NCBI GenBank assembly: GCA_903931945.1
Contig: CAIZEI010000158.1
Location: 1 to 64,000 of the forward strand
DNA: 64,000 bases
Direction: 5' to 3'
Origin: an uncultured Hyphomicrobiales bacterium
GTDB lineage: Bacteria; Pseudomonadota; Alphaproteobacteria; Rhizobiales; Beijerinckiaceae
Below, piece after piece: positions 1-64,000 of this stretch. The position numbers were made by a program, and so were the translations under genes. The notes beneath the pieces are model-generated. The model did not search any database, was not told the origin of the DNA, and saw only the letters and a program-made list of their open reading frames with translations. The first letter of the stretch is position 1, and the number at the start of each line of letters is the position of its first letter.

Positions 1-1467
1 CATCACATCGGCCGAGGTCCATGGGTCGCAAGTTCCTTCGACCACTTGATGCCATTGTGCGAAGGAGCGACGCGGCGACAGCTCCGCCGGGTCATCTCCA
101 AGTGAGACCTTTTGAAATGGATTGCCGCCCCAGGTCACGGTGCGCACGCGCTCGCTGCGAAACCAGATCAACATTTCACTCGGATCGCCCGAAATGCGCG
201 TGGAGGCGAGCCCACTGGCGACCCAGGCGAACGGCGCGAAGGCCGGCTCCTCGGCGCCAAGCGAAGCGGTCGCGAATACATCTGTTGCAATCCGGGGCTC
301 GAGCCACTTTCCAATTTCGCGAATCCGTTCGGTGCCAGGCACTTCGCCTGTGGTCAGCACCTGCCCTTCAAACAACAGCGCCGCTCCGGTGGCATTGAGC
401 GGCAACAAAAGCGAGCGCGCGGAATCGAATAGAGCGTTACGCCAATCACCTTCGCGCGAAATGCTTTGCACCATGCGTTGTTCAAGCCGTCTGACGAACA
501 GTTCGCCCTGGCCCTGCACGAAGCCTTCGAGAGCGGTGATACGCGTGCCGACGAACTCAGCGAGCAATTCGCAGACCGAGCGCATTTCGAAATTGAGGAA
601 GCGCGGGGAATAGTGATGGCATGAGACTAGCCCCCACAATTTGTCGCCCACCATCAATGAAACCACCAGCGTCGCGCTCACACCCATGTTTTGCAGATAT
701 TGAACGTGGATGGGCGAAACGCTGCGCAGAAAGCACATCGACATGTCGAGATCCTCGCCCGTTATCGGCGAAAGTCGCGGCACAAGCGGCACTGGTTTGT
801 AGTTGACATCAACAAGCAGACGCACGCGATTTTGCTCGTAGAGCCGCCGGGCGATCTGTGGAATGTCCGATGCCGGATATCGGTTGCCCAAAAACGCTTC
901 AAGCTCTGGCTTTTTCGTTTCCGAAAAAACCTCGCCATGGCCAGCGTCGTCAAAACGATAGACCATAACGCGGTCATAATCGGTCAAATCCCTGAATACA
1001 TGCGCGGCTTCATCGCACAGCGTTTGCAGCGACGATGCGTCAAGGAATCTTTCCAGAGCGATTGCAATGGGCGTTGCCAAATCGCGCGAAGGTCCGGCGT
1101 GTTCGAGTTCGACCACAAAGCCGCCGCCAGCCGGGTGATGCAGCAAGGCGTTGATGGGCAAATCTGGATCGCCCAAATGGCAGCGTACTGTGACCGGAAG
1201 GCGATCGATCCGTTTCGCCAGATGTGGACGCGCGCGTTTCCACAAATCGCCGCCCAACTTACTCAGGGGCAGGCCGAGAATCTCGCCTGTCAATCCCAGA
1301 AATTCGGCGGCATTGGCGCTGGATTGAACGATGACGCCGTCTCGTTCCCGGACAAGCAGCAAAGCCCCATGTGGCTGAATCGATGCCGCGAGATGAATCT
1401 GTTCCCGTTCGCAATTGGACAGATTCGCAGCGCCAAACGCCGGGGATAATGCGTGACCCTGCCCCAA
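1..1467 (-). CDS. bphP: Bacteriophytochrome photosensory module (3' end outside window)
   Basis: Red/far-red biliverdin photoreceptor. The minus frame is open from about 1467 to the window edge, giving 489 residues that cover the PAS, GAF and PHY domains; the output domain lies outside. Seen directly: the biliverdin-type Cys in SNCERE near residue 19, GAF motifs RVMVYRF and PASDIP, the chromophore-pocket CHHYSPRF, and PHY-domain WGG and SPRRSF. The layout closely resembles Rhodopseudomonas BphP1 (from memory). No ATG exists upstream in frame. A TTG at 1467 sits 8 bases after GGAGG and gives a protein beginning MGQGHALSP, so I chose it. The gene lies 38 bp after ppsR on the same strand. In relatives this phytochrome antagonises the PpsR repressor under far-red light; the same pairing is inferred here. 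Confidence 0.93.
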   Translation of the reverse strand, partial: MGQGHALSPAFGAANLSNCEREQIHLAASIQPHGALLLVRERDGVIVQSSANAAEFLGLTGEILGLPLSKLGGDLWKRARPHLAKRIDRLPVTVRCHLGDPDLPINALLHHPAGGGFVVELEHAGPSRDLATPIAIALERFLDASSLQTLCDEAAHVFRDLTDYDRVMVYRFDDAGHGEVFSETKKPELEAFLGNRYPASDIPQIARRLYEQNRVRLLVDVNYKPVPLVPRLSPITGEDLDMSMCFLRSVSPIHVQYLQNMGVSATLVVSLMVGDKLWGLVSCHHYSPRFLNFEMRSVCELLAEFVGTRITALEGFVQGQGELFVRRLEQRMVQSISREGDWRNALFDSARSLLLPLNATGAALLFEGQVLTTGEVPGTERIREIGKWLEPRIATDVFATASLGAEEPAFAPFAWVASGLASTRISGDPSEMLIWFRSERVRTVTWGGNPFQKVSLGDDPAELSPRRSFAQWHQVVEGTCDPWTSADVM

Positions 1468-1505
1468 ATGCAATGCCTCCCCAAACGATTCGTTTAGCTG
1501 ATCGC

Positions 1506-2831
1506 TTACTGGTCTGCTAGATCATATTTATTCAACTTAGTGTGCAGACTCTGACGACTTAATCGGAGCAACTTCGCTGCGGCCGTGCGATTGCCGCTAC
1601 ATTGCTCAAGCGCCGAGAGAATCATTTTTTGTTCCAGCGCCTCGGTTGAAGCACGCACCAAATCCTCAAGCGACAATTCGCCTAGTCGCGTGTCGAGGGC
1701 TTCGCCACCGTGACTAACGGCGGTGGAGGCGTGACCGGCGATCGATCGCATTGTAACATCACGCAGCAGCAAGCCGATATGTTGCGGCTGCCCAGCCCTA
1801 TCTGCAATGGCTGATATCTCAACCTGGGTGCTTGAGCCCAGGTCGCCGTATATTGTGGTCGTCATCGAGCGAACGCTGCCATGGCGCTGCGCCAGACCCA
1901 TGATCACTGCAATATCCGCTCCTGGCTTGGACAGCCAACGCTTTATGCTTTGGCCGATCACTGCGCGTTCGGCGCCGACCTGCGCCAGATCGAGGAAAGT
2001 GTGATTGACTTTCCGTATAATAGCATTGCGGTCGACAATGGCAAAGCCATCCGGCAGGCGCTGCATGATGTTTGCGATCAAGGCCGCTTCATCGGCGCTG
2101 GCCTCGATCGGCGGCGCCCCCATCGGGGTCATCTGAAAAAGATAGAAGGAGCCTGCTTCAGTGGTCATCAAGGAAGCACGCAGGCTCCAAACACTCTCGC
2201 CCGGAGCCAGATGCAGGGCGATGCCGGGCGCACGGCCTTTCTCGCGCACCTGTTCAAGCATGGATTCGAAAGACTTGCGGTCCCGCGCTGGCATATCGGG
2301 ATGGAATTCCGGGCCCGGCAGCAGCCCGAGACTCCTTATCGCCGCGACATTGGCCTCAACGATGCGTAAATTTGTCACACGAACGACAACCGCCGCCTCG
2401 GTCGAGGCGTCAAACAGCATTTTATAGCGCGTCTCGATTTCGCGGAATTTCCAATAATCGCGTTCGCGCTCCTGCTGAGCCAAATGCAGTCGTTCCTGCA
2501 GATCGGAGATGGCCTGCAGGTTCTTGCCAATGGCCACGAAACCCGCGCTGCGGCCAAGGCTTATGGTCGAATATTCGAAAGGCAGTTGGCGACCACTCGG
2601 CAATAGCTGATTGACCTGAAAACATGAGGAGGCGCCCTTTTGGCGCATTTCCTCAATCATGCGCTTCACCTCCAGGGTCACTGCCGGATCGATTGTGTCG
2701 CCCCAGGGCCGCCCACGCCACCCGTCCAGTTCCTCTTCCGCAAGGGCGTCAGAGGGGACAATGTCCAGGATCACGCCGTGGACATCCAACGTTAGCGTAA
2801 TATCCGGCTTTGCAAAGGGGTTTCCTAACAT
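1506..2831 (-). CDS. ppsR: PpsR/CrtJ photosynthesis repressor
   Basis: Transcriptional repressor of photosystem genes, 441 residues, the usual PpsR length. Order: an N-terminal PAS-like domain (about 1-110), a glutamine-rich coiled linker (about 109-140, SDLQERLHLAQQ), two further PAS domains (about 140-245 and 260-370), and a Fis-type helix-turn-helix at the C-terminus (NRTAAAKLLRLSRQSL). Only two cysteines are visible, C70 and C411, the latter at the edge of the DNA-binding domain where PpsR/CrtJ proteins carry their redox-active Cys. It precedes the bacteriophytochrome gene, as ppsR2/bphP1 do in Rhodopseudomonas. A PpsR-type palindrome lies 56 bp upstream, suggesting autoregulation. No frameshift or truncation is apparent. 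Confidence 0.93.
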   Translation of the reverse strand: MLGNPFAKPDITLTLDVHGVILDIVPSDALAEEELDGWRGRPWGDTIDPAVTLEVKRMIEEMRQKGASSCFQVNQLLPSGRQLPFEYSTISLGRSAGFVAIGKNLQAISDLQERLHLAQQERERDYWKFREIETRYKMLFDASTEAAVVVRVTNLRIVEANVAAIRSLGLLPGPEFHPDMPARDRKSFESMLEQVREKGRAPGIALHLAPGESVWSLRASLMTTEAGSFYLFQMTPMGAPPIEASADEAALIANIMQRLPDGFAIVDRNAIIRKVNHTFLDLAQVGAERAVIGQSIKRWLSKPGADIAVIMGLAQRHGSVRSMTTTIYGDLGSSTQVEISAIADRAGQPQHIGLLLRDVTMRSIAGHASTAVSHGGEALDTRLGELSLEDLVRASTEALEQKMILSALEQCSGNRTAAAKLLRLSRQSLHTKLNKYDLADQ

Positions 2832-2886
2832 TGCGATTCCAAATGTGCGCCAATCCGCAACATCAGGTGCTGCGGGAGCAATCGCA

Positions 2887-2904
2887 TGTCAACACAAATC
2901 TACA
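2887..2904. promoter_or_regulatory. Candidate PpsR box (TGT-N12-ACA)
   Basis: The sequence is TGT, twelve bases, ACA, the consensus palindrome bound by PpsR/CrtJ. It lies between idi and ppsR, 56 bp before the ppsR start, so it most likely mediates autoregulation. By eye I found no second TGT-N12-ACA upstream of bchG, bciA or bchE. Confidence 0.55.
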
Positions 2905-2979
2905 ATGACAGGCTCAAAGCCCTGAAAATGTGTCATTCCAGGTGTCCAAATAGCCCATTCGTCGTGGCCAAATTATTGG

Positions 2980-3516
2980 TTAAAGTTTGGGCAATCGAAA
3001 CAAACCATCGCCAAACACATCAATATAGTGCTTAAACCAATAGGTGTAGGCCGCCGGGCGCTGGCTAATATCCAGCAGCAGCGCGTCGCGTGTGGTCCAC
3101 CGGAAGGCGTCAACCTCGTCAGGGTTCGGGGATACGTCGCCTTCGTACTCACCGACAAACAAATGCACCACCTCGTTTTCGATCAAATCGGGATCGACCT
3201 CGGCGCGGTAACGGGTGCGAGCCTTCCATATGAGTGGACAGGTAAATCCCATCTCCTCCTCCAGACGACGTAAGGCTGCCTTGTCGACAGGCTCGTCCGG
3301 GCGGGGATGGGAACAACAGGCGTTGGTCCAAAGGCCAGCTGAATGGTATTTCCCCGGTGCGCGCCTTTGCAGCAGCATTTTGCCCTTGCCGTCGATGACG
3401 CAGACAGAGACCGCCCGATGCAGCGCGCCAGAACGGTGGGCTGCCAGTTTTTCGGCGCGACCGATCTCGCGATCTGTTGCGTCGACCAGGATAATTTCTT
3501 CAATTGGCGCGTCCAT
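2980..3516 (-). CDS. idi: Isopentenyl-diphosphate delta-isomerase, type I
   Basis: Interconverts IPP and DMAPP, feeding carotenoid and bacteriochlorophyll tail synthesis. The protein is 178 residues, normal for type I enzymes. Seen: the Nudix-like core with LHRAVSVCVID, the catalytic-Cys segment WTNACCSHPRP, an acidic metal-binding LEEEMGF helix, and the EVDPDLIENEVVHLF segment. The ATG at 3516 is preceded by GGGAAACGAA; a GTG at 3552 would add 12 residues not typical of the family. It lies 75 bp after bchG. In other purple bacteria an idi gene is also found in this cluster, but usually after bchP, which is missing here. Confidence 0.93.
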   Translation of the reverse strand: MDAPIEEIILVDATDREIGRAEKLAAHRSGALHRAVSVCVIDGKGKMLLQRRAPGKYHSAGLWTNACCSHPRPDEPVDKAALRRLEEEMGFTCPLIWKARTRYRAEVDPDLIENEVVHLFVGEYEGDVSPNPDEVDAFRWTTRDALLLDISQRPAAYTYWFKHYIDVFGDGLFRLPKL

Positions 3517-3591
3517 TTCGTTTCCCAAATAGCTGGCGAGGCGGTCCCACACGCCATGACGGTCTCCATTCCCCCTTCGCGGCCGCGCCAG

Positions 3592-4515
3592 TCATGCGAC
3601 CATGCGCGCCGCGAAGGCGCTTGCCATCATTCCCATGACATAAAGTGGTACGCCAAAGCCGCTGTACCAGATTGCCCTCTCAACGGGCGCCTTGAGAAAT
3701 TTTGCCATCATGGCAAGCTGCCCGATCAGCAAGGCCAGCACAAAGGCGGCGCGCCAGGGGCTGTCCCAGGCAACCAACAGCGCAATCACCACGATTTGCG
3801 GGATGATCATGATCAAGCAAGCGGCCTTGGCGGCGCCATCAGCTCCCAACTGCACCGGCAACGACCGCACGCCCATCTGGCTGTCGCCGGCGATCGCCTT
3901 GAAATCGTTAAGTGTCATGATGCCATGCGCGCCAACGCTGTAAAGCAGGGCCAGCAAGATAGAAGGCCATGGCGGCAAGGCGCCGCCCAGCATTGCCGCC
4001 GCCCCCGTAATCCAGGCAAGCCCCTCGTAGGAAAAGCCACAGGCTGCATTGCCCCACCACCCGTTAAGCTTAAGCCGGAGTGGTGGCGCGCTATAGGCCC
4101 AGGCCATGGAGACGCCGAGGATCGCGGCGACAAATACCCATCGCCCCAGCGTCGCTGCGACCAGAAGTGAGAGAACCGTCCAGGCGATGGCAATATACAG
4201 GCCCCAGCGCCCCGGAATACGCCCCGAGGGGATAGGCCGGTTGGGTTCGTTGATGGCGTCCACCTCGCGATCAAACCAGTCATTAACCGCCTGGCTCATG
4301 GCGCAAACCAGGGGACCGGCGAGCACGACGCCGACCAGCGCAACCCCCCAATGATCCAGAATGCCGACAGCCGATGAGACAACACCGCAAGCAAAAGCCC
4401 ACATGGGTGGAAACCAGGTGATCGGCTTCAACAGCTCCAAAACCGCGCTGGGGCGCGGCGGGCCCAAGCCCGCGGCCCCCTGAGAAACGCCAGCTCGGCC
4501 TGGTTCGATTGTCAT
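3592..4515 (-). CDS. bchG: Bacteriochlorophyll synthase (geranylgeranyl/phytyl transferase)
   Basis: UbiA-family membrane prenyltransferase that esterifies bacteriochlorophyllide a with the isoprenoid alcohol. It has 307 residues, full length for BchG. Seen: the prenyl-diphosphate motif NDWFDREVDAINEP, the second Asp-rich motif NDFKAIAGD, and about eight hydrophobic helices. The start ATG at 4515 overlaps the stop of the upstream bciB relic (ATGA), so translation may be coupled to that relic. A much longer open frame continues upstream but has no BchG-like sequence before MTIEPG. The usual downstream partners (a pucC-like gene and bchP) are absent and idi follows directly. Confidence 0.95.
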   Translation of the reverse strand: MTIEPGRAGVSQGAAGLGPPRPSAVLELLKPITWFPPMWAFACGVVSSAVGILDHWGVALVGVVLAGPLVCAMSQAVNDWFDREVDAINEPNRPIPSGRIPGRWGLYIAIAWTVLSLLVAATLGRWVFVAAILGVSMAWAYSAPPLRLKLNGWWGNAACGFSYEGLAWITGAAAMLGGALPPWPSILLALLYSVGAHGIMTLNDFKAIAGDSQMGVRSLPVQLGADGAAKAACLIMIIPQIVVIALLVAWDSPWRAAFVLALLIGQLAMMAKFLKAPVERAIWYSGFGVPLYVMGMMASAFAARMVA

Positions 4516-4997
4516 CGCGCGCTTAATTCCCTTGCTTTCGCCGGACGTGGCGGTTCCTCGAGGTCGGGCGCCAATCCACCGGGTGCGACAAGAGCCCAGA
4601 CATGCGCCGGCGCCATCATCCGCATCCGTTTTGGGGCCTTGTAGCGCAAGCGCGCAGGCTCCAGGAGCGCCAACAAAGGCGCGTTCCCCGTGCGCATCCG
4701 CCTGCATTGCGCGATGCCCTCGGGCCGCGTCGCCAGAACGGGCTTGGGTCGCCAGCGCGCAAGGGGATCGGCCATCATCGTCAGCACGGCGTCGACCCCG
4801 CCTGTCTCGAGAAGCAGCGCGCCGATGCGCGTGACGATCAACTGGAAAGCGCGACCGCAGTCCCCGGGCGTCCTGGTGCGGGACATCCTGCAATCTGTAA
4901 AAAGCCCGCGCCGCGCCTGCGCGCCCGGCGTGGGTGCCCATAACGTTCGCGCTTCCTGCAAGGGCATTTCCACGGCTGCTCTTTTCTTGGAGTACAA
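4512..4997 (-). pseudogene. bciB: Relic of 8-vinyl reductase BciB (F420-hydrogenase beta-like)
   Basis: An open frame of 161 codons whose middle part matches, from memory, the ferredoxin-dependent divinyl (proto)chlorophyllide 8-vinyl reductase BciB. TDCRMSRTRTPGDCGRA corresponds to the N-terminal Cys motif, with one Cys replaced in LFTDC. It is followed immediately by LLETGGVDAVLTMMADP, RWRPKPVLATRPEGIAQC and APLLALLEPA, which normally lie about 60 residues further on. After ALLEPA the family similarity ends, so roughly the last 230 residues of a usual 400-residue protein, including the remaining iron-sulfur ligands, are missing. An internal deletion plus C-terminal loss makes it non-functional as BciB. 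It still ends in ATGA on bchG, so it may act as a leader. Confidence 0.65.
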
Positions 4998-5485
4998 GTC
5001 GAAGGATACTCAACCCGGTCAGATTTGGAAATAGGCGCGCCAATGGCGCACTGCTTGTCGGCCACATCGCAGCGGCGTCCGTCGCCAGCGCAATCGCTTT
5101 GGTTGAAACTATGAGGCAGATTGCTTGCGGAAAGGCGCTCGCATGACAGATTTGCTGCTCCTGGCCGCAAGGAAAGCGCTCGCGCCCGGCGCAGACAAGA
5201 CCCGACTTGCTCTTGCCATGACGTAACTTGTCCTTGGGTTGGGAAAGATGACTTTCATGCCCATGGATTGCGCCAGCTTCGCCAATTGCGACCCGACGTG
5301 GCTGTGAATGGGCTTTGAACTTTAACCCCACTCGTTTCAAATATTTCAAGCGTTTGCTGCGCCCGTCGGCGTCGAGACGCTATGTCGAAAGACAGCCATG
5401 TGGATGGAAAGCTGGTTCAATGGCGGATCATGGCTATCCAATGAACTTGAATGTCAGATGCCTGTTCTGAGCCTGAGGATGGTCA
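4998..5485. other. Gap without recognisable gene
   Basis: About 490 bp upstream of the bciB relic. Open frames exist on both strands but none has family features or a convincing ribosome binding site. It presumably holds the promoter of the bciB-relic/bchG unit. I saw no TGT-N12-ACA or TTGAT-N4-ATCAA palindrome here. Confidence 0.5.
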
Positions 5486-6067
5486 TCACATACCGACCAC
5501 CGCGACACCTATTAGCAGTGGGTGCAGAAAAATCATCGCCACGTAAGCCACCGTGCCAGCCACCACCACCACGCCATCCGCCCCTGTGAAGTTCGAAATG
5601 CGCAGCGCGCCCAAATCCCCACGCCGCTTCAATGCAATACGGTCGAACACCGCCCAGGCCAGGAAGCTCCCGAACAAAACCATGCCACCGGCGTCCCCAT
5701 TGGCCAGCAGATGCGCCAGCGCCCAGATCTTGATCGCCACCAGCATCGGGTGCCGCAGCCAGCCGCGAATCCGCCCCGGCCTTTTGACCATGGCCGCCAG
5801 GGAAACGAAGGCGAACCACATCAGCGTGATGGCGATGTGCCTCGTCCACACCGGCGGGTTCCAAATTTGAATCCACCCCTCCGCCCGATACTGCCGGAAC
5901 CCGACCACGATCAGGACAATTCCGGCCAGCGAGACCAGCGAGTGCAGCCCGCGATACGCATTGGCGCCAACCTTCGCGATCAGGTCCGCGCGCGTCTCCC
6001 GCGCCGTTGTGAGCGTATGCGCGCCTAAAAACAGCATGATGCCGAGAATGAGAAACAGCATGAACAC
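5486..6067 (-). CDS. NnrU family membrane protein
   Basis: Integral membrane protein of 193 residues with about five or six hydrophobic helices and the NnrU-family opening (LILGIMLFLGAHTL, then VGANAYRGLHSLVSLAG). RHPMLVAIKIWALAHLLANGD is the conserved central region, with His residues expected to bind haem in this superfamily, which also includes the plant 15-cis-zeta-carotene isomerase Z-ISO. Bacterial NnrU proteins were first linked to nitrite/NO reduction but no denitrification gene is nearby. A role in isoprenoid or tetrapyrrole membrane chemistry is possible by context only. It is an isolated gene on the strand of the photosynthesis genes. Confidence 0.85.
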   Translation of the reverse strand: MFMLFLILGIMLFLGAHTLTTARETRADLIAKVGANAYRGLHSLVSLAGIVLIVVGFRQYRAEGWIQIWNPPVWTRHIAITLMWFAFVSLAAMVKRPGRIRGWLRHPMLVAIKIWALAHLLANGDAGGMVLFGSFLAWAVFDRIALKRRGDLGALRISNFTGADGVVVVAGTVAYVAMIFLHPLLIGVAVVGM

Positions 6068-6802
6068 TCTCCTCTGAAAGCCGGAAGATAGAAGCGCACA
6101 TCCCGCCCGGCGGCGTCAACCGGATGAGGATCGCAAACATCGCCTCCACCAGAATGGCCATGTTGAAATTGGTCGAGGCAATGCGCACGCGCATGAGCCC
6201 ATCCAGACCGAACTCCCGGTTCTCATTGCCAAATTTGCGAAACCAATGGCCGATGTCATCGCGCAATCGCAGGCGAAGCGGACGGCAATCCGATCTTCGC
6301 GGAAGGCCCGTCACTCTGTGATCGCGCGGTAATCCAGTTCTTTCGCACACTTCCGGGTCAGGAAACCAACGATCGCCAGACAATCGGCCAGGAACTCGGC
6401 GCCGCTTCGCCACTGGCTGTCCCATGCGCAGGCCAGAGAGACGCACTCCAGTTCGCAGCTTTTCCAGGCGTCCTCCGCTATGCCCGGACTTTCACGCAGC
6501 GGTCTCGGAGGTCAAACGCGGAAAGGGAGGACAAGCGGTGGCTGACCCTGCCATGACTTCACCTTTCGATGTGCGCCGGCAAGAGCGGCGCAGGGCCAGC
6601 CGTCGTTTGATCCGATCTGGTGCGCCGGTGCTATAGCGTCGATTGTCTGCTGCTGAATTGCGATCTGATCGAAGATGCGTTCTGATTCAGCGGTTTTGGT
6701 TTACCGCTTGAAGCGCTCGGCGTCATGGCGAGTTCGGCAACGCTACGCATGTTCGCCTTAACCTGGTCTGTTTTCTTCGGTCGGACCCAGGCGCAGGCGA
6801 CG
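6068..6802. other. Gap without recognisable gene
   Basis: About 735 bp between the NnrU gene and bciA. Frames on both strands show Arg/Ser-rich, shadow-like translations and no domain I recognise. Given the transposase scraps and bciB relic nearby it probably contains decayed sequence. Confidence 0.45.
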
Positions 6803-7831
6803 TCAGAAAATGGCGTGCTCGCCGCGTTCGACGGACTGTTCGCCCTTGATAACGCTGGCATAGAAATCGAACAATGTCCTGGAACCGGTAGACGGTGTCG
6901 CTTCGGCGTCATAGCGTCCCGTCAGGGGGTCGAGAACTAGCATCGATTCCGTTGCGTAGTACCGACCGATGCGAGCCAGTTCCGCCTTATCTGCAAGTTT
7001 TGGCGCGACGCGACCGAAGGCCTCAAGCGTCCATACGATGGCATCCAGCAGCGCCACCGGCACATGCCTGAATTTTGGCTTGCGGTTGAGCAGCGCAAAC
7101 AGACACTTTCCCTGCTGCTTCGGTGTAATGGCCTCGCCCGGCCCACCGATCGGCAGCACCCTGTTGTGGCGGCTTTGATCGTCGAGGCATTCCGCGAGGT
7201 ATTGGCCGAGATCATCGTCGCTGATCGGCTTGCAGGCGGTCATCGCGCCATCGCCAAATACCAGAAACGGCTTGCCCTTCTTCAACCGGTCGATCTGTCC
7301 CGAAAGCGATTTGAAAAAGGCGGTGGGACGAACGATCGAATACGTCACGCCAGAATCAATCAGCTCCTTCTCGAAGGCCAGTTTGGCATGCTGAAACGCA
7401 AGCAACGGCTTTTGGACACAGATCGCCGAAAGCAGCACCATGTGCGAGATACCTGCCGTCCGGGCCGCAGCCAATGCGTCGACATGGGCTTGATGATCGA
7501 TAGCCCAGGCGTCCCTCGGCGCGCCAGTCCGCGACGCGAGGCAGGAAACCAGCGCGTCAAACCTGTCGTCTCCGAAACCATCAAGTGCGAGGCTTCGGGC
7601 ATCGGTCACGTCGCCGAAACGCAACGTCGCCCCGGGTAACAGTTTCGCGATCTCTTCCTGGGTTGTCACGCCGTTGGCGCTTGCGCGCGCGCGCACGTAG
7701 CATACGACGTCATGCCCGCGCTGGACGAGCGCGCGGACCGTGGCCTGACCGATCGTACCTGTGGCGCCGAGCACCATGACGCGCCTGGGCCTATGCGAGA
7801 CCTTCGCTGTTGCTGGTATTGCCTTCGTCAT
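6803..7831 (-). CDS. bciA: NADPH-dependent divinyl chlorophyllide 8-vinyl reductase BciA
   Basis: Reduces the C8 vinyl group of (proto)chlorophyllide a to ethyl, using NADPH. It has 342 residues with an atypical-SDR Rossmann start GATGTIGQATVRAL, the RGHDVVCYVR segment typical of BciA/DVR proteins, VRPTAFFKSLSGQ in the middle, and the diagnostic C-terminus YYATESMLVLDP, TGRYDAEATPS and a final ERGEHAIF. All hallmark segments are present, so the enzyme looks intact. It is the functional alternative to BciB, which survives only as a relic about 2 kb away. The ATG at 7831 has a weak upstream GGTCGAT. Isolated gene, flanked upstream by transposase scraps. Confidence 0.93.
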   Translation of the reverse strand: MTKAIPATAKVSHRPRRVMVLGATGTIGQATVRALVQRGHDVVCYVRARASANGVTTQEEIAKLLPGATLRFGDVTDARSLALDGFGDDRFDALVSCLASRTGAPRDAWAIDHQAHVDALAAARTAGISHMVLLSAICVQKPLLAFQHAKLAFEKELIDSGVTYSIVRPTAFFKSLSGQIDRLKKGKPFLVFGDGAMTACKPISDDDLGQYLAECLDDQSRHNRVLPIGGPGEAITPKQQGKCLFALLNRKPKFRHVPVALLDAIVWTLEAFGRVAPKLADKAELARIGRYYATESMLVLDPLTGRYDAEATPSTGSRTLFDFYASVIKGEQSVERGEHAIF

Positions 7832-8023
7832 ATCGACCAGTGCCCGCCAGGATTTTTAATGTTGTAACGGCAGGCGTCGCCATATTCAATTTCAGGTTGG
7901 CGACCGAAAGGGGTTGCGGAATGAATGCAACTGCCAAGGTCTCGAACCAGGGCCTGTCGTCATTTAAGGGATTCGAAAATCAGCAAAAGCATCATTCATG
8001 GCCGGCCCTGCTGAAAGCGGCCG

Positions 8024-8152
8024 ATGATCGTAGCGTATGCGTTGCGTGACGATCAATTCGCCCGCATCGAGAGATTGCCGCCAGGACGTCCTGGCGCGGT
8101 CGGACGCAACGGCGATGCACGCGCTGGCTTTTTTGTTGACGCGTTGATCTGG
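8024..8152 (+). mobile_element. IS5-family transposase N-terminal fragment
   Basis: Forty-three codons resemble the N-terminus of IS5-type transposases: ALRDDQFARIE, LPPGRPGAVGRNG and FFVDALIW are in the usual order. Similarity stops abruptly at 8152, where sequence of a different element in the opposite orientation begins. Non-functional relic. Confidence 0.6.
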
Positions 8153-8226
8153 ACGTTTCGCCTCATCAGGGCCTCGCTTTCGTCGGCGAAAAGCAGCGCA
8201 ATATCCCAGCCGCGCCAATCGCCACT
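8143..8226 (-). mobile_element. IS630-family transposase fragment
   Basis: On the minus strand, GWDIALLFADESEAL matches the DDE-core segment around the second catalytic acidic residue of IS630-like transposases. Only about 28 codons are recognisable. It abuts the IS5 scrap, so this spot between hemN and bciA has taken at least two insertions. Non-functional. Confidence 0.5.
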
Positions 8227-8291
8227 CCCGCGAATGGATGCGCACGAGGGAAGCAAGCCGGGGATTTGTTGGCTACACAAATCAAACCTGC

Positions 8292-9701
8292 CTAAACGGA
8301 AAGAGAGTGGCGGCTCTTATCGACGGCTGTGCGATTGAGATAAGCATCGAAACTGGAACAAAAGCTCCTGACAAACGGACGGCCCAACTGCGTAAGGCGA
8401 AACCCGTCGTCCGTTCGCTCAATCAAGCCATCGGCGGCGGAAGCGACGACGCATTCGGCTTCATGCCTCAACTCTGCTGCGACGGAGCCAAAACGATCGT
8501 GCACCGCTTGAGACGAGAACGCGAAATCGCACATCAGGCGTTCGATGACAAACGCGCGCAGCTTGTCATCCTGGCTCAGCGCCCAGCCGCGAACCGTGCC
8601 AAGGTTGCCTTGCTCCACGCGCCGGATGTAGTCGGCGGTCGACACGACATTTTGGACATAGCCTTGCGGAAATCGCCCGATCGCGGAGGCGCCAAGTCCA
8701 ATCAGGGCGTCGGCGCGATCGGTGGTGTAGCCTTGAAAATTTCGGCTCAGCCGCCGCGTCGCCAGACTGTCGTCGGGCCTGGCAAAATGATCCAGCCCAA
8801 GCTGTTGATAGCCCGCCTGCTCGAGCAACCAGGTCAAACGGCGAGCCATGGAAAATCGCTGCATCGGGCCTGGCAGCGCAGCCTCATCAATCATTCGCTG
8901 GTTATGCATCCGTTGTGGCAGGTGCGCATATCCGAACACCGCGATGCGATGGGGCGACAGAGCGATCACCTTCTCGACGGTTCGCTCGAGGCTGGCTTCG
9001 GTCTGGTAGGGCAACCCATAAACCAGGTCGACGTTCACCGAGCGGATGCCGAGGTTACAAAAGAAATCGAGCGCCTGCCGGGTGGTCTCGTAACTTTGCT
9101 CGCGTCCGATTGCTTTTTGAACGACGGGCTCGAAATCCTGCACGCCAAGCGACAGTCGGTTGACGCCGATCTCCACCAGGCTGGCGGCCTTTTCCGGCGT
9201 CATCAGCCGCGGATCGATCTCGACAGCGAATTCAGTTTCTGAAGAAATCCCGAAACGATTTTTGAGCGCATTTCCTAGCCTTCGAATGTCATCGCTCGAT
9301 AGAATATCGGGCGAACCGCCACCCCAATGCAGATGCGTCATCCGAAGCCGGCGCGGTAAAAGTTGGGAAACGGTGAGCATTTCCATTTCGACGGCATCGA
9401 GATACGCAGCGATGGGTTCATAACGCCGCGTTGCTTTCGTACTGCAGGCACAATACCAGCAGAGCGATTCACAGAACGGGATATGCAGATAGAGGGACAG
9501 GGCGATATCTTCGTCGAGCCCGCCAAGCCAATCCCGGTAGTCGGAAGGACCGACCGAAGCGTTGAAATGGTTGGCCGTCGGATAGCTGGTATATCTGGGC
9601 AGCGCCGCCGCGTAGCGGTTGACGAGGGCCTCGTCGGCGAAATCCAGAGGCGGTTCTTTCTCGTCAGATCTCCCGGCTACCATGTAATTTCGAACGTGCA
9701 T
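8292..9701 (-). CDS. hemN: Oxygen-independent coproporphyrinogen III oxidase
   Basis: Radical-SAM enzyme converting coproporphyrinogen III to protoporphyrinogen IX without oxygen, as needed for anaerobic haem and bacteriochlorophyll synthesis. It has 469 residues, normal for HemN. Seen: PRYTSYPTANHF, the CESLCWYCAC cluster motif (CxxxCxxC plus the extra Cys of HemN), WGGGSPDILS, and the SVNVDLVYGLPYQT segment. The ATG at 9701 is preceded by GGGAG at 7 bases and lies inside the end of bchJ (25-bp overlap), so bchE-bchJ-hemN form an operon, presumably driven from the FNR box upstream of bchE. A fitting low-oxygen set with the anaerobic cyclase BchE. Confidence 0.95.
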   Translation of the reverse strand: MHVRNYMVAGRSDEKEPPLDFADEALVNRYAAALPRYTSYPTANHFNASVGPSDYRDWLGGLDEDIALSLYLHIPFCESLCWYCACSTKATRRYEPIAAYLDAVEMEMLTVSQLLPRRLRMTHLHWGGGSPDILSSDDIRRLGNALKNRFGISSETEFAVEIDPRLMTPEKAASLVEIGVNRLSLGVQDFEPVVQKAIGREQSYETTRQALDFFCNLGIRSVNVDLVYGLPYQTEASLERTVEKVIALSPHRIAVFGYAHLPQRMHNQRMIDEAALPGPMQRFSMARRLTWLLEQAGYQQLGLDHFARPDDSLATRRLSRNFQGYTTDRADALIGLGASAIGRFPQGYVQNVVSTADYIRRVEQGNLGTVRGWALSQDDKLRAFVIERLMCDFAFSSQAVHDRFGSVAAELRHEAECVVASAADGLIERTDDGFRLTQLGRPFVRSFCSSFDAYLNRTAVDKSRHSLSV

Positions 9702-10294
9702 GCCGACGCTCCCTGTGCTTGGCAGCCGACTTCAACGACCCGGGTATGCGGATGAACCAGGCGGGAAAACAACCGCTCGAACGTCGCCGCGTAGTAATCG
9801 CAATAGGGCCCGGCGGTTCGCTGCCCCCGGCAGATCGGACAGTTTCGTATTTCGAACGTCGTCGGGCGTCCGTGCCGCGCCGAAAATGCGCCGGCGCCCG
9901 CAAACGTCCACGAATTCCTGGCGATCGCTTTGGCAAGCATCCGGCTTGAAATGGCGACGGGACAACAACGCAGAACCATCTGGACCGGTCGCGGTATCCG
10001 GAATTCGAGCAGATAGTCGCCGGTCAATTGCCCGGCGATCCGGCCCACTTTACGGGCCTGGGCGTCGCCAAGCTTGCCGTGAATCGCCTCGTGCAGGCGC
10101 GCGACGTCGCGCTCATCGACCATCTCCGTCGGTGCATCGCAGAGATAGGATTCAAGCCGGGAGGCCTGGAAAATGCAATGGGTCGCGCTTGGCCCCTCCA
10201 ACGTTCGCAAGGCTTCGATCACCCGGGTAATCGCATTCGGTCCGACCTTGCCGGCATGATGATCAGGGTTGGCGATGGCTAAAACTGGTGGCAT
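9677..10294 (-). CDS. bchJ: BchJ, V4R-domain bacteriochlorophyll synthesis protein
   Basis: A 205-residue protein with a C-terminal V4R (4-vinyl-reductase) fold domain; cysteines in PICRG and the region ending GCQAQGASACTFEITW match BchJ. It was once called the 4-vinyl reductase. Later work shows BciA/BciB do that chemistry, and BchJ is better seen as a helper in the early Mg-branch (established knowledge). I chose the ATG at 10294 (MPPVLAIANPD), 26 bp after the bchE stop, because residues upstream have no family match. Its end overlaps hemN. Placement right after bchE is the usual one in purple bacteria. Confidence 0.9.
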   Translation of the reverse strand: MPPVLAIANPDHHAGKVGPNAITRVIEALRTLEGPSATHCIFQASRLESYLCDAPTEMVDERDVARLHEAIHGKLGDAQARKVGRIAGQLTGDYLLEFRIPRPVQMVLRCCPVAISSRMLAKAIARNSWTFAGAGAFSARHGRPTTFEIRNCPICRGQRTAGPYCDYYAATFERLFSRLVHPHTRVVEVGCQAQGASACTFEITW

Positions 10295-10320
10295 CGAAGT
10301 TGTCCCCCGTGCCGCTGCTA

Positions 10321-11922
10321 TCACGGGCTCGCAGCGGTCACATCCTCGATTTGTTCGGTCCCGCCGCCACAAGCCATGATCTCGGCCTGACGTGGTCCGC
10401 TGATCTTGCGGTTATGGCTTGTTTTCCATTCCACGCCTGTCATGTCCGCGCGTTTGCGCAAGGGGTCGAAGCCGAAGTCAACCTTGCCCTTGGACTGCGG
10501 ACCCCAATAATTGACGCGACCGAGGTCGTAAAACTTCCGCTCGAAACCCGATTTCAGAAAGGCCTTGAGACATCCGAGCAGGTAGCGCCGTCTTTCTCCG
10601 GTTCCGGCCCATGGATAGGAGAAAAGCGCCTTGTTCAAATAAAATCGCCGGTAGTTTTTCATCACGCCGTCGAGCAGTTCGGATCGATCAATCGCGTCCG
10701 GCTTCATGATCGGCGTGACAAAATTGTATTTCTCGTAGTCGAATACCTCGACCTTGTCTCCAAGCTCCCGAAACAGATCAGAAAACGGCCATGGGGTGTA
10801 CATAGACCAGTTGGCGAGGTCGGGTTTCCAGTCCCTTGCCATCTGGTAGGTTTCTTCGAGCGTTTCCAGGGTCTCGTTTTCCAGACCGACAATGAACTGC
10901 GCCTCGACGACGATTCCTGCGTCACGAAGCAGCTGGATCGCTTTTTTATTCTGCGCGACTGTCGTCTCCTTTTTGAATCGGTCGAGCTTTAACTGCGCGG
11001 CGGCCTCGGTGCCAAGCGAGACGTGGATCAGACCCGCCTTGCGATAGAGTGGCAGCAGCGCTTCATCCCGCAGGATGTCGGTTACGCGCGTGTTGATGCC
11101 CCAGAGAATTTTCAGGTCGCGGCGGATGAGTTCTTCGCAGAAGGCCACGAACTTCTTCTTGTTGATGGTCGGCTCCTCGTCCGCCAGAATGAAAAATCCG
11201 ACATCGTGGTCCCGCATCAACCCTTCGATCTCGTCGACCACACGCTTCGGATCGCGAATGCGGTAGTCGCGCCAGAACTTCCACTGCGAGCAAAAACTGC
11301 AGGTAAAAGGACAGCCGCGCGCCATGTTGGGGATGGCCACGCGCTTGCCCATTGGAATGTAGATATATTTGCTCCATTCCAGCACGCTCCAGTCCGGCGT
11401 AATCCCGTCAAGATTCTTGACCGTCGGTGCGGCCGGCGTCGCGACAACCTTTTCGGATTCGCGAAAGGCAATGCCCCTGACCTTGTGTCTGGCCTCGGTC
11501 CAATGTCCGCCGGCCAGCGCATGCTGCAAATCCACGAAGATGTCTTCCCCCTCTCCCCGCACGATCGCGTCGATCCACGGCGCTTCGGTCAGAACCTGTT
11601 GGTACATAAACGTCGCATGGATGCCGCCCAGCACCGTCAGGGCCGCAGGGCAGATCTCCTTGGCAATTTGCAGAAGACGCTCAGCTTTGTAGATTGACGG
11701 CGTGATCGCGGTCGCGCCGACGACGTCGGGCATTTCCTCGACCAATATTTGGCGCACCTGCTCATCCGACAGGTTGTTGGTCATAGCGTCGACGAAGCGA
11801 ATATCGACGAAACCAGCCTTTCTGAGCGAGCCCGCGATATAGGCCGCCCATGCCGGGGGCCAATTCCCCGCGATTTCAGCGCCGCCAGAATGATAGTTGG
11901 GATGTAAGAGCAGAATGCGCAT
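10321..11922 (-). CDS. bchE: Anaerobic Mg-protoporphyrin IX monomethyl ester cyclase
   Basis: B12-dependent radical-SAM enzyme that forms the isocyclic E ring of bacteriochlorophyll using water-derived oxygen. It has 533 residues from the chosen start. Seen: an N-terminal cobalamin-binding domain ([31 protein letters not shown]), then the radical-SAM motif [14 protein letters not shown] with CxxxCxxC. The ATG at 11922 gives the family N-terminus MRILLLHPN and has AGG at 5 bases; an ATG at 11946 would add eight residues with poorer spacing. First gene of the bchE-bchJ-hemN operon, with an FNR/FixK palindrome 53 bp upstream. No aerobic cyclase (acsF) is present in the window. Confidence 0.96.
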
Positions 11923-11974
11923 TGGAGCCTGCCTGAGTGTCGCCATAACCTGACGTCAGAGATCATAGACAGTT

Positions 11975-11988
11975 TTGATCTGGATCAA
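11975..11988. promoter_or_regulatory. FNR/FixK box upstream of bchE
   Basis: TTGAT-CTGG-ATCAA is a perfect Fnr/FixK palindrome, 53 bp before the bchE start. FnrL/FixK activators in purple bacteria turn on bchE and hemN at low oxygen; the same is inferred for this operon. Confidence 0.75.
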
Positions 11989-12252
11989 TTTTGATGGTCC
12001 AATTCCGTTGCGGGCTGATGCTGTTGTCAAAGTCCTGGTCGGCTTCATCGATTGCTGATTCATTGACCAGAAGTCCGACATTGCCAGCGTCGACAATTTG
12101 ACTTGGGTCCTTTGACGCGTCCAGGCAATCGCGTTGCAACGCTCCGCAGCACACACACGGCGCCTTAAATCAGGAATTGGCATGCGCGTGTAATTCTGCG
12201 TGTTTGACGACCGTTCGGCGTGGCAAATCCCTGGCGTTGAATAGATGATCCA

Positions 12253-12480
12253 ATGACCGATCAGCACGCGGCGTTCGAGGACAGCAACCACGCATCTGCA
12301 CCACCGACAGGGATTGTAAAGGACCCGGTTTGCCGCATGTCCGTGAATTCCGCGACCGCAAAAAAGCACGCGAATTTCGAACGGAAGTCTTATTTCGTCT
12401 GTCCGACGCGTTGCCACGATAAGTTTGTCGCGGCTCCGGCGCGCATCGCTGCACTGAAAAGGAGAACGAAGTCGTTACGA
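12253..12480 (+). pseudogene. YHS-domain relic, probably from a heavy-metal P-type ATPase
   Basis: An ATG-started frame opens with MTDQHAAFED and then VKDPVCRMSV, ATAKKHANFERKSYFVC and RCHDKFVAAPARI. This is the YHS metal-binding motif (usual form DPVCGM, YYFCS..C..KF). The conserved Gly after Cys is Arg here. The same frame runs on without domain similarity. YHS domains occur at the N-terminus of copper/heavy-metal P-type ATPases and in small stand-alone proteins. No ATPase core follows, so I read this as a truncated remnant. It could be a divergent small YHS protein. Confidence 0.5.
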
Positions 12481-12528
12481 TATAACGGCAGGATGAGGGT
12501 TTGCTGCGTTTACAGGAGGCCGCTTTCC

Positions 12529-13545
12529 CTATTTCGCCGCCTCGGTGGCGTCGCGCGCTTCGTTCACGATATCCTTTGGCGTGGCGTAAAGTTCCGAGAC
12601 CAATTTCGCGACGTCCTGACCTGAGACGGGGTTGACCTCCAGGCCACGCTTGAGCGCTTCGGCGATATATTCGGGATCTTTCATGACGGCGTCAAACGCC
12701 GTGCGCAATGCCAGAGCGCGATCCTCCGGAACGCCGGGCGGCGCTGCAAAGGGTCGCCCCATCGTCTGGCGCCCAAAGATCAGTTTCAAAATCTGGCGCT
12801 GACGTTCGTTGACGGCCAGATCGGTGATCAAAGGCGTATCCGGGAGATCGCCGGCTTTTTGCAGCGCAAGCTGAACGATCAGATTCAGCTTTTTATCTTT
12901 CAGCCAATCCGCCTTCTCGGCCTTGATACTGCTCCATGACCATCCACAGCGGCCATCGACCTCGCCGCGCTCCATCGCCAGAGAGATTTCGGCGCTGCCG
13001 GGGAAGCCTGTGATCAGTCGTCCTTTCAGGCCAAACAGATTGTGCAGGACATTTGTGAAAACATCCGGGTCCGAGCCCGACCCATTGCCGGCAACGGTAA
13101 AATCCTTGCTCAGGGCGTCCTGCCACGTGCGCACGGGCGCAGTCGTATAGGTTGCGCAAAGGCTGATTTCATTGGTGCTGCTGCCAATCCACGTATATCT
13201 GGAGGCGTCAAATCGCGTTTCGCTGCGCCCGACCAGCGGCTCCATCGCCATCCCCCGGGCAAAAATGCCAAAGGCGGTTCCATCCCTGGGGCTGACATTG
13301 TACAGCGAATTGGCAAGCGTCAGCGTGCCGGCGCCGGGCATGTTCTGGGTAACGATATTCGGGGTTCCGGGGATGTATTTTCCCATATATTTGGCCAGAA
13401 CACGCGCAGCTGCGTCATAGGAACCGCCAGGGCTGTAACCGATCAGCACCGTGATCGTGCGTCCCTTGTAGAAATCCTCGACCGCGCCGGCGCGCGCTTC
13501 CGACAATGGCGCAAGAGCCAAAATAGCGGCCAGCAAACATCGCAT
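12529..13545 (-). CDS. TTT-family periplasmic solute receptor (Bug/TctC-like)
   Basis: Secreted substrate-binding protein of 338 residues. The ATG at 13545 follows GGGAGGAACGTTC and gives a clear signal peptide (MRCLLAAILALAPLSEARA). Mature start AVEDFYKGRTITVLIGYSPGGSYD is the first ligand-contact segment of tripartite tricarboxylate receptors, and IPGTPNIVTQNMPGAG is the second. The ligand is likely a carboxylated organic acid but is not predictable. No TctA/TctB membrane subunits are nearby. Divergent from a polysaccharide deacetylase gene whose start lies 118 bp away. Confidence 0.88.
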   Translation of the reverse strand: MRCLLAAILALAPLSEARAGAVEDFYKGRTITVLIGYSPGGSYDAAARVLAKYMGKYIPGTPNIVTQNMPGAGTLTLANSLYNVSPRDGTAFGIFARGMAMEPLVGRSETRFDASRYTWIGSSTNEISLCATYTTAPVRTWQDALSKDFTVAGNGSGSDPDVFTNVLHNLFGLKGRLITGFPGSAEISLAMERGEVDGRCGWSWSSIKAEKADWLKDKKLNLIVQLALQKAGDLPDTPLITDLAVNERQRQILKLIFGRQTMGRPFAAPPGVPEDRALALRTAFDAVMKDPEYIAEALKRGLEVNPVSGQDVAKLVSELYATPKDIVNEARDATEAAK

Positions 13546-13663
13546 GAACGTTCCTCCCGAATTTTCCGCACGGTTAATCTGTCGGCGCATCATGTCAAGC
13601 GGCTGGACAGGATTCTGCAATTCCCCTAAAAACTGCGCGAGTTCGAATGGTCGGGAGGATGAG

Positions 13664-14512
13664 ATGCTGAAGGATTTTCACTTTAACGAGACAATCGTTT
13701 GGCCGGAAAAGCAACGCGTTGCAGTCACATTGACGTTCGACTTTCAGGGCGGCGAAGATGTCCGCCCCTTCCCCAATGGCACAATTGACAACGAAGAATA
13801 CACCCAGTGCGAATATGGACCGAATACAGCGATCTGGCGCATTCTGCGCATCCTCGCAGAGGAGAAGGTCACCGCCACGTTCATGACCTGCGGCGGTATT
13901 GCCGAGCGTTACCCGGATGCCGTAAAGGCGATTGTCGCAGCGGGCCATGAGGTTGCAGGCCACGGCTACCATCACGAATGCGCGCGCGACCTGACGCTCG
14001 ATCAGGAAGATGAGGTCATGCGCAAGACAGTCGCGATGAATGCCAGCCGCGCGGGCTATCGCCCGATGGGCTGGCGCTCGTGCACGCAAAGCGCCAACAG
14101 CATCGAGCTGCTCATGAAGCACGGCTTCCTTTGGAACAGCAATTCGTTTTCGCACGATCTGCCGTTTCTGTGGGAGTCTGACGGGAAATGTCTCGTGGAG
14201 TTGCCGCGCCAGCCTTTTGGCGACGGGCGCACCTACCATGACGATCATGGCAATCCGAATGATACGCTGGCGGTCTGGAAGGCGATGTTCGATGATTTCC
14301 ACGATGAGTCGAAAAACCATCCGGCTTATGTTCCCTTCCAGTTTCATCCGTATATTTCGGGTCGACCGGGCCGCTCGCGCACGTTGCGCGGCATTATCTA
14401 GCACATGAAAAGCGCTGGCGGCGTCTGGTTTGCGACCGGCTCGGAGACAGCGCGCTGGTGCCTCGAGAATGTCTTCAAGGAGCGCAGCGCGAAGGCCGTC
14501 GCCGCCGAATAA
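13664..14512 (+). pseudogene. Polysaccharide deacetylase family protein, interrupted by an amber codon
   Basis: NodB/PuuE-like polysaccharide deacetylase. The ATG at 13664 follows GGGAGGATGAG. Seen: TLTFDFQGGED at the metal-site strand, AGHGYHHECARDL with the two metal His residues, GWRSCTQS, and PFQFHPYISGRPGRSR near the end. TAG at 14399-14401 then stops translation after LRGII, yet the same frame continues as HMKSAGGVWFATG and on to TAA at 14512, which reads as the normal family C-terminus (GIIEHMKSAGG in relatives, from memory). One base change from GAG or CAG explains it. The 245-residue product keeps the metal ligands but loses 36 C-terminal residues, so activity is uncertain. Sequencing error is possible. 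Confidence 0.72.
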
Positions 14513-14548
14513 ACCAATTGGTCGCGCTACTGCGAATGCAGCGCGATC

Positions 14549-15595
14549 TCAGTCCACATGGGTGTAATTGAATGCCTTGCTGACGAGGTCGTGGGGCGTG
14601 GCGACGAAGCCTTCAAACAGGGCCTGCGTTTCCGGGCCGCTCAAGGGCGTCAGCGAAAGTCCCAGTTTTTGGGCCTCGACGATTGCCGAAGGGTCGCGCA
14701 CTGTCTCGGCAAGCGCCTTGCGCAAGGCCTCGGCGCGCTCAACTGGCAAGCCCGGCGGCGCGGCTAGCGGACGCGTGATCAGCGAGGGACCGAAGACAAG
14801 CCTCCCGATCGCACGCATTTCGTCTGTCTTCAAAAGGTCTGCGATCGGCGTGGCGTCGCCGAACAGCGGCGATTTCCTGTCCATTCCGACCTGCACGAAC
14901 AGATTGAGATCGCCAGACTGCACATCGTTCAGATAGGATGCGCGAATACTGGATTCGAACAGGCCGCAACCGCCATCCACTTCGCCGCGTTGCATCGCGA
15001 GCACAATATCGCGCGTGCCAGAGTAGCCATTGATGACTTTTGTCGGCGCGCCCAGCGCGTTCTTGAAAAACAGCGGGTAAAGGCTGGTATCGGCGGATGG
15101 CGCGCTCGAACCAAACGCGATTGTTTTCTTCGCCTGGATCAGGTCGTCTGCGGACTTCAGGCCAATGTGCGCGCCTTTCCACACGCCGCAGGACATGAGG
15201 TCGGTGTCCATGCTGCCAATCCAGACAAATTTGTCGGTGCTGAAACGCGCCTGTGGGTTGCCATAAAGCGGTTCCAGCGCGACGTCGGACGAAAAGACGC
15301 CCAGAGCCGAGCCATCCCTTGGCGCGGCGAAAAAGAGATCGTTGGCGACCTTCAAACCGCCGCCGCCGGGAGTATTGCGCACCACGACAGAGGGATTGCC
15401 GGGAATGTGCCGGCCCAAAAATCGACCGATCAGACGTGTGCTGACGTCATAGCCGCCGCCGGGCCCATATCCGACATCAATCGTGATTGTGGCGCCTTTG
15501 TAAAAGTCGGCCACGGGGTCGGCAAACGCCGGCTGAAGCGTTGCGATCCCGATCGTCAGAACGACCGCTGGCGCCAAATGACATACGTCCCGCAT
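14549..15595 (-). CDS. TTT-family periplasmic solute receptor
   Basis: Secreted binding protein of 348 residues, paralogue of the 12529-13545 gene. Signal peptide MRDVCHLAPAVVLTIGIATLQPAFA, then DPVADFYKGATITIDVGYGPGGGYD and IPGNPSVVVRNTPGGGG. Two mature cysteines (MSCGVW and GGCGLF) recur in several window paralogues and may form a disulfide. GGGGGGCAATCG precedes the ATG at 15595. Convergent with the deacetylase pseudogene. No transporter membrane genes adjoin it. Confidence 0.88.
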   Translation of the reverse strand: MRDVCHLAPAVVLTIGIATLQPAFADPVADFYKGATITIDVGYGPGGGYDVSTRLIGRFLGRHIPGNPSVVVRNTPGGGGLKVANDLFFAAPRDGSALGVFSSDVALEPLYGNPQARFSTDKFVWIGSMDTDLMSCGVWKGAHIGLKSADDLIQAKKTIAFGSSAPSADTSLYPLFFKNALGAPTKVINGYSGTRDIVLAMQRGEVDGGCGLFESSIRASYLNDVQSGDLNLFVQVGMDRKSPLFGDATPIADLLKTDEMRAIGRLVFGPSLITRPLAAPPGLPVERAEALRKALAETVRDPSAIVEAQKLGLSLTPLSGPETQALFEGFVATPHDLVSKAFNYTHVD

Positions 15596-15823
15596 CGATT
15601 GCCCCCCTTTATTGCATTTTGCCGTTTATACTGACCGATAGCCAATACAAACAATCTTTGTCAAACGTTGTCTCAGACAAACTGCATTCGAAGGCGCCCG
15701 TTTCGGCGTCATAGCAATTGCGCGAGCGCAGAAAACTTGTCGCTCCCGCTTCCCATAGGCCCGCGCACGGGCTATGACACCCCGCCCGGCTTGCCGGGCA
15801 TTGTTGTGTCTGGAATTTGTCGC

Positions 15824-16270
15824 TTGCCCCGCATTCACATCCTCAACGGTCCCAATCTCAATCTACTGGGAACGCGCGAGCCCGCCATTTATGGCGCGGC
15901 GACGCTTGCGGATATTGAAGCTTCGCTGTCTCGCAGGGCAACCGACGCGGAAGTCGAACTCATTTTCCGTCAATCCAACCATGAAGGCGACCTCATCACC
16001 TGGATTCAGGAGGCCGGCTGCGCTGGCGAACCGGTCATCCTCAACGCGGGCGCCTACACACACACGTCCATCGCTTTGGCCGACGCAATCAAAGGCTCGG
16101 GCGCTCGTGTGATCGAAGTGCATCTGTCCAACACCCATGCGCGCGAGGATTTTCGTCGCCATTCCTTCATTTCACCGGTCGCCGAGGGCGTGATCCTCGG
16201 ATTTGGGCCGCAATCCTATCATCTCGCGCTGGAGGCACTGACCTCCGGCGTGGCAAACAAGAAGGCCTGA
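15824..16270 (+). CDS. aroQ: 3-dehydroquinate dehydratase, type II
   Basis: Dodecameric shikimate-pathway enzyme that dehydrates 3-dehydroquinate. Hallmarks: HILNGPNLNLLGTREP with the catalytic Tyr in the following AIYG, RQSNHEGDLITWI, LNAGAYTHTSIAL, and EVHLSNTHARE. No ATG suits the family N-terminus. TTG at 15824 gives MPRIHILNGPN (148 residues, the usual size). GTG at 15806 would add six residues. The longer frame from 15668 has no family match. It is followed after 3 bp by accB, the common alphaproteobacterial aroQ-accB-accC arrangement. Confidence 0.95.
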   Translation: MPRIHILNGPNLNLLGTREPAIYGAATLADIEASLSRRATDAEVELIFRQSNHEGDLITWIQEAGCAGEPVILNAGAYTHTSIALADAIKGSGARVIEVHLSNTHAREDFRRHSFISPVAEGVILGFGPQSYHLALEALTSGVANKKA

Positions 16271-16273
16271 TCC

Positions 16274-16801
16274 ATGGCTCAAGCCCCGAAAAAGACGATA
16301 CCCTCGCCGTCGCCCCAGCCCAAGCCGTCGGCCGCCGGGATCGATGTCAATCTCGTCGAAAATCTCGCTGAAATCGCAGCACGTCACGATCTTGCTGAGG
16401 TCGTCGTCGAGCATGAGGGATTGCGCATCAAAGTGTCCCGCCATGGTCATGGCGAGGGGCGACAGCGCGCGCAACATCAAACCGTCCTGCACAGCCCGGC
16501 CCCAGCGCCGGTCGCAACGTCGCCCGTTCCGGTTGCGCCTGCCCCGGCGGCGCCTGCTGCGGATAATCCCGGCGCCGTGAAGTCGCCGATGGTTGGCACG
16601 GCTTACCGCCGCCCCTCGCCCGACGCCAAGCCATTCGTCGAGATTGGCCAGCAGGTCAAATCCGGCGAGAAGATTTTGCTGATTGAAGCCATGAAAACCT
16701 TCAACGAGATTGTTGCTCCGCGCGGCGGGACGATCACCGCAATCTTCGTCGAGGATGGCCAGCCCGTCGAATTTGGCGAGCCCCTGCTTGTGATAGAATA
16801 A
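16274..16801 (+). CDS. accB: Biotin carboxyl carrier protein of acetyl-CoA carboxylase
   Basis: Carries biotin between biotin carboxylase and carboxyltransferase in fatty-acid synthesis. It has 175 residues: an N-terminal helix region, a Pro/Ala-rich swinging linker (about 72-100), then the biotinyl domain with [19 protein letters not shown] and the biotin-lysine motif EAMKTFNEI. The common form is AMKM; AMKT is a frequent alphaproteobacterial variant. Tightly spaced between aroQ and accC, so co-transcribed. Confidence 0.95.
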
Positions 16802-16824
16802 TTCAGCACAGGGCGCCGCCTTCC

Positions 16825-18171
16825 ATGTTCAACAAAATTCTCATCGCAAACCGTGGCGAAATCGCGCTCCGTATCCTGCGCGCCGCCAAGGAACTGGGGG
16901 TGGCCACAGTCGCGGTCCATTCGACAGCCGACAAGGACGCCATGCATGTCCGGCTCGCCGACGAGTCGGTCTGCATCGGGCCGCCGTCGGCGCGAGAGAG
17001 TTACCTGAATATTCCGGCGCTGCTTTCCGCCTGCGAGATTACCGGCGCAGACGCGATCCACCCCGGCTACGGTTTCCTGTCGGAAAATGCGCGGTTTGCG
17101 GAAATCTGCGGCGATCACAACATCGCGTTCATCGGACCCAAGGCCGAGCATATCCGCATCATGGGCGACAAGATCGAGGCCAAACGCACCGCGCGGCGTC
17201 TCGGCATTCCTTGCGTGCCTGGCTCCGACGGCGGGGTGACCGACGACGACGAAGCGATGAAAATAGCCCGGGGAATTGGCTTTCCTGTGCTCATCAAGGC
17301 GTCGTCGGGCGGTGGCGGCCGGGGCATGAAAGTCGCCCGCACGGAGGCCGATCTTTCAACGGCCTTGTCGATGGCCCGCTCCGAAGCCAAGGCGGCCTTC
17401 GGCGACGATGCCGTCTATCTTGAGAAATATCTCGAACGACCGCGTCATATCGAAATTCAGGTGCTTGGCGATGGGCGCGGCGCCGCCGTGCATCTGGGCG
17501 AGCGGGATTGTTCCTTGCAGCGCCGCCACCAGAAAGTGCTGGAAGAGAGCCCATCGCCGGCGCTCAACCCGGCGCAACGCATCGATATTGGCGAAATCGT
17601 CGCCAGAGCCATGCGCGAGTTGCAATATCTGGGCGTCGGCACCGTCGAGTTTCTTTATGAGGAGGGGCAATTCTTCTTCATCGAGATGAACACCCGCATT
17701 CAGGTCGAGCATCCGGTCACTGAAATGATCACCGGCATCGACCTTGTAAACGAACAGATCAGGATCGCAGCAGGCGCAGAACTGGGTTTCACGCAGGCCG
17801 ATGTGTCCTTTTCCGGGCACGCTATCGAATGCCGGATCAATGCCGAACATCCCGAAACGTTTCGGCCCTCGCCTGGACGCATTGCCTATTACCATCCGCC
17901 CGGCGGCCTGGGCGTGCGGGTCGATTCAGCCGTCTATCAGGGCTACAATATCCCCCCCAATTACGACTCCCTTGTCGGCAAATTGATCGTCCACGGGCGG
18001 ACACGACCGGAAGCGTTGATGCGCCTGCGCCGCGCGCTCGATGAATTCATCATCGACGGGATCGATACCACCATTCCCCTGTTCCGAACCTTGCTGCGCA
18101 ACGCGGACATTCAGGCTGGAAATTACGACATTCACTGGCTGGAACGGTTCCTCGCCGAAGGCGCCGAATAA
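16825..18171 (+). CDS. accC: Biotin carboxylase of acetyl-CoA carboxylase
   Basis: ATP-dependent carboxylation of biotin on AccB. It has 448 residues. Seen: N-terminal [27 protein letters not shown], the ATP-grasp glycine loop [26 protein letters not shown], and [14 protein letters not shown] with the catalytic Glu/Arg residues. Last gene of the aroQ-accB-accC operon; a rho-independent terminator lies about 120 bp downstream. Confidence 0.97.
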
Positions 18172-18288
18172 GAACGGAACGCTTTTGAAGCGTTCTGGTT
18201 TCATATAATTCAATAAGTTATGGAATTTATTTGATATCTTGAATCAATCATTTGCCGCCATTCGTCCGTACGTCGCCACGCCCATCAA

Positions 18289-18316
18289 AAAGCCCCCGAA
18301 TGTTTTCGGGGGCTTT
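18289..18316 (+). terminator. Rho-independent terminator after accC
   Basis: A perfect 12-bp stem (AAAGCCCCCGAA / TTCGGGGGCTTT) with a TGTT loop. It sits between convergent genes and has A/T runs on both sides, so it may act in both directions. Confidence 0.8.
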
Positions 18317-18425
18317 CGTTTTCAAATGGACATCAGTCCGCCAGCTGCCGTGGCGCGCTCACGGCAGCTGAAATTTACGCAATCGTCTGGACTGAGCGAA
18401 GCACGCAAACGATGTTCCCGCGCAA

Positions 18426-18941
18426 TCAAACGCCCTTCAGGTGTTTGTTGCACTCGGAGTAATATCCGCCGCCCTTCTGGATCCATTCAAGGCCGCCGTT
18501 GCCATTGGTGGCTTTGTTCGCCTTGTACTGGTCGTCGCAGGTCTTCATGCGAGCCTTGCCAGCCGACAGCGTGGAATATTGCGGGCTGACAGCGCTCGGG
18601 AATACGGCGGCGCCGGCTGCGGCAGGCGCAGCCGGAACTGCCGCTGGCGCGGGTTTGGGCGCCGCAGGCGCGACGGGCTTGGGCGCGACAACCGCTGGCT
18701 GGGCGGCAGGCGCAGCAGCCGGCGCCGCTGCAGCGGGGGTCGCCGCTGGCGCCGTCGCATCCGCGCCGCACTGGGCTTTGCGGAAGTCGGTCCATTTCAT
18801 TCCGTTGAGAGTGTTGGATTGCTGCGCCGCCTTATATTTGGCGCTGCATTCGGTCATGGAAAGAGCCTGCGCTGAGGAAAAGCACGTCTGGCTCAGGCAA
18901 AGCCCCAACAGGGACGCGCCGATGGCGGTACGGATTAACAT
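18426..18941 (-). CDS. Secreted Ala/Pro-rich protein with two Cys-bounded repeats
   Basis: A 171-residue exported protein of unknown function. Signal peptide of about 26 residues (MLIRTAIGASLLGLCLSQ, cleavage near AQA). The mature part has two similar modules: C-(x)-KYKAAQ..LNGMKWTDFRKAQC near residues 32-58, and CDDQYKANK..GLEWIQKGGGYYSEC near 134-165. A long Ala/Pro/Lys linker (about 61-120) joins them. Each module has two Cys, suggesting a disulfide. The layout recalls small alphaproteobacterial envelope proteins, some annotated PsiF-like, but I assign no function. Convergent with accC. Confidence 0.8.
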   Translation of the reverse strand: MLIRTAIGASLLGLCLSQTCFSSAQALSMTECSAKYKAAQQSNTLNGMKWTDFRKAQCGADATAPAATPAAAAPAAAPAAQPAVVAPKPVAPAAPKPAPAAVPAAPAAAGAAVFPSAVSPQYSTLSAGKARMKTCDDQYKANKATNGNGGLEWIQKGGGYYSECNKHLKGV

Positions 18942-19127
18942 GATTTAGTCTCCCAGAATGCCAACAGGAATCCAATGAAGCCTGCCAGGCAAAGCTAATG
19001 GCAGGCGCCACCGTCCGTCAATCGCCCGCCAAAAAATTCAGCGGCTTGCAAGAGCGAACAGGCAGTAAACTGCCAGAATCAACATGAACGTCGGTTGAAC
19101 GTCGATGGCGCGCGCAAACCGCCCATG

Positions 19128-19157
19128 AAAAAAGGGCGGCCCGGCCGGACCGCCCTT
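19128..19157 (-). terminator. Rho-independent terminator after glnA
   Basis: Read on the minus strand: AAGGGCGG, a GC-rich loop, CCGCCCTT followed by a T run. It lies 26 bp past the glnA stop. Confidence 0.8.
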
Positions 19158-19182
19158 CCCAACTCAATACGCTTCCGTCAGT

Positions 19183-20592
19183 TCAAGCCGAGTAATACAT
19201 GTCGAACTCGACCGGGTGCGGCGTCATTTCGAACCGATGCACCTCGCCCATTTTCAACTCGATATAGCTGTCGATGAAATCGTCACTGAACACATCGCCT
19301 GATTTCAGGAAGGTCCGGTCTTTGTCGAGATTCGACAAAGCCTCGCGCAGCGAGCCGCAGACGGTCGGGATTTTCTTCAGTTCTTTGGGCGGGAGATCGT
19401 AGAGGTCCTTATCCATCGCCGCGCCTGGATCGATCTTGTTCCTGATGCCGTCAAGTCCCGCCATCAGCATTGCGGAGAACGCAAGATAAGGATTTGCGGT
19501 GGCGTCGGGGAAGCGCACTTCGACGCGTTTCGCCTTGGGATTGTTCGTCCATGGAATGCGGCACGAGGCCGAACGGTTGCGCGCGGAATAGGCAAGCAGA
19601 ACAGGCGCTTCAAACCCTGGCACGAGCCGCTTGTAGGAGTTCGTCGATGGATTGGTGAAACCATTCAGCGCTTTGGCGTGCTTGATAATGCCGCCGATAT
19701 ACCACAGGCATTCCTGGCTCAGACCGGCGTATTCCTTGCCGGCCATAACGGGCTTGCCGGCTTTCCAGATCGATTGATGAACATGCATCCCCGAGCCATT
19801 GTCGCCGTAAATCGGCTTGGGCATGAAAGTGGCGGTCTTGCCATAGGATTGCGCGACCTGATGAATGCAGTATTTGTAAACCTGCATGTGATCGCCCATG
19901 GTCGTCAGCGGTCCGAATTTCAGGCCGAGTTCATGCTGGGCGGAAGCGACTTCGTGGTGGTGCTTTTCCACGACAGCACCCATCGAGGCCATCGCCGAGA
20001 GCATTTCGCCGCGCATATCCTGCGCCGAATCGACCGGCGGGACCGGGAAATAGCCGCCCTTGGTGCGCACGCGATGGCCAAGGTTGCCGCCTTCATAAGG
20101 CGTGTCGGAATTTGAGGGCAATTCCACGCTGTCGAGCCGAAAGCCGGTATTGTAGGGGTCGGTCGCGAATTGCACATCGTCGAACACGAAAAATTCCGCT
20201 TCCGGGCCAAAGAAACAGGCATCGCCGATTCCCGTGGATTTCAGATACGCCTCAGCCTTTTTGGCGATGCTGCGGGGGTCCCGATTGTAGGGCTGTCCGC
20301 TCACCGGATCCAGTATGTCGCAAACGATCGCCATGGTCGAGGCGGCAAAGAATGGGTCCATCGTGGCGGTTGTCGGGTCCGGCATCAAGGTCATGTCGGA
20401 TTCGTTGATCGCCTTCCAGCCCGCGATGGATGAACCATCGAACATCACGCCTTCAGAAAACGTGTCTTCCTCGATCATCGTGCGGTCAAATGTGACATGC
20501 TGCCATTTGCCGCGCGGATCGGTGAAACGAAAATCGACATATTTGACGTCGTTGTCCCGGATTGCTTTGAGCACATCTTTGGCGTTCTTCAT
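19183..20592 (-). CDS. glnA: Glutamine synthetase type I
   Basis: Dodecameric enzyme assimilating ammonium onto glutamate. It has 469 residues, the standard GSI length. Seen: [32 protein letters not shown] with metal Glu residues, [10 protein letters not shown], the glutamate-binding [10 protein letters not shown], and the adenylylation site [10 protein letters not shown]. Regulation by GlnE adenylylation is therefore expected. It lies 45 bp after glnB, forming a glnB-glnA operon as in rhizobia, with a terminator just downstream. Confidence 0.98.
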
Positions 20593-20637
20593 TTATGGCC
20601 TCTTCGGGTTGGATGGATACATTGGCGGCAGCGGCGC

Positions 20638-21087
<450 letters not shown>

Positions 21088-21104
21088 TCACTCGTCAGGT
21101 AGGA

Positions 21105-21120
21105 GGCAAAGAGCTACCCA
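21105..21120 (-). promoter_or_regulatory. Possible sigma-54 promoter for glnB-glnA
   Basis: On the minus strand TGGGTAGCTCTTTGCC has the required GG-N10-GC spacing and a TTTGC at -12, but departs from TGGCAC at -24. It overlaps the sseA stop and lies about 130 bp before glnB. NtrC-controlled glnB promoters are usual in rhizobia. Weak evidence. Confidence 0.3.
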
Positions 21121-21971
21121 TCGCGCGTCTCGCGGGCAACGGGAAGGTCCTTGCGCGCCCCCCATTCGCTCCACGAGCCGTCATATAGGCGACCGGGCTC
21201 CCGACCGGCCCGAACCAGCCCGAGCGTCAGGATCGCAGCCGAGACACCGGAGCCGCAGGACGTAATGACCGGCGTCCGCCAATCGGCGCCGGCGGACTCG
21301 AATGCCGCCAGAATATCGGCAGGCTCTTTCAGGAAGCCATTCTCGATCAAGTCTGAAGCTGGCAAGCTGAGGCTGCCCGGCATGTGCCCGGATTTGAGGC
21401 CAGGACGCGGCTCGGGCGCCTTGCCGTGAAAGCGGGCCGCCGGGCGCGCGTCAAAGACCTGCGCCGTGCGACGCTCGAGCGCATCGCGGACGTCATCCAG
21501 CGCCGCGACCATCAAGGGATGAGCGCGCGACGAGAAATGCGACGTGCGCCGGGCGGGAACCGCAGTTTCCAGCACACCGCCCTTTTTTATCCATCCCGGC
21601 AATCCGCCATCGAGCACAGCAACCGAATTGTGACCGAACGCCTGAAACATCCACCATAATCGCGGCGCGGAAAACAGGCCGGCGCCGTCGTAAACCACGA
21701 TGTCCGCAGCGTCGTCACAGCCCATGGCGCCAACCGCCTGTGCAAACGCATCCGCCGATGGCAGCATGTGCGGGAGGCTGGTCGCGTGATCAGCGACAGC
21801 GTCAATATCGAAAAAATAAGCGCCGGGAATATGCCCGTGCGCATATTCTGCGGCCCCGTTGCGATTCATCGCGGGCAAATACCAGGAGGCGTCAATGACT
21901 ACGAGGTTGTCAGCGCCGAGGCGAGCTTTCAGCCATTCGGCGGAAACGAGCGGCGTCGACATCGCAGACAT
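21114..21971 (-). CDS. sseA: 3-mercaptopyruvate sulfurtransferase (tandem rhodanese)
   Basis: Transfers sulfane sulfur from 3-mercaptopyruvate to thiols or cyanide. Two rhodanese domains: the first (about 5-130) with VVIDASWYLP and HIPGAYFFDIDA, the second (about 150-280) with the active-site loop CGSGVSAAI, the MST-type CG(S/T)GVTA pattern. I chose ATG 21971 (MSAMSTPLVS, 285 residues) because GGAG lies 6 bases upstream; ATGs at 21995 and 21962 are also possible. The longer frame to 22121 has no family similarity. Just upstream of glnB on the same strand. Confidence 0.92.
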   Translation of the reverse strand: MSAMSTPLVSAEWLKARLGADNLVVIDASWYLPAMNRNGAAEYAHGHIPGAYFFDIDAVADHATSLPHMLPSADAFAQAVGAMGCDDAADIVVYDGAGLFSAPRLWWMFQAFGHNSVAVLDGGLPGWIKKGGVLETAVPARRTSHFSSRAHPLMVAALDDVRDALERRTAQVFDARPAARFHGKAPEPRPGLKSGHMPGSLSLPASDLIENGFLKEPADILAAFESAGADWRTPVITSCGSGVSAAILTLGLVRAGREPGRLYDGSWSEWGARKDLPVARETRDG

Positions 21972-22122
21972 GTTCATCTCCGGTTGGGTTGCCATAATCC
22001 TAACATGGCGTCGCACATTGAACGCAATTTTGCGGTCATCTGGCAAGGTCTGCGGCTTATATTCGCCCAAATCAGGTTCAATTGTGACGACCTGCGATGC
22101 AATAAAACAGGGGTGGCGCAAT

Positions 22123-22212
22123 ATGCGTGATCAATCGAGCGGTGCGACCACTGCGCTCTTTATGCTGTCATTTCTGGCTGCGGCCGTCTTCACGCTTTTC
22201 CGGTTTGGGTGA
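22123..22212 (+). CDS. Possible 29-residue single-helix membrane peptide
   Basis: ATG at 22123 after GGGTGGCGCAAT opens a 29-codon frame ending TGA: a polar start (MRDQSSGATT), one hydrophobic helix (ALFMLSFLAAAVFTLF) and a basic tail (RFG). It fits exactly between the 5' side of sseA and the end of cysK. Small single-span proteins are common but hard to verify; conservation is untested. Confidence 0.35.
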   Translation: MRDQSSGATTALFMLSFLAAAVFTLFRFG

Positions 22213-22214
22213 TT

Positions 22215-23246
22215 TCACACCAAATCCGCAGTGACAGATGGCTTGCGCTCCATCCAGCCCGGCACGGGCAGATTTTTCGATTTCAGGAATCCGGGATTGT
22301 AAAGTTTGGAGGCGTAGCGAACGCCGCCATCGCACAGGATGGTCACAATTGTTTGGCCAGGCCCCAGATCCCTGGCCAACCGGATCGCCCCTGCAATATT
22401 GATCGCCGAGGAGCCGCCGAGGAGCAGGCCCTCCTGCTCGGCAAGGGCGAACAGGATTGGCAGCGCTTCCTCATCTGAAATCTGGTAGGCAAGATCGATC
22501 GGCGCATCGACGAGATTGGCGGTAATACGCCCCTGCCCGATGCCCTCGGTGATTGAACTGCCTTCAGATTTGAGCTCGCCACGCGCGTACCAGGCGTAGA
22601 GCGCCGCGCCCATCGGATCGGAAATGGCGATCCTGATTTTCGGTTTGCGAGCCTTGAGCGCCATGCCGACGCCCGCCAGCGTACCACCGGTGCCGACGGC
22701 GCAAGTGAACGCATCGACCTTGCCGCCGGTCTGATCCCAGATTTCCGGACCGGTCGTATCGATATGGCCTTGCCGGTTCGCGATATTATCGAACTGATTG
22801 GCCCATATGGCCCCTTCCGGCGTCTCGCGCGCGAGCCGTTCTGCAATGCGTCCCGACACTTTTACGTAGTTGTTGGGATTGGAATAGGGCACAGCCGGCA
22901 CCTCGATCAGTTCGGCGCCCTGCAATCGCAGCATGTCCTTCTTTTCCTGAGACTGTGTTTCGGGGATTACGATCACCGTGCGAAACCCCATGGCGTTGGC
23001 GACCAACGCCAGCCCGATGCCGGTATTGCCGGCCGTACCCTCGACGATCACCCCGCCGGGTTTCAGCACGCCGCGCGCGATTGCGTCTCGGACAATCGCC
23101 AGCGCGGCGCGGTCTTTCACGGATCCGCCGGGATTCATGAATTCCGCCTTGCCCAGAATCTCGCAATCCGTCGCCTCTGAGGCGGCGCGCAACCTTAACA
23201 GGGGCGTATGCCCGATGGCGCCGATCACGTCAGGTGCAATAGTCAT
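22215..23246 (-). CDS. cysK: Cysteine synthase (O-acetylserine sulfhydrylase)
   Basis: PLP-dependent synthesis of cysteine from O-acetylserine and sulfide. It has 343 residues. Seen: the PLP lysine in NPGGSVKDRAA, the phosphate-binding GTAGNTGIGLALV, the substrate loop and AVGTGGTLAGVG, and GGSSAINIAGAIRLA near the C-terminus. The C-terminal extension (LYNPGFLKSKNLPVPGW) fits the longer CysK/CBS-like subgroup common in alphaproteobacteria. Close to sseA, giving a small sulfur-metabolism pair. Confidence 0.93.
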   Translation of the reverse strand: MTIAPDVIGAIGHTPLLRLRAASEATDCEILGKAEFMNPGGSVKDRAALAIVRDAIARGVLKPGGVIVEGTAGNTGIGLALVANAMGFRTVIVIPETQSQEKKDMLRLQGAELIEVPAVPYSNPNNYVKVSGRIAERLARETPEGAIWANQFDNIANRQGHIDTTGPEIWDQTGGKVDAFTCAVGTGGTLAGVGMALKARKPKIRIAISDPMGAALYAWYARGELKSEGSSITEGIGQGRITANLVDAPIDLAYQISDEEALPILFALAEQEGLLLGGSSAINIAGAIRLARDLGPGQTIVTILCDGGVRYASKLYNPGFLKSKNLPVPGWMERKPSVTADLV

Positions 23247-23387
23247 GGAATCCCCTTCAAATCAGGCAGTGAAATTATGGGGGACGGGCTGCTGGCGCAA
23301 GCGGGGAAAGCGGGAACTTGGTATAATGAGACGTGAACTGCGATTCGAGTTCCATGCGCCTCGCCCTCTTTTCAAGGATAGGTTCCC

Positions 23388-24638
23388 ATGACCCGCATCA
23401 TCTCGACGATTGTGGCCTTCCTGATCTATGGCGCTGCGAACATGATTTTCAGTCCGCCTGCGACCCTTGTTTCATCGCAGGCCGCCGGCGGCCAGTTTGC
23501 AAATAGCGATACAAGCTTTGTAAATTCAACCTATACAATGAATCTTGTTTCGGGAATTGGTCTTGCCTTCACGCTGGCATTGCTCTTCGTCCTGCTGGCG
23601 ATCTGGTGGGGACCGCTGAAATCGGCGCTGTCGCGGTCAGACAAAAATAGCCTCGCGCCCGTTTTCGTGATGGCTGCGCTGGTCCTGGGCGCTGGCGCGC
23701 GCGACGCCCACGCTTACTACGACAAGACTGATTTCACCGAGGTCTATTTCATCCTTCCCAACGAATCAGCCTTTTTCATCCCCGATGCAGGCGCAAACAA
23801 GGACAGCCAGTCCTCGTTCGGTTCGGCGGAATATCTTCGAGCCAACAAGATCCCCGCCAAGCGATTCCAGATTCCGCACGCCAAGCTCGCTGGGTCGTCC
23901 ATCTGGACTGATTTTTACGTACCGACAGGACGGTTGATCATCGTCGATCGCGCGCCTTTCAGCCGCGAATGGGTCGCGCAATCCAGTCGGGGCACATCGC
24001 CCAAGGACGAATCCTTCCCCTGCCAGAGCAAGGAGGGCCTTAATATTGCTGTTGGCATGGCGATCGGCGCTTCTGTCAGCGAGGAAAATTCGCCTGTGTT
24101 CCTCTATCATTTTGGCGTTCGACCGCCGCAGGGCGACCGCACGCGGCCGGAAGTTATTTTCGCTTCCGTTTTTTACGGCAGAAGTCTTGCCGAAGTCATG
24201 GACGGGCCGATCCGCAACAAGGTGCAATCGCTGGTGTGCAGCGAATTTACCAAGCGCAGTTTCGACGATGCGAATGCGCAGGCCAACGACATCCTGAAAG
24301 CCATTGAAACCAGCGTCGGCGCCTATCTGAATAATGTCGGCATCACGCTCGATTTCATCGGCTGGGCCGATACGTTCACCTTCGACAAGGACGTTCAGGC
24401 TGCTGTTAACAGGCGCTATGTTGCGTCCCAGGACCGCGCCATCGCCGAGACGCTCGCACCTTACGCGGACACAATCCAGAAACTCGCGGCGGCGCAGGCG
24501 CTGCGCTCGTTCGGAGAGAAGTCCGATGGCCGGTTGCCCACGACCATCGTTGGATTGCCTACTGATATCGGAGGCCTGCTTGGTGGCCTGTTGCGGACAG
24601 CGCCCGGCGGTTCGCCTCCGCCGCCAGCGACACGCTGA
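23388..24638 (+). CDS. SPFH (band 7)-domain membrane protein
   Basis: A 416-residue protein with an N-terminal hydrophobic helix (about 5-24), a second helix (about 52-75, LAFTLALLFVLLAIWW), a short cytoplasmic-like stretch, then a third hydrophobic segment before DAHAYYDK. The large domain resembles SPFH/prohibitin proteins: VEVYFILPNESAFF-like start, SLAEVMDGPIRNKVQSLVC, ANDILKAIETSVGAYLNNVGITLDFIGWAD and DVQAAVNRRYVASQDRA. The C-terminus is Gly/Pro-rich. Such proteins scaffold membrane microdomains or proteases; no specific partner is evident. Followed after 6 bp by an SDR gene. Confidence 0.7.
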   Translation: MTRIISTIVAFLIYGAANMIFSPPATLVSSQAAGGQFANSDTSFVNSTYTMNLVSGIGLAFTLALLFVLLAIWWGPLKSALSRSDKNSLAPVFVMAALVLGAGARDAHAYYDKTDFTEVYFILPNESAFFIPDAGANKDSQSSFGSAEYLRANKIPAKRFQIPHAKLAGSSIWTDFYVPTGRLIIVDRAPFSREWVAQSSRGTSPKDESFPCQSKEGLNIAVGMAIGASVSEENSPVFLYHFGVRPPQGDRTRPEVIFASVFYGRSLAEVMDGPIRNKVQSLVCSEFTKRSFDDANAQANDILKAIETSVGAYLNNVGITLDFIGWADTFTFDKDVQAAVNRRYVASQDRAIAETLAPYADTIQKLAAAQALRSFGEKSDGRLPTTIVGLPTDIGGLLGGLLRTAPGGSPPPPATR

Positions 24639-24644
24639 CCGGCG

Positions 24645-25424
24645 ATGTATCGCGCATCGCCAAAAGACGGAATCGCCTGGGTCACAGGCGCCAGTTCTGG
24701 AATCGGCAGGGCGGTGACGCTGGAACTTGTGCGCCGGGGCTGGCGGGTCGCCGTCAGCGCGCGCAGCGTCGATCTTCTGCAAACCCTCGCAAACGAGGCC
24801 GCTGCGGCGGGCGGCAAGGTCGATGTCTTCCCGGGCGATGTCACAGACCGACAAGGCATGGCCGGGATTGTCAGAGATATCGAGGCGCAATGCGGCCCGA
24901 TCGCGCTTGCCATGCTCAATGCAGGCGGGTTTTTCCCTGATCCGCGCGGAGAATTTGTTGGCGAAAACTTCCGCAAAACGATGGCGCTGAACGCCGATGG
25001 CGCGCTGAATGGACTTGAACCGCTGCTGCCCCTCATGAAAGCGCGCGGCAAAGGCCAGATTGCGCTGGTGTCGTCCGTCGCAGGATATGGCGGCTTGCCC
25101 ACAGCTGCATCCTATTGCATGGCGAAATCCGGAATCAACGCCATGGCGGAATCGCTGAAAGTCGATCTCGAACGAGTCGGGATCAATCTTCAAATCATCT
25201 GCCCCGGCTATGTCAAAACGCCGCTCAGCGACCAAGCGAAGGGACCCAAACCCTTCATGATCCCGGTCGAAGACGCCGCGCGGCGCATCTGCAACGGTTT
25301 TGACCGCGGCGGCTTTGAAATCGCATTCCCCAAAAGAATGGTCTGGCTGGTGAAAACCCTCCAGCGCCTGCCCTACCCGCTGTATTTCTGGCTGCATCGA
25401 CAGGCCGGCGCCAAATATCAATGA
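24645..25424 (+). CDS. Short-chain dehydrogenase/reductase
   Basis: Classical SDR of 259 residues. NADP-type glycine motif TGASSGIGRAV near residue 14, LNAGGF in place of the usual NNAG, catalytic Ser in LVSSVAGYGG, Tyr-Lys pair in SYCMAKSG, and a PGYVKTPLS loop. The C-terminus (VKTLQRLPYPLYFWLHRQ) is amphipathic, which suggests membrane association. Substrate unknown. Six bp after the SPFH gene, so probably co-transcribed. Confidence 0.88.
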   Translation: MYRASPKDGIAWVTGASSGIGRAVTLELVRRGWRVAVSARSVDLLQTLANEAAAAGGKVDVFPGDVTDRQGMAGIVRDIEAQCGPIALAMLNAGGFFPDPRGEFVGENFRKTMALNADGALNGLEPLLPLMKARGKGQIALVSSVAGYGGLPTAASYCMAKSGINAMAESLKVDLERVGINLQIICPGYVKTPLSDQAKGPKPFMIPVEDAARRICNGFDRGGFEIAFPKRMVWLVKTLQRLPYPLYFWLHRQAGAKYQ

Positions 25425-25435
25425 TTTCAGCAGTC

Positions 25436-25870
25436 CTATAGCAGCCCCATTTCGCTCAATTCCCGGCGCAGGTTTTCCGGCATGTCGGCGACCTCCGCGC
25501 GTCGGCCCGTAAGGTCCGCCGGAGCGTCCTCCGGCCGCAGATAGCGCCAGCCCTGAAAAGGTCGATGTGGACGCGGCAGGACGGGTATCAACTCCGGGTC
25601 CATCACGAAATAGCAGCGGGCAATCCCGGCCTCATCGGTCGTGGGTCTGATCTCCAGCAGCTTCTGTCGCGCTGCGACAAAGCCCTTGATGATCCAGTAC
25701 AGCGAGCCGCCGTCGAGCAATTCCTCGACACGTTTGGGGATCATACGCGTGCGGTGCAGATGGACATTCCTGTCGGCGCCGCGCCGGGCCGCGCGCCGCC
25801 CTGCAATCCAGTCCGCAAGATCGTCGATCGAGTCCGTTCCGACGCTGAGTTTGATGATATGAAGAGGCAT
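25436..25870 (-). CDS. DUF1489 family protein
   Basis: A 144-residue protein that I recognise as the conserved alphaproteobacterial DUF1489 family: it begins MPLHIIKLSVGTDSIDDLADW, followed by HLHRTRMIPKR, GGSLYWIIKG, CYFVMDPELIPV and PRPHRPFQGWRYL. No catalytic signature or membrane helix is evident and its function is unknown. I chose the ATG at 25870; a start at 25909 would add 13 residues with no match. Convergent with the SDR gene. Confidence 0.85.
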   Translation of the reverse strand: MPLHIIKLSVGTDSIDDLADWIAGRRAARRGADRNVHLHRTRMIPKRVEELLDGGSLYWIIKGFVAARQKLLEIRPTTDEAGIARCYFVMDPELIPVLPRPHRPFQGWRYLRPEDAPADLTGRRAEVADMPENLRRELSEMGLL

Positions 25871-25959
25871 GGCGCAGGTATAGCGCCTCTGTGCGCCGGC
25901 AGGAACCATTAACGGGCGATGTGCACAGCCTTGCCGGGCTGGAGCTGTCGCTGATCCCG

Positions 25960-26766
25960 CTACCCCTCCGTCACATCGATCAGCGTGCCATCGGGGTCAG
26001 CGAGCTGGAACGTCCCAAGGGGGCATTTGGCCAGCAGGGCCAGCCGCGCCGCGCCCTCTGAATCATAGGCGATGGGCTTGGGCGACAACGCGTGATTTTG
26101 TCCGGTCACGCGGGCAATGTTCGCCTTGAATTTTTCAAGGCTCGGCACACGAAAGCCAAAGTGATCCATACCGGGCTGTTCAATTCCCGCGCCATTGAAA
26201 GATGAAATCTTCCACGGCTGGATGATCATCGTCACCCGCCCGTCGGTGAGCTGAAATCCGCCTTCTTCCGTGCGCGCATTCAGCGCCTGAAGCCCGAAAA
26301 TATCATGGTAGAAATCCGCCAGCTTTTCCGCCTCGCGCGCGCGCATCACGAAATGGTTGACGCTGTTTTCCTGTTTCCATTCGCCCATTGCATAGACATC
26401 GGCGCGATTTTTGTCGCGCTGTTGGCCAAGATCGAAATAGGTTCCGGCAGGATCGTGGCAGCCAAAACTCGTGAAGGGCCGGTTACCCGGACGTTTGACG
26501 AACTCAATGTCGGGGAATTTTTTCATGCATTTTGCACGCACCGCGTCGAGGTCTTCGACCTCAATGCCGAAATGATCGAGGCCCGCCTTGCGGCCAGCCC
26601 GACGCGGGATCACCGTCATGCCGAGATAACCGTCGCCGACGGAGATCGCATTCATGTCGCGTTCTGTATCGCCGCCCGATTTCATGCCGAAAATCGCGCG
26701 ATAAAACATGCCGACCAAAGTGTAGTGGTCCGTCGTAATGGCGAGATGATTGAGTTTCGAGCCCAT
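25960..26766 (-). CDS. Two-domain VOC (glyoxalase/dioxygenase-fold) protein
   Basis: A 268-residue protein with two vicinal-oxygen-chelate modules. The first starts KLNHLAITTDHYTLVGMFYRAIFGM, the second at about 135 with VNHFVMRAREAEKLADFYHDIFGLQAL. Candidate metal residues: His in LNHLAI, HFGIEV, VNHFVM, DHFGFRV and late Glu/Asp positions. The pattern resembles extradiol dioxygenases and isomerases, with DPAGTYFDL and DPDGTLIDV strand ends. It is last in a minus-strand group with a TTT receptor (18 bp) and a cupin (1 bp), suggesting catabolism of a compound imported via that receptor. Reaction unknown. Confidence 0.85.
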   Translation of the reverse strand: MGSKLNHLAITTDHYTLVGMFYRAIFGMKSGGDTERDMNAISVGDGYLGMTVIPRRAGRKAGLDHFGIEVEDLDAVRAKCMKKFPDIEFVKRPGNRPFTSFGCHDPAGTYFDLGQQRDKNRADVYAMGEWKQENSVNHFVMRAREAEKLADFYHDIFGLQALNARTEEGGFQLTDGRVTMIIQPWKISSFNGAGIEQPGMDHFGFRVPSLEKFKANIARVTGQNHALSPKPIAYDSEGAARLALLAKCPLGTFQLADPDGTLIDVTEG

Positions 26767-26784
26767 GGTGTCCAGTGTCCCTGA

Positions 26785-27813
26785 TCAATAATAACGGTTG
26801 ACAATGATATCCTTGATCTCCGCAAGGCCTTTGGCGTCGAGCGTTTTCATCGCGCGCGCCATCATGTCCGCGACATCGCCAGCGCTTGCAAAAGCAGCCG
26901 ACAGGTTCAGCTTCTTTGCCTCGGCAATGAAATCGGGATCGGTCAAAATCTCGCGCAATTTAGCGCGCAGATAATCGGCGCGATCGGCTGGCGAGCCCGG
27001 TGTCATGTCGATGACGCGCCCGAGCGCGGCAATGCCGGCGCGCCAGTCGAGAATGCGCGTCGCGTCCGGGGTCAGTTTCACCGCCTCAAATATAGTGGGC
27101 GCATCGGGAAAAAGTTCAGAGCGAGTTCGCGCGAGGCTGGCCACGACATGCATTCCACTCGATGGACCATACAGCGCTGCGGCCTCATCAGTCACAACGC
27201 GCGCGTCGGCCTCGCCAGTCTGCATGGCCAGATTCATGCCGCCTGTGCCTTTGTAGCCGAGCACAATCGTGGCTTTCATGCCGGTCGCATAGGAGAGCAA
27301 CGCCTGAAAATCGGTATTGCCATCCGTGCGCCCCGCCCCGGCCCAGACTACAGGCCGCTCGGACGCCGCCATGTCAGCCAGCGATTTGAACGGCGCTTTG
27401 GGCCCAAGCAGGGCAACCTTGTTTTCTGCGCTGACCCGCGCCAGCCAGAGTTGCTGCGTGAGATCGTAATTGACGCCGGGCTCTTGCATCAGCGACGCCA
27501 GCGCAAGGCCTTCGCCGCCGATCAGCAATATTGTCAGCCCATCCGGTCGCGCCGAAAGCAAACGGTTCATCGCAACAAGCCCGCCCGCCGCAGGCTCATT
27601 GATTACCAGCACATGCGCGCCAGCGACTTTTTCGAGCCGGGCGCCGATCGCGCGGGTATAGGCGTCATATCCGCCGCCAGGGCTGCCCATGGTGACGAAC
27701 TGAATGGTCTTGTTGCGATAGTAAGCCGCCGCATCATCGTCAGCGCGCGCAGCGCCGAAGGCCGCCAATCCAGCGCCTGCAAAAACCAGCCCGGCGCAAA
27801 TCAGGCGCAACAT
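26785..27813 (-). CDS. TTT-family periplasmic solute receptor
   Basis: A secreted binding protein of 342 residues: signal peptide MLRLICAGLVFAGAGLAAFGAARA, then AAYYRNKTIQFVTMGSPGGGYDAYTRAIG and VLVINEPAAGGLVAMN. It lacks the paired mature cysteines of the other divergent paralogues in the window. It starts 1 bp after the cupin gene and is followed 18 bp later by a VOC gene, so the three form an operon. The ligand is probably an organic acid, unknown in detail. Confidence 0.87.
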   Translation of the reverse strand: MLRLICAGLVFAGAGLAAFGAARADDDAAAYYRNKTIQFVTMGSPGGGYDAYTRAIGARLEKVAGAHVLVINEPAAGGLVAMNRLLSARPDGLTILLIGGEGLALASLMQEPGVNYDLTQQLWLARVSAENKVALLGPKAPFKSLADMAASERPVVWAGAGRTDGNTDFQALLSYATGMKATIVLGYKGTGGMNLAMQTGEADARVVTDEAAALYGPSSGMHVVASLARTRSELFPDAPTIFEAVKLTPDATRILDWRAGIAALGRVIDMTPGSPADRADYLRAKLREILTDPDFIAEAKKLNLSAAFASAGDVADMMARAMKTLDAKGLAEIKDIIVNRYY

Positions 27814-27814
27814 A

Positions 27815-28237
27815 CTATTCCGCCGGCGGCGCGGCTGGCGCGTTCGGATTACTGATGCGCGGTTGCTTGCCCGCCGCGCGGATATCCTCGCGGGTTTTAT
27901 AATCGATGATTTTCGTCGTCTCCTGCGACCCCGATCGGTGGCCCATCAGGATCATATGCGACGCGCCCGTATTGACGAGCTGGTAGAACGAGCCGCCGTT
28001 GATCAGCGCCGCCATGCCGGGGTTGAGGACGGCCGATGTTCCATCGGGGAAGTTCATCGTGCACTGCCCCTCAAAACAGGTGAAGACCTGATCTTCATTG
28101 TGGCAGTGCATCTCATCATGGTCGCCGGGATTGGGATAATAATGCACCCAGGCGTGCAGCTTGCGCGTATTCATCACGACGGTGCGCTTTTTCTCGCGCA
28201 GAGCGACTTCCTTTGGATTGATGACAGTGATCGCCAT
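27815..28237 (-). CDS. Cupin-domain protein
   Basis: A single-domain cupin of 140 residues. Motif 1 is HDEMHCHNEDQVFTCFEGQ, with two His and a Glu/Gln-type position as metal ligands; motif 2 is PGMAALINGGSFYQLVNTG, where the usual His is less clear. The C-terminus (PNAPAAPPAE) is a Pro/Ala tail. It leads the cupin/TTT-receptor/VOC operon and may be a dioxygenase or isomerase of the same pathway, or a sugar- or acid-binding protein. Function not assigned. Confidence 0.85.
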   Translation of the reverse strand: MAITVINPKEVALREKKRTVVMNTRKLHAWVHYYPNPGDHDEMHCHNEDQVFTCFEGQCTMNFPDGTSAVLNPGMAALINGGSFYQLVNTGASHMILMGHRSGSQETTKIIDYKTREDIRAAGKQPRISNPNAPAAPPAE

Positions 28238-28279
28238 GAATAATACCTCCCGTCGCCCTTCCGGACGTTATCGACGATC

Positions 28280-28918
28280 TTAGGCAGAGTCTGGATGCTT
28301 GTCCAACGCGCCGTCGCCTGCTTCACGCCGCGCTTCCAAGCGAGTTTCCCGAACAATCACCCAGGCCGCCTGAAAACAGAGACAGCCGCCAAATGCATCC
28401 ACCGCCATTTGCGGCCAGGACATCGGCGCCAGACGCGCGACGATGGTCACCAGCGCCGATAGCGTCGATGACAGAACATCGTTGCGCGCAGAAAGCCAGA
28501 CCGCTTCCATCGCCACATTGCCCACGTTGCGAAATCGCCAGAGCACGCCAGCCACAAGCACGGATTCTGCAATCGTCAGCGCGCCCGAAACACCAATGCC
28601 GAAGGGCTCGACATCGGGGGGATCGAAAAAGGTCCAGATGATTTGCGCTGCGGTCTCGACACCTGCGGCTGCGAGCACGCCTGCGACGCCCACAGCCGCC
28701 CAGCGCTCGACCCTCTTGCCGCGTCCAAACGCGAGCGCCGTGAGCCCGTATATCAGGACATCGTAAATCCATTCCAGTCCGTCGCGGATCAGGAAGCGCG
28801 ACCCCAACGCCAATCCGTAAAGCGTTTCGCCGGCAAGGATCGCCATAACCATGGCTGCAATGCCATAAATCGTCAGCCGGAACGCGCGATCCGCCTCAGC
28901 GCTCGATGGCGTCGTCAT
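28280..28918 (-). CDS. CDF-like (cation efflux superfamily) membrane protein
   Basis: A 212-residue membrane protein with about six hydrophobic helices. FRLTIYGIAAMVMAILAGETLYGLALGS, RDGLEWIYDVLIYGLTALAFGRGKRVERWAAVG and WLSARNDVLSSTLSALVTIVA follow the pattern of cation-diffusion-facilitator transmembrane domains (Asp-rich helices 2 and 5). The cytoplasmic domain of true CDF proteins is missing, as in other short alphaproteobacterial homologues, so metal transport is uncertain. Its start overlaps the end of the VanX-type gene by 23 bp, so the two are co-transcribed. Confidence 0.7.
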   Translation of the reverse strand: MTTPSSAEADRAFRLTIYGIAAMVMAILAGETLYGLALGSRFLIRDGLEWIYDVLIYGLTALAFGRGKRVERWAAVGVAGVLAAAGVETAAQIIWTFFDPPDVEPFGIGVSGALTIAESVLVAGVLWRFRNVGNVAMEAVWLSARNDVLSSTLSALVTIVARLAPMSWPQMAVDAFGGCLCFQAAWVIVRETRLEARREAGDGALDKHPDSA

Positions 28919-29561
28919 AATAGACTTCCGGCGTTGCCGGCAGAGCGTAATGCCACCATTCCCGGCTGAAATTGACGAAGCCTTTCTGGCTCATCAATCC
29001 GGCAAGGCGCGCGCGATTGGTCCGGGCTTCGGCGCTGACCTCCATACTCGATGTCACGGATTTTGAATCGAACAGGTCAAACCCACCGCCAAAATCAAGA
29101 GCTTGCCCATCTTTTGTGAGAAGTCCGACATCCGCGGCGTAGCCGGTGGAATGGACCGATTGCCGCGCGATATAGCCTTGCGCAAACAACTGGCTTTTGG
29201 CTACCCGCGGAAAATAACGCTCCTTCATGGCGGCGTCGTTGGGATCCGCCGCCCATTTCAGAAAAGCAGAGGTCGCCTGACGGGGCCGGTAGCAATCCCA
29301 GACGATCATGCGGAACCCCTGCTCGGCGGCGGCCCCGGCCACGCGGGACAGCGCGATGGCGGCCTTCAGTTTCAGCCAGCACGTCGGGTAGTCATATCCT
29401 GGAACCTCCTGTCCGGTGAAATTGTCCATACCGGCGTAGCGGATATCCTGCCTGATATCGGGCGCAACCGCCGACAATTTGATGAAATCAGGCGGCATGG
29501 CGTAGACCGGCGCGCAGAACGCCAGCAGAAATAGGGTTGGGGAAGGCAGAATTCGAAACAT
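28896..29561 (-). CDS. D-alanyl-D-alanine dipeptidase, VanX family (M15D)
   Basis: Zinc dipeptidase cleaving D-Ala-D-Ala, exported by a signal peptide (MFRILPSPTLFLLAFCAPVYA). It has 221 residues. Seen: DIRQDIRYAGMDNFTG, VWDCYRPRQA with the essential Arg, the zinc motif SVHSTGYAADVGL (His and Asp), and EWWHY with the catalytic Glu and third ligand His. Periplasmic VanX-like enzymes in Gram-negatives recycle cell-wall D-Ala-D-Ala rather than give vancomycin resistance. First gene of a pair with the CDF-like protein. Confidence 0.9.
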   Translation of the reverse strand: MFRILPSPTLFLLAFCAPVYAMPPDFIKLSAVAPDIRQDIRYAGMDNFTGQEVPGYDYPTCWLKLKAAIALSRVAGAAAEQGFRMIVWDCYRPRQATSAFLKWAADPNDAAMKERYFPRVAKSQLFAQGYIARQSVHSTGYAADVGLLTKDGQALDFGGGFDLFDSKSVTSSMEVSAEARTNRARLAGLMSQKGFVNFSREWWHYALPATPEVYYDDAIER

Positions 29562-29668
29562 GCGCCATCATGGACGCAACGCGTCCGAGCGTCCAGACGG
29601 GCGCAGACCTCGCCCGATGGCCTCAACGCCCCGGTTCATGCTATCGAAGTTCAAACGTTGGAACCCAG

Positions 29669-30955
29669 ATGCGACACTATTTCGCCGCCCCATTCACGTC
29701 AGTCTTGTTGTTTCTTGCGGCGCCCTCTCCGGGCAAGGCGGAGGACGCAATGCGCGGCGCCTATCTGGCTGCCGCGAGCGATTGCGTCGTCTGCCATCCG
29801 GTATCGGAGGGGGCGCCCTATGCCGGCGGATTTAAAATGAAAACGCCGCTCGGCGCTATTTTCTCAACCAATATCACACCCGATCCGGACACGGGCATCG
29901 GAGCCTGGTCATTCGAGGATTTTGATCGGGCGCTCCGGCTTGGTATTTCGCGCGACGGCCACCGCCTCTATCCGGCCATGCCATATCCATCCTATGCGCG
30001 CTTTACCGACGCGGATTCGCACGCCCTCTACGACTATTTCCACAACGAGGTGAAGCCTGTCCGGCAGAGCAATACGGCCAATGAAATCGAGCCGCCGTGG
30101 AACGCCCGCTGGCCCCTTGCGATCTGGAGCCTGGCTGCTTCAGGCGCGCCCTTTCGCGCCAATCCGGCTTTTGACGCTGCGTGGAACCGCGGGGCCTACC
30201 TCGTTCAGGGCGCGGGACATTGCGGGGCCTGCCACACGCCGCGCGGATGGCTGTTTCAGGAAAAGGCGCTCGATGAAAGGGGCGGCGCATTCCTTGCCGG
30301 CGCCAGTCTCGACAATTGGTCCGCGCCGAATTTGCGCGGCGATCTCAACAGCGGCCTGGGTCGCTGGAGCGCAGATGAAATTGTTGCATTTCTGAAGACA
30401 GGCCATTCGCGCCACGGCTCAGCCTTCGGAGCGATGCGCGACGTTGTGCTCTATTCCACCAGCGCCATGAATGACGCGGACCTCGCAGCTATCGCGAAAT
30501 ATCTGAAATCCCTCTCCCCGTCGCTGGACCGCCGTCAATCGGTCGTGGTCGAGGACACGCGAACCGAGGCTGATCTTGCTGCGCATCGCACTGATGCGAC
30601 TGGCGCGGCGACGTATGTGCGGCAGTGCGCGTCCTGCCACGGCGTTGACGGCAAAGGCGGCGGCGGACTGCCTCCTCTTGCCGGCAATGCCGCAGTGCTC
30701 GATCCTGACCCCGCCTCGCTCATCAATATTGTTTTGAATGGCGCTCCGGCGCTTGAAATGGGGGCGGGAGAATATGGCGAGGCGATGCCGCAATTCCGTT
30801 CGTTTTTGAAAGACAATGAAATTGCCGATGCAATCACCTTTATCCGCTCTGCCTGGGGAAATCGGGCGCCCGCTGTCAGCCAAAGCGCAGCGTCAGCGGC
30901 GCGCAAGGCGACGGCAGCCGGGACGGACCATGCGATCATCCGGCAGATGCGGTAG
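29669..30955 (+). CDS. Triheme cytochrome c (alcohol/gluconate dehydrogenase subunit II type)
   Basis: Periplasmic electron-transfer protein of 428 residues. Signal peptide of about 24 residues (HYFAAPFTSVLLFLAAPSPGKA). Three CxxCH haem sites: CVVCH (39-43), CGACH (185-189) and CASCH (320-324). The spacing and GGFKMKTPLGAIFSTNITPDPDTGIG match the cytochrome subunit of membrane-bound alcohol, aldehyde or gluconate dehydrogenases. No catalytic subunit is adjacent, so the electron donor is unknown. I chose ATG 29669 for the signal peptide; the open frame extends to 29537 without a match. Confidence 0.9.
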   Translation: MRHYFAAPFTSVLLFLAAPSPGKAEDAMRGAYLAAASDCVVCHPVSEGAPYAGGFKMKTPLGAIFSTNITPDPDTGIGAWSFEDFDRALRLGISRDGHRLYPAMPYPSYARFTDADSHALYDYFHNEVKPVRQSNTANEIEPPWNARWPLAIWSLAASGAPFRANPAFDAAWNRGAYLVQGAGHCGACHTPRGWLFQEKALDERGGAFLAGASLDNWSAPNLRGDLNSGLGRWSADEIVAFLKTGHSRHGSAFGAMRDVVLYSTSAMNDADLAAIAKYLKSLSPSLDRRQSVVVEDTRTEADLAAHRTDATGAATYVRQCASCHGVDGKGGGGLPPLAGNAAVLDPDPASLINIVLNGAPALEMGAGEYGEAMPQFRSFLKDNEIADAITFIRSAWGNRAPAVSQSAASAARKATAAGTDHAIIRQMR

Positions 30956-30963
30956 GATATCAG

Positions 30964-32010
30964 TTAACGCTGCCGCAGTTTTTCGGACGCGCAACGCATT
31001 GGCGCGATCACATGATCGCGAATTTCATGCACGGCGGGGAGCGCAGGCGGGAACTTGAACAAGAAAAGCTCGATCCCGATTTCAGCAAAATCGCGCAACC
31101 GCTGGCGCACCTGTTCCGGCGACCCAATACAACCGGACAGCGTCGCCGGACCGATGCGCGACATGATCTTTCGCCGGTCCGCCTCCGGCGCTGCGATCAT
31201 CGATTGCACACGCGCCATCGCGTCCGCTTCATTTTCGCCAAAGGCGATAAACGGATTCAGCGCAAAGCGCACAGTGCGGCCATAACGGGCGGCGCGCGCG
31301 CGCATATCGGCGATCGACTTGCGGGCGCCCTCAAAATAGTCGCTCGCATCGCGTGAATTCTTATCGAAATCAACAAACCACCAGTCGCCAACCCGGGCGA
31401 TCATGTCGAGCCCGGCGATACTGCGGCTCGCGGTGAATATTTCAGGCCCTTCCGCTGTCGCAGGCTTCAGCAGCAGTTGCGACTCCTCGACATTGAAATA
31501 ACGCCCGCTTTGCGAGAACGGCGTTTGCCGCCACATGCCGCGCAGCACAGTCACAAATTCTTCCGCGCGCACATAACGGTCAATGTTTTCAATCAATGCA
31601 TCGCCACCGTACATGCGGTGTTCCTCAACATTCCAGCCGGTGACAAGATTGATCGCCATGCGGCCTTTGGTCATCCGGTCAAGCGACGCCGCCATCTTGG
31701 CGACGATTTCGGGTCGCCAGAGGCCGGGATGCACGGCAACCATGGAACGGATATGGCGAGTCCAAGGTCCGATGGCGCAGGCCAGGGTCCAGGCTTCGAG
31801 GTCAGCGCCAAGATGACGCTCCGCAAACAAAACGATGTCAAAGCCGGATCGGTCCGCCTCCAGCAGGATGTCCCGGGCAAGTTCAAAGGCTTCATCGACG
31901 ACGCTGGGCGCGAGCGGCGCCATCGCCCCGGACACCGACCGCGCGATCGGCGGCGACCCCACGGTGACATGCGGCACAGGCGCATAGAGTCCAAATTGCA
32001 GCGGCGCCAT
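30964..32010 (-). CDS. Luciferase-like FMN-dependent monooxygenase (SsuD/SfnG-like)
   Basis: A 348-residue flavin-dependent monooxygenase fold. ATG 32010 lies after GGAGGGGTTGCC. Seen: LQFGLYAPVPH, DIVLFAERHLGADLEAWTL, GRMAINLVTGWNVEEHRMYGGD, IDRYVRAEEFVTVLRGMW and GSPEQVRQRLRDFAEIGIELFL. This pattern is shared by alkanesulfonate, dimethylsulfone and related monooxygenases. A TauD-like gene about 600 bp away would fit scavenging of organosulfur compounds, but the substrate is not decided by sequence. The open frame extends 140 codons upstream with no similarity. Confidence 0.87.
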   Translation of the reverse strand: MAPLQFGLYAPVPHVTVGSPPIARSVSGAMAPLAPSVVDEAFELARDILLEADRSGFDIVLFAERHLGADLEAWTLACAIGPWTRHIRSMVAVHPGLWRPEIVAKMAASLDRMTKGRMAINLVTGWNVEEHRMYGGDALIENIDRYVRAEEFVTVLRGMWRQTPFSQSGRYFNVEESQLLLKPATAEGPEIFTASRSIAGLDMIARVGDWWFVDFDKNSRDASDYFEGARKSIADMRARAARYGRTVRFALNPFIAFGENEADAMARVQSMIAAPEADRRKIMSRIGPATLSGCIGSPEQVRQRLRDFAEIGIELFLFKFPPALPAVHEIRDHVIAPMRCASEKLRQR

Positions 32011-32203
32011 GGCAACCCCTCCTGTGCGAACATAGGCGCGTAAATGTCTGAAACTCAAGCCCTGGAACGCGAAGGCCATCTGCGCGAGCGCCTGCCGCTC
32101 GATGGCAATCGTCCCGTAACCAAATCGTCGCCGACATAAGGAGGGCTGGCGCCGGGCCAGAACCAACCCTATGTTAGGTCCCCGAATCGAGGAGGATCCT
32201 GCC

Positions 32204-32512
32204 GTGGAAGTAGAAGTTGGCAAGAACATTACCGTTGGCAGCTCCAATGTCGAAATAGGCGAAGCGCTGAGCGAACGCGCGCGCAAGGACCTGCTTGATC
32301 TCGCCTCGAAATATTTTGGCAAACTGACGACCGCCTCGGTGCATTTCTCCCGCGAGGGGCATCTCTTCTGCTGTAGCGTGAACCTTAGACCCGGCGGCGT
32401 CGCCGTTGTCAGCGCAGAAGGCCAGCACAAGGATGCGCATGGCGCGCTCGATCAGGCGGTCGACAAATTGCGCGCCCAACTCCGGCGTCTCAAGGATGAG
32501 AAACGCGGATAA
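32204..32512 (+). CDS. Short HPF/RaiA-like ribosome-associated protein
   Basis: A 102-residue protein resembling the N-terminal domain of ribosome hibernation factors: VGKNITVGSSNVEIGEALSERARKDL, then KYFGKLTTASVHFSREG, and KDAHGALDQAVDKLRAQLRRLKDEK. The C-terminal dimerisation domain of the long form, normal in alphaproteobacteria, is missing. GTG at 32204 has GAGGAGG at 8 bases; an ATG at 32171 lacks such a site. Expected to bind the small subunit during stress; the missing second domain suggests no 100S ribosome dimers. Confidence 0.75.
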   Translation: MEVEVGKNITVGSSNVEIGEALSERARKDLLDLASKYFGKLTTASVHFSREGHLFCCSVNLRPGGVAVVSAEGQHKDAHGALDQAVDKLRAQLRRLKDEKRG

Positions 32513-32585
32513 TCCCCGCGTTTGACATTCGGGCGCCGTAGCGCGAATTTCCGTCGGCTTCAGAGCAATGCCGGAGGAACGCGCC

Positions 32586-33470
32586 ATGACAATCGCCATC
32601 GCACCGTTGCACACCTTGTTTGGCGCGCGTCTTGATGGCGTCCATCTCAAGCGTGACCGGTCTGAACCTGTCATGGCCGCCATTGAAGCCGCGATGGACA
32701 TTTACGCAGTCTGCGCCCTGCCCGGCCAGAACCTCAGCGATGACGAGCAACTGGCTGTGAGCGAGCTTCTCGGCGACCTCTCGCGAGCGCTGAACCCCGG
32801 ACGCTCCAAAACGCAAGCCGCGCGATTGCGGTCCGAACTTTACGATATCTCCAATCTGGATGAGAACCACGGCATCCTGGCCGAACAGGACCGCCGCCGC
32901 CAATGGCGCGAATCCGACAAGCTCTGGCACACGGATCGCTCGTTTATCGCCGCCGAGACAACCTACTCGCTGCTGTCCGGCCGCCTCGTGCCGCCGGAAG
33001 GCGGCGACACCGGCTTTGCCGATATGCGCGCCGTTTACGACGACCTGCCAGAAGCGACCAAACGCAAGATCGAAAATCTGCACTGCGAGCATTCCGTGTG
33101 GCATTCGCGCGCGCTTTGCGGCGGCAAGGATTTTCGCGCAGATGAGATTGCCGCCATGCCGCCGGTTGTGCAACCGATGGTGCGCGTGCATCCCCGCACA
33201 GGGCGCAAATCCATCGTGCTGGCCTCGCACGCCTCGCATATTCTGGGCTGGCCTGCGGATGAAAGCCGCGCCTTCCTCGATGAACTCATGGCTTTTGCAA
33301 CGCAGCCACAATACACATTCTATTATCGGTGGAGCGCAGGCGATCTCGTGATCTGGGACAATCGCTGCACCATGCATCGTGGCACGCAGTTCGACGATAA
33401 AATGTACAAGCGCGATATGCGCCGCACCACCGTTCAGGGCGCCGCGAAATATGCCCGCGCAGCGGCGTGA
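32586..33470 (+). CDS. TauD/TfdA-type Fe(II)/2-oxoglutarate dioxygenase
   Basis: Non-haem iron dioxygenase of 294 residues. ATG 32586 lies after GGAGGAACGCGCC. The facial triad is visible as WHTDRSF (HxD) and CTMHRGT (distal His); the 2-oxoglutarate Arg is in MRRTTVQG. Relatives hydroxylate taurine, sulfonates, sulfate esters and phenoxyacetates. With the nearby flavin monooxygenase and binding proteins, scavenging of sulfonated or aromatic substrates is plausible. The exact substrate is unknown. Confidence 0.9.
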   Translation: MTIAIAPLHTLFGARLDGVHLKRDRSEPVMAAIEAAMDIYAVCALPGQNLSDDEQLAVSELLGDLSRALNPGRSKTQAARLRSELYDISNLDENHGILAEQDRRRQWRESDKLWHTDRSFIAAETTYSLLSGRLVPPEGGDTGFADMRAVYDDLPEATKRKIENLHCEHSVWHSRALCGGKDFRADEIAAMPPVVQPMVRVHPRTGRKSIVLASHASHILGWPADESRAFLDELMAFATQPQYTFYYRWSAGDLVIWDNRCTMHRGTQFDDKMYKRDMRRTTVQGAAKYARAAA

Positions 33471-33477
33471 ACGCCGG

Positions 33478-34437
33478 TCATTTGTTGAAATATTTGAACA
33501 TGTCGTCGAGTTCGGCCGGCGTCAGCGGCTTTGCAATGAATTTCAGGTCGAGCGCATCTTTCATCGCCTGATCGAGGCCGCCGAGCCGCTTGAGATCGAG
33601 CATTTTTCGGTCGGGATAAAAGCCGTCGCGCGTGGCTTTGGCGTGTTCGGGCGTATCATCATAAATCTGCGCGAACACTTTGAAACTGTCATCGCTGGCG
33701 TACATCCAGTCCAGCGTGTCCGAATAGGCCGCCAGAAAGCGCTTGAGAACATCCGGCTTGCCAGTGATGAAATTCAGATTGCCGACATGCAGACGCGCGC
33801 TCATATCGCGATATTCGGGAATATCGGTGTAGCGCGCGACGATGCGAATTTTTCCGTCGCGCAATTCGTCGAGCCCGTAGGGCGGCGTACTCCAGCCGAT
33901 GTCGATTTGCCCGGACATGACCTGCGTATAGACAGGCAAGGGCGTGCCGCCGGCCACGGCCTTGATCGGGGCGCCGGACAGGCTGATGAGTTTCAATGTG
34001 GCAAGGTTGGACGACGAGCCAATGGCCGAAAAAGCCATGGTCTTGCCGCCAGCGTCCTTCAAGGACCTGATCGGCGAATCCGCCTTCACATACCAGAAAA
34101 TGTCAGATGGTCCGGTCACGGAGGTCGCGACTGGACGCGCCGGAGCGCCCTTGGCATAGGCCGCCATGATGGCTGTCGTGCCGATCGCAATGGCAATATC
34201 GACGCTGCCTGATATCAGCGCCTGCATGGTTTCGCCGCCGCCCGACGTATAGAGCACCACAAGCTTGATCCCGTGATTGGCGAACAGGCCGGCGTGTTCG
34301 CCAAGATCGGGAACGCCGGTCTCCCAGCCGCCGCGTTGCGGCACGGCGACCCGCACGAGGTCGTCGGCGAGCGCTGAATCGGGCGCGGCGGTAGCCAGTA
34401 AAGTCGCAGCCCAGATCGCAATGTGGCGCAACGCCAT
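33478..34437 (-). CDS. ABC-type substrate-binding protein (NMT1/SsuA-like)
   Basis: Periplasmic binding protein of 319 residues. Signal peptide MALRHIAIWAATLLATAAPDSALA after GGGAGGCGGAG. Mature domain: VRVAVPQRGGWETGVPDLGEHAGLFANHGIKL, GETMQALISGSVDIAIAIGT and SPIRSLKDAGGKTMAF, typical of the nitrate/sulfonate/taurine NMT1-like class. No ABC permease or ATPase adjoins it. Convergent with the TauD-like gene; together they suggest sulfonate uptake and oxidation, though the permease would have to be elsewhere. Confidence 0.87.
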   Translation of the reverse strand: MALRHIAIWAATLLATAAPDSALADDLVRVAVPQRGGWETGVPDLGEHAGLFANHGIKLVVLYTSGGGETMQALISGSVDIAIAIGTTAIMAAYAKGAPARPVATSVTGPSDIFWYVKADSPIRSLKDAGGKTMAFSAIGSSSNLATLKLISLSGAPIKAVAGGTPLPVYTQVMSGQIDIGWSTPPYGLDELRDGKIRIVARYTDIPEYRDMSARLHVGNLNFITGKPDVLKRFLAAYSDTLDWMYASDDSFKVFAQIYDDTPEHAKATRDGFYPDRKMLDLKRLGGLDQAMKDALDLKFIAKPLTPAELDDMFKYFNK

Positions 34438-34535
34438 CTCCGCCTCCCCGGTGTCCGGCGTCGATGCGCCGTTTTGGTTCGGGCGAGCCTAGCCGAAGCT
34501 CAAAAGGCCGGCAATGACGTCTGCCGATACAGCCT

Positions 34536-35504
34536 CTATTCCGGCACAATGCCCGCCGCTTTGACCAGCGGCGGCCATTTGTCGAAATCGGCGACGAAGC
34601 GCTTCATAACGGCCGCCTGATTGTCATGCTGGCTGACAGAGCCGATTGTTTCGAGAAATTTCGGCATGTCCGGCATATCGTAAATCTGCAGAATCCATTT
34701 CTCCAGCTTGTCGAGAATGGGTTGCGGCGTCGCCGATGGCGCCCAGACAGACCACCATGGCGCAAAATCAAACGCCAGCCCTGACTCCTGCATGGTGGGC
34801 ACATCGGGCGTTGCGGCCAGGCGAGTGCTGGTAATCACCGCAAGCGCTTTCAACTGCCCCTGCTGCACCTGCCCTGTGCCAAACGTCCCATCCATGAACA
34901 TGAAATCCAGCTGACCCGCTTGCAGATCGCGCATGGCGTCGGCTGTCGTCTTGTAGGAAACGGATTTGGCGGGCGCGCCCGTCAATTGCTTGTAAAGCTC
35001 GGCGGACATGAGGCCGGTTGGATTGGTATAGCCGAATATATTGTCCTGCTTCTTCTTCAGATAGGCTGTCAGATCGGCCACCGTTTTCAGCGGCGATTGC
35101 GGCCCCACAACCAGCATGAAACCGATCTGGGCGAAGGATGCGACGGGCTTGAAATCGCGCAAGGTGTCGAAAGGCAGGTCCTTGAACAGGAACTTTGAGC
35201 CAACCATTCCCGAATTGGCGTTGAACATCAGATTATAGCCATCGGGCGGCGCGGCGGCGGCAAACCGGATGGCGATATTGCCGCTGGCGCCAGGCTTGTT
35301 GTCGATGATCACGGGCTGGCCGCTGAGTTCTTCGAGCTTGTGGCCGACATAGCGGGTCAGAATATCGGCGCCGGCGCCAGCCGCAAAGCCAATGACGACA
35401 TGAATGGGCCGGTCCGGATAATTTGTCTGCGCCTGCGTTTCCTGCTCCGCAGCGGCGAGCATAAAGGCGGCCATCGCCAGACCCTTGGCTATCCGTAAAA
35501 CCAT
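34536..35504 (-). CDS. Classical Bug-family TTT receptor
   Basis: Periplasmic binding protein of 322 residues. ATG 35504 follows GGGAGGCAACGACG and gives a signal peptide ending ETQAQ. YPDRPIHVVIGFAAGAGADILTRYV and VIIDNKPGASGNIA are the two canonical Bug ligand loops. It is the only textbook Bug protein in the window; the neighbours are from a divergent branch. It starts 31 bp downstream of the next receptor gene's stop on the same strand, so three receptors are tandem and probably co-transcribed. Confidence 0.92.
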   Translation of the reverse strand: MVLRIAKGLAMAAFMLAAAEQETQAQTNYPDRPIHVVIGFAAGAGADILTRYVGHKLEELSGQPVIIDNKPGASGNIAIRFAAAAPPDGYNLMFNANSGMVGSKFLFKDLPFDTLRDFKPVASFAQIGFMLVVGPQSPLKTVADLTAYLKKKQDNIFGYTNPTGLMSAELYKQLTGAPAKSVSYKTTADAMRDLQAGQLDFMFMDGTFGTGQVQQGQLKALAVITSTRLAATPDVPTMQESGLAFDFAPWWSVWAPSATPQPILDKLEKWILQIYDMPDMPKFLETIGSVSQHDNQAAVMKRFVADFDKWPPLVKAAGIVPE

Positions 35505-35535
35505 CGTCGTTGCCTCCCTGAACTCTGGCGCCGGA

Positions 35536-36573
35536 TCAGAACTCCGGCTTGAGCGCCGCCTTGACCTTGCCGATGAGATCGGGCGAGGCGGCATAGATTT
35601 TTCCGATCAGCCTTTGCACTTCGAGCCCGTCGACCGCATCGATGTCGAGCCCCGCCTTGCGCGCTTCAGTCACAAACTCGGGATCGGTCATCGTGTCCAT
35701 AAAAGCCTTGCGTAAAGCGTCAACGCGGTCTTTGGGAACGTCCGGCGCCACGAGATAGGGTCGCCCAAAACTCGTATGGCTGAAATAGAGATCCATAATC
35801 GCGCGCTCCTCATCGGATTTGGCGAAGTCGCGCGCCAGCGGAATATGCATTGCATTCAATTGGGGATGGCCCTTGATATGCGTTTGTACGAGCACCCGCA
35901 TGATGCCATCCGGGCCAAACCAGTTGGGGTTGGTGACATTGATCGAGGGCCAGGCAAAACCGCAGGCGCCCTGCACCTCGCCCTTTTCCATCGAGAGCAT
36001 AATAGGGCGAGACCCGTTGTAACCGATGACCTGCTTGAATTGTGTATGCAGCACATGATTGAGCATGGACGCAAAATCCGCGCTCGAACTCGCCATGCTG
36101 GCGCCGACGATCAATGGCCTCGACAGCGCGTCCTCGAAAGTCTGGACCTCCGCATCCCGGCGCGCAAGGCAGACGTAGACATCATCATTGGCGCTGCCGA
36201 GATACTGAAACTTGCTGGGGTCGTGATGCACCTGCGTCGTGCCAATAAGCGGCTCCAGAATGGCGCCAGCGAAAATCGCGCCAATCCATGTGCCGTCTTT
36301 GGGCGCGGTCGCATAGATATTCAAAGCTGCTGTATTGCTGCCCGCCCCCGGCATGTCAGTCACGACGACGGAAGGATTGCCGGGAATGTGCTTTGGCATG
36401 AACCGCGCGATAAACCGCGCATAGGTATCGTATCCGCCACCCGCCGACGTTCCAACAAGGATGGTGACGGTCTTGCCTTTGTAAAAGCGCTCAACAGCAT
36501 CCTGTGCTTCAGCCCGAAACGAGGCCAGCGCCAGCAAACCCGCAAGCGCCAGCATGTGCTTCCAGCGCGTCAT
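35536..36573 (-). CDS. TTT-family periplasmic solute receptor (divergent branch)
   Basis: Binding protein of 345 residues. ATG 36573 follows GGGAGGAGTCA and starts a signal peptide (TRWKHMLALAGLLALASFRAEA). AVERFYKGKTVTILVGTSAGGGYDTYARFI and IPGNPSVVVTDMPGAGS are the ligand loops. Cys pair in VYVCLAR and GACGFAWPSINVTNP. It is closely similar along its whole length to the next gene upstream (36588-37628), pointing to a tandem duplication. The frame reaching 37005 has no similarity before MTRWKH. Confidence 0.92.
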   Translation of the reverse strand: MTRWKHMLALAGLLALASFRAEAQDAVERFYKGKTVTILVGTSAGGGYDTYARFIARFMPKHIPGNPSVVVTDMPGAGSNTAALNIYATAPKDGTWIGAIFAGAILEPLIGTTQVHHDPSKFQYLGSANDDVYVCLARRDAEVQTFEDALSRPLIVGASMASSSADFASMLNHVLHTQFKQVIGYNGSRPIMLSMEKGEVQGACGFAWPSINVTNPNWFGPDGIMRVLVQTHIKGHPQLNAMHIPLARDFAKSDEERAIMDLYFSHTSFGRPYLVAPDVPKDRVDALRKAFMDTMTDPEFVTEARKAGLDIDAVDGLEVQRLIGKIYAASPDLIGKVKAALKPEF

Positions 36574-36587
36574 TGACTCCTCCCGCA

Positions 36588-37628
36588 TCAGTAGGCGGTT
36601 TGCAGGACATGTTTCAGCTTCGCCGTGATCTCCGGCGGCGCCGCATAGGCTTTGGCGACCAGCGCGGTCACGTCCTCGCCGGAAACGGGATGCACATCGA
36701 GATTGGCCTTTGCCGCATCCGCCTGCAAGTCCGGATCGGCAAGGGTTTCCAGAAACGCCTTTCGCAACGCATTGACCCTGTCTCCGGGAACCTCGGGAGC
36801 AAGCACATAGGGGCGACCAAACACTTCCTGCGAGAAGAACAATTCGAGCATCTGCCGTTGTTCGTCGGTTTTGGCGTAAGACATCGCAAGGGGAACGCCC
36901 GCCTTGTTGAGATCGTCGTGTCCTTTGACGTGCGTCTGCGCCAGCACGCGCATGGTTGCGTTTTCTCCAAACCAGCCGGGGTTCGTGACAGACACCGACG
37001 GCCATGCGAGTCCGCAGGCGCCGCTGACCTCCTGCTTGTCGGCGGCAAGCGAGATTTCCCGGCTTCCGGGATAACCCAGCACAAGTTTGAATTTCGTCCC
37101 GAGCACCGCATTCAGAACCGCCGGAAAATCGGACGTGGAGCTCGAATTGCTTGCGCCCACCAGCAATTCCTTGCTGAAGACATCGTCGAACGACTGCACG
37201 GCGGCGTCCTTACGCGCGACGCAGACATAGACATCGTCATTGGCGCTGCCAAGATATTGGGTTTTCGAAGGATCATGCTTGACCGGCGTCGAGCCGATCA
37301 ACGGCTCCAGCGGCGCCCCGCCATAAAGCGCGCCTATATATGTGCCGTCCTTGGGAGCGACATTGTAGATGTAATTGGCGGCCAGATTGCTTCCCGCTCC
37401 CGGCATGTTCGAAACGATGACGGAAGGGTTTCCGGGCGTGTGTTTGCCCATGTAGCGTGAAATCATGCGGGCGTAGGTGTCGTAACCGCCGCCGGCGGTT
37501 GAGCCGACCAGCAAAGTGATGGTCTTGCCCTTGAAGAAGTCGGCGACCGGGGTTTGGGCAAAAGCCGCTCCCGGCACGGCTGCAGTCAGCGCAGTCGCCA
37601 GTACAAAGCCACACACCGCCAGCCGCAT
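36588..37628 (-). CDS. TTT-family periplasmic solute receptor (divergent branch)
   Basis: Binding protein of 346 residues. ATG 37628 follows GAGGGGAAACGACG. Signal peptide RLAVCGFVLATALTAAVPGAAFA, then VADFFKGKTITLLVGSTAGGGYDTYARMI and PGNPSVIVSNMPGAGS. It shares SANDDVYVC, ACGLAWPSVSVTNPGWFG and the C-terminal region with the downstream paralogue. First gene of a three-receptor tandem on the minus strand. No TctAB genes in reach, so these are orphan receptors that may share a remote transporter or act as sensors. Confidence 0.92.
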   Translation of the reverse strand: MRLAVCGFVLATALTAAVPGAAFAQTPVADFFKGKTITLLVGSTAGGGYDTYARMISRYMGKHTPGNPSVIVSNMPGAGSNLAANYIYNVAPKDGTYIGALYGGAPLEPLIGSTPVKHDPSKTQYLGSANDDVYVCVARKDAAVQSFDDVFSKELLVGASNSSSTSDFPAVLNAVLGTKFKLVLGYPGSREISLAADKQEVSGACGLAWPSVSVTNPGWFGENATMRVLAQTHVKGHDDLNKAGVPLAMSYAKTDEQRQMLELFFSQEVFGRPYVLAPEVPGDRVNALRKAFLETLADPDLQADAAKANLDVHPVSGEDVTALVAKAYAAPPEITAKLKHVLQTAY

Positions 37629-37751
37629 CGTCGTTTCCCCTCGCCGATTCCAGTCCCGTTCCATCCTGACAAAAGAGCAGATAAACTCCGTGCCGTCCAT
37701 GGCCGCATCGGCGCGTCATGCGCTCTCCACAAAGTCGAGCATGGCAGGCAA

Positions 37752-38150
37752 TCAGACCCGCTTGAGGTCGTATCTTTCAATGATTGTGCGCCGGGTCGTA
37801 GCGCGCAAATCCATCAATTTCTCGGGTTGGGCGCGACAGTCGGTCAGCATTTCGGCCACTGCGCTGCATCGAATATATCGACGAGCAATCCATTGACGCC
37901 ATGTTCGATCGCTTCGGTCGCCGTTCGTGTGCGCGAGCCTGCAACCAGCGCGCCCGCAAACATCGCCTCCAGCATCGAACACGAAAGCACAAAGGGATAT
38001 GTCCGATCGGCGTGGACCCGCTAAAGGCGCGTCAGATTGACGAAAGCCTGATACTGCAGGCGTTCGGTAAAATGCACGCGCGACGTCGGCGACAGCTTGC
38101 GCGCGCCGCAACCGCAATGCCAGAAGATCATACGCGCGCTGCGCCAGCGC
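37752..38150 (-). pseudogene. Glycosyltransferase family 4 C-terminal relic
   Basis: Minus-strand pieces in shifted frames match a GT4 glycosyltransferase C-terminus: SRVHFTERLQYQAFV, then (from about 38020) TYPFVLSCSMLEAMFAG and RTATEAIEHGVNGLLVDIFDA, and finally RTTRRTIIERYDLKRV. The central piece ends at a TGA after AAQWPKC, and the last piece lies in another frame, so at least two disabling events are present. The N-terminal half is missing. It resembles sugar transferases with the EAMxAG donor-site motif. Confidence 0.65.
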
Positions 38151-38210
38151 AGGCCCAAGATGTTTATTTTACGCCGGGAAGTTCTGGTGAACCGTTAAAA
38201 CTGAAAACGC

Positions 38211-39428
38211 TCACGCCGGCTTTTTCAGTTGCACCACATTGTGCAATGTCTCGTCTGCTGTGTCGAAGAACCGCCGCACGCCGCGCGCCGCCTGACGAAT
38301 GCGCTGCTCATTCTCGACGATGGCGAGCCGCACATATTCGTCGCCAAACTCGCCAAACCCGATGCCGGGCGCGACGGCGACATCGGCCTTCTCGATCATC
38401 AGTTTGGAAATTTCAAGCGACCCCAGATGACGGAATTATTCCGGCAGCGGCGCCCAGGCGAACATGGTCGCCTGAGGCGCGGGAATGTCCCAACCTGCTT
38501 GCGAAAAACTTTCCACCAGCACGTCCCGGCGTCGTTTATAGATCGCTCGCATCTCCCTGATGCAATCGTCCGGCCCGTTCAGCGCCGCCGCTGCGGCAAC
38601 CTGAATGGGCGTAAACGCGCCGTAATCGAGGTAGGATTTGACCCGCGCCAGCGCCGCCAGAAGGCGCTCGTTGCCAACGGCAAAGCCGATGCGCCACCCC
38701 GCCATCGAATAGGTTTTCGACATCGACGTAAACTCCACAGCAACATCATTCGCGCCTGGAATCTGCAAGACCGAAGGCGGCGGGGCGCCATCGAAATAGA
38801 CTTCTGCATAGGCAAGATCGGATAGAATGAAAATCTCGTGCTTTTTGGCGAACGCCACGAGGTCGCGATAAAAATCGAGGCTCGCGACATCGGCCGTAGG
38901 ATTGGAGGGATAGCACACCACAACGGCAATGGGTTTGGGAATGGAATGCACAACGGCGCGTTCGAGATGATTGAAAAACTCTGGAGTCGGGTCGGCATTG
39001 ACTGAACGGATCACGCCGCCAGCAATCAGAAACCCAAAGGCGTGGATCGGATATGAGGGATTGGGCACAATCACGACATCGCCGGGCGCAGTGATTGCCT
39101 GCGCCATGTTGGCGAACCCCTCCTTGGAGCCAAGCGTCGCGACGACCTGCGTATCGGGATTGAGCTTCACACCGAACCGGCGCTCGTAATATCCTGCCTG
39201 CGCGCGCCTCAGCCCTGCAATCCCCTTGGACGCCGAATAACGATCGGTGCGGGGTTTGCCAGCCGTTTCCACGAGTTTGGCGATGACATGCGCCGGCGCG
39301 GGCAAATCCGGGTTTCCCATGCCAAGATCGACGATATCAGCGCCATTGGCGCGCGCCTGCGCTTTCAGCCGGTTGACCTGTTCAAAAACATACGGCGGCA
39401 GGCGTTTGACCCGGTGGAAATCGCTCAT
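38211..39428 (-). pseudogene. Class I aminotransferase (AlaC/LL-DAP type), interrupted by an ochre codon
   Basis: PLP aminotransferase frame of 406 codons. Seen: ADIVDLGMGNPDLPAP, RYSASKGIAGLR, YPSNPTADVAS and the PLP lysine in TSMSKTYSMAGWRIG. TAA at 38436-38438 stops it after FAWAPLPE, but the identical frame continues [24 protein letters not shown] to TGA at 38211, which is the expected small-domain C-terminus with the substrate-binding Arg region ([15 protein letters not shown]). One substitution explains the stop. The 330-residue truncated product lacks the substrate Arg and is unlikely to work. Alternatives: sequencing error or readthrough. Confidence 0.75.
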
Positions 39429-39474
39429 CGATCCTGTCCTTGGCTGATAAAACCCTTACAGAGAACCGTTTGGT

Positions 39475-39957
39475 TCAAGGCTGGCTCGATGGCGGATTGA
39501 CCACAGGCGTCACTGTATTGACGACCGAACTGGCAACCGTACTATCGAGCACGCACGTAATCAGGCAATTGACCGGCTTGCGGACGACCACCTTAATGTC
39601 CTCGCCAGCGACCGATTTCAACGGACCGGATAGCCCCCGGCGCTTGGCCGCAACATCGTGCCGCGCCCGGATAGCGTCAAGTTCCGCCTCTTCAGCCCGG
39701 ATGCGATCGGCCCCCAGCGCCGGCTTTGAAGGTTCAGGCCGCGGAGCGGTCAGGGGAACATAATTCAGCGACCCGACCGGTTGACGCGACGCTTTGACAA
39801 AATCCTTTGATTCAGGCGGCGTGGTCGTGAATTTCAGCCGGTTGGCGAGATTGGCGACCGGACCGTCCTGCGGACTGGATTGCGCGCATGCGGTCGCAGT
39901 TCCGCCAACCACCAGAATCGCGAATATCGACGCGCGCCACGCAAACTGCATGATCAT
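39475..39957 (-). CDS. Secreted protein of unknown function
   Basis: A 160-residue exported protein: signal peptide of about 26 residues (FAWRASIFAILVVGGTATACAQ). The cleavage region contains a Cys but lacks a convincing lipobox. Mature part has RLKFTTTPPESKDFVKASR, LNYVPLTAPRPEPSKPALG, a charged helix (RIRAEEAELDAIRARHD) and a Cys-x-x-x-Cys segment (NCLITCVLD) near the end. No family recognised. It is divergent from phaC and just upstream of the aminotransferase on the opposite side. Confidence 0.7.
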   Translation of the reverse strand: MIMQFAWRASIFAILVVGGTATACAQSSPQDGPVANLANRLKFTTTPPESKDFVKASRQPVGSLNYVPLTAPRPEPSKPALGADRIRAEEAELDAIRARHDVAAKRRGLSGPLKSVAGEDIKVVVRKPVNCLITCVLDSTVASSVVNTVTPVVNPPSSQP

Positions 39958-40098
39958 GTCATTTGTCCGTAAAAAAACATGGTAACAACGAAACCGTTAT
40001 TGCCTTATTCGCCCTTTGAATCATTTCGCCCGATCCCCGTGCCGGACTATTATGGCCCAATGTGGACCGGGCTGCCATTGCCGAGAACGGAAAAAAAC

Positions 40099-42057
40099 AT
40101 GCCTGCCAAAAAAACACCGCGCCACACCGCCCGGAAAACGGCTGCGCGACAGCCGAAGACGACCCCTCCGGAATCACACTCTCAGGCAATTGCGGCGACA
40201 TTGCCGATTGCGCCTTCGCTTTTGGCGACGACATCGCCCGCCCCTGCGCAGCCTGCCGTAGCGGCGCCCGCCCCCGCCTCCGCAACGCACCTGCCCGATC
40301 TCGAAGCCTTTTCCCTCAATATGGCGCGCGTTGTCGAAGAAGGCGGCAAAGCATTGAGCGCCTGTTTGCGTCCTCTCGAAGAAGGCAAGGTCAATAAGGA
40401 ACTTGCCGATCAGGTGGCCGACGCCTCGCGGACCTTCGGCAAGATTGCCGAGTTCTGGCTGTCCGACCCGGAACGCACATTGAAAGCGCAGACGGGTCTG
40501 ACATCGCAATTCATTGATTTATGGAGCTCTACGCTACGGCGATTGACTGGCGAATCCGCGCCCGAAGTCGTCAAGCCGGACCTTGCCGACCGCCGCTTTT
40601 CGGATCCCGAATGGCGCGACAATCCATTTTTCAATTTTTTGCGGCAGGCTTACGGTCTGACGACCGATTGGGCGAACCGCATGATCGAGGGCGCCGACGC
40701 CGTCGAGCCCGAAACGCGCGCGCGGGCGAGTTTCTATCTTCGGCAAATTTCGGGCGCGATATCGCCATCGAACTTTCTGCCGACCAATCCGGAATTGCTG
40801 CGGCTGACCCTGCGCGAGAATGGCGAAAATCTGGTGCGGGGCATGCATATGCTGGCCGAAGACATTGAGGCCGGTCATGGCAATCTGAAAATCCGTCAGG
40901 GCGACAGCACGAAATTCACGCTCGGCGTGAACATGGCGGCGACGCCGGGCAAAGTGGTCTTCCGCAACGAGTTGCTCGAACTCATCCAGTACGCGCCATC
41001 GACGCCAACAGTTTACAAACGTCCGCTGTTGATTGTGACGCCCTGGATCAACAAATTCTACGTCCTCGATCTCAATCCTGAGAAAAGCTTCGTGCGCTGG
41101 TGCGTGGCGCAGGGGTTGACGGTTTTTATTGTCTCATGGGTCAACCCGGATGAACGGCAGGCGGAAAAAGGCTTTGACGCCTATATGCAGGAAGGCATTC
41201 TGAACGCGCTTGAAGCCATTGAACAAGCGACTGGCGAGCGTCAATCGTCCGTCATCGGCTATTGCGTCGGCGGAACATTGCTGGCGGTCACATTGGCTTA
41301 TATGGCGGCAAAATCGGACGATCGCATCTCCAGCGCAACCTTTCTCACAACGCAAGTCGATTTTACCGACCCTGGCGATCTCAAACATTTTGTCGACCTC
41401 GAACGCATCAAGTCGATCGAAGCCTCCATGCAGGAACAGGGATATCTTGAAGGCGCGCGTATGGCCAACGCGTTCAATATGCTGCGCCCAAACGAGTTGA
41501 TCTGGTCGTATGTCGTCAACAATTACATGAAGGGCGTTGAACCCGCCGCTTTCGATCTTCTGGTCTGGAATTCAGACTCCACGCGCATGCCGAAAGCCAA
41601 TCATTCCTTCTATCTCCGCAACTGCTATCTTGAGAACAATTTGTCCCATGGCCGCATGGAAATTCTGGGCCAGCGGCTGGACCTCGGCGCTGTCAAAACC
41701 CCCATCTACAATCTTGCTGCGCGCGACGATCATATCGCGCCAGCAAAATCCGTTTTCAACGGCGCCAAACTCTTCGGTGGCGAAATGCGCTACGTGATGA
41801 GTGGGTCGGGCCATATTGCAGGCGTCGTCAATCCCGCTGACAAGCCAAAATACCAGTACTGGACAGGCGAGCGGCCATCCGGCGAATTTGAAGCCTGGGT
41901 GAAATCCGCAACCGAGCATCCCGGTTCCTGGTGGACCGACTGGCTTCATTGGCTGACTGCCCAGGCGCCCGAAATGGTTCCCGCCCGCACGCCAGGCGAC
42001 GGGAAACTGGAACCCCTCTGCGATGCGCCGGGGGATTATGTGCGGGTAAAGGCCTGA
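40099..42057 (+). CDS. phaC: Class I poly(3-hydroxyalkanoate) synthase
   Basis: Polymerises hydroxyacyl-CoA into PHA granules. It has 652 residues from ATG 40099, with a long Ala/Pro/Lys N-terminal extension, the PhaC N-terminal domain (about 110-280), then the alpha/beta hydrolase domain with the lipase-box-like GYCVGG (active-site Cys about 389). Asp and His of the triad lie in RDDHIAP and GSGHIAGV. WVNPDERQAEKGFDAYMQEG is also diagnostic. An upstream ATG at 39979 would add 40 residues that do not resemble the family. No phaA, phaB or phaR nearby. Confidence 0.95.
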   Translation: MPAKKTPRHTARKTAARQPKTTPPESHSQAIAATLPIAPSLLATTSPAPAQPAVAAPAPASATHLPDLEAFSLNMARVVEEGGKALSACLRPLEEGKVNKELADQVADASRTFGKIAEFWLSDPERTLKAQTGLTSQFIDLWSSTLRRLTGESAPEVVKPDLADRRFSDPEWRDNPFFNFLRQAYGLTTDWANRMIEGADAVEPETRARASFYLRQISGAISPSNFLPTNPELLRLTLRENGENLVRGMHMLAEDIEAGHGNLKIRQGDSTKFTLGVNMAATPGKVVFRNELLELIQYAPSTPTVYKRPLLIVTPWINKFYVLDLNPEKSFVRWCVAQGLTVFIVSWVNPDERQAEKGFDAYMQEGILNALEAIEQATGERQSSVIGYCVGGTLLAVTLAYMAAKSDDRISSATFLTTQVDFTDPGDLKHFVDLERIKSIEASMQEQGYLEGARMANAFNMLRPNELIWSYVVNNYMKGVEPAAFDLLVWNSDSTRMPKANHSFYLRNCYLENNLSHGRMEILGQRLDLGAVKTPIYNLAARDDHIAPAKSVFNGAKLFGGEMRYVMSGSGHIAGVVNPADKPKYQYWTGERPSGEFEAWVKSATEHPGSWWTDWLHWLTAQAPEMVPARTPGDGKLEPLCDAPGDYVRVKA

Positions 42058-42107
42058 AGCTTCGAACAAGGCTTCGCCAATGACCGGCGATTGTTGAGAC
42101 CGCCAAT

Positions 42108-42133
42108 AAAAAAGGCCGGAGTTGCATCCGGCC
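42108..42133 (-). terminator. Rho-independent terminator for the FadL-like gene
   Basis: Read on the minus strand: GGCCGGA, TGCAAC loop, TCCGGCC, then six T. It lies 25 bp after the porin gene stop and about 50 bp after phaC, so it may also serve phaC. Confidence 0.8.
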
Positions 42134-42157
42134 CTTCTGGTCAGATCGTTTGTTCTG

Positions 42158-43525
42158 TCAGTATTTTGCAATCACAGCCTTGACCGGATCGTCAAAGCGA
42201 TAGGTCAGCCCCACAGAAATAACGTCTCCGCGCGCCGAACTTGCTCCGGTGTAACCCAGAGGAAGCGCGGGCGTCGTTGAGCCTGCCGGAATGTTGACTG
42301 TGCCGCTGGCGTAGAAAATATGCGCGTAGGAAATATCGAACTTCAGCTTCGAGGAGACCTTGTAGCTTGCGCCCAGCGACAACCAGACGCGATTTGAATC
42401 CAGCAGGCGAACGTCGCGATTGCTGTTGGAAATAGGCGAGATCTCGTAGGCGCCGCCAGCGCGCAGGGTAATCGCGTCGCTCCACTTGTACTCGCCGCCG
42501 AGTGAGAACATCCAGCCGTCTTTATATTTGAGCTGGTCGACAATGATGGGCGTTCCTGTCGCGAGTATTCCAGCAGGACTTGTCGCCGAGGTCGTCGTGA
42601 CAGTCAGCGTCTGGACGCGGCTCCAGTCCGTCCATTCAACGCCCGCAAGCAAAGTGAAAGTTGGCGTGATGCGCTGGCGCAAGCCCACAGAAATTGAATC
42701 TGGCAAGGTCAGCGGCGCTGAAACGCTTGCCGAGAAGGGGACGAGAAAGACGCCGGGCAAAGGCAACACATTGGCGACTGCGGACAACGAACCCTTCAGC
42801 CCTTCACGCACCTGCGAACGATAGCCGATGCCAATGTCGGTGCCGTCCATCGGCTTGAGGTCCACGCCCAAAGTGAAACCGACGCCCCAGGAATTACCCT
42901 TGAGCGTATCGGCGGCAAAACCGCCGCCAAGAAGCGCGGCGGAGGCGTCCTGGTTGGTCTCCCGCACTTCAAAATATTCCACCTGCAATCCCGCGCCGAT
43001 CGAGATCCAGTCATTCAGGCGATAGGCGATCTGGGGCGTAATATTTTCCGAGAACACTGACGTCGTCAGGCCCCACAGAGCCGGCGCCGTCCCGACCGGA
43101 TTTTTGGTGCTCAAGCCGAATGGCGTGTTGAGAGACAGACCGACCCAAAATTGATCGTTGATCTGATAGCTCAAGTACCCAGCGGGCAGCAGAACGGGGC
43201 TGATCATATTCCCCGGCGAAGGCAGAGCGCTTATGGGGGCGGCAGCTGTCGTGTTTTTGTCGCTCATGTAAGGAATCAACAATGAGCCGGACGTGGAGAC
43301 CTGAAAACCGCCGTTTTGGGTCAGTGTCGCCGGATTCCAGAACATCGCGGACAGCCCCCCCGAGCCCGCCGCGACGCCCGCGAACGATGCTCCGAGCGCT
43401 TCAGCGCTTTGCTCATGCAATCCGAAAGCCCCGGCAAATGCGCTTCCGCCGCCCATGGTCAGCGCGCAAACGCCCGCCAGCAGCGAAGACTTAAAGAATA
43501 CAGAATTGCAAACAGATTTTTTCAT
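42158..43525 (-). CDS. OmpP1/FadL family outer-membrane transporter
   Basis: Outer-membrane beta-barrel of 455 residues for long-chain fatty acids or other hydrophobic compounds. ATG 43525 follows GGGGGACGCCGAT; signal peptide to about residue 31 (GGGSAFA). The mature N-terminus AGAFGLHEQSAEALGASFAGVAA is the hatch-domain NPA-type region, followed by SAMFWNPATLTQNGG, which is diagnostic. The last residues (SVGLTYRFDDPVKAVIAKY) end in an aromatic as expected for barrels. Convergent with phaC, consistent with fatty-acid uptake feeding PHA metabolism, an inference. Confidence 0.92.
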   Translation of the reverse strand: MKKSVCNSVFFKSSLLAGVCALTMGGGSAFAGAFGLHEQSAEALGASFAGVAAGSGGLSAMFWNPATLTQNGGFQVSTSGSLLIPYMSDKNTTAAAPISALPSPGNMISPVLLPAGYLSYQINDQFWVGLSLNTPFGLSTKNPVGTAPALWGLTTSVFSENITPQIAYRLNDWISIGAGLQVEYFEVRETNQDASAALLGGGFAADTLKGNSWGVGFTLGVDLKPMDGTDIGIGYRSQVREGLKGSLSAVANVLPLPGVFLVPFSASVSAPLTLPDSISVGLRQRITPTFTLLAGVEWTDWSRVQTLTVTTTSATSPAGILATGTPIIVDQLKYKDGWMFSLGGEYKWSDAITLRAGGAYEISPISNSNRDVRLLDSNRVWLSLGASYKVSSKLKFDISYAHIFYASGTVNIPAGSTTPALPLGYTGASSARGDVISVGLTYRFDDPVKAVIAKY

Positions 43526-43554
43526 ATCGGCGTCCCCCTGGTCCATATTATATG

Positions 43555-43592
43555 TGGCCCCATCGAGTGTTCATTTGTTGACTGTGGGGCCA
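43555..43592. promoter_or_regulatory. Inverted repeat upstream of the FadL-like gene
   Basis: TGGCCCCA and TGGGGCCA face each other across a 22-bp spacer, 30 bp before the porin start. It could be an operator or a leader hairpin. No regulator is identified. Confidence 0.35.
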
Positions 43593-43891
43593 TGTTTTGC
43601 AAGCCTGAATGTTTCAACATGCGGGCCCCGGCAAATCCGGGGGGACGCTGGATGCAGACGCAAAGCGCTTAAATTTCAATCGGTTGTAGAATCAGGCGAT
43701 GACGCCCGAACGCTGCCGTTTGACCGTAAACAACTGAAGTCAAAGAATTTTTGTTCCGTGTGGCTTAACTGTCACAATACCATTGCGTCATGGAACGACG
43801 CTTGCGGGCTGGCGCCCGGACAAGGCATAAGCGCTTTGCAACAGGATATGCCAATTTTGCGGCGCGAAGGCCGCTCTGAGGAGGAAGTTTC

Positions 43892-44746
43892 ATGAAACTG
43901 GTTCGTTACGGTCGCCCGGGCAAGGAAAAGCCGGGACTTATCGATCCCGAAGGCAAGCTGCGCGATCTCAGCGCAGAGCTTCCAGACTTCTCCGGCAAAT
44001 ACCTCTCGTCGAAGTCGCTGAAACGACTCTCAAAACTGAAAGCGAAAGACCTTCCCGCCGTGCGCGGAACCCCGCGCATCGGCTCCTGCGTCCCCCAACC
44101 CGGCAATTTCATCGCCATCGGTCTCAACTACCATGACCACGCCAATGAGGCGGGAATGCAACTGCCCAAAGAGCCAATCATTTTCAATAAAGCGCCCAAC
44201 TGCATTCAGGGCCCCAACGACGACATCATGCTGCCCAAGGGCTCGGTCAAGGGCGATTGGGAAATTGAGCTGGGCATCGTCATCGGAACGCGCGGGTCCT
44301 ACATCAAGGAATCGGAGGCTCTGGATTATGTCGCAGGATATTGCGTTTCCAACGATGTTTCAGAGCGCGAATATCAGATCGAAAGAGCGGGACAATGGAC
44401 CAAGGGCAAGGGGTGCCCGACATTCGGCCCGCTCGGCCCCTGGCTGGTGACAACCGACGAAGTCGAAGACCCGCAGAATCTTGCCCTCTGGCTTGATGTA
44501 AACGGCGTGCGCCAGCAGTCCGGACACACTTCAAAGATGATATTCGGAGTGAAGCATCTGATTTCGTATGTTTCGCAATTCATGACGCTGGACGCGGGCG
44601 ATGTGATTATTACCGGCACGCCGGCTGGCGTCGCCCTCGGGCGCAAGCCGCCCAACTTCCTGAAGGCAGGCGACACCATTTCCTGCGGCGTCGAAGGACT
44701 TGGCCAGCAGGCGGCCCGCGTCGTCGCCTGGCATAAGGACGATTGA
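43892..44746 (+). CDS. Fumarylacetoacetate hydrolase family protein
   Basis: A 284-residue FAH-fold enzyme, start ATG after GAGGAGGAAGTTTC. Seen: the N-terminal cap (MKLVRYGRPGKEKPGLID), GLNYHDHANEAGMQLPKEP, the metal site EIELGIVIG with acidic ligands, and GYCVSNDVSEREYQ, then TGTPAGVALG. Relatives hydrolyse acylpyruvates or ureidoglycolate, or decarboxylate oxaloacetate. The substrate cannot be decided. It stands alone on the plus strand. Confidence 0.92.
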   Translation: MKLVRYGRPGKEKPGLIDPEGKLRDLSAELPDFSGKYLSSKSLKRLSKLKAKDLPAVRGTPRIGSCVPQPGNFIAIGLNYHDHANEAGMQLPKEPIIFNKAPNCIQGPNDDIMLPKGSVKGDWEIELGIVIGTRGSYIKESEALDYVAGYCVSNDVSEREYQIERAGQWTKGKGCPTFGPLGPWLVTTDEVEDPQNLALWLDVNGVRQQSGHTSKMIFGVKHLISYVSQFMTLDAGDVIITGTPAGVALGRKPPNFLKAGDTISCGVEGLGQQAARVVAWHKDD

Positions 44747-44904
44747 TCGACACGTTTGTCCGCCCGGTTTCAGCATGAATCCGGGCAGGTGACGTCTGGC
44801 GCAAACAATGCACCGCCTGATCGAGGACGTAACGAACGTCCCGGTTCTGAACAATCCCGTCATTACACGGGAGTTTCAGGCCCGTTTTGGAACAGGAGAT
44901 CATA

Positions 44905-45432
44905 ATGCGTCCGACATCCAGCCTTGTCCGTTTCGGCCTGTTGGCCGGCGTCGTTTCTTTATTTATGGCCGCTCCGGCAATCGCGGGCGAGTTTGGTTAT
45001 GACAGCGGTTATCGCGACAGTTATCCCGGCGACGCGCGGACCTATGTCGCCGTCGGTCGCCCCGTAACGGTCGCCCATAGCGTTGAACCCGTCGCCTATC
45101 GGCATAGCCGCACAGTCGTCGCTCCCGTGACTGTCTACCAGCCGGTCACCCGCAGCTACGACATTCCCGTCCGCGCCTATCAGACCGTCGAAACGGTCCG
45201 CACGGTCCCCGTCACGACGTATCAAACTGTGCGGGAGTTGCACCGGGTCCCGGTGGTGACATACCAGACAGTCGAATCCTACCGCCAGCAGCCTGTGCAA
45301 AGCTTCCAGCAGGTGCGGGAACTGCAACAGGTTCCGGTCACTGGCACGCAGCGCGTCTATCGCACCGAGTATCAGGCCACGACCCAATATCGCACCTATC
45401 AGCAGAACTGGTGCTGCACAGCCGCCGAGTAA
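44905..45432 (+). CDS. Secreted Tyr/Val/Gln-rich repeat protein
   Basis: A 175-residue exported protein. ATG 44905 follows AGGAGATCATA; signal peptide ends AIAG at about residue 28. The mature chain is built of degenerate repeats of the form VPVxTYQTVRE: AYQTVETVRTVPVTT, YQTVRELHRVPVVT, YQTVESYRQQPVQS, FQQVRELQQVPVTG, at about 12-17 residue spacing. The C-terminus has CC (QNWCCTAAE). Low complexity and beta-prone, so it may be a structural or surface protein. No family recognised; alternative is an envelope adhesion or biofilm-like matrix component. Confidence 0.8.
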   Translation: MRPTSSLVRFGLLAGVVSLFMAAPAIAGEFGYDSGYRDSYPGDARTYVAVGRPVTVAHSVEPVAYRHSRTVVAPVTVYQPVTRSYDIPVRAYQTVETVRTVPVTTYQTVRELHRVPVVTYQTVESYRQQPVQSFQQVRELQQVPVTGTQRVYRTEYQATTQYRTYQQNWCCTAAE

Positions 45433-45446
45433 ATTGGATACATGCG

Positions 45447-46373
45447 CTACAGGCCCAGCATCAATTCAAGATTTTGAACCGCTGCGCCCGAAGCGCCTTT
45501 GCCAAGATTGTCCAGCCGCGCGATGAGCACCGCCTGCCGGCGCTCATCGTTCGCGATCACGCGCAATTCCATCTGGTTGGTGTTATTGAGCCCTTGTGGC
45601 TCGATCTTGCCAGATTCCCGAGCAAGGTCTCCAGACCGGATCACGCTGACAAAACCGCCTTCGCCGTAGTGCGCCGCCAGAGCTTCCTCGATCTCCGCGC
45701 CATTGGTCACGCCGGACAGAAAATCGAGGTGGAGGGGTATCGAGACCAGCATCCCCTGCCGGAAGTCGGCGACCGAAGGCACAAAAATCGCCCGCCGTTC
45801 GAGTCGGGAATAGTGCTGGATTTCGGCCATATGCTTATGTTCGAGTCCAAGCGCGTAAAGCTCGAAATCCGGCGCGGTCCGGCTTTCATAGGCTGCAATC
45901 ATTGCCTTGCCGCCGCCGCTGTAGCCGGACACGGCATTGATCGTGACTGGAAAATCCGGCGGCAACAGTTGTGCATCGACAAGCGGTCGCAGCAAAGAAA
46001 TCGCGCCGGTCGCGTAACATCCAGGATTGGCGACGCGATTGGCCGTGGCGATGCGGTCCGCCTGCCCGTCAGCCAGTTCGGGAAAACCATAGACCCAGCC
46101 CGGCGCGACGCGATGCGCGCTCGAAGCGTCAAGCACGCGCGGCGCCGCATCGCCCATTTCATCCATCAGCGCCACGGCCGCCTTCGCCGCTTCGTCGGGC
46201 AGGCACAACACCGCCACATCCACGCTGGCCAGCAACGTCTTTTTGGCGTCATTGTCCTTGCGTTTGGCCGGGTCTATCGAAACAAGTTCGATATCGGCCC
46301 GCGCGCCCAGCATGTCGCGGATGATGAGGCCAGTTGTCCCTGCCTCGCCGTCGATAAAAACCTTCGCAGCCAT
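45447..46373 (-). CDS. argC: N-acetyl-gamma-glutamyl-phosphate reductase (type 2)
   Basis: NADPH-dependent step of arginine synthesis. It has 308 residues, the short type-2 form. Seen: AKVFIDGEAGTTGLIIRDML (nucleotide binding), RVLDASSAHRVAPGWVYGFPEL, the catalytic Cys in ANPGCYATGAI, and the GYSGGGKAMI loop. ATG 46373 follows GGAGATACGGC. It lies downstream of rplM-rpsI, the usual alphaproteobacterial order, but a small plus-strand gene and a terminator intervene, so it has its own promoter. Confidence 0.95.
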   Translation of the reverse strand: MAAKVFIDGEAGTTGLIIRDMLGARADIELVSIDPAKRKDNDAKKTLLASVDVAVLCLPDEAAKAAVALMDEMGDAAPRVLDASSAHRVAPGWVYGFPELADGQADRIATANRVANPGCYATGAISLLRPLVDAQLLPPDFPVTINAVSGYSGGGKAMIAAYESRTAPDFELYALGLEHKHMAEIQHYSRLERRAIFVPSVADFRQGMLVSIPLHLDFLSGVTNGAEIEEALAAHYGEGGFVSVIRSGDLARESGKIEPQGLNNTNQMELRVIANDERRQAVLIARLDNLGKGASGAAVQNLELMLGL

Positions 46374-46697
46374 GCCGTATCTCCGCCGCCGCCGATGTGA
46401 AACAGCCGCTGCCGGGAGTCAAGCATTGGAGCGTTTCCAAACGAAGCAGGAACCGGTTCGCTCCGGACGATTGCATCGCATTCGTCAAGGAAACGCTTCA
46501 ATTTGTGAATCAGGAGACATTTTGCGATCCATTTGGATCGGAAAATGCTCTGGCGACAGCGTAGCAATTCTACCGCCAGACCTGGTCCGGAATACGCCGC
46601 AATTGAACCATTCTTTCGCGGAAATTGACATTTATTTGATTTGACATCCGCCAGTTGAGAGCAATGATGTGTGCGGGAGGCAATACAGGAGGCGACA
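46374..46697. other. Gap with divergent promoters
   Basis: About 320 bp between argC and a small plus-strand gene. AT-rich from 46610 to 46650 with two TTGACA hexamers 15 bp apart (near 46625 and 46640), a plausible promoter region for the plus-strand gene. No further gene seen. Confidence 0.35.
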
Positions 46698-46913
46698 ATG
46701 CGCGTTCAAACGCCATATGCCTATACAGTCACGACCACTTGCAATCGAGCGGGAGCGGACCCTTGGCGTGTTGTCGTCAACCAGGGTTCAGGCGACCCCA
46801 TCGTTGAAATGAGCGCTTTGTCCCGCGACCACGCGCGGCAGGTTGCTGAGTCCCTTGCGATATTATTGCCCATCTTGCGACCGGGTTCTGGCGTGATCGT
46901 TGCGCAAGCGTAA
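46698..46913 (+). CDS. Small conserved-looking protein of unknown function
   Basis: A 71-residue protein. ATG 46698 follows a strong AGGAGGCGACA, which is the best argument that it is real. Sequence: MRVQTPYAYTVTTTCNRAG, then PWRVVVNQGSGDPIVEMSALSRDHARQVAE and a hydrophobic end (SLAILLPILRPGSGVIVAQA). No signal peptide or known domain. It lies between argC and a terminator shared with rpsI. Confidence 0.6.
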   Translation: MRVQTPYAYTVTTTCNRAGADPWRVVVNQGSGDPIVEMSALSRDHARQVAESLAILLPILRPGSGVIVAQA

Positions 46914-46933
46914 TTTTTGCGATTGTTAAACAG

Positions 46934-46963
46934 AAAAAGGCCGCCCGATCGGACGGCCTTTTT
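46934..46963. terminator. Bidirectional terminator between the small gene and rpsI
   Basis: AAAAAGGCCG and CGGCCTTTTT flank a short GC-rich centre, giving A runs before and T runs after the stem on both strands. It serves convergent genes ending at 46913 and 46981. Confidence 0.85.
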
Positions 46964-46980
46964 TGTAAATGGCAAGCAAA

Positions 46981-47472
46981 TTAACGCTTCGAGAACTGGA
47001 AACTCCGGCGCGCTTTCTTGCGGCCATATTTCTTGCGCTCAACTGTACGCGAGTCGCGCGTGAGAAAGCCTTCGCGCTTCAGCGCCGAGCGCAAATCGGG
47101 CTCATAGGCAGTCAGCGCTTTGGCCAAACCATGACGCACCGCGCCCGCCTGCCCGGACAGACCGCCGCCCGCAACGGAAACCACAAGGTCATATTGCGTC
47201 ACGCGATTGGCCACGACCAGCGGTTGACGCAACACCATGCGCAACACCGGACGGGCGAAATAGACTTCAACGGGGCGTTCATTGATCGTGATCTTGCCAG
47301 TGCCCGGCTTGATCCAGACGCGTGCGACAGCATCCTTGCGCTTGCCTGTAGCGTAGGCGCGACCTTGCTTGTCGAGCTTTTGCACATAGACGGGGGCAGC
47401 GGGCTGGACGCCAGCGGCGGAGACTGTCGCGCCTTTGAGATCCTGTAGCGAGGAAAGAGTGGTCTCGGCCAT
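46981..47472 (-). CDS. rpsI: 30S ribosomal protein S9
   Basis: Full-length S9 of 163 residues with an alphaproteobacterial N-terminal extension. Diagnostic segments: [21 protein letters not shown], the [16 protein letters not shown] loop and the C-terminal tail [12 protein letters not shown] whose last Arg reaches the P-site tRNA. It lies 2 bp after rplM. Confidence 0.98.
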
Positions 47473-47474
47473 GA

Positions 47475-47945
47475 TCAGGCGCTCCGCTTGTTCTTGGCGT
47501 TCAATGCGCCGACATCAAGGATTTCAGGGCTCTGGGCGGCGTGGGGGTGATCGGCGCCCTTGTAAACGCGCAGATTGCCAAACTGTTCGCGACCCAAAGG
47601 CCCGCGTGGCAGCATGCGCTGAACCGCCTTCTCCACGATCCGCTCGGGGAAGCGACCTTCAAGAATGAACTTGGCCGAACGCTCCTTGATGCCGCCAACA
47701 AAGCCGGTGTGATGATAGTACATTTTCTGATCGACCTTGCGACCGGTCAGCACAATCTTCTCTGCGTTGACGATGATGACATTGTCGCCATCATCGACAT
47801 GCGGAGTGAAAGACGCTTTGTGCTTGCCGCGCAGGCGATTGGCGACAACCGTCGCCAGCCGTCCGACAACGAGTCCCGCCGCGTCAATCACCACCCATTT
47901 TTTCTCGACCTCGGCGGTCTTGGTTTGTGTGGTCTTGCCAAACAT
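47475..47945 (-). CDS. rplM: 50S ribosomal protein L13
   Basis: Full-length L13 of 156 residues: [64 protein letters not shown] and [18 protein letters not shown]. First gene of the rplM-rpsI operon. Confidence 0.98.
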
Positions 47946-48122
47946 TGAATCGGATTCCTTGATCGCTCAGGCGCAACACAAAACCGCGCGTGAAGTTGGC
48001 GGCTTATAGGCGGAGGATTTGAGCGCTGTCAACTCAAGGTTTGAAAAATACGAATTATCCCATATTTATAATGATTTTTGATGTGTGGTATTATTTTACC
48101 ACACCACTTCCGGCATTCCGCC

Positions 48123-48410
48123 TCACAGCAACTCCGTTTGGCGCCAGTTGTCGAGAAAGTCCTGCACGGCCGATTGATGGGCCTTGCCGATCGAAAATGC
48201 CGCCAACGCGTAATCGGCCAGTAGAAACCCACCCGCCAGAACGACCGCCAGCAGTAAACCCGCGCCTGCAATCTGGACGAAGCTGACGATCGTGTCCGGC
48301 ATGACGAAAGAGGCCGGCTGCTCCTTGGCGGCGCCGCCGCCGACCACGCGCAGGACGCAACCGTTGGTCAGGCGGCGCGCAGATATTTTATTTCGGACGA
48401 TGGTTGACAT
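48123..48410 (-). CDS. Hypothetical single-span membrane protein
   Basis: An open frame of 95 codons with one clear hydrophobic helix (VSFVQIAGAGLLLAVVLAGGFLLADYAL). The C-terminal part (SIGKAHQSAVQDFLDNWRQTELL) is amphipathic. The true start may be the internal ATG at 48302 (MPDTIVSF), because the first 36 residues are Arg-rich and lack a binding site. No family recognised. It lies between rplM and the Mur ligase gene. Confidence 0.4.
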   Translation of the reverse strand: MSTIVRNKISARRLTNGCVLRVVGGGAAKEQPASFVMPDTIVSFVQIAGAGLLLAVVLAGGFLLADYALAAFSIGKAHQSAVQDFLDNWRQTELL

Positions 48411-48538
48411 GGATCGGGCGCCGGTCCCGGACCAGCGACCGGGCGATTTCGCGCCAGCCCTGTTTCGATTTGAAACAATTCAGACCTTCGCCGGGCTAGC
48501 GCTGAAACCTTGGCAACCTCTGCGCCGGAGCAAAAATC

Positions 48539-49972
48539 CTATTTTGGCCAGCGCTGCTCGGCCAGCGCTGGCAGCGCCTCGATCAATCCGCCCAGATCGC
48601 CCGAGCTTAAAAACAGCACGGCGTCATCGCCATGGAGCTGCGCGCCAATGACGTCAATCCCGTCCTGCCCCGATGTCACGGGCGTTGCGTCAAAGCCTGC
48701 CGCCCTGACGCGCGCAATAATCTCGTCGAGCGAAACCTGTTCATGGGTTCCTGCGCCCTGCGCGGCGGGCTCGTAAATGAAAACCTTGTCGCACCCTTCA
48801 AACGCATCGTCGTACCAGTGCAACGTGCGGCGGTTGCGCCAGGAGAATGTATGCGGTTCAAAAACCGCGACCAGCCGGCGTTGCGGAAAATGCAGCTTCA
48901 TGGCGGCGATGGCGCTGCGCGCCTTGTCGTAGGACGACCCGAAGCCTTCAAACATCTGCAAGGCTGTTTTATCGGATTTCCGGTCAAGCCGCCGTACGAT
49001 GCCCCGAAACGAACCCATGGACTCCGCATACCGGGCTGCGCTGACCATCCCGCGTGTCAGAACGAACGCCCCGACGCCCACCATGTTTTCAATATTATGC
49101 GCGCCGAGCTGGCCGGTTTCGACGCGTGTGACCAATCGGCCTTGATGCGTCAAATCGAATGTGGAGCGCTCGCCATAGCGGATATTCTCCGCGCGCCAGT
49201 CGCCGATCCCAATGCCGAACGTAACAATCGGGCGTTTCAATGCGCCTAAAAACGGGGCGCTCAATTCGCCTGACATTGCCGCAACGACAATTCCGTCAAC
49301 AGGGACAAGATCGATCAGTTGATGGAAGGGCGCGAGATAGTCCTCAATAGTTGGAAATACGTTGACATGGTCATGCGCCAGCGGCGTCAGCAGGACATGA
49401 TCTGGGTGGTAATGCAGAAATTTCGAGGAATTGTCGGTGTTCGAGGAGGGATATTCATCGCCCTCGAGCAAAAACGCCCTGCCCTTGCCGATATGCGCGG
49501 CATATGGCGGCGAGAGCGGCAGCGCGCCGATCATCCATGAAGGATCGACCCCGGCGGAAGACAGGCAATGCGCCAGCATGGAGACGCTGGTGGTCTTGCC
49601 GAACGAGCCGGCCGCGACAATGGACTCATGATTTTGCGACAGAAGTCCCAGCACGTCGGCAAAGGACAGGATTTTCGGCCCGCCGGGCTTGGCCGCCCGC
49701 GAAAATGCCTCGGCGACCTCGGCGTTGGTTTGCGGCACAAGCCTGGCGTTCTTGCCAATGACGATGGCGTCCGCGCCCTCAGGAATGTTATGTGGCGCAT
49801 AGGGCGTGCGGCAGTCAATTTTTTCAGCTGCAAGAACGTGCGAAATCGGCGGGTAGATCGCCTCATCCGAACCTGTGACCGCTACGCCGGAATCGCGCAG
49901 CAGGATGGCGGTGGCGCTCATGCCAACTCCCGCAATGCCAATAAAATGCGCTTTTTTGAATGGAAAAACCAA
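48539..49972 (-). CDS. mpl: Mur ligase family protein (Mpl-like UDP-MurNAc-tripeptide ligase)
   Basis: ATP-dependent ligase that reattaches recycled murein tripeptide to UDP-MurNAc. It has 477 residues. Seen: KKAHFIGIAGVGMSATA (UDP binding), SFGKTTSVSMLAH as the Mur P-loop (usually GTHGKT or GTNGKT), LEGDEYPSSNTDNSSKFLHY, AHDHVNVFPT and HNIENMVG. The P-loop variant and the EGDEY motif fit the Mpl branch rather than MurC. TTG at 49972, after AGGGCGAAGTC, is the only well placed start. Isolated gene. Confidence 0.83.
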   Translation of the reverse strand: MVFPFKKAHFIGIAGVGMSATAILLRDSGVAVTGSDEAIYPPISHVLAAEKIDCRTPYAPHNIPEGADAIVIGKNARLVPQTNAEVAEAFSRAAKPGGPKILSFADVLGLLSQNHESIVAAGSFGKTTSVSMLAHCLSSAGVDPSWMIGALPLSPPYAAHIGKGRAFLLEGDEYPSSNTDNSSKFLHYHPDHVLLTPLAHDHVNVFPTIEDYLAPFHQLIDLVPVDGIVVAAMSGELSAPFLGALKRPIVTFGIGIGDWRAENIRYGERSTFDLTHQGRLVTRVETGQLGAHNIENMVGVGAFVLTRGMVSAARYAESMGSFRGIVRRLDRKSDKTALQMFEGFGSSYDKARSAIAAMKLHFPQRRLVAVFEPHTFSWRNRRTLHWYDDAFEGCDKVFIYEPAAQGAGTHEQVSLDEIIARVRAAGFDATPVTSGQDGIDVIGAQLHGDDAVLFLSSGDLGGLIEALPALAEQRWPK

Positions 49973-50466
49973 GACTTCGCCCTCGCCGAATCACAGGTAT
50001 CATAGCTTAGGCCGGCGCGTGCGGGCGAATGCCGGGATGGACGCATAATTTCACGCGTTCCGAGGTCCTCAACCGAGTTTCGCTGACGCGATGCCCTTCT
50101 TTTCCCGCGATAGGCGTGAGACGGATCCGCGCGCTGCTTGAGCTCAGACGCAATCCAGCCATAACGCACCCTTGCGCAGCGCAGACCAATCAACGCAAAG
50201 CCCCAATACGCGGACGCCAAAGCCCCGACGCACAGATCGTGTCCCCAATGGCGGTGTAGCTGGCGGGGAGCGCACCGCCCGCGAAGGGCGCCCCTCATCG
50301 CGCCGTAGCGAGCAGGCGCCGGTCATCGGCGGCGATGCGCCAATTGTGTTAGAAAAAAATGGGTTGACTATGTCGCGATCTAAATTTTACCGGTTGCCAG
50401 AATGTTTCTGCCGCTGATCGGGATACAGTCCAGACCCATCAAGGCTGAAATTGGTTTGGTGACGCG
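49973..50466. other. Gap upstream of superoxide dismutase gene
   Basis: About 490 bp. A minus-strand frame (49918-50298) has a hydrophobic stretch (CVGALASAYWGFALIGL) but no binding site or family match. The AT-rich segment 50340-50400 precedes the sod gene and likely carries its promoter. Confidence 0.4.
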
Positions 50467-51135
50467 ATGACTGAAATGATTCCCCCGCCTGTGGGCCCTT
50501 ATGTCTTGCCGCCGCTCAAATTTGGCTATGCCGACCTCGTGCCTGTAATTGATGAAGCGACGATGCGGCTTCACCATGGAATGCACCATCGCGCCTACGT
50601 TGACGGTGTCAACGCGGCTTTGTCGAGCCATCCAGAATGGCTGGGATTAACGATCGAAGAGGTTTTGCGGCGCCTTGCGGAGCTTCCTGACGACATCCGT
50701 CAGACTGTGCGCGAACAGGGTGGCGGTCATGCCAATCATCAGTTCTTCTGGAAAATATTGACGCCGAAGCGAACCGAGGGGCCAACTGGAGACCTCCTCG
50801 CTGCGATTGAAAAGGACTTCGGTTCCTACGAGACCTTCAAAGAGCTATTCGTAGAAGCGGGCGCGAAGCATTTTGGCTCTGGATGGGCTTTTCTGGTCGC
50901 CCATCCGCAAGAAAATTACAGGCTTGAAATTCTCACGCTTCCCAATCAGGACAGCGTGCTTGAACTCGATCATCCCTCGCCAGGCCTTATCGCCTGCGAT
51001 TTGTGGGAGCACGCCTATTATCTGAAATACAACAATCGCCGCGCCGATTGGCTGCGGGCCTGGTGGGATATCGTCAATTGGCCCTATGTCAGCGAGCGCC
51101 TTGCGGGTATTCGCGCCGGCAAGAAGCAGCTTTGA
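50467..51135 (+). CDS. Superoxide dismutase (Fe/Mn family, Mn-like signature)
   Basis: Detoxifies superoxide in the cytoplasm. It has 222 residues. Metal ligands visible: His in HHGMHHRAYVDG, His in GGHANHQFFW, and Asp/His in CDLWEHAYYLKYNNRRADWL. GGGHANHQFFW is the Mn/cambialistic type, where Fe enzymes have AAQVWNHTF-like residues. An unusually long and Pro-rich start (MTEMIPPPVGPYVLPPL) is present. Monocistronic. Confidence 0.94.
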   Translation: MTEMIPPPVGPYVLPPLKFGYADLVPVIDEATMRLHHGMHHRAYVDGVNAALSSHPEWLGLTIEEVLRRLAELPDDIRQTVREQGGGHANHQFFWKILTPKRTEGPTGDLLAAIEKDFGSYETFKELFVEAGAKHFGSGWAFLVAHPQENYRLEILTLPNQDSVLELDHPSPGLIACDLWEHAYYLKYNNRRADWLRAWWDIVNWPYVSERLAGIRAGKKQL

Positions 51136-51444
51136 CTGGAGCTGAACCATTGAGGTTTTTGAGATATTATATTTTCATTCATCGCCAGCATAAGACATAA
51201 CGTTTGAATTCTGCAGCAACGAACTTCACGCCAGTCGCCATCGGGTCACGCAACCGAACCGCCGCAGAACGCCAGCCGCTTCCCGTTTCGGCGATACCCC
51301 AAAAAGCCAACAACGGCCACTGTTGCCTCGCAGGCATTATCCGCGAAATCTGCGCGTTTGCCCAACGCGCCGCTGAAAATTGACGGGGCAGGCGTCTCCC
51401 GTGATGCACAATGGACACAGACGCTGGGCCCATCCCTGCCCCGC
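51136..51444. other. Gap between convergent genes
   Basis: About 310 bp, AT-rich at 51155-51210. Frames on both strands are shadow-like. No terminator with a T run was identified by eye. Confidence 0.35.
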
Positions 51445-52434
51445 TCACTGCTTTTTCATCGCCAGCGCCTTCACCGCGTTACGGATGGGCGTGAAGGGCC
51501 CCAGCCTGTGGGCGGTTGCGTCGAACCCGTCCATCCACGGCCCGTAGCCGGCATCGACAGGCTTTTCTGTCCGCACCGGAAAATCCTTGTCGAGATCGGC
51601 CTTGTGCGGGCGCGGCTGGCTCTGCACATAGGCCGCGACGTCCCATGCGTCCTCAACCGACACAACCGGGTTTTGCCAGTCAACGCCATTGGGCATGTTG
51701 GAACGGATGAAATTGGCGGCCGAGATCAGCCGGTTCATGCCCGCGCCATCGTTAAAACTGTCCGGCCCCCACAGCGGCGGGAAGAGATATCCCTTGCCAT
51801 CGCCAACCACGCCCGCGCGTTTGCCCTGCCCGTCGGCGCCATGGCAGGCTACGCAATTGTCGGCGAACACAGTCTTGCCACGGACAGGGTCCGCGGGACG
51901 GTCAAGTTCCTTCATCGCGCCGCCGCCGCGCCCTGCGGTCGGCGCCCCCACCGCCACGCCGGTCGACAGAAATTTGATATAGGCGACCATCGCCTTCATC
52001 TCGGCGCTGTCGAGCGGCAGCGGCTTGCCATTCATGCTGCGCGTCATGCAACCATTGATACGGTCCTCAATTGTGCCGACCTCGCCTTCCCGTGCCCGAT
52101 ATTGCGGGAAGTCGCCATAAACGCCGACATAGGGCAGGCCGAATTTTTTCGCGCCCGCTTCCAGGTGGCGGCTCTGGCAGGTCAGATTCGAGCCGGCGTA
52201 GCGCAGCGCCGGGTCTTTCTGTTCCGGCCCGATGAGCGCAGGCGTGTTGACCTGGAGGTCGCGCCCGTAGCGGATCAACCGACCCCAGGCGTCATCGCCA
52301 AGTTTCGAGGCGTCCGGCGGGCTCCATGCCGGCGCGGGCGATGCAGCGGGGGTCTGCGCGCCAGCGGGCGCCGCCAACGCCGCGCAAAGCGCCAGAACCA
52401 GCGCTGCACAGTAGAGTTTGGGAGTCGCGATCAT
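51445..52434 (-). CDS. TsdA/SoxA-like cytochrome c with one degenerate haem motif
   Basis: Periplasmic cytochrome of 329 residues with a signal peptide ending APAGA. The layout matches the thiosulfate dehydrogenase (TsdA)-like family: RYAGSNLTCQSRHLEAG, VGTIEDRINGCMTRSMNGKPLP, and a second cytochrome domain with CVACHGADGQG (194-198). The first haem site reads CQSRH (86-90) instead of CxxCH; one base change (TGC to CGC) explains it. The first haem may be singly bound or missing. Last of three co-directional genes with a DsrE protein and a 725-residue haem protein, pointing to sulfur-compound oxidation (inference). Confidence 0.85.
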   Translation of the reverse strand: MIATPKLYCAALVLALCAALAAPAGAQTPAASPAPAWSPPDASKLGDDAWGRLIRYGRDLQVNTPALIGPEQKDPALRYAGSNLTCQSRHLEAGAKKFGLPYVGVYGDFPQYRAREGEVGTIEDRINGCMTRSMNGKPLPLDSAEMKAMVAYIKFLSTGVAVGAPTAGRGGGAMKELDRPADPVRGKTVFADNCVACHGADGQGKRAGVVGDGKGYLFPPLWGPDSFNDGAGMNRLISAANFIRSNMPNGVDWQNPVVSVEDAWDVAAYVQSQPRPHKADLDKDFPVRTEKPVDAGYGPWMDGFDATAHRLGPFTPIRNAVKALAMKKQ

Positions 52435-52467
52435 GCCTCAACCAAATTATTCACATTGCCGCATAAA

Positions 52468-52923
52468 TCATGGCCTGACATAGGCAAAACCCTGCTCCTG
52501 CAATTCAGCAAGGCGCACGATGCCGGCTGGCACAACGCGCGCCTCCGAAATAATCGGGACAGGCTTGCCTTCCTTTTTTTCCATGCCCGTTTTCGTATTG
52601 TTGCAGGCCGACAGCGCCACTTTCGGATCGAGCTTCAGAAGCTCGCGTATCTGCTCTTTCACCGGCGAAGTGTCGTCGCGCAGCATATGCAGGCCGCCGC
52701 TGTTGGCGACGATTTCCATAGTCACCTCCTCGCCGAGTTTCGAATAGACCTCATAGGCGTTTTTCGCATTGTTCAGCGCTGTCTTCATCGACTCCTCGGA
52801 GTTGAAGCCGACATGGAGCACGATCTTGTGCAGCTTTTTGTTTTCCTGAGCGCGCGCGGTCGCAACAAGGGAGGCTAAGCCAGCTCCCGCAGCCGCCCAT
52901 TTGAACATCCATCTACGATCCAT
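52468..52923 (-). CDS. Exported DsrE-family protein
   Basis: A 151-residue protein starting at ATG 52923, after GGAGCTCGTC. The first 26 residues (MDRRWMFKWAAAGAGLASLVATARA) form a signal peptide. The rest is a DsrE-like sulfur-relay fold: LHKIVLHVGFNSEESMKTALNNAKNAYEV, VANSGGLHMLRDD, and the single mature Cys in ALSACNNTKTGM at the conserved DsrE active-site position. Periplasmic DsrE proteins are often near sulfur-oxidation genes. It lies 14 bp after the 725-residue protein and 33 bp before the TsdA-like cytochrome. Confidence 0.85.
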   Translation of the reverse strand: MDRRWMFKWAAAGAGLASLVATARAQENKKLHKIVLHVGFNSEESMKTALNNAKNAYEVYSKLGEEVTMEIVANSGGLHMLRDDTSPVKEQIRELLKLDPKVALSACNNTKTGMEKKEGKPVPIISEARVVPAGIVRLAELQEQGFAYVRP

Positions 52924-52937
52924 GACGAGCTCCTGTG

Positions 52938-55115
52938 TCAGTTCGCCAGCGGGTCCGGACGCACCTGGATTTTCACGACCTTGGGCAATGTTCCCTTGCC
53001 GCCTTCCATATGAAACGGCGCGCGGGTTCCCGTTGTGGTCCAGATCGCCCTGCCCTTCCATCCCGCATTGGGATCGTCGATGCGGCCATCCAGCCCCTTG
53101 GCGTAAAAACCGTTGGGATAGGGTACGCGCATGTTGACCCATTCCCCCTTGACCAGAGCAAGAATGCTCTCGTTCTCGTTGCCGGTCGCCATCGGCGTGT
53201 CGGCGCCAAGTCCGGACGTGTTGAACTGGTCAACCCAGGTGTAATAGGCGGCCTCTGCGCTCCCGTTCGAGGCGACGCCCTTGAAGTTTGGGCCGGGGAA
53301 CGGATACAGCGTCCAGCCCTCCGGGCAATGGTCGCCCGTCGCTGTAGGACCGTTCAGCGGCCCCTTGCACTTCGAGCGATCGAAGACCCCCATATGTCCG
53401 CTGGAGAGCGGAACCCAGACACGGTTCTGCCGGTCAACGTCCATGCCACGAATGCCGTATCCCTTCTGGTTGGGATCATCCGTTTTGAACGGCATGTTGT
53501 AAACTTCCGAAATCGTTGTTTCGGGCGGGTTGGCGCCGGGAACGACCCGCACGATCTGGCCGGGGAAGGTGCGCACCGAACCCCAAATCGAACCATCGGG
53601 CGCTGGCGAAACGCCGTAGAAACCGGCGTTCAGCCGCATGTTCTTGCCGGGTTCCTGCGGTTTGCCAGGCTGGGTATAGGGCTGCCCGGGTCCCTTGCCC
53701 GAGGTGTCGATGATAATCGGCGTCCAGCCCTGCGACTTCTGCTCGTCGTGGGTCTCGTCAAACATTTTTGTGTTGAACCACCCGACAGCGCCGCCCCCCG
53801 CGCCGCCGCTGGACGCCCAGATCGTGTTATTGGCGTCCTCGGCGAACGAAATGTGATGCGTGCCAAAGCAGGTGTCGATGAGGGTGAATTTTTCGCTCTT
53901 CGGGTCCCACAGCGACAATTGCCGCCCCGAACCCGTCAGCGGGAAGAATTTCGCCGATGGATGGTCGGAACCCGCCTTGCAGAAGGCCGGGTTATCTGTC
54001 GGACGGATACGCGTTGTGTACCAGGTGCGACCGATCTGATCGATCATCATATTATGGGTATCGGTGCGGCTGTCCCAGATCGGTTCTTCTCCCCAATAGG
54101 CGGACGGCGCCATCGGATCGGTGCGCGAGGAATCGGTTTTGGGATCGCGGACGCCAACCGTATTGGATGACCGCGTCGCGGTGACCGGATCGAGCACCGG
54201 CAGATCGTCGGTCGAATATTCGGGCGAGCCGAAAATCTTGCCGTTGGCGTTGACCGTGGGATTGCGCTTGTCCGTTGAAATCTCGTCGTGCATATACATT
54301 TTCTCGCGACCCCAATCCCATTCGGTCACGACAATGTTGCGCTCGACGCCCTTGGGCCGCTCGGGTTTTGCGAAGGGCGTTTCGCCCGCTGCGATCCGGT
54401 CAGTCCAGTCGCCGAAATTCTCCAGCGCCCGATGCACGTCAAACCGGGCGATCTGCTGGGTCATGCTGGTCATGGCCTGCCCGGACTGGATGCGCCGCTC
54501 CCAGGCTTCCGCCGAAGTTTTAAAGACATTGAATTCTTTGGGCACGACGCGGGTGCCATTGCCGCCAAGCTGGTGACAACCGACGCAGCCATTGCTCTTG
54601 ATCCCGTCGAGCCAGTTTTCCTGACTTGGCTGGTTCTTCGCCATGCCATTGCCCGCAGGCGCCGGCCCTGTGCCGGGGAACTCGTCCTTGCCGGGAATCT
54701 TCAGCATGGCGAGCCAGTAAATCGCCGGATAATATTTCGCCGCCGCCTGTTCGTCCGGCGCCAGCGTTGCGGTGAGATTGAGCGTCTTGCCCGGCGCGGA
54801 ATCGGTTTTCGGCGAATCCACGAGTCCATAGCCGCGCACCCAGACCTTGTAATTGGCCTTGGGCAATTGCGGCAGGAGGTAGCGGCCCTGATCATCCGTC
54901 ACCACCATTTTTGCAAATTTCGTCGGCAGATCGGAAGTTTCCGCGATTACCCAGACCCCGGCCTCAGGTCCTTTCGGCCCGGTGACCACGCCGCCAATGT
55001 CGGATTCGCTGATTTTAATCGCGGCAGTCGGCGTCTGCGCGCGCGCGCCGGTCCATCCGGCAAACCCAAGCGCGGCAAAAGCCGTTGTGGCAAGTGCGAA
55101 AGTTCTAACGTTCAT
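52938..55115 (-). CDS. Mono-haem protein with carboxypeptidase-regulatory and propeller-like domains
   Basis: A 725-residue periplasmic protein, signal peptide about 1-26. A beta-sandwich carboxypeptidase-regulatory-like domain (about 35-120: ISESDIGGVVTGPKGPEAGVWV, DDQGRYLLPQLP) is followed by a haem-binding CVGCH (177-181) and a large C-terminal region (about 270-700) with repeated strand/turn motifs such as NTIWASS, GSIWGSV and NRVWVPL, typical of virginiamycin-B-lyase or SMP-30-like beta-propellers. The catalytic centre is not evident. First gene of an operon with a DsrE protein and a TsdA-like cytochrome. Homologues exist in related bacteria with no assigned function, to my knowledge. 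Confidence 0.85.
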   Translation of the reverse strand: MNVRTFALATTAFAALGFAGWTGARAQTPTAAIKISESDIGGVVTGPKGPEAGVWVIAETSDLPTKFAKMVVTDDQGRYLLPQLPKANYKVWVRGYGLVDSPKTDSAPGKTLNLTATLAPDEQAAAKYYPAIYWLAMLKIPGKDEFPGTGPAPAGNGMAKNQPSQENWLDGIKSNGCVGCHQLGGNGTRVVPKEFNVFKTSAEAWERRIQSGQAMTSMTQQIARFDVHRALENFGDWTDRIAAGETPFAKPERPKGVERNIVVTEWDWGREKMYMHDEISTDKRNPTVNANGKIFGSPEYSTDDLPVLDPVTATRSSNTVGVRDPKTDSSRTDPMAPSAYWGEEPIWDSRTDTHNMMIDQIGRTWYTTRIRPTDNPAFCKAGSDHPSAKFFPLTGSGRQLSLWDPKSEKFTLIDTCFGTHHISFAEDANNTIWASSGGAGGGAVGWFNTKMFDETHDEQKSQGWTPIIIDTSGKGPGQPYTQPGKPQEPGKNMRLNAGFYGVSPAPDGSIWGSVRTFPGQIVRVVPGANPPETTISEVYNMPFKTDDPNQKGYGIRGMDVDRQNRVWVPLSSGHMGVFDRSKCKGPLNGPTATGDHCPEGWTLYPFPGPNFKGVASNGSAEAAYYTWVDQFNTSGLGADTPMATGNENESILALVKGEWVNMRVPYPNGFYAKGLDGRIDDPNAGWKGRAIWTTTGTRAPFHMEGGKGTLPKVVKIQVRPDPLAN

Positions 55116-55610
55116 TTGCGATTCCTCCGGACAGGGCCTGTGCGTGATTTGTTGGCGCGACTTTGGGGGCGGACGGCGGGCGCGTCAAGAGAAGGTTCAA
55201 TCGGAGAGATCGTCAAATGGCAGGAGCATCCTGAAAATAGAAACAAAGCTCCTCGATTATTCTCGGATATTGCATCGCCGCCGTCCCGGCTGGCTTTGAG
55301 GGGCTGTCGGTAACTCGATCAGAAGAGGCCGATGTCCCAAGCAATTGCGGACAACAACATCTCATCGCTATTGACCATCTGGCGCCAGTGCTCCGCGCAC
55401 TTGCGCCGACTCGCATGAATGAAAGTCTTATATATTGGCGATATCTCGCCGAGCGCATGCTTGATCGTTCGAAAACCGAAGCGGCCATGCCGGGCGGATC
55501 ATTGGCTTCAGCCGAGGAAATATTCATGCAAATTGTCAATTGGGCAATTGACGGCCAAGTGAAAGCCGAACGTATCTAAAGACGTAAGCTCGGCGATGAG
55601 CCGAGCTGCC
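55116..55610. other. Gap with a doubtful 54-codon frame
   Basis: About 495 bp between the haem-protein operon and the toxin-antitoxin pair. A plus-strand frame at 55415-55579 (MNESLIYWRYLAERMLDR start, no clear binding site) is followed by a hairpin at 55587-55607. It might be a small gene but I cannot support it. The operon promoter presumably lies near 55120-55300. Confidence 0.35.
55587..55607. terminator. Hairpin between convergent reading frames
   Basis: AGCTCGGC, GATGA loop, GCCGAGCT: a perfect 8-bp stem, extended by further pairing. No T run follows, so termination is uncertain. It ends 4 bp before the antitoxin stop at 55611. Confidence 0.4.
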
Positions 55611-55934
55611 TTACGCCGCACGCGGCGGCTCACATTTGCGCGGATGAAATTCGAGCGTTACTTCAACCTCGCGATCAAGACTGCCAAGAATCCGGATCAT
55701 CCGGTCGAGCGTGAAGCGGTCGAGCCGCGCATTCCTGATGCGGGAAAACTCCGCAGCGGCGACGCCTGTCGCAGCCTCGGCCGCGCGCAACGTGAGTTTC
55801 CGCTCATCGAGAATCTTGATAATTTCCGCAGCGAGGATAGCGCGCGCCTGCTCAAGGTCTGGATTAGAGTAGCCAAAATCGCGGAACACATTGCCGCTCC
55901 CATGGATTAGCTCCATATCATCGTCTCTTGTCAT
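55611..55934 (-). CDS. HigA-like XRE-family antitoxin
   Basis: A 107-residue DNA-binding antitoxin. Helix-turn-helix core: EIIKILDERKLTLRAAEAATGVAAAEFSRIRNARLDRFTLDRMIRIL, followed by EVEVTLEF at the C-terminus. This is the HigA/Xre type paired with Gp49/RelE-like toxins. Its ATG overlaps the toxin stop (ATGA), the usual toxin-first arrangement of this family, and it likely autorepresses the operon. Confidence 0.88.
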   Translation of the reverse strand: MTRDDDMELIHGSGNVFRDFGYSNPDLEQARAILAAEIIKILDERKLTLRAAEAATGVAAAEFSRIRNARLDRFTLDRMIRILGSLDREVEVTLEFHPRKCEPPRAA

Positions 55935-56248
55935 TTCAGCGCCTCCATCAGGCGTTTGAGCCGCTCGCGATTAAGATCGATGTCCGCTTTTGGCGTCTTG
56001 ATACCTGTCTTCGATTTTTTCTGGAACGCATGAACCACCCAGATTGCGTCTGCAATTTGAACCACATAAAGCAGCCGGCAAGCATCTCCCCGATGCGGCA
56101 ACGCAATTTCAAAAACGCCTCCGTCGACGCCCATGAATAGTTTCGCCCTGTCTGATTTCCCACCTTCAGCGGCAATGGTCAGGGCGCGACGAAAGATGAT
56201 TTGGGCATCTGGTGGAAAGTGCTCAAAATCGCGTCTTGCGCCTTTCAA
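55931..56248 (-). CDS. RelE/HigB-like (Gp49-type) toxin
   Basis: A 105-residue protein: DFEHFPPDAQIIFRRALTIAAEGGKSD, DGGVFEIALPHRGDACRLLYVVQIADAIWVVHAFQKKSKTGIKTPKADIDL. The strand-rich core with YVV, WVVHAFQKKSKTG and basic residues is typical of the phage-Gp49-like HigB mRNA interferases. TTG at 56248 is the only start matching the expected size; the frame opens about 16 codons further upstream with no ATG or GTG. Overlaps the antitoxin by 4 bp. Cleaves ribosome-bound mRNA by family analogy. Confidence 0.85.
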   Translation of the reverse strand: MKGARRDFEHFPPDAQIIFRRALTIAAEGGKSDRAKLFMGVDGGVFEIALPHRGDACRLLYVVQIADAIWVVHAFQKKSKTGIKTPKADIDLNRERLKRLMEALK

Positions 56249-56427
56249 CCAATCGATGGGCCGCGTTAGTCGCCTTTGGCTATCTTGACAAATTCGTCAA
56301 CAAAATACAAGCCCTGAAATCCGGCGTCGCGACCTTGTCCTGCCTGGCCTCTTCCCCTATAAGCGCCGCTCGCGTTCCACCGACACCCCTGGAGGCAAGG
56401 GCGCGTTTCTCATGAAAGGAACTGAAC

Positions 56428-57120
56428 ATGGCGGCAGCTACAAAGCAGCTCGCGGCCACGGTTCGCAGCGCAAGCGGCAAGGGGGCCGCCCGCAGCGTAC
56501 GCCGTGATAACCGTGTGCCAGGCGTGATCTATGGCGGCGGCAAGCCGCCCCAGGGCATCAGCCTCGACTATAAAACCCTCAACACGCTCATCTACGCCGG
56601 GCATTTTCTGACCACGATTTTCGAGATCGAAGTCGATGGCAAGAAGGAGCGGGCGCTTCCGCGCGACTATCAGCTCGATGTCGTCACCGACCGTCCGATG
56701 CATGTCGATTTCCTGCGTCTGACCGCCGGCTCGAGCCTGCGCGTGAATGTGCCGGTGCATTTCATCAACAACGACATCTGCCCCGGCATCAAGGCGGGCG
56801 GCACGCTCAACGTCGTCCACCACTCGATTGAAATGCGGGTGCCTGCGGACGCCATCCCGGATGGCGTGACGATCGATCTGGCGGGTCTCGGCATCAACGA
56901 GTCCATCCATATCTCCGCGATGAAGCTCCCCGAGGGGTGCAAACCCATCGTGCGCGAAAAGGACATGACGGTTGCGACCATCGCCCCGCCGTTGACCTAC
57001 AAGGAAGACGCTGCGCCTGCCGCCGCCGCTGCGGCTCCCGCCGCCGCTGGCAAGGCGCCTGCCGCCGCTGCGCCTGCCGCCAAGGCGCCCGCAGCCAAGG
57101 CGCCAGCCGCCAAGAAGTAA
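56428..57120 (+). CDS. rplY: 50S ribosomal protein L25 (general stress protein Ctc)
   Basis: 5S-rRNA-binding protein of 230 residues, long Ctc form. The L25 domain spans about 5-95 ([43 protein letters not shown]) and the TL5/beta domain about 100-190. A C-terminal Ala/Pro/Lys tail (about 195-230) is a low-complexity extension. A terminator follows, then pth at 57187. Confidence 0.97.
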
Positions 57121-57126
57121 AACAGC

Positions 57127-57161
57127 CCCCCGCGCCGCGCTGGCGCGGGGGATTTATTTTT
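57127..57161 (+). terminator. Rho-independent terminator after rplY
   Basis: CCCCCGCGCC, GCGCT loop, GGCGCGGGGG (10-bp perfect stem), then ATTTATTTTT. It lies inside the rplY-pth interval, 66 bp long, so it may only attenuate readthrough into pth. Confidence 0.8.
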
Positions 57162-57186
57162 CCCGCCAGAGAGGGCGGATGAGTCC

Positions 57187-57792
57187 ATGCTGCTACTCGC
57201 AGGCCTTGGCAACCCCGGCGCAAAATACGCTGGCAACCGGCACAATATTGGCTTTATGGCCGTGGACGCGATTGCGCGCGCGCATCGTTTTTCTCCGTTC
57301 CGCGCCCGCTTTCAGGGCCTTTGCGCTGAAGGCGTCATTGCGGGCGAAAAAATTGTGTTGCTGAAGCCCGAAACCTTCATGAACGACAGTGGCCAGTCCG
57401 TTGCGCAGGCCGCGCGCTTTCATAAAATCCCGATTGAAAACATCGCCGTCCTGCATGACGAACTCGATCTTGCGCCGGGAAAATTCCGCATCAAGACCGG
57501 CGGCGGCGAGGCCGGCCATAACGGGCTTCGCTCGATCACGGCTCACATGGGCAAGGAATACAAGCGGTTGCGGCTTGGCATTGGGCATCCCGGCGACAAG
57601 GCCTTGGTCTATTCCTATGTGCTGAATGATTTTGGCAAGACCGAACGCGCCTGGGTCGAAACGCTATGCGAATCCATCGCGCGCAACGCCGAACTGATTG
57701 TCAGCGGCGAGGATCCCCTGTTGCAGACCAAAGTCCATCTGGCGATGACTGCGGCAGGGTTTGGCGAGGCCAAACCGCCGGGGCAGACGTAG
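57187..57792 (+). CDS. pth: Peptidyl-tRNA hydrolase
   Basis: Releases peptides from stalled peptidyl-tRNA. It has 201 residues. Seen: LLAGLGNPGAKYAGNRHNIGFMAVD with the catalytic His, LLKPETFMNDSGQSV, AVLHDELDLAPG and GGGEAGHNGLRSITAHMGKEYKRLRLGIGHPG. The rplY-pth pairing is the standard order. Its start follows the rplY terminator by 25 bp. Confidence 0.97.
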   Translation: MLLLAGLGNPGAKYAGNRHNIGFMAVDAIARAHRFSPFRARFQGLCAEGVIAGEKIVLLKPETFMNDSGQSVAQAARFHKIPIENIAVLHDELDLAPGKFRIKTGGGEAGHNGLRSITAHMGKEYKRLRLGIGHPGDKALVYSYVLNDFGKTERAWVETLCESIARNAELIVSGEDPLLQTKVHLAMTAAGFGEAKPPGQT

Positions 57793-58109
57793 ATATATCG
57801 ATACCAAAGGGCGTCAGTCCATGCGCGCCCCCTCGATCATACCTCCCGAAGACATCCGTTCATCCGGCCGGACCCGGCCCTGTCTGCTTTGTGGGGAACT
57901 TCGACTGTGGCCAAAGGCCGGGTTTTTGCTTCGTCCTTGCTACAGAATGACCCATCGCTGCTAAAGTTGCCCGGCGTGAAGCTGGGATTTGTCCACCAAA
58001 CCGGGAGAAGTTCAGAACGGCATAGTTTTCGATCCGTCCATGTTGCTCTTTGGTCATCCCGACCTTTGGCGGCAAGGGGGAGGCCCGCGCGGCGCCTCCT
58101 CCGCTGGCG
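57793..58109. other. Gap between convergent pth and BLUF genes
   Basis: About 320 bp of convergent intergenic sequence. No plausible gene; frames lack binding sites and family features. Confidence 0.4.
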
Positions 58110-58538
58110 TCATCCGCCCCGGCTCGCAATCGCTGCGGTCGCGACCAACTCCTGAATGAGAGCCATGGTGGCCTGGCCAGAGGCGTCGAAGGGATTGAGG
58201 TCGGCCTTTTTGAAATATTTGAGCAGAAGGCCCATGTTGACCTTTGAAATATCAACCTTCCCCATGCTCCAATTGCTGAACCGGCGTTCCAATATCTCCT
58301 CGTAGACGAGAATCCGGACATCGAGATGCCGGTCGTCACGCACGATGCCATTGAACAATTCGCAGACCTCATCACGCCCGCCCTCGAGCACCTGAATGAA
58401 CACGTGCTCAGTGTAGCAAAGAATTCCGGTGACGCCCGCCCGGGGATTATTCCGGCGGGATTGCTCCAGAATTAAATCGATCTGCTGCGTGGAAAGCGGA
58501 CCTGAGGGACGGCTGGCGTAAAGACATCTAACGAGCAT
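58110..58538 (-). CDS. BLUF-domain blue-light photoreceptor
   Basis: A 142-residue protein with a BLUF flavin photoreceptor domain. The conserved N-terminal Tyr is in VRCLYASRPSG; N-terminal strand-turn and the flavin-pocket Asn/Gln region are seen in ILEQSRRNNPRAGVTGILCY, FIQVLEGGRDEV follows, and RRFSNWSMG carries the conserved Trp/Met loop. The C-terminal 40 residues form a short helical cap. There is no output domain, so it must signal through a partner. It lies 7 bp after folE, so the pair is an operon. Confidence 0.92.
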   Translation of the reverse strand: MLVRCLYASRPSGPLSTQQIDLILEQSRRNNPRAGVTGILCYTEHVFIQVLEGGRDEVCELFNGIVRDDRHLDVRILVYEEILERRFSNWSMGKVDISKVNMGLLLKYFKKADLNPFDASGQATMALIQELVATAAIASRGG

Positions 58539-58545
58539 GGCGGCC

Positions 58546-59265
58546 TCAGTGATTCATGTTGATGAGGGAAAGAAATTCACGACGCAGCGAGGGATCCTTC
58601 AGAAAGGAGCCGCGCATCACGCTATTGACCATCTTGGCTTGTGTATCCTTCACTCCGCGCCAGTGCATGCAAAAATGATCCGCCTCCATCACCACTGCCA
58701 GCCCATCGGGGCTCACCTTGCTCATCAAAAGGTCCGCCAGTTGGGTGATCGCTTCTTCCTGAATCTGCGGCCGGCTCATGATCCAGTCCGCGAGTCGCGC
58801 ATATTTCGACAATCCTATCAGGTTGGAACGTTCATTTGGCATCACCCCGACCCAGATTCGACCCATGATCGGGCAGAAATGATGGCTGCATGCGCTGCGC
58901 ACAGTGATGGGCCCCACGATCATCAATTCGTTGAGGCTCTCCGCATTGGGAAATTCAGTAACCGGCGGCGCCGACTTATAGCGCCCCTGGAAAACCTCAT
59001 TCAGATACATTTTGGCTACGCGGCGGCCAGTTTCGAGCGTGTTGTGATCGCTCGCGAGGTCGATCACCAGACTTTCGAGCACGCCATTCATTTTGATCGC
59101 GACTTCATTCAACAGTTCGTCGAGTTCGCCCGGCAGGAGGAATTCGGAGATGTTGTCATTCGCGTTGAACCGCTTTTTCGACTTCAAAATTCTCGCGCGA
59201 ATTCGCGCCGAGGCGGTATGCATCGAGTTTTCATCATCGTTTTTTGAATTATCGCTCATGGACAT
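58546..59265 (-). CDS. folE: GTP cyclohydrolase I
   Basis: Makes dihydroneopterin triphosphate from GTP, first step to tetrahydrofolate and other pterins. It has 239 residues. Zinc ligands are in CSHHFCPIMG (Cys, His), with a second Cys in HFCMHWRG. Conserved segments: PNAESLNELMIVGPITV and RIWVGVMPNERSNLIGLSKYARL. A charged N-terminal extension (about 1-35) is present. First gene of an operon with a BLUF photoreceptor, and divergent from an ECF sigma factor. The pairing suggests blue-light or stress control of pterin synthesis (inference). Confidence 0.95.
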   Translation of the reverse strand: MSMSDNSKNDDENSMHTASARIRARILKSKKRFNANDNISEFLLPGELDELLNEVAIKMNGVLESLVIDLASDHNTLETGRRVAKMYLNEVFQGRYKSAPPVTEFPNAESLNELMIVGPITVRSACSHHFCPIMGRIWVGVMPNERSNLIGLSKYARLADWIMSRPQIQEEAITQLADLLMSKVSPDGLAVVMEADHFCMHWRGVKDTQAKMVNSVMRGSFLKDPSLRREFLSLINMNH

Positions 59266-59297
59266 TCGCTCTGGCTCGTCACGGGTGTGATGTTCTT

Positions 59298-59316
59298 GGA
59301 AGGCGATAGGCCTTCC
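59298..59316. promoter_or_regulatory. Perfect hairpin in the folE upstream region
   Basis: GGAAGGC, GATAG, GCCTTCC: a 7-bp perfect stem 33 bp upstream of the folE start. It could be an operator or a leader structure. It lies in the folE-rpoE divergent region, without a typical T run. Confidence 0.4.
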
Positions 59317-59577
59317 TGCATCCTATCATGGGGAAATCGCATTATATCGAATCAATGAATGTCTGATTGATCAAGTGGAGGCGTCGGTTCATTGCGTTTC
59401 TCCAATTTTGATGGCTCTTGATCAAGGCCATGCATTGGCATTTCCGCTTCCGCGCGCCTTTTGGGTTGCAACGGCGGGCCGCGCGCCACAACGCCGTGCC
59501 TGTCGATCGCGCCAATCCGGCGCGGCGTTCAGTCAAAACCGGGGCGCGCCGGCGACAAAATCCCGCTTTGATCGCCT

Positions 59578-59603
59578 TGATCCGGGGTTAACAATTTTAT
59601 AAC
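59578..59603 (+). promoter_or_regulatory. Possible RpoE-type promoter upstream of the sigma factor
   Basis: TGATCC (59578-59583) followed after 14 bp by TATAAC (59598-59603), 58 bp before the sigma gene. TGATCC is the -35 of Rhodobacter RpoE promoters, so this may be an autoregulated promoter. The spacing is at the short end and the match at -10 is loose. Confidence 0.4.
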
Positions 59604-59660
59604 ATCACAAAAACTTTGGCGCTTCAATGTAAAGTGTTCAATTAGAAAACCATTCATGCA

Positions 59661-60197
59661 ATGCAGGATTCAGATTCACTTGAGCGTCTAATGGAACGAG
59701 TGGCTGGTGGCGACCGGGCCGCCTTCAGAGCCTTTTATGACAGGACGAGCGGCGTTCTTTTTTCGATTTGCATGAAATTGCTAAGGGATCGAACTTGCGC
59801 GGAGGACATTCTTCAGGATTCCTTCGTTCGTATCTGGGAGAAGGCCGGAACGTTCGATCCATCCAAAGGCAACGCCCTAACATGGGCTATTGTCGTTGCA
59901 CGGCGGATGGCAATCGACGGACTTAGGAGCATGACACGAACCTTTGTCGAAATCGACGACGAAGGTTCCGGAATCGAGCATTTGGCCGCCGATCTGGCGG
60001 AGGGCGATCCCATTGGCAAGGCCAGATTGATGCCCTGCCTGGGAATGTTGAAGGAGCCGCAACGAAAAGCCCTGCTAATGGCGTATATATATGGACATAC
60101 ATGCGACGAAATCGCCGCGCGGTTTGATCGCCCGGCTGGAACGATAAAATCCTGGTTGTTTCGAGGTTTGGCCGATTTGAGAAAGTGTTTGGAATGA
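59661..60197 (+). CDS. ECF RNA polymerase sigma factor (RpoE/SigK-like)
   Basis: ECF-type sigma factor of 178 residues. Region 2 (about 15-90): FRAFYDRTSGVLFSICMKLL, ERTCAEDILQDSFVRIWEKAGTFD-like core, LTWAIVVARRMAIDGLRS. Region 4 (about 120-175): LPPLQRKALLMAYIYGHTCDEIAARFDRPAGTIKSWLFRGL-type helix-turn-helix. Its stop overlaps the ATG of an anti-sigma gene by ATGA, so the two are co-expressed. In phototrophs such pairs answer singlet oxygen and other photo-oxidative stress, which fits the location beside BLUF-folE; the stimulus here is inferred. Confidence 0.9.
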   Translation: MQDSDSLERLMERVAGGDRAAFRAFYDRTSGVLFSICMKLLRDRTCAEDILQDSFVRIWEKAGTFDPSKGNALTWAIVVARRMAIDGLRSMTRTFVEIDDEGSGIEHLAADLAEGDPIGKARLMPCLGMLKEPQRKALLMAYIYGHTCDEIAARFDRPAGTIKSWLFRGLADLRKCLE

Positions 60198-60712
60198 CCA
60201 CCGAATCCAAGGAGCAAATGGCAGCGCTGTATGCGCTGGGCGCTCTTGCCCCGGTTGAATACGAGGGAGTGCGCCGCGACCGCGAGGTCGTGGAACGCGC
60301 GGAGGCGTGGGAACCTATGTTAGCGCCGCTAGCGGCGACCCTGGTTCCACTGTCCCCGCCTCCCGATCTATTCGCGCGAATTGAACAGCGCATCGATTCG
60401 CGCGCGACGAGTTTCACTTTAGGGACGGGAGATGGTCGGTGGATAACAGTCACCCCGGGTCTGCGGGTCAAGATTCTGAACACAAATCCCGAGACCCGGC
60501 GGCAAACAATACTGCTTGACGTCGATCCTGGCGCCGATTACGGCGCGCATTCCCACGATCAGGACGAGGAAATCTACATGATTTCCGGCGATCTCCAGTT
60601 CGGCGCGATTTCCCTCAGCGCGGGCGACTATCACCTGGCGCGGGCTGGCAGTTCGCATACGCGCGCATCAACCCGCGGGGGCTGTCGTTGCCTCGTAATG
60701 CGAGCGATCTAG
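60194..60712 (+). CDS. Anti-sigma factor: RskA-like N-terminus with ChrR-like cupin
   Basis: A 172-residue protein, ATG overlapping the sigma stop. The N-terminal part (about 1-70: EQMAALYALGALAPVEYEGV, ERAEAWEPMLAPLAA, PPPDLFARIEQR) resembles RskA-type anti-sigma domains. It lacks the His/Cys zinc motif of ChrR. The C-terminal part (about 85-172) is a cupin: GADYGAHSHDQDEEIYMISG (two His, one Glu) and SAGDYHLARAGSSHT, as in ChrR, whose cupin senses singlet oxygen. No transmembrane helix, so it is cytoplasmic. The combination is unusual: a zinc-free anti-sigma fused to the ChrR sensing domain. Confidence 0.8.
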   Translation: MTTESKEQMAALYALGALAPVEYEGVRRDREVVERAEAWEPMLAPLAATLVPLSPPPDLFARIEQRIDSRATSFTLGTGDGRWITVTPGLRVKILNTNPETRRQTILLDVDPGADYGAHSHDQDEEIYMISGDLQFGAISLSAGDYHLARAGSSHTRASTRGGCRCLVMRAI

Positions 60713-60815
60713 CGTCCAAGTCGAAGTCAAAAATAGTCGCGTCAGCGGCGGCTCAAAACCGTCGCGCTCGTCGGGCGCGGTGGGTGATCTATCCTGCACG
60801 GTCCGCGGCCCTTAT

Positions 60816-62135
60816 TCAGCCTAGAAACTGCTTGTAGTAGGGCGTCGTAAATCGTGGGCGCGCCAGTTTTGCCGGAATGGATACATCTCCTGGCCGCAGC
60901 CATTGGGTCTGAATGGGAGAAACTCTGCCGCCAAGTCGTTTGATTGCCAGATCATTGTATTCTTTTGAAAATCGTTGCCAACGCGGTTCGGCGGGATTCG
61001 AACAGAACGGATCGAAAGAAAATGAAATGCCAGCTTCGCCGGAGTAGAGACCGTAAGGCTTTCTGCCGTTTCCAGGACGATGTACAAAGTAGGTAGCCCA
61101 TCCATTGGGCGCATATCCGGTTCTCTCCTGGAATGATTTTGCAAAATTGAATGTTTCGACAACCACCTCGCGCAACCGCGAGATATCATGCTCGTAATAT
61201 TGAAAATCAAGCCGCCGCTCGGTTGGCGACGGGCGCCAGTATTCGTTTACGAAATCGGCGCGCGAATAAATCAGGCCCGTTGGTTGTGGAACCTCTACGC
61301 CCTCGAAGCCGTGCTGGATGGCGAGGCGCTTTGCCAGGCGGAATTCTTCGCATGCGGGCTGGGAGGCGGCGGGAGTCATGGACCCTGGCCCAGCCCTGAA
61401 TCGCTGATCGAGAAAGGCGGCGAGATTGTTCAGGAATACAATCGCCAGGAGCGCATCGCATTGTTCCCGCGCGCGCAACAGGCCAGCGGCCAAATCATCC
61501 GCCGATGCAAATCCCGCAATCGACGTATCCGATCGGCACAGTGTGGCTGCTCGCACTTCGAGTTGGCATTCCACAACGACGCCGGAAAGGCCAAAAGAGC
61601 ATTTGAATTCATGAAAAGCCGCGCCATCGGCGTGGTCCGAGATCGTGCGCAATTGGCCGGACTCATCGACATATGTCAGTGCGACCACATGGGCAGAAAA
61701 GTAACCGGGGCCGTCGAGCGAGGATTCCTTGGTGTCGCCTACGGCTACGGAACCGACCGTCGCCTCGCCAATCTCGGCCTGAAACGGCAATTCCATTTCA
61801 CGCGCTTGCAGCCACAAGTTCAATTTCTTCAAGCGACACCCGGCTTGAACGCGCACAATCCGGCGCCCTTTCACGTCGGTTTCCAAGCTGATGATGTCAT
61901 CCAGCTTGCGCATGCACAGCATCGTTCCGCCGTCGTTGACGATGGTCGCAGTCACCGAAGCCAGCGAGCCGACCGGGTTGACCGGAGTGGGAAAGCGATC
62001 GGGGTTGCCGACCACAGCCTGAACGTCTGCGTAGGAGATGGGTTCGGCGTAAACAGCCGGAGTCGTCGTACGACTCAGGCCCCAATTGCTGAAACTACGG
62101 CCCTCATTTTCAAGCAGCCCCGAAAAATTTCGCAC
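60816..62135 (-). CDS. FAD-linked oxidase (aldonolactone/sugar-alcohol oxidase-like)
   Basis: FAD-binding PCMH-type flavoprotein of 439 residues. FAD domain (about 25-190): ISYADVQAVVGNPDRFPTPVNPVGS, MRKLDDIISLETDVKGRRIVRVQAGCRL, ATVGSVAVGDTKESSLDGPGYFS and FGLSGVVVECQLEV. The C-terminal half has the substrate-domain pattern of L-gulonolactone, D-arabinono-lactone or sugar-alcohol oxidases. No PCMH His-FAD motif is obvious, so flavin binding is probably non-covalent. Substrate unknown. Followed upstream on the same strand by a small NTF2-like gene, 63 bp apart. Confidence 0.85.
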   Translation of the reverse strand: MRNFSGLLENEGRSFSNWGLSRTTTPAVYAEPISYADVQAVVGNPDRFPTPVNPVGSLASVTATIVNDGGTMLCMRKLDDIISLETDVKGRRIVRVQAGCRLKKLNLWLQAREMELPFQAEIGEATVGSVAVGDTKESSLDGPGYFSAHVVALTYVDESGQLRTISDHADGAAFHEFKCSFGLSGVVVECQLEVRAATLCRSDTSIAGFASADDLAAGLLRAREQCDALLAIVFLNNLAAFLDQRFRAGPGSMTPAASQPACEEFRLAKRLAIQHGFEGVEVPQPTGLIYSRADFVNEYWRPSPTERRLDFQYYEHDISRLREVVVETFNFAKSFQERTGYAPNGWATYFVHRPGNGRKPYGLYSGEAGISFSFDPFCSNPAEPRWQRFSKEYNDLAIKRLGGRVSPIQTQWLRPGDVSIPAKLARPRFTTPYYKQFLG

Positions 62136-62198
62136 GGATGGTTCTCCTACGAATTCCGATGGATTTCTGGAATTGCGGTCGTCGGCGCGAATCCAGCT

Positions 62199-62600
62199 CT
62201 ATTTTTTCGACAGGGCCGAGATGATCGCCGCGGTATCGTAAAATTCCTGAAAGCGGATCACCTTGTCGTCCGCGAAAGTGAAGACGTGCACCCATTCGCT
62301 GTCGAATTTGCGCCCCGTGCTTTTGACTTGCGCAACGGTGCGGCCGCGTACAAATACAAGCGCGCCTTCAGCGGCAAACTGAAGTGGTTCGAAGATTTCG
62401 AAGTTCAGGTTCGCATCGAGCGATCCAAAGAAGCTCAAGGCGCCGGGATGGCCCTTGCGAGCGCCGCCCCAGGGAATATCCTCCGAATTGCAATTGGAAA
62501 TCCAATCAATCGAAGGCGCTAGGTTCAAGAGAATGAACGCCACATCGCCGCGGCCGAACGCGCCGTATAGCGTCTGAACCCGTTCTGTATTGCCCAACAT
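62199..62600 (-). CDS. SnoaL/NTF2-like protein
   Basis: A 133-residue NTF2-fold protein. ATG 62600 follows GGGGGATACAA. Segments: RVQTLYGAFGRGDVAFILLNLAPSIDWI, PWGGARKGHPGALSFFGSL, and VFTFADDKVIRFQEFYDTAAI are the usual SnoaL-like core. Such proteins include isomerases, dehydratases and ketosteroid-isomerase-like enzymes, and catalytic residues are not evident here. Probably co-transcribed with the FAD-linked oxidase. Confidence 0.82.
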   Translation of the reverse strand: MLGNTERVQTLYGAFGRGDVAFILLNLAPSIDWISNCNSEDIPWGGARKGHPGALSFFGSLDANLNFEIFEPLQFAAEGALVFVRGRTVAQVKSTGRKFDSEWVHVFTFADDKVIRFQEFYDTAAIISALSKK

Positions 62601-63054
62601 TTGTATCCCCCTGAACACAGCGAGCCACGATCGGCTCCACTGCTGTTTACGGTCAGGGAAGAAATCCGGTTGCGCTTCGATTCAAAAAAACTCGATCCGC
62701 CGGCAATGCGCCCAAATCCCCTCCTGGACACGATCATCGCCGGCGTGGCCACTGCGCGAGGAACTTGCGGCAATGTTGGGCCTCTAAGGAACGGTGGACT
62801 TCGCGTGGCGACAGGGGCGTTCGTCGCTTATAGGCGCCCCCATACCGACATAGCCTGCCCGTCGCCTGTCAATCCAGCTGCGTTCGCTTTGGAGTGTATC
62901 GCGTCGCCAGGACTTTGCCCCGCAACCGAACGAATATATGGCCTTTGGCGTGAGCGGATGCGGGACTCACTTCTTGCGTGCAAGACTTTTCATTCGCCAC
63001 TCCCCATTCGCGCTTCTCCGCTATGATGCCCGCGATTCGGCTCGGGAGGCCCCC
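62601..63054. other. Gap between divergent NTF2-like and FAD monooxygenase genes
   Basis: About 450 bp of divergent intergenic sequence. A plus frame at 62601-63026 has shadow-like composition and no binding site. Promoters for both flanking genes presumably lie here. Confidence 0.4.
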
Positions 63055-64000
63055 TTGGCGCTGCCACAAAAACCACGCGCGCTCATTATTGGCGGATCAG
63101 TTGGCGGGTTGTTTGCCGCCCATTGCCTGCGCAAGGCGGGATGGGACGCGCTGATATTCGAGCGCAGCCGGTCTGAACTTGCCGATCGTGGCGCCTGTAT
63201 CGGCACGCAGCCGCCACTCTACGACGTGATGGCGCATATCGGGGTCAATCTCGACCCGACGGCCGGCGTCGCCAGCAATGAGCGCGTGGTGCTGGACGCT
63301 GCGGGCCAAATCACCCACCATCGAGAAGCGCCTTCGATCGCCAGCGCCTGGGACCGGATTTATCGCCCCTTGCGCGCCGCCGTTCCGGACGAGATCTATC
63401 GCCGTGGCATGCGACTCGACTCTATCGAGCAGCAGGGCGACACTGTGGTGGCGGTCTTTGAAGATGGCGGGCGGGAATGTGGCGATCTGCTGGTGGCGGC
63501 GGATGGCGGACAATCCACCGTGCGCGGCCTGCTCGCCCCGGCGGTCGCGCCGCAATATGCGGGATACGTCGCCTGGCGCGGCGTGATCGATGAGAGCGAT
63601 ATGACCCCCTCTGAGCATGCGCTGCTGTTCGGGCGCATGTCGTTCTGCCTGCCGCAGGGAGAATTGCTGCTCGGACTTGGAATGCCGGGTCGCGACGCCG
63701 ATGCGCGTCCGGGCAGGCGCCGCTATTACTGGATCTGGTTCCGACCTGCCCCGCGCGCCGAAGACTTGCGCGATCTTTGCACCGACGCCACAGGCCATTG
63801 CCATGGCGTGACGATACCGCCGCATCTCGTGCGGCCTGAATTGCTGGAAGACTTGCGTGCGGCGGCGCCAATGCTTTATCCGCCTGATTTCGTCAATCTG
63901 ATCGGGCGCACGAAATGGCTGTTTCCCAATGGCATTTTCGATCTCGATCAGGACACTCTGGTGTTCGGGCGCGTGGCGCTGCTCGGCGACGCCGCCTTTG
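63055..64000 (+). CDS. FAD-dependent aromatic-ring monooxygenase (3' end outside window)
   Basis: Class A flavoprotein monooxygenase; 315 codons are in the window and the gene runs off the right edge. TTG at 63055, five bases after GGGAGG, starts a protein with the FAD glycine motif ALIIGGSVGGLFAAHCLRKAGWD. Later come the NADPH/FAD motif ADGGQSTVRG (DG motif) and, at the edge, GRVALLGDAAF, the second FAD (GD) motif. It resembles 2,6-dihydroxypyridine 3-monooxygenase or salicylate hydroxylase-like enzymes; RGACIGTQP supports the dihydroxypyridine branch. Nearby ATGs at 63023 and 63026 are out of frame. Confidence 0.9.
   Translation, partial: MALPQKPRALIIGGSVGGLFAAHCLRKAGWDALIFERSRSELADRGACIGTQPPLYDVMAHIGVNLDPTAGVASNERVVLDAAGQITHHREAPSIASAWDRIYRPLRAAVPDEIYRRGMRLDSIEQQGDTVVAVFEDGGRECGDLLVAADGGQSTVRGLLAPAVAPQYAGYVAWRGVIDESDMTPSEHALLFGRMSFCLPQGELLLGLGMPGRDADARPGRRRYYWIWFRPAPRAEDLRDLCTDATGHCHGVTIPPHLVRPELLEDLRAAAPMLYPPDFVNLIGRTKWLFPNGIFDLDQDTLVFGRVALLGDAAF

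Follow-up and report, generated by a model that had tools for sequence, protein, structure and literature searches.

The explanation favoured here, with moderate confidence, is that two neighbouring genes of the window (the whole 64,000-nucleotide stretch analysed), coding for an exported-looking DsrE-family protein (P0002) and a TsdA-like cytochrome (P0003), act as a pair on thiosulfate/tetrathionate in the periplasm, and that the adjoining gene codes for a separate haem-propeller protein (P0001), a divergent relative of proteins combining an Ig-like domain, a haem c domain and a Vgb-lyase-type propeller. The three genes probably do not make up a single conserved pathway, and P0001 stands beside the pair here as a chance or recent neighbour. 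An earlier note had read all three as a single undescribed system, possibly acting on sulfur compounds. The sulfur part of that reading held for the DsrE and TsdA-like pair, which recurs in other lineages; the idea of one three-gene system was not borne out. No description of the trio or of the pair was found in the literature (titles and abstract openings, subscription papers being mostly outside the coverage).

The three genes and their products

The three exported-looking open reading frames, reported by the earlier note on the minus strand with gaps of 14 and 33 bp, were recovered as described, together with their identities as a mono-haem protein, a single-Cys DsrE and a TsdA-like cytochrome (Table 1). 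Each had protein relatives in other genomes, as expected of genuine rather than chance reading frames; signal peptides were called by eye. Spacing suggests that the genes are probably co-transcribed here. The trio was seen in one genome only among those examined, so that comparison is silent on the upkeep of an operon. Promoter-like sites numbered 3 (1.7 in shuffled sequences) and terminator-like sites 4 (7.0 in shuffles), and an Rfam search gave no match. A toxin-antitoxin-like pair was found among the neighbours of the trio, as well as a superoxide dismutase gene, through which synteny yielded no empty site because this gene is itself variable (best congener match 57%).

Table 1. Features of the locus, with positions in the window
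Feature	Position	Strand	Evidence
P0003, TsdA-like cytochrome c, 329 aa, signal peptide by eye	51445..52434	-	Pfam; solved relative; clade
CVACH, second haem motif of P0003, intact	51841..51855	-	sequence and alignment
Codon of Cys129 of P0003, equivalent to TsdA catalytic haem-ligand Cys123	52048..52050	-	alignment; PMC4423706
CQSRH, first (catalytic) haem motif of P0003, degenerate	52165..52179	-	family alignment
P0002, DsrE-family protein, Tat-like signal, 151 aa	52468..52923	-	Pfam; 1l1s match
Codon of Cys107, sole Cys of P0002, motif ACNNT	52603..52605	-	alignment
P0001, 725 aa, exported-looking	52938..55115	-	ORF; Pfam; AlphaFold2; alignment; profile match
Propeller region of P0001, invariant H276-D277, H354-N355, H421, H702	52941..54344	-	alignment; AlphaFold2
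CVGCH, sole haem-binding motif of P0001 (residues 177-181)	54573..54587	-	sequence and alignment

P0003 matched SoxA-TsdA_cyt-c (PF21342; 53.9 bits, cut-off 27) and Cytochrom_C (57.8 bits, cut-off 21.3), and its best solved relative was TsdA (4wqc, E 1.2e-52). Alignment placed its Cys129, Arg115, Arg125 and Ser133 at the positions of TsdA Cys123, Arg109, Arg119 and Ser127, given in PMC4423706 as the catalytic haem ligand (Cys123) and substrate residues. With TsdA of Allochromatium vinosum (PDB 4v2k, 4wq7-4wqe; organism from the same paper) it thus has in common a two-domain cytochrome architecture, the catalytic Cys and the Arg/Ser residues, as well as a second haem with CxxCH and NM(P) motifs. 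It differs from TsdA in its first haem motif, in the DsrE gene next to its own, and in belonging to a clade of plasmid proteins from Chelatococcus, Hymenobacter, Spirosoma and Runella. All 35 other aligned family members carried CxxCH at haem 1, where P0003 has CQSRH; TsdA is recognised by two such motifs, and P0003, keeping only that of haem 2, is therefore labelled TsdA-like and not filed as TsdA. The CQSRH motif, which the first reading of the sequence had overlooked, reflects either a sequence error or a new mutation, or else marks a one-thioether haem. The closest proteobacterial relatives of P0003 (Chelatococcus plasmid, L160-L162; 50-59%) had no DsrE match within 6 kb.

P0002 began with a twin-arginine-like stretch (TAT_signal E 0.015, under cut-off) and scored 17.2 bits against DsrE (PF02635; cut-off 22.7, E 0.0061), with a match to the solved protein MTH1491 (1l1s, E 5.4e-5). 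An equivalent of Cys107 was present in all 18 aligned DsrE proteins, P0002 counted. Its nearest relatives were DsrE genes from within the same genus and order (43-52%), not the DsrE partners of Bacteroidota, and no TsdA occurred in the flanking sequence examined around these relatives. DsrE3A of Metallosphaera cuprina, from the family to which P0002 probably belongs, bears a reactive Cys; according to PMC4175335, DsrE3A forms a Cys-S-thiosulfonate from tetrathionate, has two conserved Cys, works with TusA and is encoded beside Hdr-like genes, whereas in P0002 there is a single Cys together with an export-like signal.

The P0001 family and its neighbourhoods

P0001 comprises a putative signal peptide, an Ig-like CarboxypepD_reg domain (about residues 38-120), one c-type haem domain (about 165-245) and a beta-propeller (about 258-725). 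CarboxypepD_reg was under the Pfam cut-off in P0001 (E 7e-6) and was matched by all 44 aligned family proteins (E 0.01), across which C177, C180 and H181 were invariant. The propeller, for which the earlier note had suggested structure prediction, was supported by an AlphaFold2 model (mean pLDDT 88.4, pTM 0.89) and by a Vgb-lyase-type profile match. In a profile comparison with four Ig-haem-propeller sequences, of which two exceeded the cut-off of PF24684, hhalign returned a probability of 99.4% (E 1.8e-21). Relatives of P0001 at locus L043 matched this virginiamycin B lyase-type family (E 1.3e-36 and 4.3e-17; a third reached 47.5 bits, slightly under the cut-off of 50) and had the Ig-like domain, haem motif and propeller in the same order. 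P0001 differs in carrying long insertions and in giving no PF24684 match (Pfam scan, E up to 1), and PF24684 was absent from the five families that the 44 aligned proteins hit (E 0.01); the strongest PF24684 matcher in turn has the haem motif CFQSCH, with three residues between the Cys, rather than CxxCH.

Scanning P0001 revealed no dedicated Pfam or NCBIfam family, and structure-relative and fold searches gave no close solved structure. Fold matches were generic propellers with query-length TM-scores of at most 0.35 among the best 50 matches listed, so that the fold search was not used for function. A possible likeness to PQQ or thiocyanate dehydrogenases was supported by no search and was dropped. 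Three invariant His lie at or adjoining positions where predicted propeller strands begin, and thereby hint at a metal or substrate site.

The family is present in Acidobacteria, Gemmatimonadetes, Rokubacteria, Proteobacteria and Bacteroidota (one scan confirmed at least 572 stretches), is common in soil and groundwater MAGs going by record titles, and occurs in 34 of 37 genomes of the genus, the own genome included. Cultured strains with a relative of P0001 include Rhodocytophaga aerolata and Pararhodonellum marinum. A literature search turned up no assigned reaction. Neither DsrE nor TsdA was found in the flanking sequence examined at any of 123 family loci (78 with at least 1.5 kb of downstream sequence, some loci being two views of one place), those of the 86-87% identical relatives (L206, L040) included, and homology with the latter ended at the P0001 stop codon. 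ORF clustering and a Pfam tally (116 neighbour ORFs scanned, of 205 selected) pointed to no fixed partner: the commonest family, SGL, accounted for 5 of the 116, and the neighbours were diverse, with no sulfur family prominent among the 25 listed. The three genes as one system were thus not borne out, and the neighbourhood survey proposed in the earlier note ended, for P0001, in the random association that the note itself had named as speaking against its claim.

Recurrence of the DsrE and TsdA-like pair

All seven Bacteroidota plasmid records with a P0003 relative also carried DsrE, adjoining the TsdA-like gene in five, one gene off in one and about 8 kb off in one. The two genes also adjoined directly at loci L186 and L187, and gene orders varied among lineages. 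Sulfur-related genes lay near the pair on the Bacteroidota plasmids, namely sulfite- or sulfate-annotated exporters in six of the seven clusters (Spirosoma having a UPF0324 protein instead), YeeE-type transporters in three and a SoxB-like hydrolase on four of the seven records. Runella slithyformis has the cytochrome, the DsrE and the SoxB-like protein. No SoxY was detected on the eight plasmids searched, these seven included; G160 and G243, two further genomes in which the pair occurs, also carry SoxY. DsrE was near TsdA-like loci in 5 of 9 cases inside the clade of the window and in 2 of 27 outside it (Fisher p 0.0056, counting the window itself and related rows).

Proposed chemistry and alternative explanations

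TsdA has been shown in the literature to join thiosulfate to its haem-ligand Cys as a Cys-S-thiosulfonate, and DsrE3A acquires the same adduct from tetrathionate (PMC4175335). For the favoured pair, the single Cys of exported P0002 would accept thiosulfonate from P0003 and carry it onward or, alternatively, attack tetrathionate like archaeal DsrE3A; electrons would leave P0003 through haem 2. The damaged first haem motif means that P0003 may be impaired in this genome, or may hold its haem by one thioether bond. From its haem, P0001 may carry out an oxidation and hand the electrons to a soluble cytochrome, the substrate, at a guess, being organic. The retained Cys129 and Arg/Ser residues of P0003, the retained Cys107 of P0002, the recurrence of the pair, the sulfur-related genes around it in Bacteroidota and the tetrathionate reaction of DsrE3A count for this explanation, as do, for P0001, the wide family with no constant partner, the link to Vgb-lyase-type proteins and the structural model. 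Against it count the haem 1 damage, the closest P0003 relatives lacking DsrE, the own-order DsrE relatives lacking TsdA, the outside-clade TsdA-like loci without DsrE, the restriction of the trio to one genome and the failure of the structure searches to find a close relative of P0001.

A decaying insertion, in which transfer or rearrangement brought DsrE and TsdA next to P0001 and the TsdA gene is now on the way to being lost, appears rather unlikely. It would account for the lost haem 1 motif, for the accessory character of the neighbours (the toxin-antitoxin-like pair and the superoxide dismutase) and for the scarcity of strong TsdA-like matches in the genus (the window and G031, at 38%, among 37 genomes including the own one) beside the P0001-family genes in 34 of them. 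The P0003 frame is however full length, with haem 2, the catalytic Cys and the residues that bind thiosulfate all kept, which is unusual in an old pseudogene; the single base could also be an assembly error. It is unlikely that the exported DsrE replaces SoxYZ as sulfur carrier in a Sox-like thiosulfate pathway. There, the TsdA-like cytochrome would conjugate thiosulfate to the DsrE Cys, the SoxB-like hydrolase would remove sulfate, the sulfane would then be oxidised or imported, and the window would contain an offshoot in Proteobacteria with a separately recruited DsrE. The Sox system (SoxAX, SoxYZ, SoxB) has a cytochrome domain homologous to P0003, and four of the seven plasmids supply a SoxB-like hydrolase without SoxY; P0003 stays below the cut-off of the SoxA model TIGR04484 (49.2 bits, cut-off 110). 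Against such a pathway count the three of the seven plasmids that lack the hydrolase, in a search covering plasmid sequence, and the SoxY of G160 and G243.

One functional three-protein periplasmic system oxidising a sulfur compound, with P0001 as catalyst or electron partner, DsrE as sulfur carrier and the cytochrome as electron and sulfur-conjugating unit, seems improbable: tight same-strand spacing, three exported-looking products and the recurrence of DsrE with TsdA speak for it, but the empty P0001-family loci, the end of homology at the P0001 stop codon and the diverse neighbours of its relatives speak against it. Very unlikely is an ordinary TsdA with DsrE and the propeller as accidental neighbours, DsrE having no role in thiosulfate turnover. 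Outside the clade, 25 of 27 TsdA-like loci indeed had no DsrE within about 1.5 kb on each side, inside it 4 of 9 had none, and only one of 45 non-Bacteroidota plasmid records with a P0003 match also matched a DsrE query, about 22 kb away; yet the adjacency is repeated in separate lineages with differing gene orders, and the enrichment inside the clade runs counter to accident.

Should TsdA-like cytochromes hand thiosulfonate to exported DsrE proteins, the periplasmic oxidation of thiosulfate would have a second carrier chemistry besides SoxYZ, one borne on Bacteroidota plasmids. The P0001 family, for its part, is a large and apparently unstudied group of haem propeller proteins.

The three-gene run and the P0001 family

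Three exported-looking open reading frames, 14 and 33 bp apart, are placed on one strand as the earlier note had described them, and encode a 725-aa one-haem propeller protein (P0001), a 151-aa DsrE-family protein (P0002) and a 329-aa TsdA-like cytochrome (P0003). The source assembly (5.0 Mb in 203 contigs, 98.5% complete) carries the run on contig C158. The export signal of P0002 matched Pfam TAT_signal at E 0.015, under cut-off. Upstream of P0001 lies a toxin-antitoxin-like pair.

Coordinates of the features discussed
Feature	Location	Coordinates	Strand	Description
P0001	window	52938-55115	minus	ORF, export signal by eye, one CxxCH
P0002	window	52468-52923	minus	ORF, export signal by eye (twin-arginine form), one Cys
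P0003	window	51445-52434	minus	ORF, export signal by eye
Toxin-antitoxin-like pair	window	55614-56248	minus	HTH_37 protein, Gp49-like protein
Sox-like cluster	own genome (G000), contig C203	L247:4630-8411		SoxX, SoxZ, SoxA over cut-offs
57% P0001 paralogue	own genome (G000), contig C175	L006:6507-13419		neighbours identified by eye
Ig-haem-propeller cluster		L043:3168-9199		three proteins near a P0001 relative

No match to P0001 was found among NCBIfam models or PDB sequences. The Pfam domain CarboxypepD_reg was matched N-terminally at E 0.01 in all 44 aligned family proteins, its match in P0001 itself being under the Pfam cut-off. An AlphaFold2 model built from the 44-sequence alignment was confident (mean pLDDT 88.4, pTM 0.89) and displayed a predicted Ig-like domain, a helical haem domain and propeller strands, in agreement with the propeller proposed earlier; Foldseek returned generic propellers only, with low TM-scores. 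The haem motif, H276, D277, H354, N355, H421 and H702 were invariant in the 44 sequences, and H276, H354 and H421 were located at or adjoining the starts of predicted strands. The same succession of CarboxypepD_reg, haem motif and propeller was present in the three clustered proteins of locus L043 and in one protein of locus L058 (CxxCH in three of the four, CFQSCH in one). Vgb_lyase (PF24684) was matched over cut-off by two of the L043 proteins (E 1.3e-36 for the CFQSCH protein and E 4.3e-17) and under cut-off (50 bits) by the third (47.5 bits) and by the L058 protein (20.6 bits). A joint profile of the four matched the P0001 profile (probability 99.4%, E 1.8e-21), which at the level of sequence profiles makes P0001 a divergent relative of these Ig-haem-propeller proteins.

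P0001 matches were present in 34 of the 61 genomes searched, namely 34 of 37 from the genus (own included) and none of the 24 others, and in 3 of 299 genomes (own included) drawn evenly from the phylum. In named genomes, a pattern scan hit at least 594 stretches, at least 572 of them encoding a relative, and the best 80 of these relatives were titled Acidobacteria, Gemmatimonadetes, Rokubacteria, Beta- and Alphaproteobacteria, Bacteroidota and others. The window's own genome encoded one further full-length copy (57% identical), along with two fragments at contig ends. By eye, the neighbours of this paralogue (TPP-enzyme-like, carboxymuconolactone-decarboxylase-like, racemase-like and acyl-CoA-dehydrogenase-like) read as organic-acid catabolism. 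In locus L074 (RE-9nov16-174), two P0001-family genes stood in tandem, 61 bp apart, the second being recognised by eye from its N-terminus.

Neither DsrE (profile searches at E 1e-3) nor TsdA (E 1e-15) was found in any of the 123 P0001-family loci other than the window, of which 78 extended at least 1.5 kb downstream and 66 had this much sequence on either side, some being two views of one place. Among 116 neighbouring ORFs, out of 205 that had been selected mechanically, the most frequent Pfam family was SGL (5/116), followed by TctC and NHL (4/116 each). In these loci the P0001 gene thus has no fixed partner. For L206 (genome G015) and L040, which hold the closest relatives at 86-87%, homology to the window stopped at the P0001 stop codon. 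The proposal that the three genes form one undescribed periplasmic redox system is therefore unsupported by this neighbourhood survey: the locus is real and partly interesting, but composite.

The cytochrome and its DsrE neighbour

P0003 matched the SoxA-TsdA domain and TsdA crystal structures, and scored far under the SoxA cut-off. Its Cys129 aligned to TsdA Cys123, described as the site where TsdA forms its Cys-S-thiosulfonate intermediate (PMC4423706), and Arg115, Arg125 and Ser133 to TsdA Arg109, Arg119 and Ser127. The first haem motif reads CQSRH in P0003 and CxxCH in the 35 other aligned family members (the window's own row not counted), the Arg codon being one base away from a Cys codon; possible explanations are a mistake in the assembly, a recent mutation or a haem attached through a single thioether bond. 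The closest relatives found were Chelatococcus plasmid proteins (59%), Hymenobacter plasmid proteins (50-53%) and proteins of L160-L162 (50-54%). In a 36-row tree the window grouped with Chelatococcus, three genomes of the same phylum, two Hymenobacter, Spirosoma and Runella in a clade of nine rows, whose support (94/83) fell slightly short of the tree program's threshold.

P0003 matches occurred in 52 plasmid records, seven of them from Bacteroidota, and a Spirosoma DsrE query matched all seven. By annotation, DsrE lay right behind the cytochrome in five; the exceptions were Hymenobacter NBH84, with DsrE one gene from the cytochrome, and Pontibacter, with DsrE about 8 kb off. Among the other 45 records a DsrE query matched only in Indioceanicola, about 22 kb from the P0003 match. 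DsrE directly preceded TsdA in two loci of sampled genomes (L186 and L187). DsrE within 1.5 kb was found in five of nine rows in the window's clade (window included) versus 2 of 27 outside (Fisher p 0.0056), a result that is suggestive only, given that related rows were counted and that it was the window which led to the test.

Sulfur context and origin of the pair

Six of the seven Bacteroidota records had exporters annotated for sulfite or sulfate nearby; in the seventh, Spirosoma, there was a UPF0324 protein. YeeE-type transporters occurred in three. The Runella slithyformis record encoded a rhodanese-MBL protein, and that of Spirosoma a sulfite-dehydrogenase-like protein under family cut-offs. 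For the Runella slithyformis hydrolase behind DsrE, SoxB was the best NCBIfam model (255.9 bits, next 129.5, cut-off 550). SoxB-like matches were obtained in four of the seven records (best per record 245-338 bits), while the two Hymenobacter records with an adjacent pair and Spirosoma gave none or a 23-bit fragment; as the model under its cut-off also matched 10 of 14 control genomes, such a match alone is not specific. Four Bacteroidota plasmids (L193, L249, L250 and L251; 45-137 kb) carried a TsdA-like cytochrome, DsrE and a SoxB-like hydrolase, three of them also an OprD-type porin and YeeE, with no SoxY on the plasmid. This set is possibly a mobile thiosulfate module.

SoxY was absent from the plasmid sequences of the eight plasmids searched and present in all five genomes searched, two with the pair (G160, G243) and three without (G438, G150, G233), the latter three having SoxB over cut-off. 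As SoxY is kept in both genomes with the pair, DsrE is not a substitute for an absent SoxY outside plasmids. Besides SoxX, SoxZ and SoxA, the Sox-like cluster of the window's own genome encoded a protein with weak resemblance to SQR and a SoxY-related AACIE-type (arm) protein, and no SoxB over cut-off was found in this 98.5% complete genome.

With the DsrE-TsdA pair recurring, and sulfur-related genes near it in Bacteroidota plasmids, the sulfur reading given in the earlier note holds for two of the three genes, P0002 and P0003. Archaeal DsrE3A is described as forming Cys-S-thiosulfonate from tetrathionate and passing thiosulfate on to TusA (PMC4175335); the DsrE of the present pairs may accept thiosulfonate, with the cytochrome or tetrathionate as donor. 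Within the window's own clade, no DsrE match was found within 6 kb in Chelatococcus, L160, L161 and L162, and P0002 had its nearest matches (43-52%) among DsrE genes from the same genus and order, none with TsdA in the sequence compared. The pair in the window thus seems to have arisen independently, which would represent convergence if the pairing is functional.
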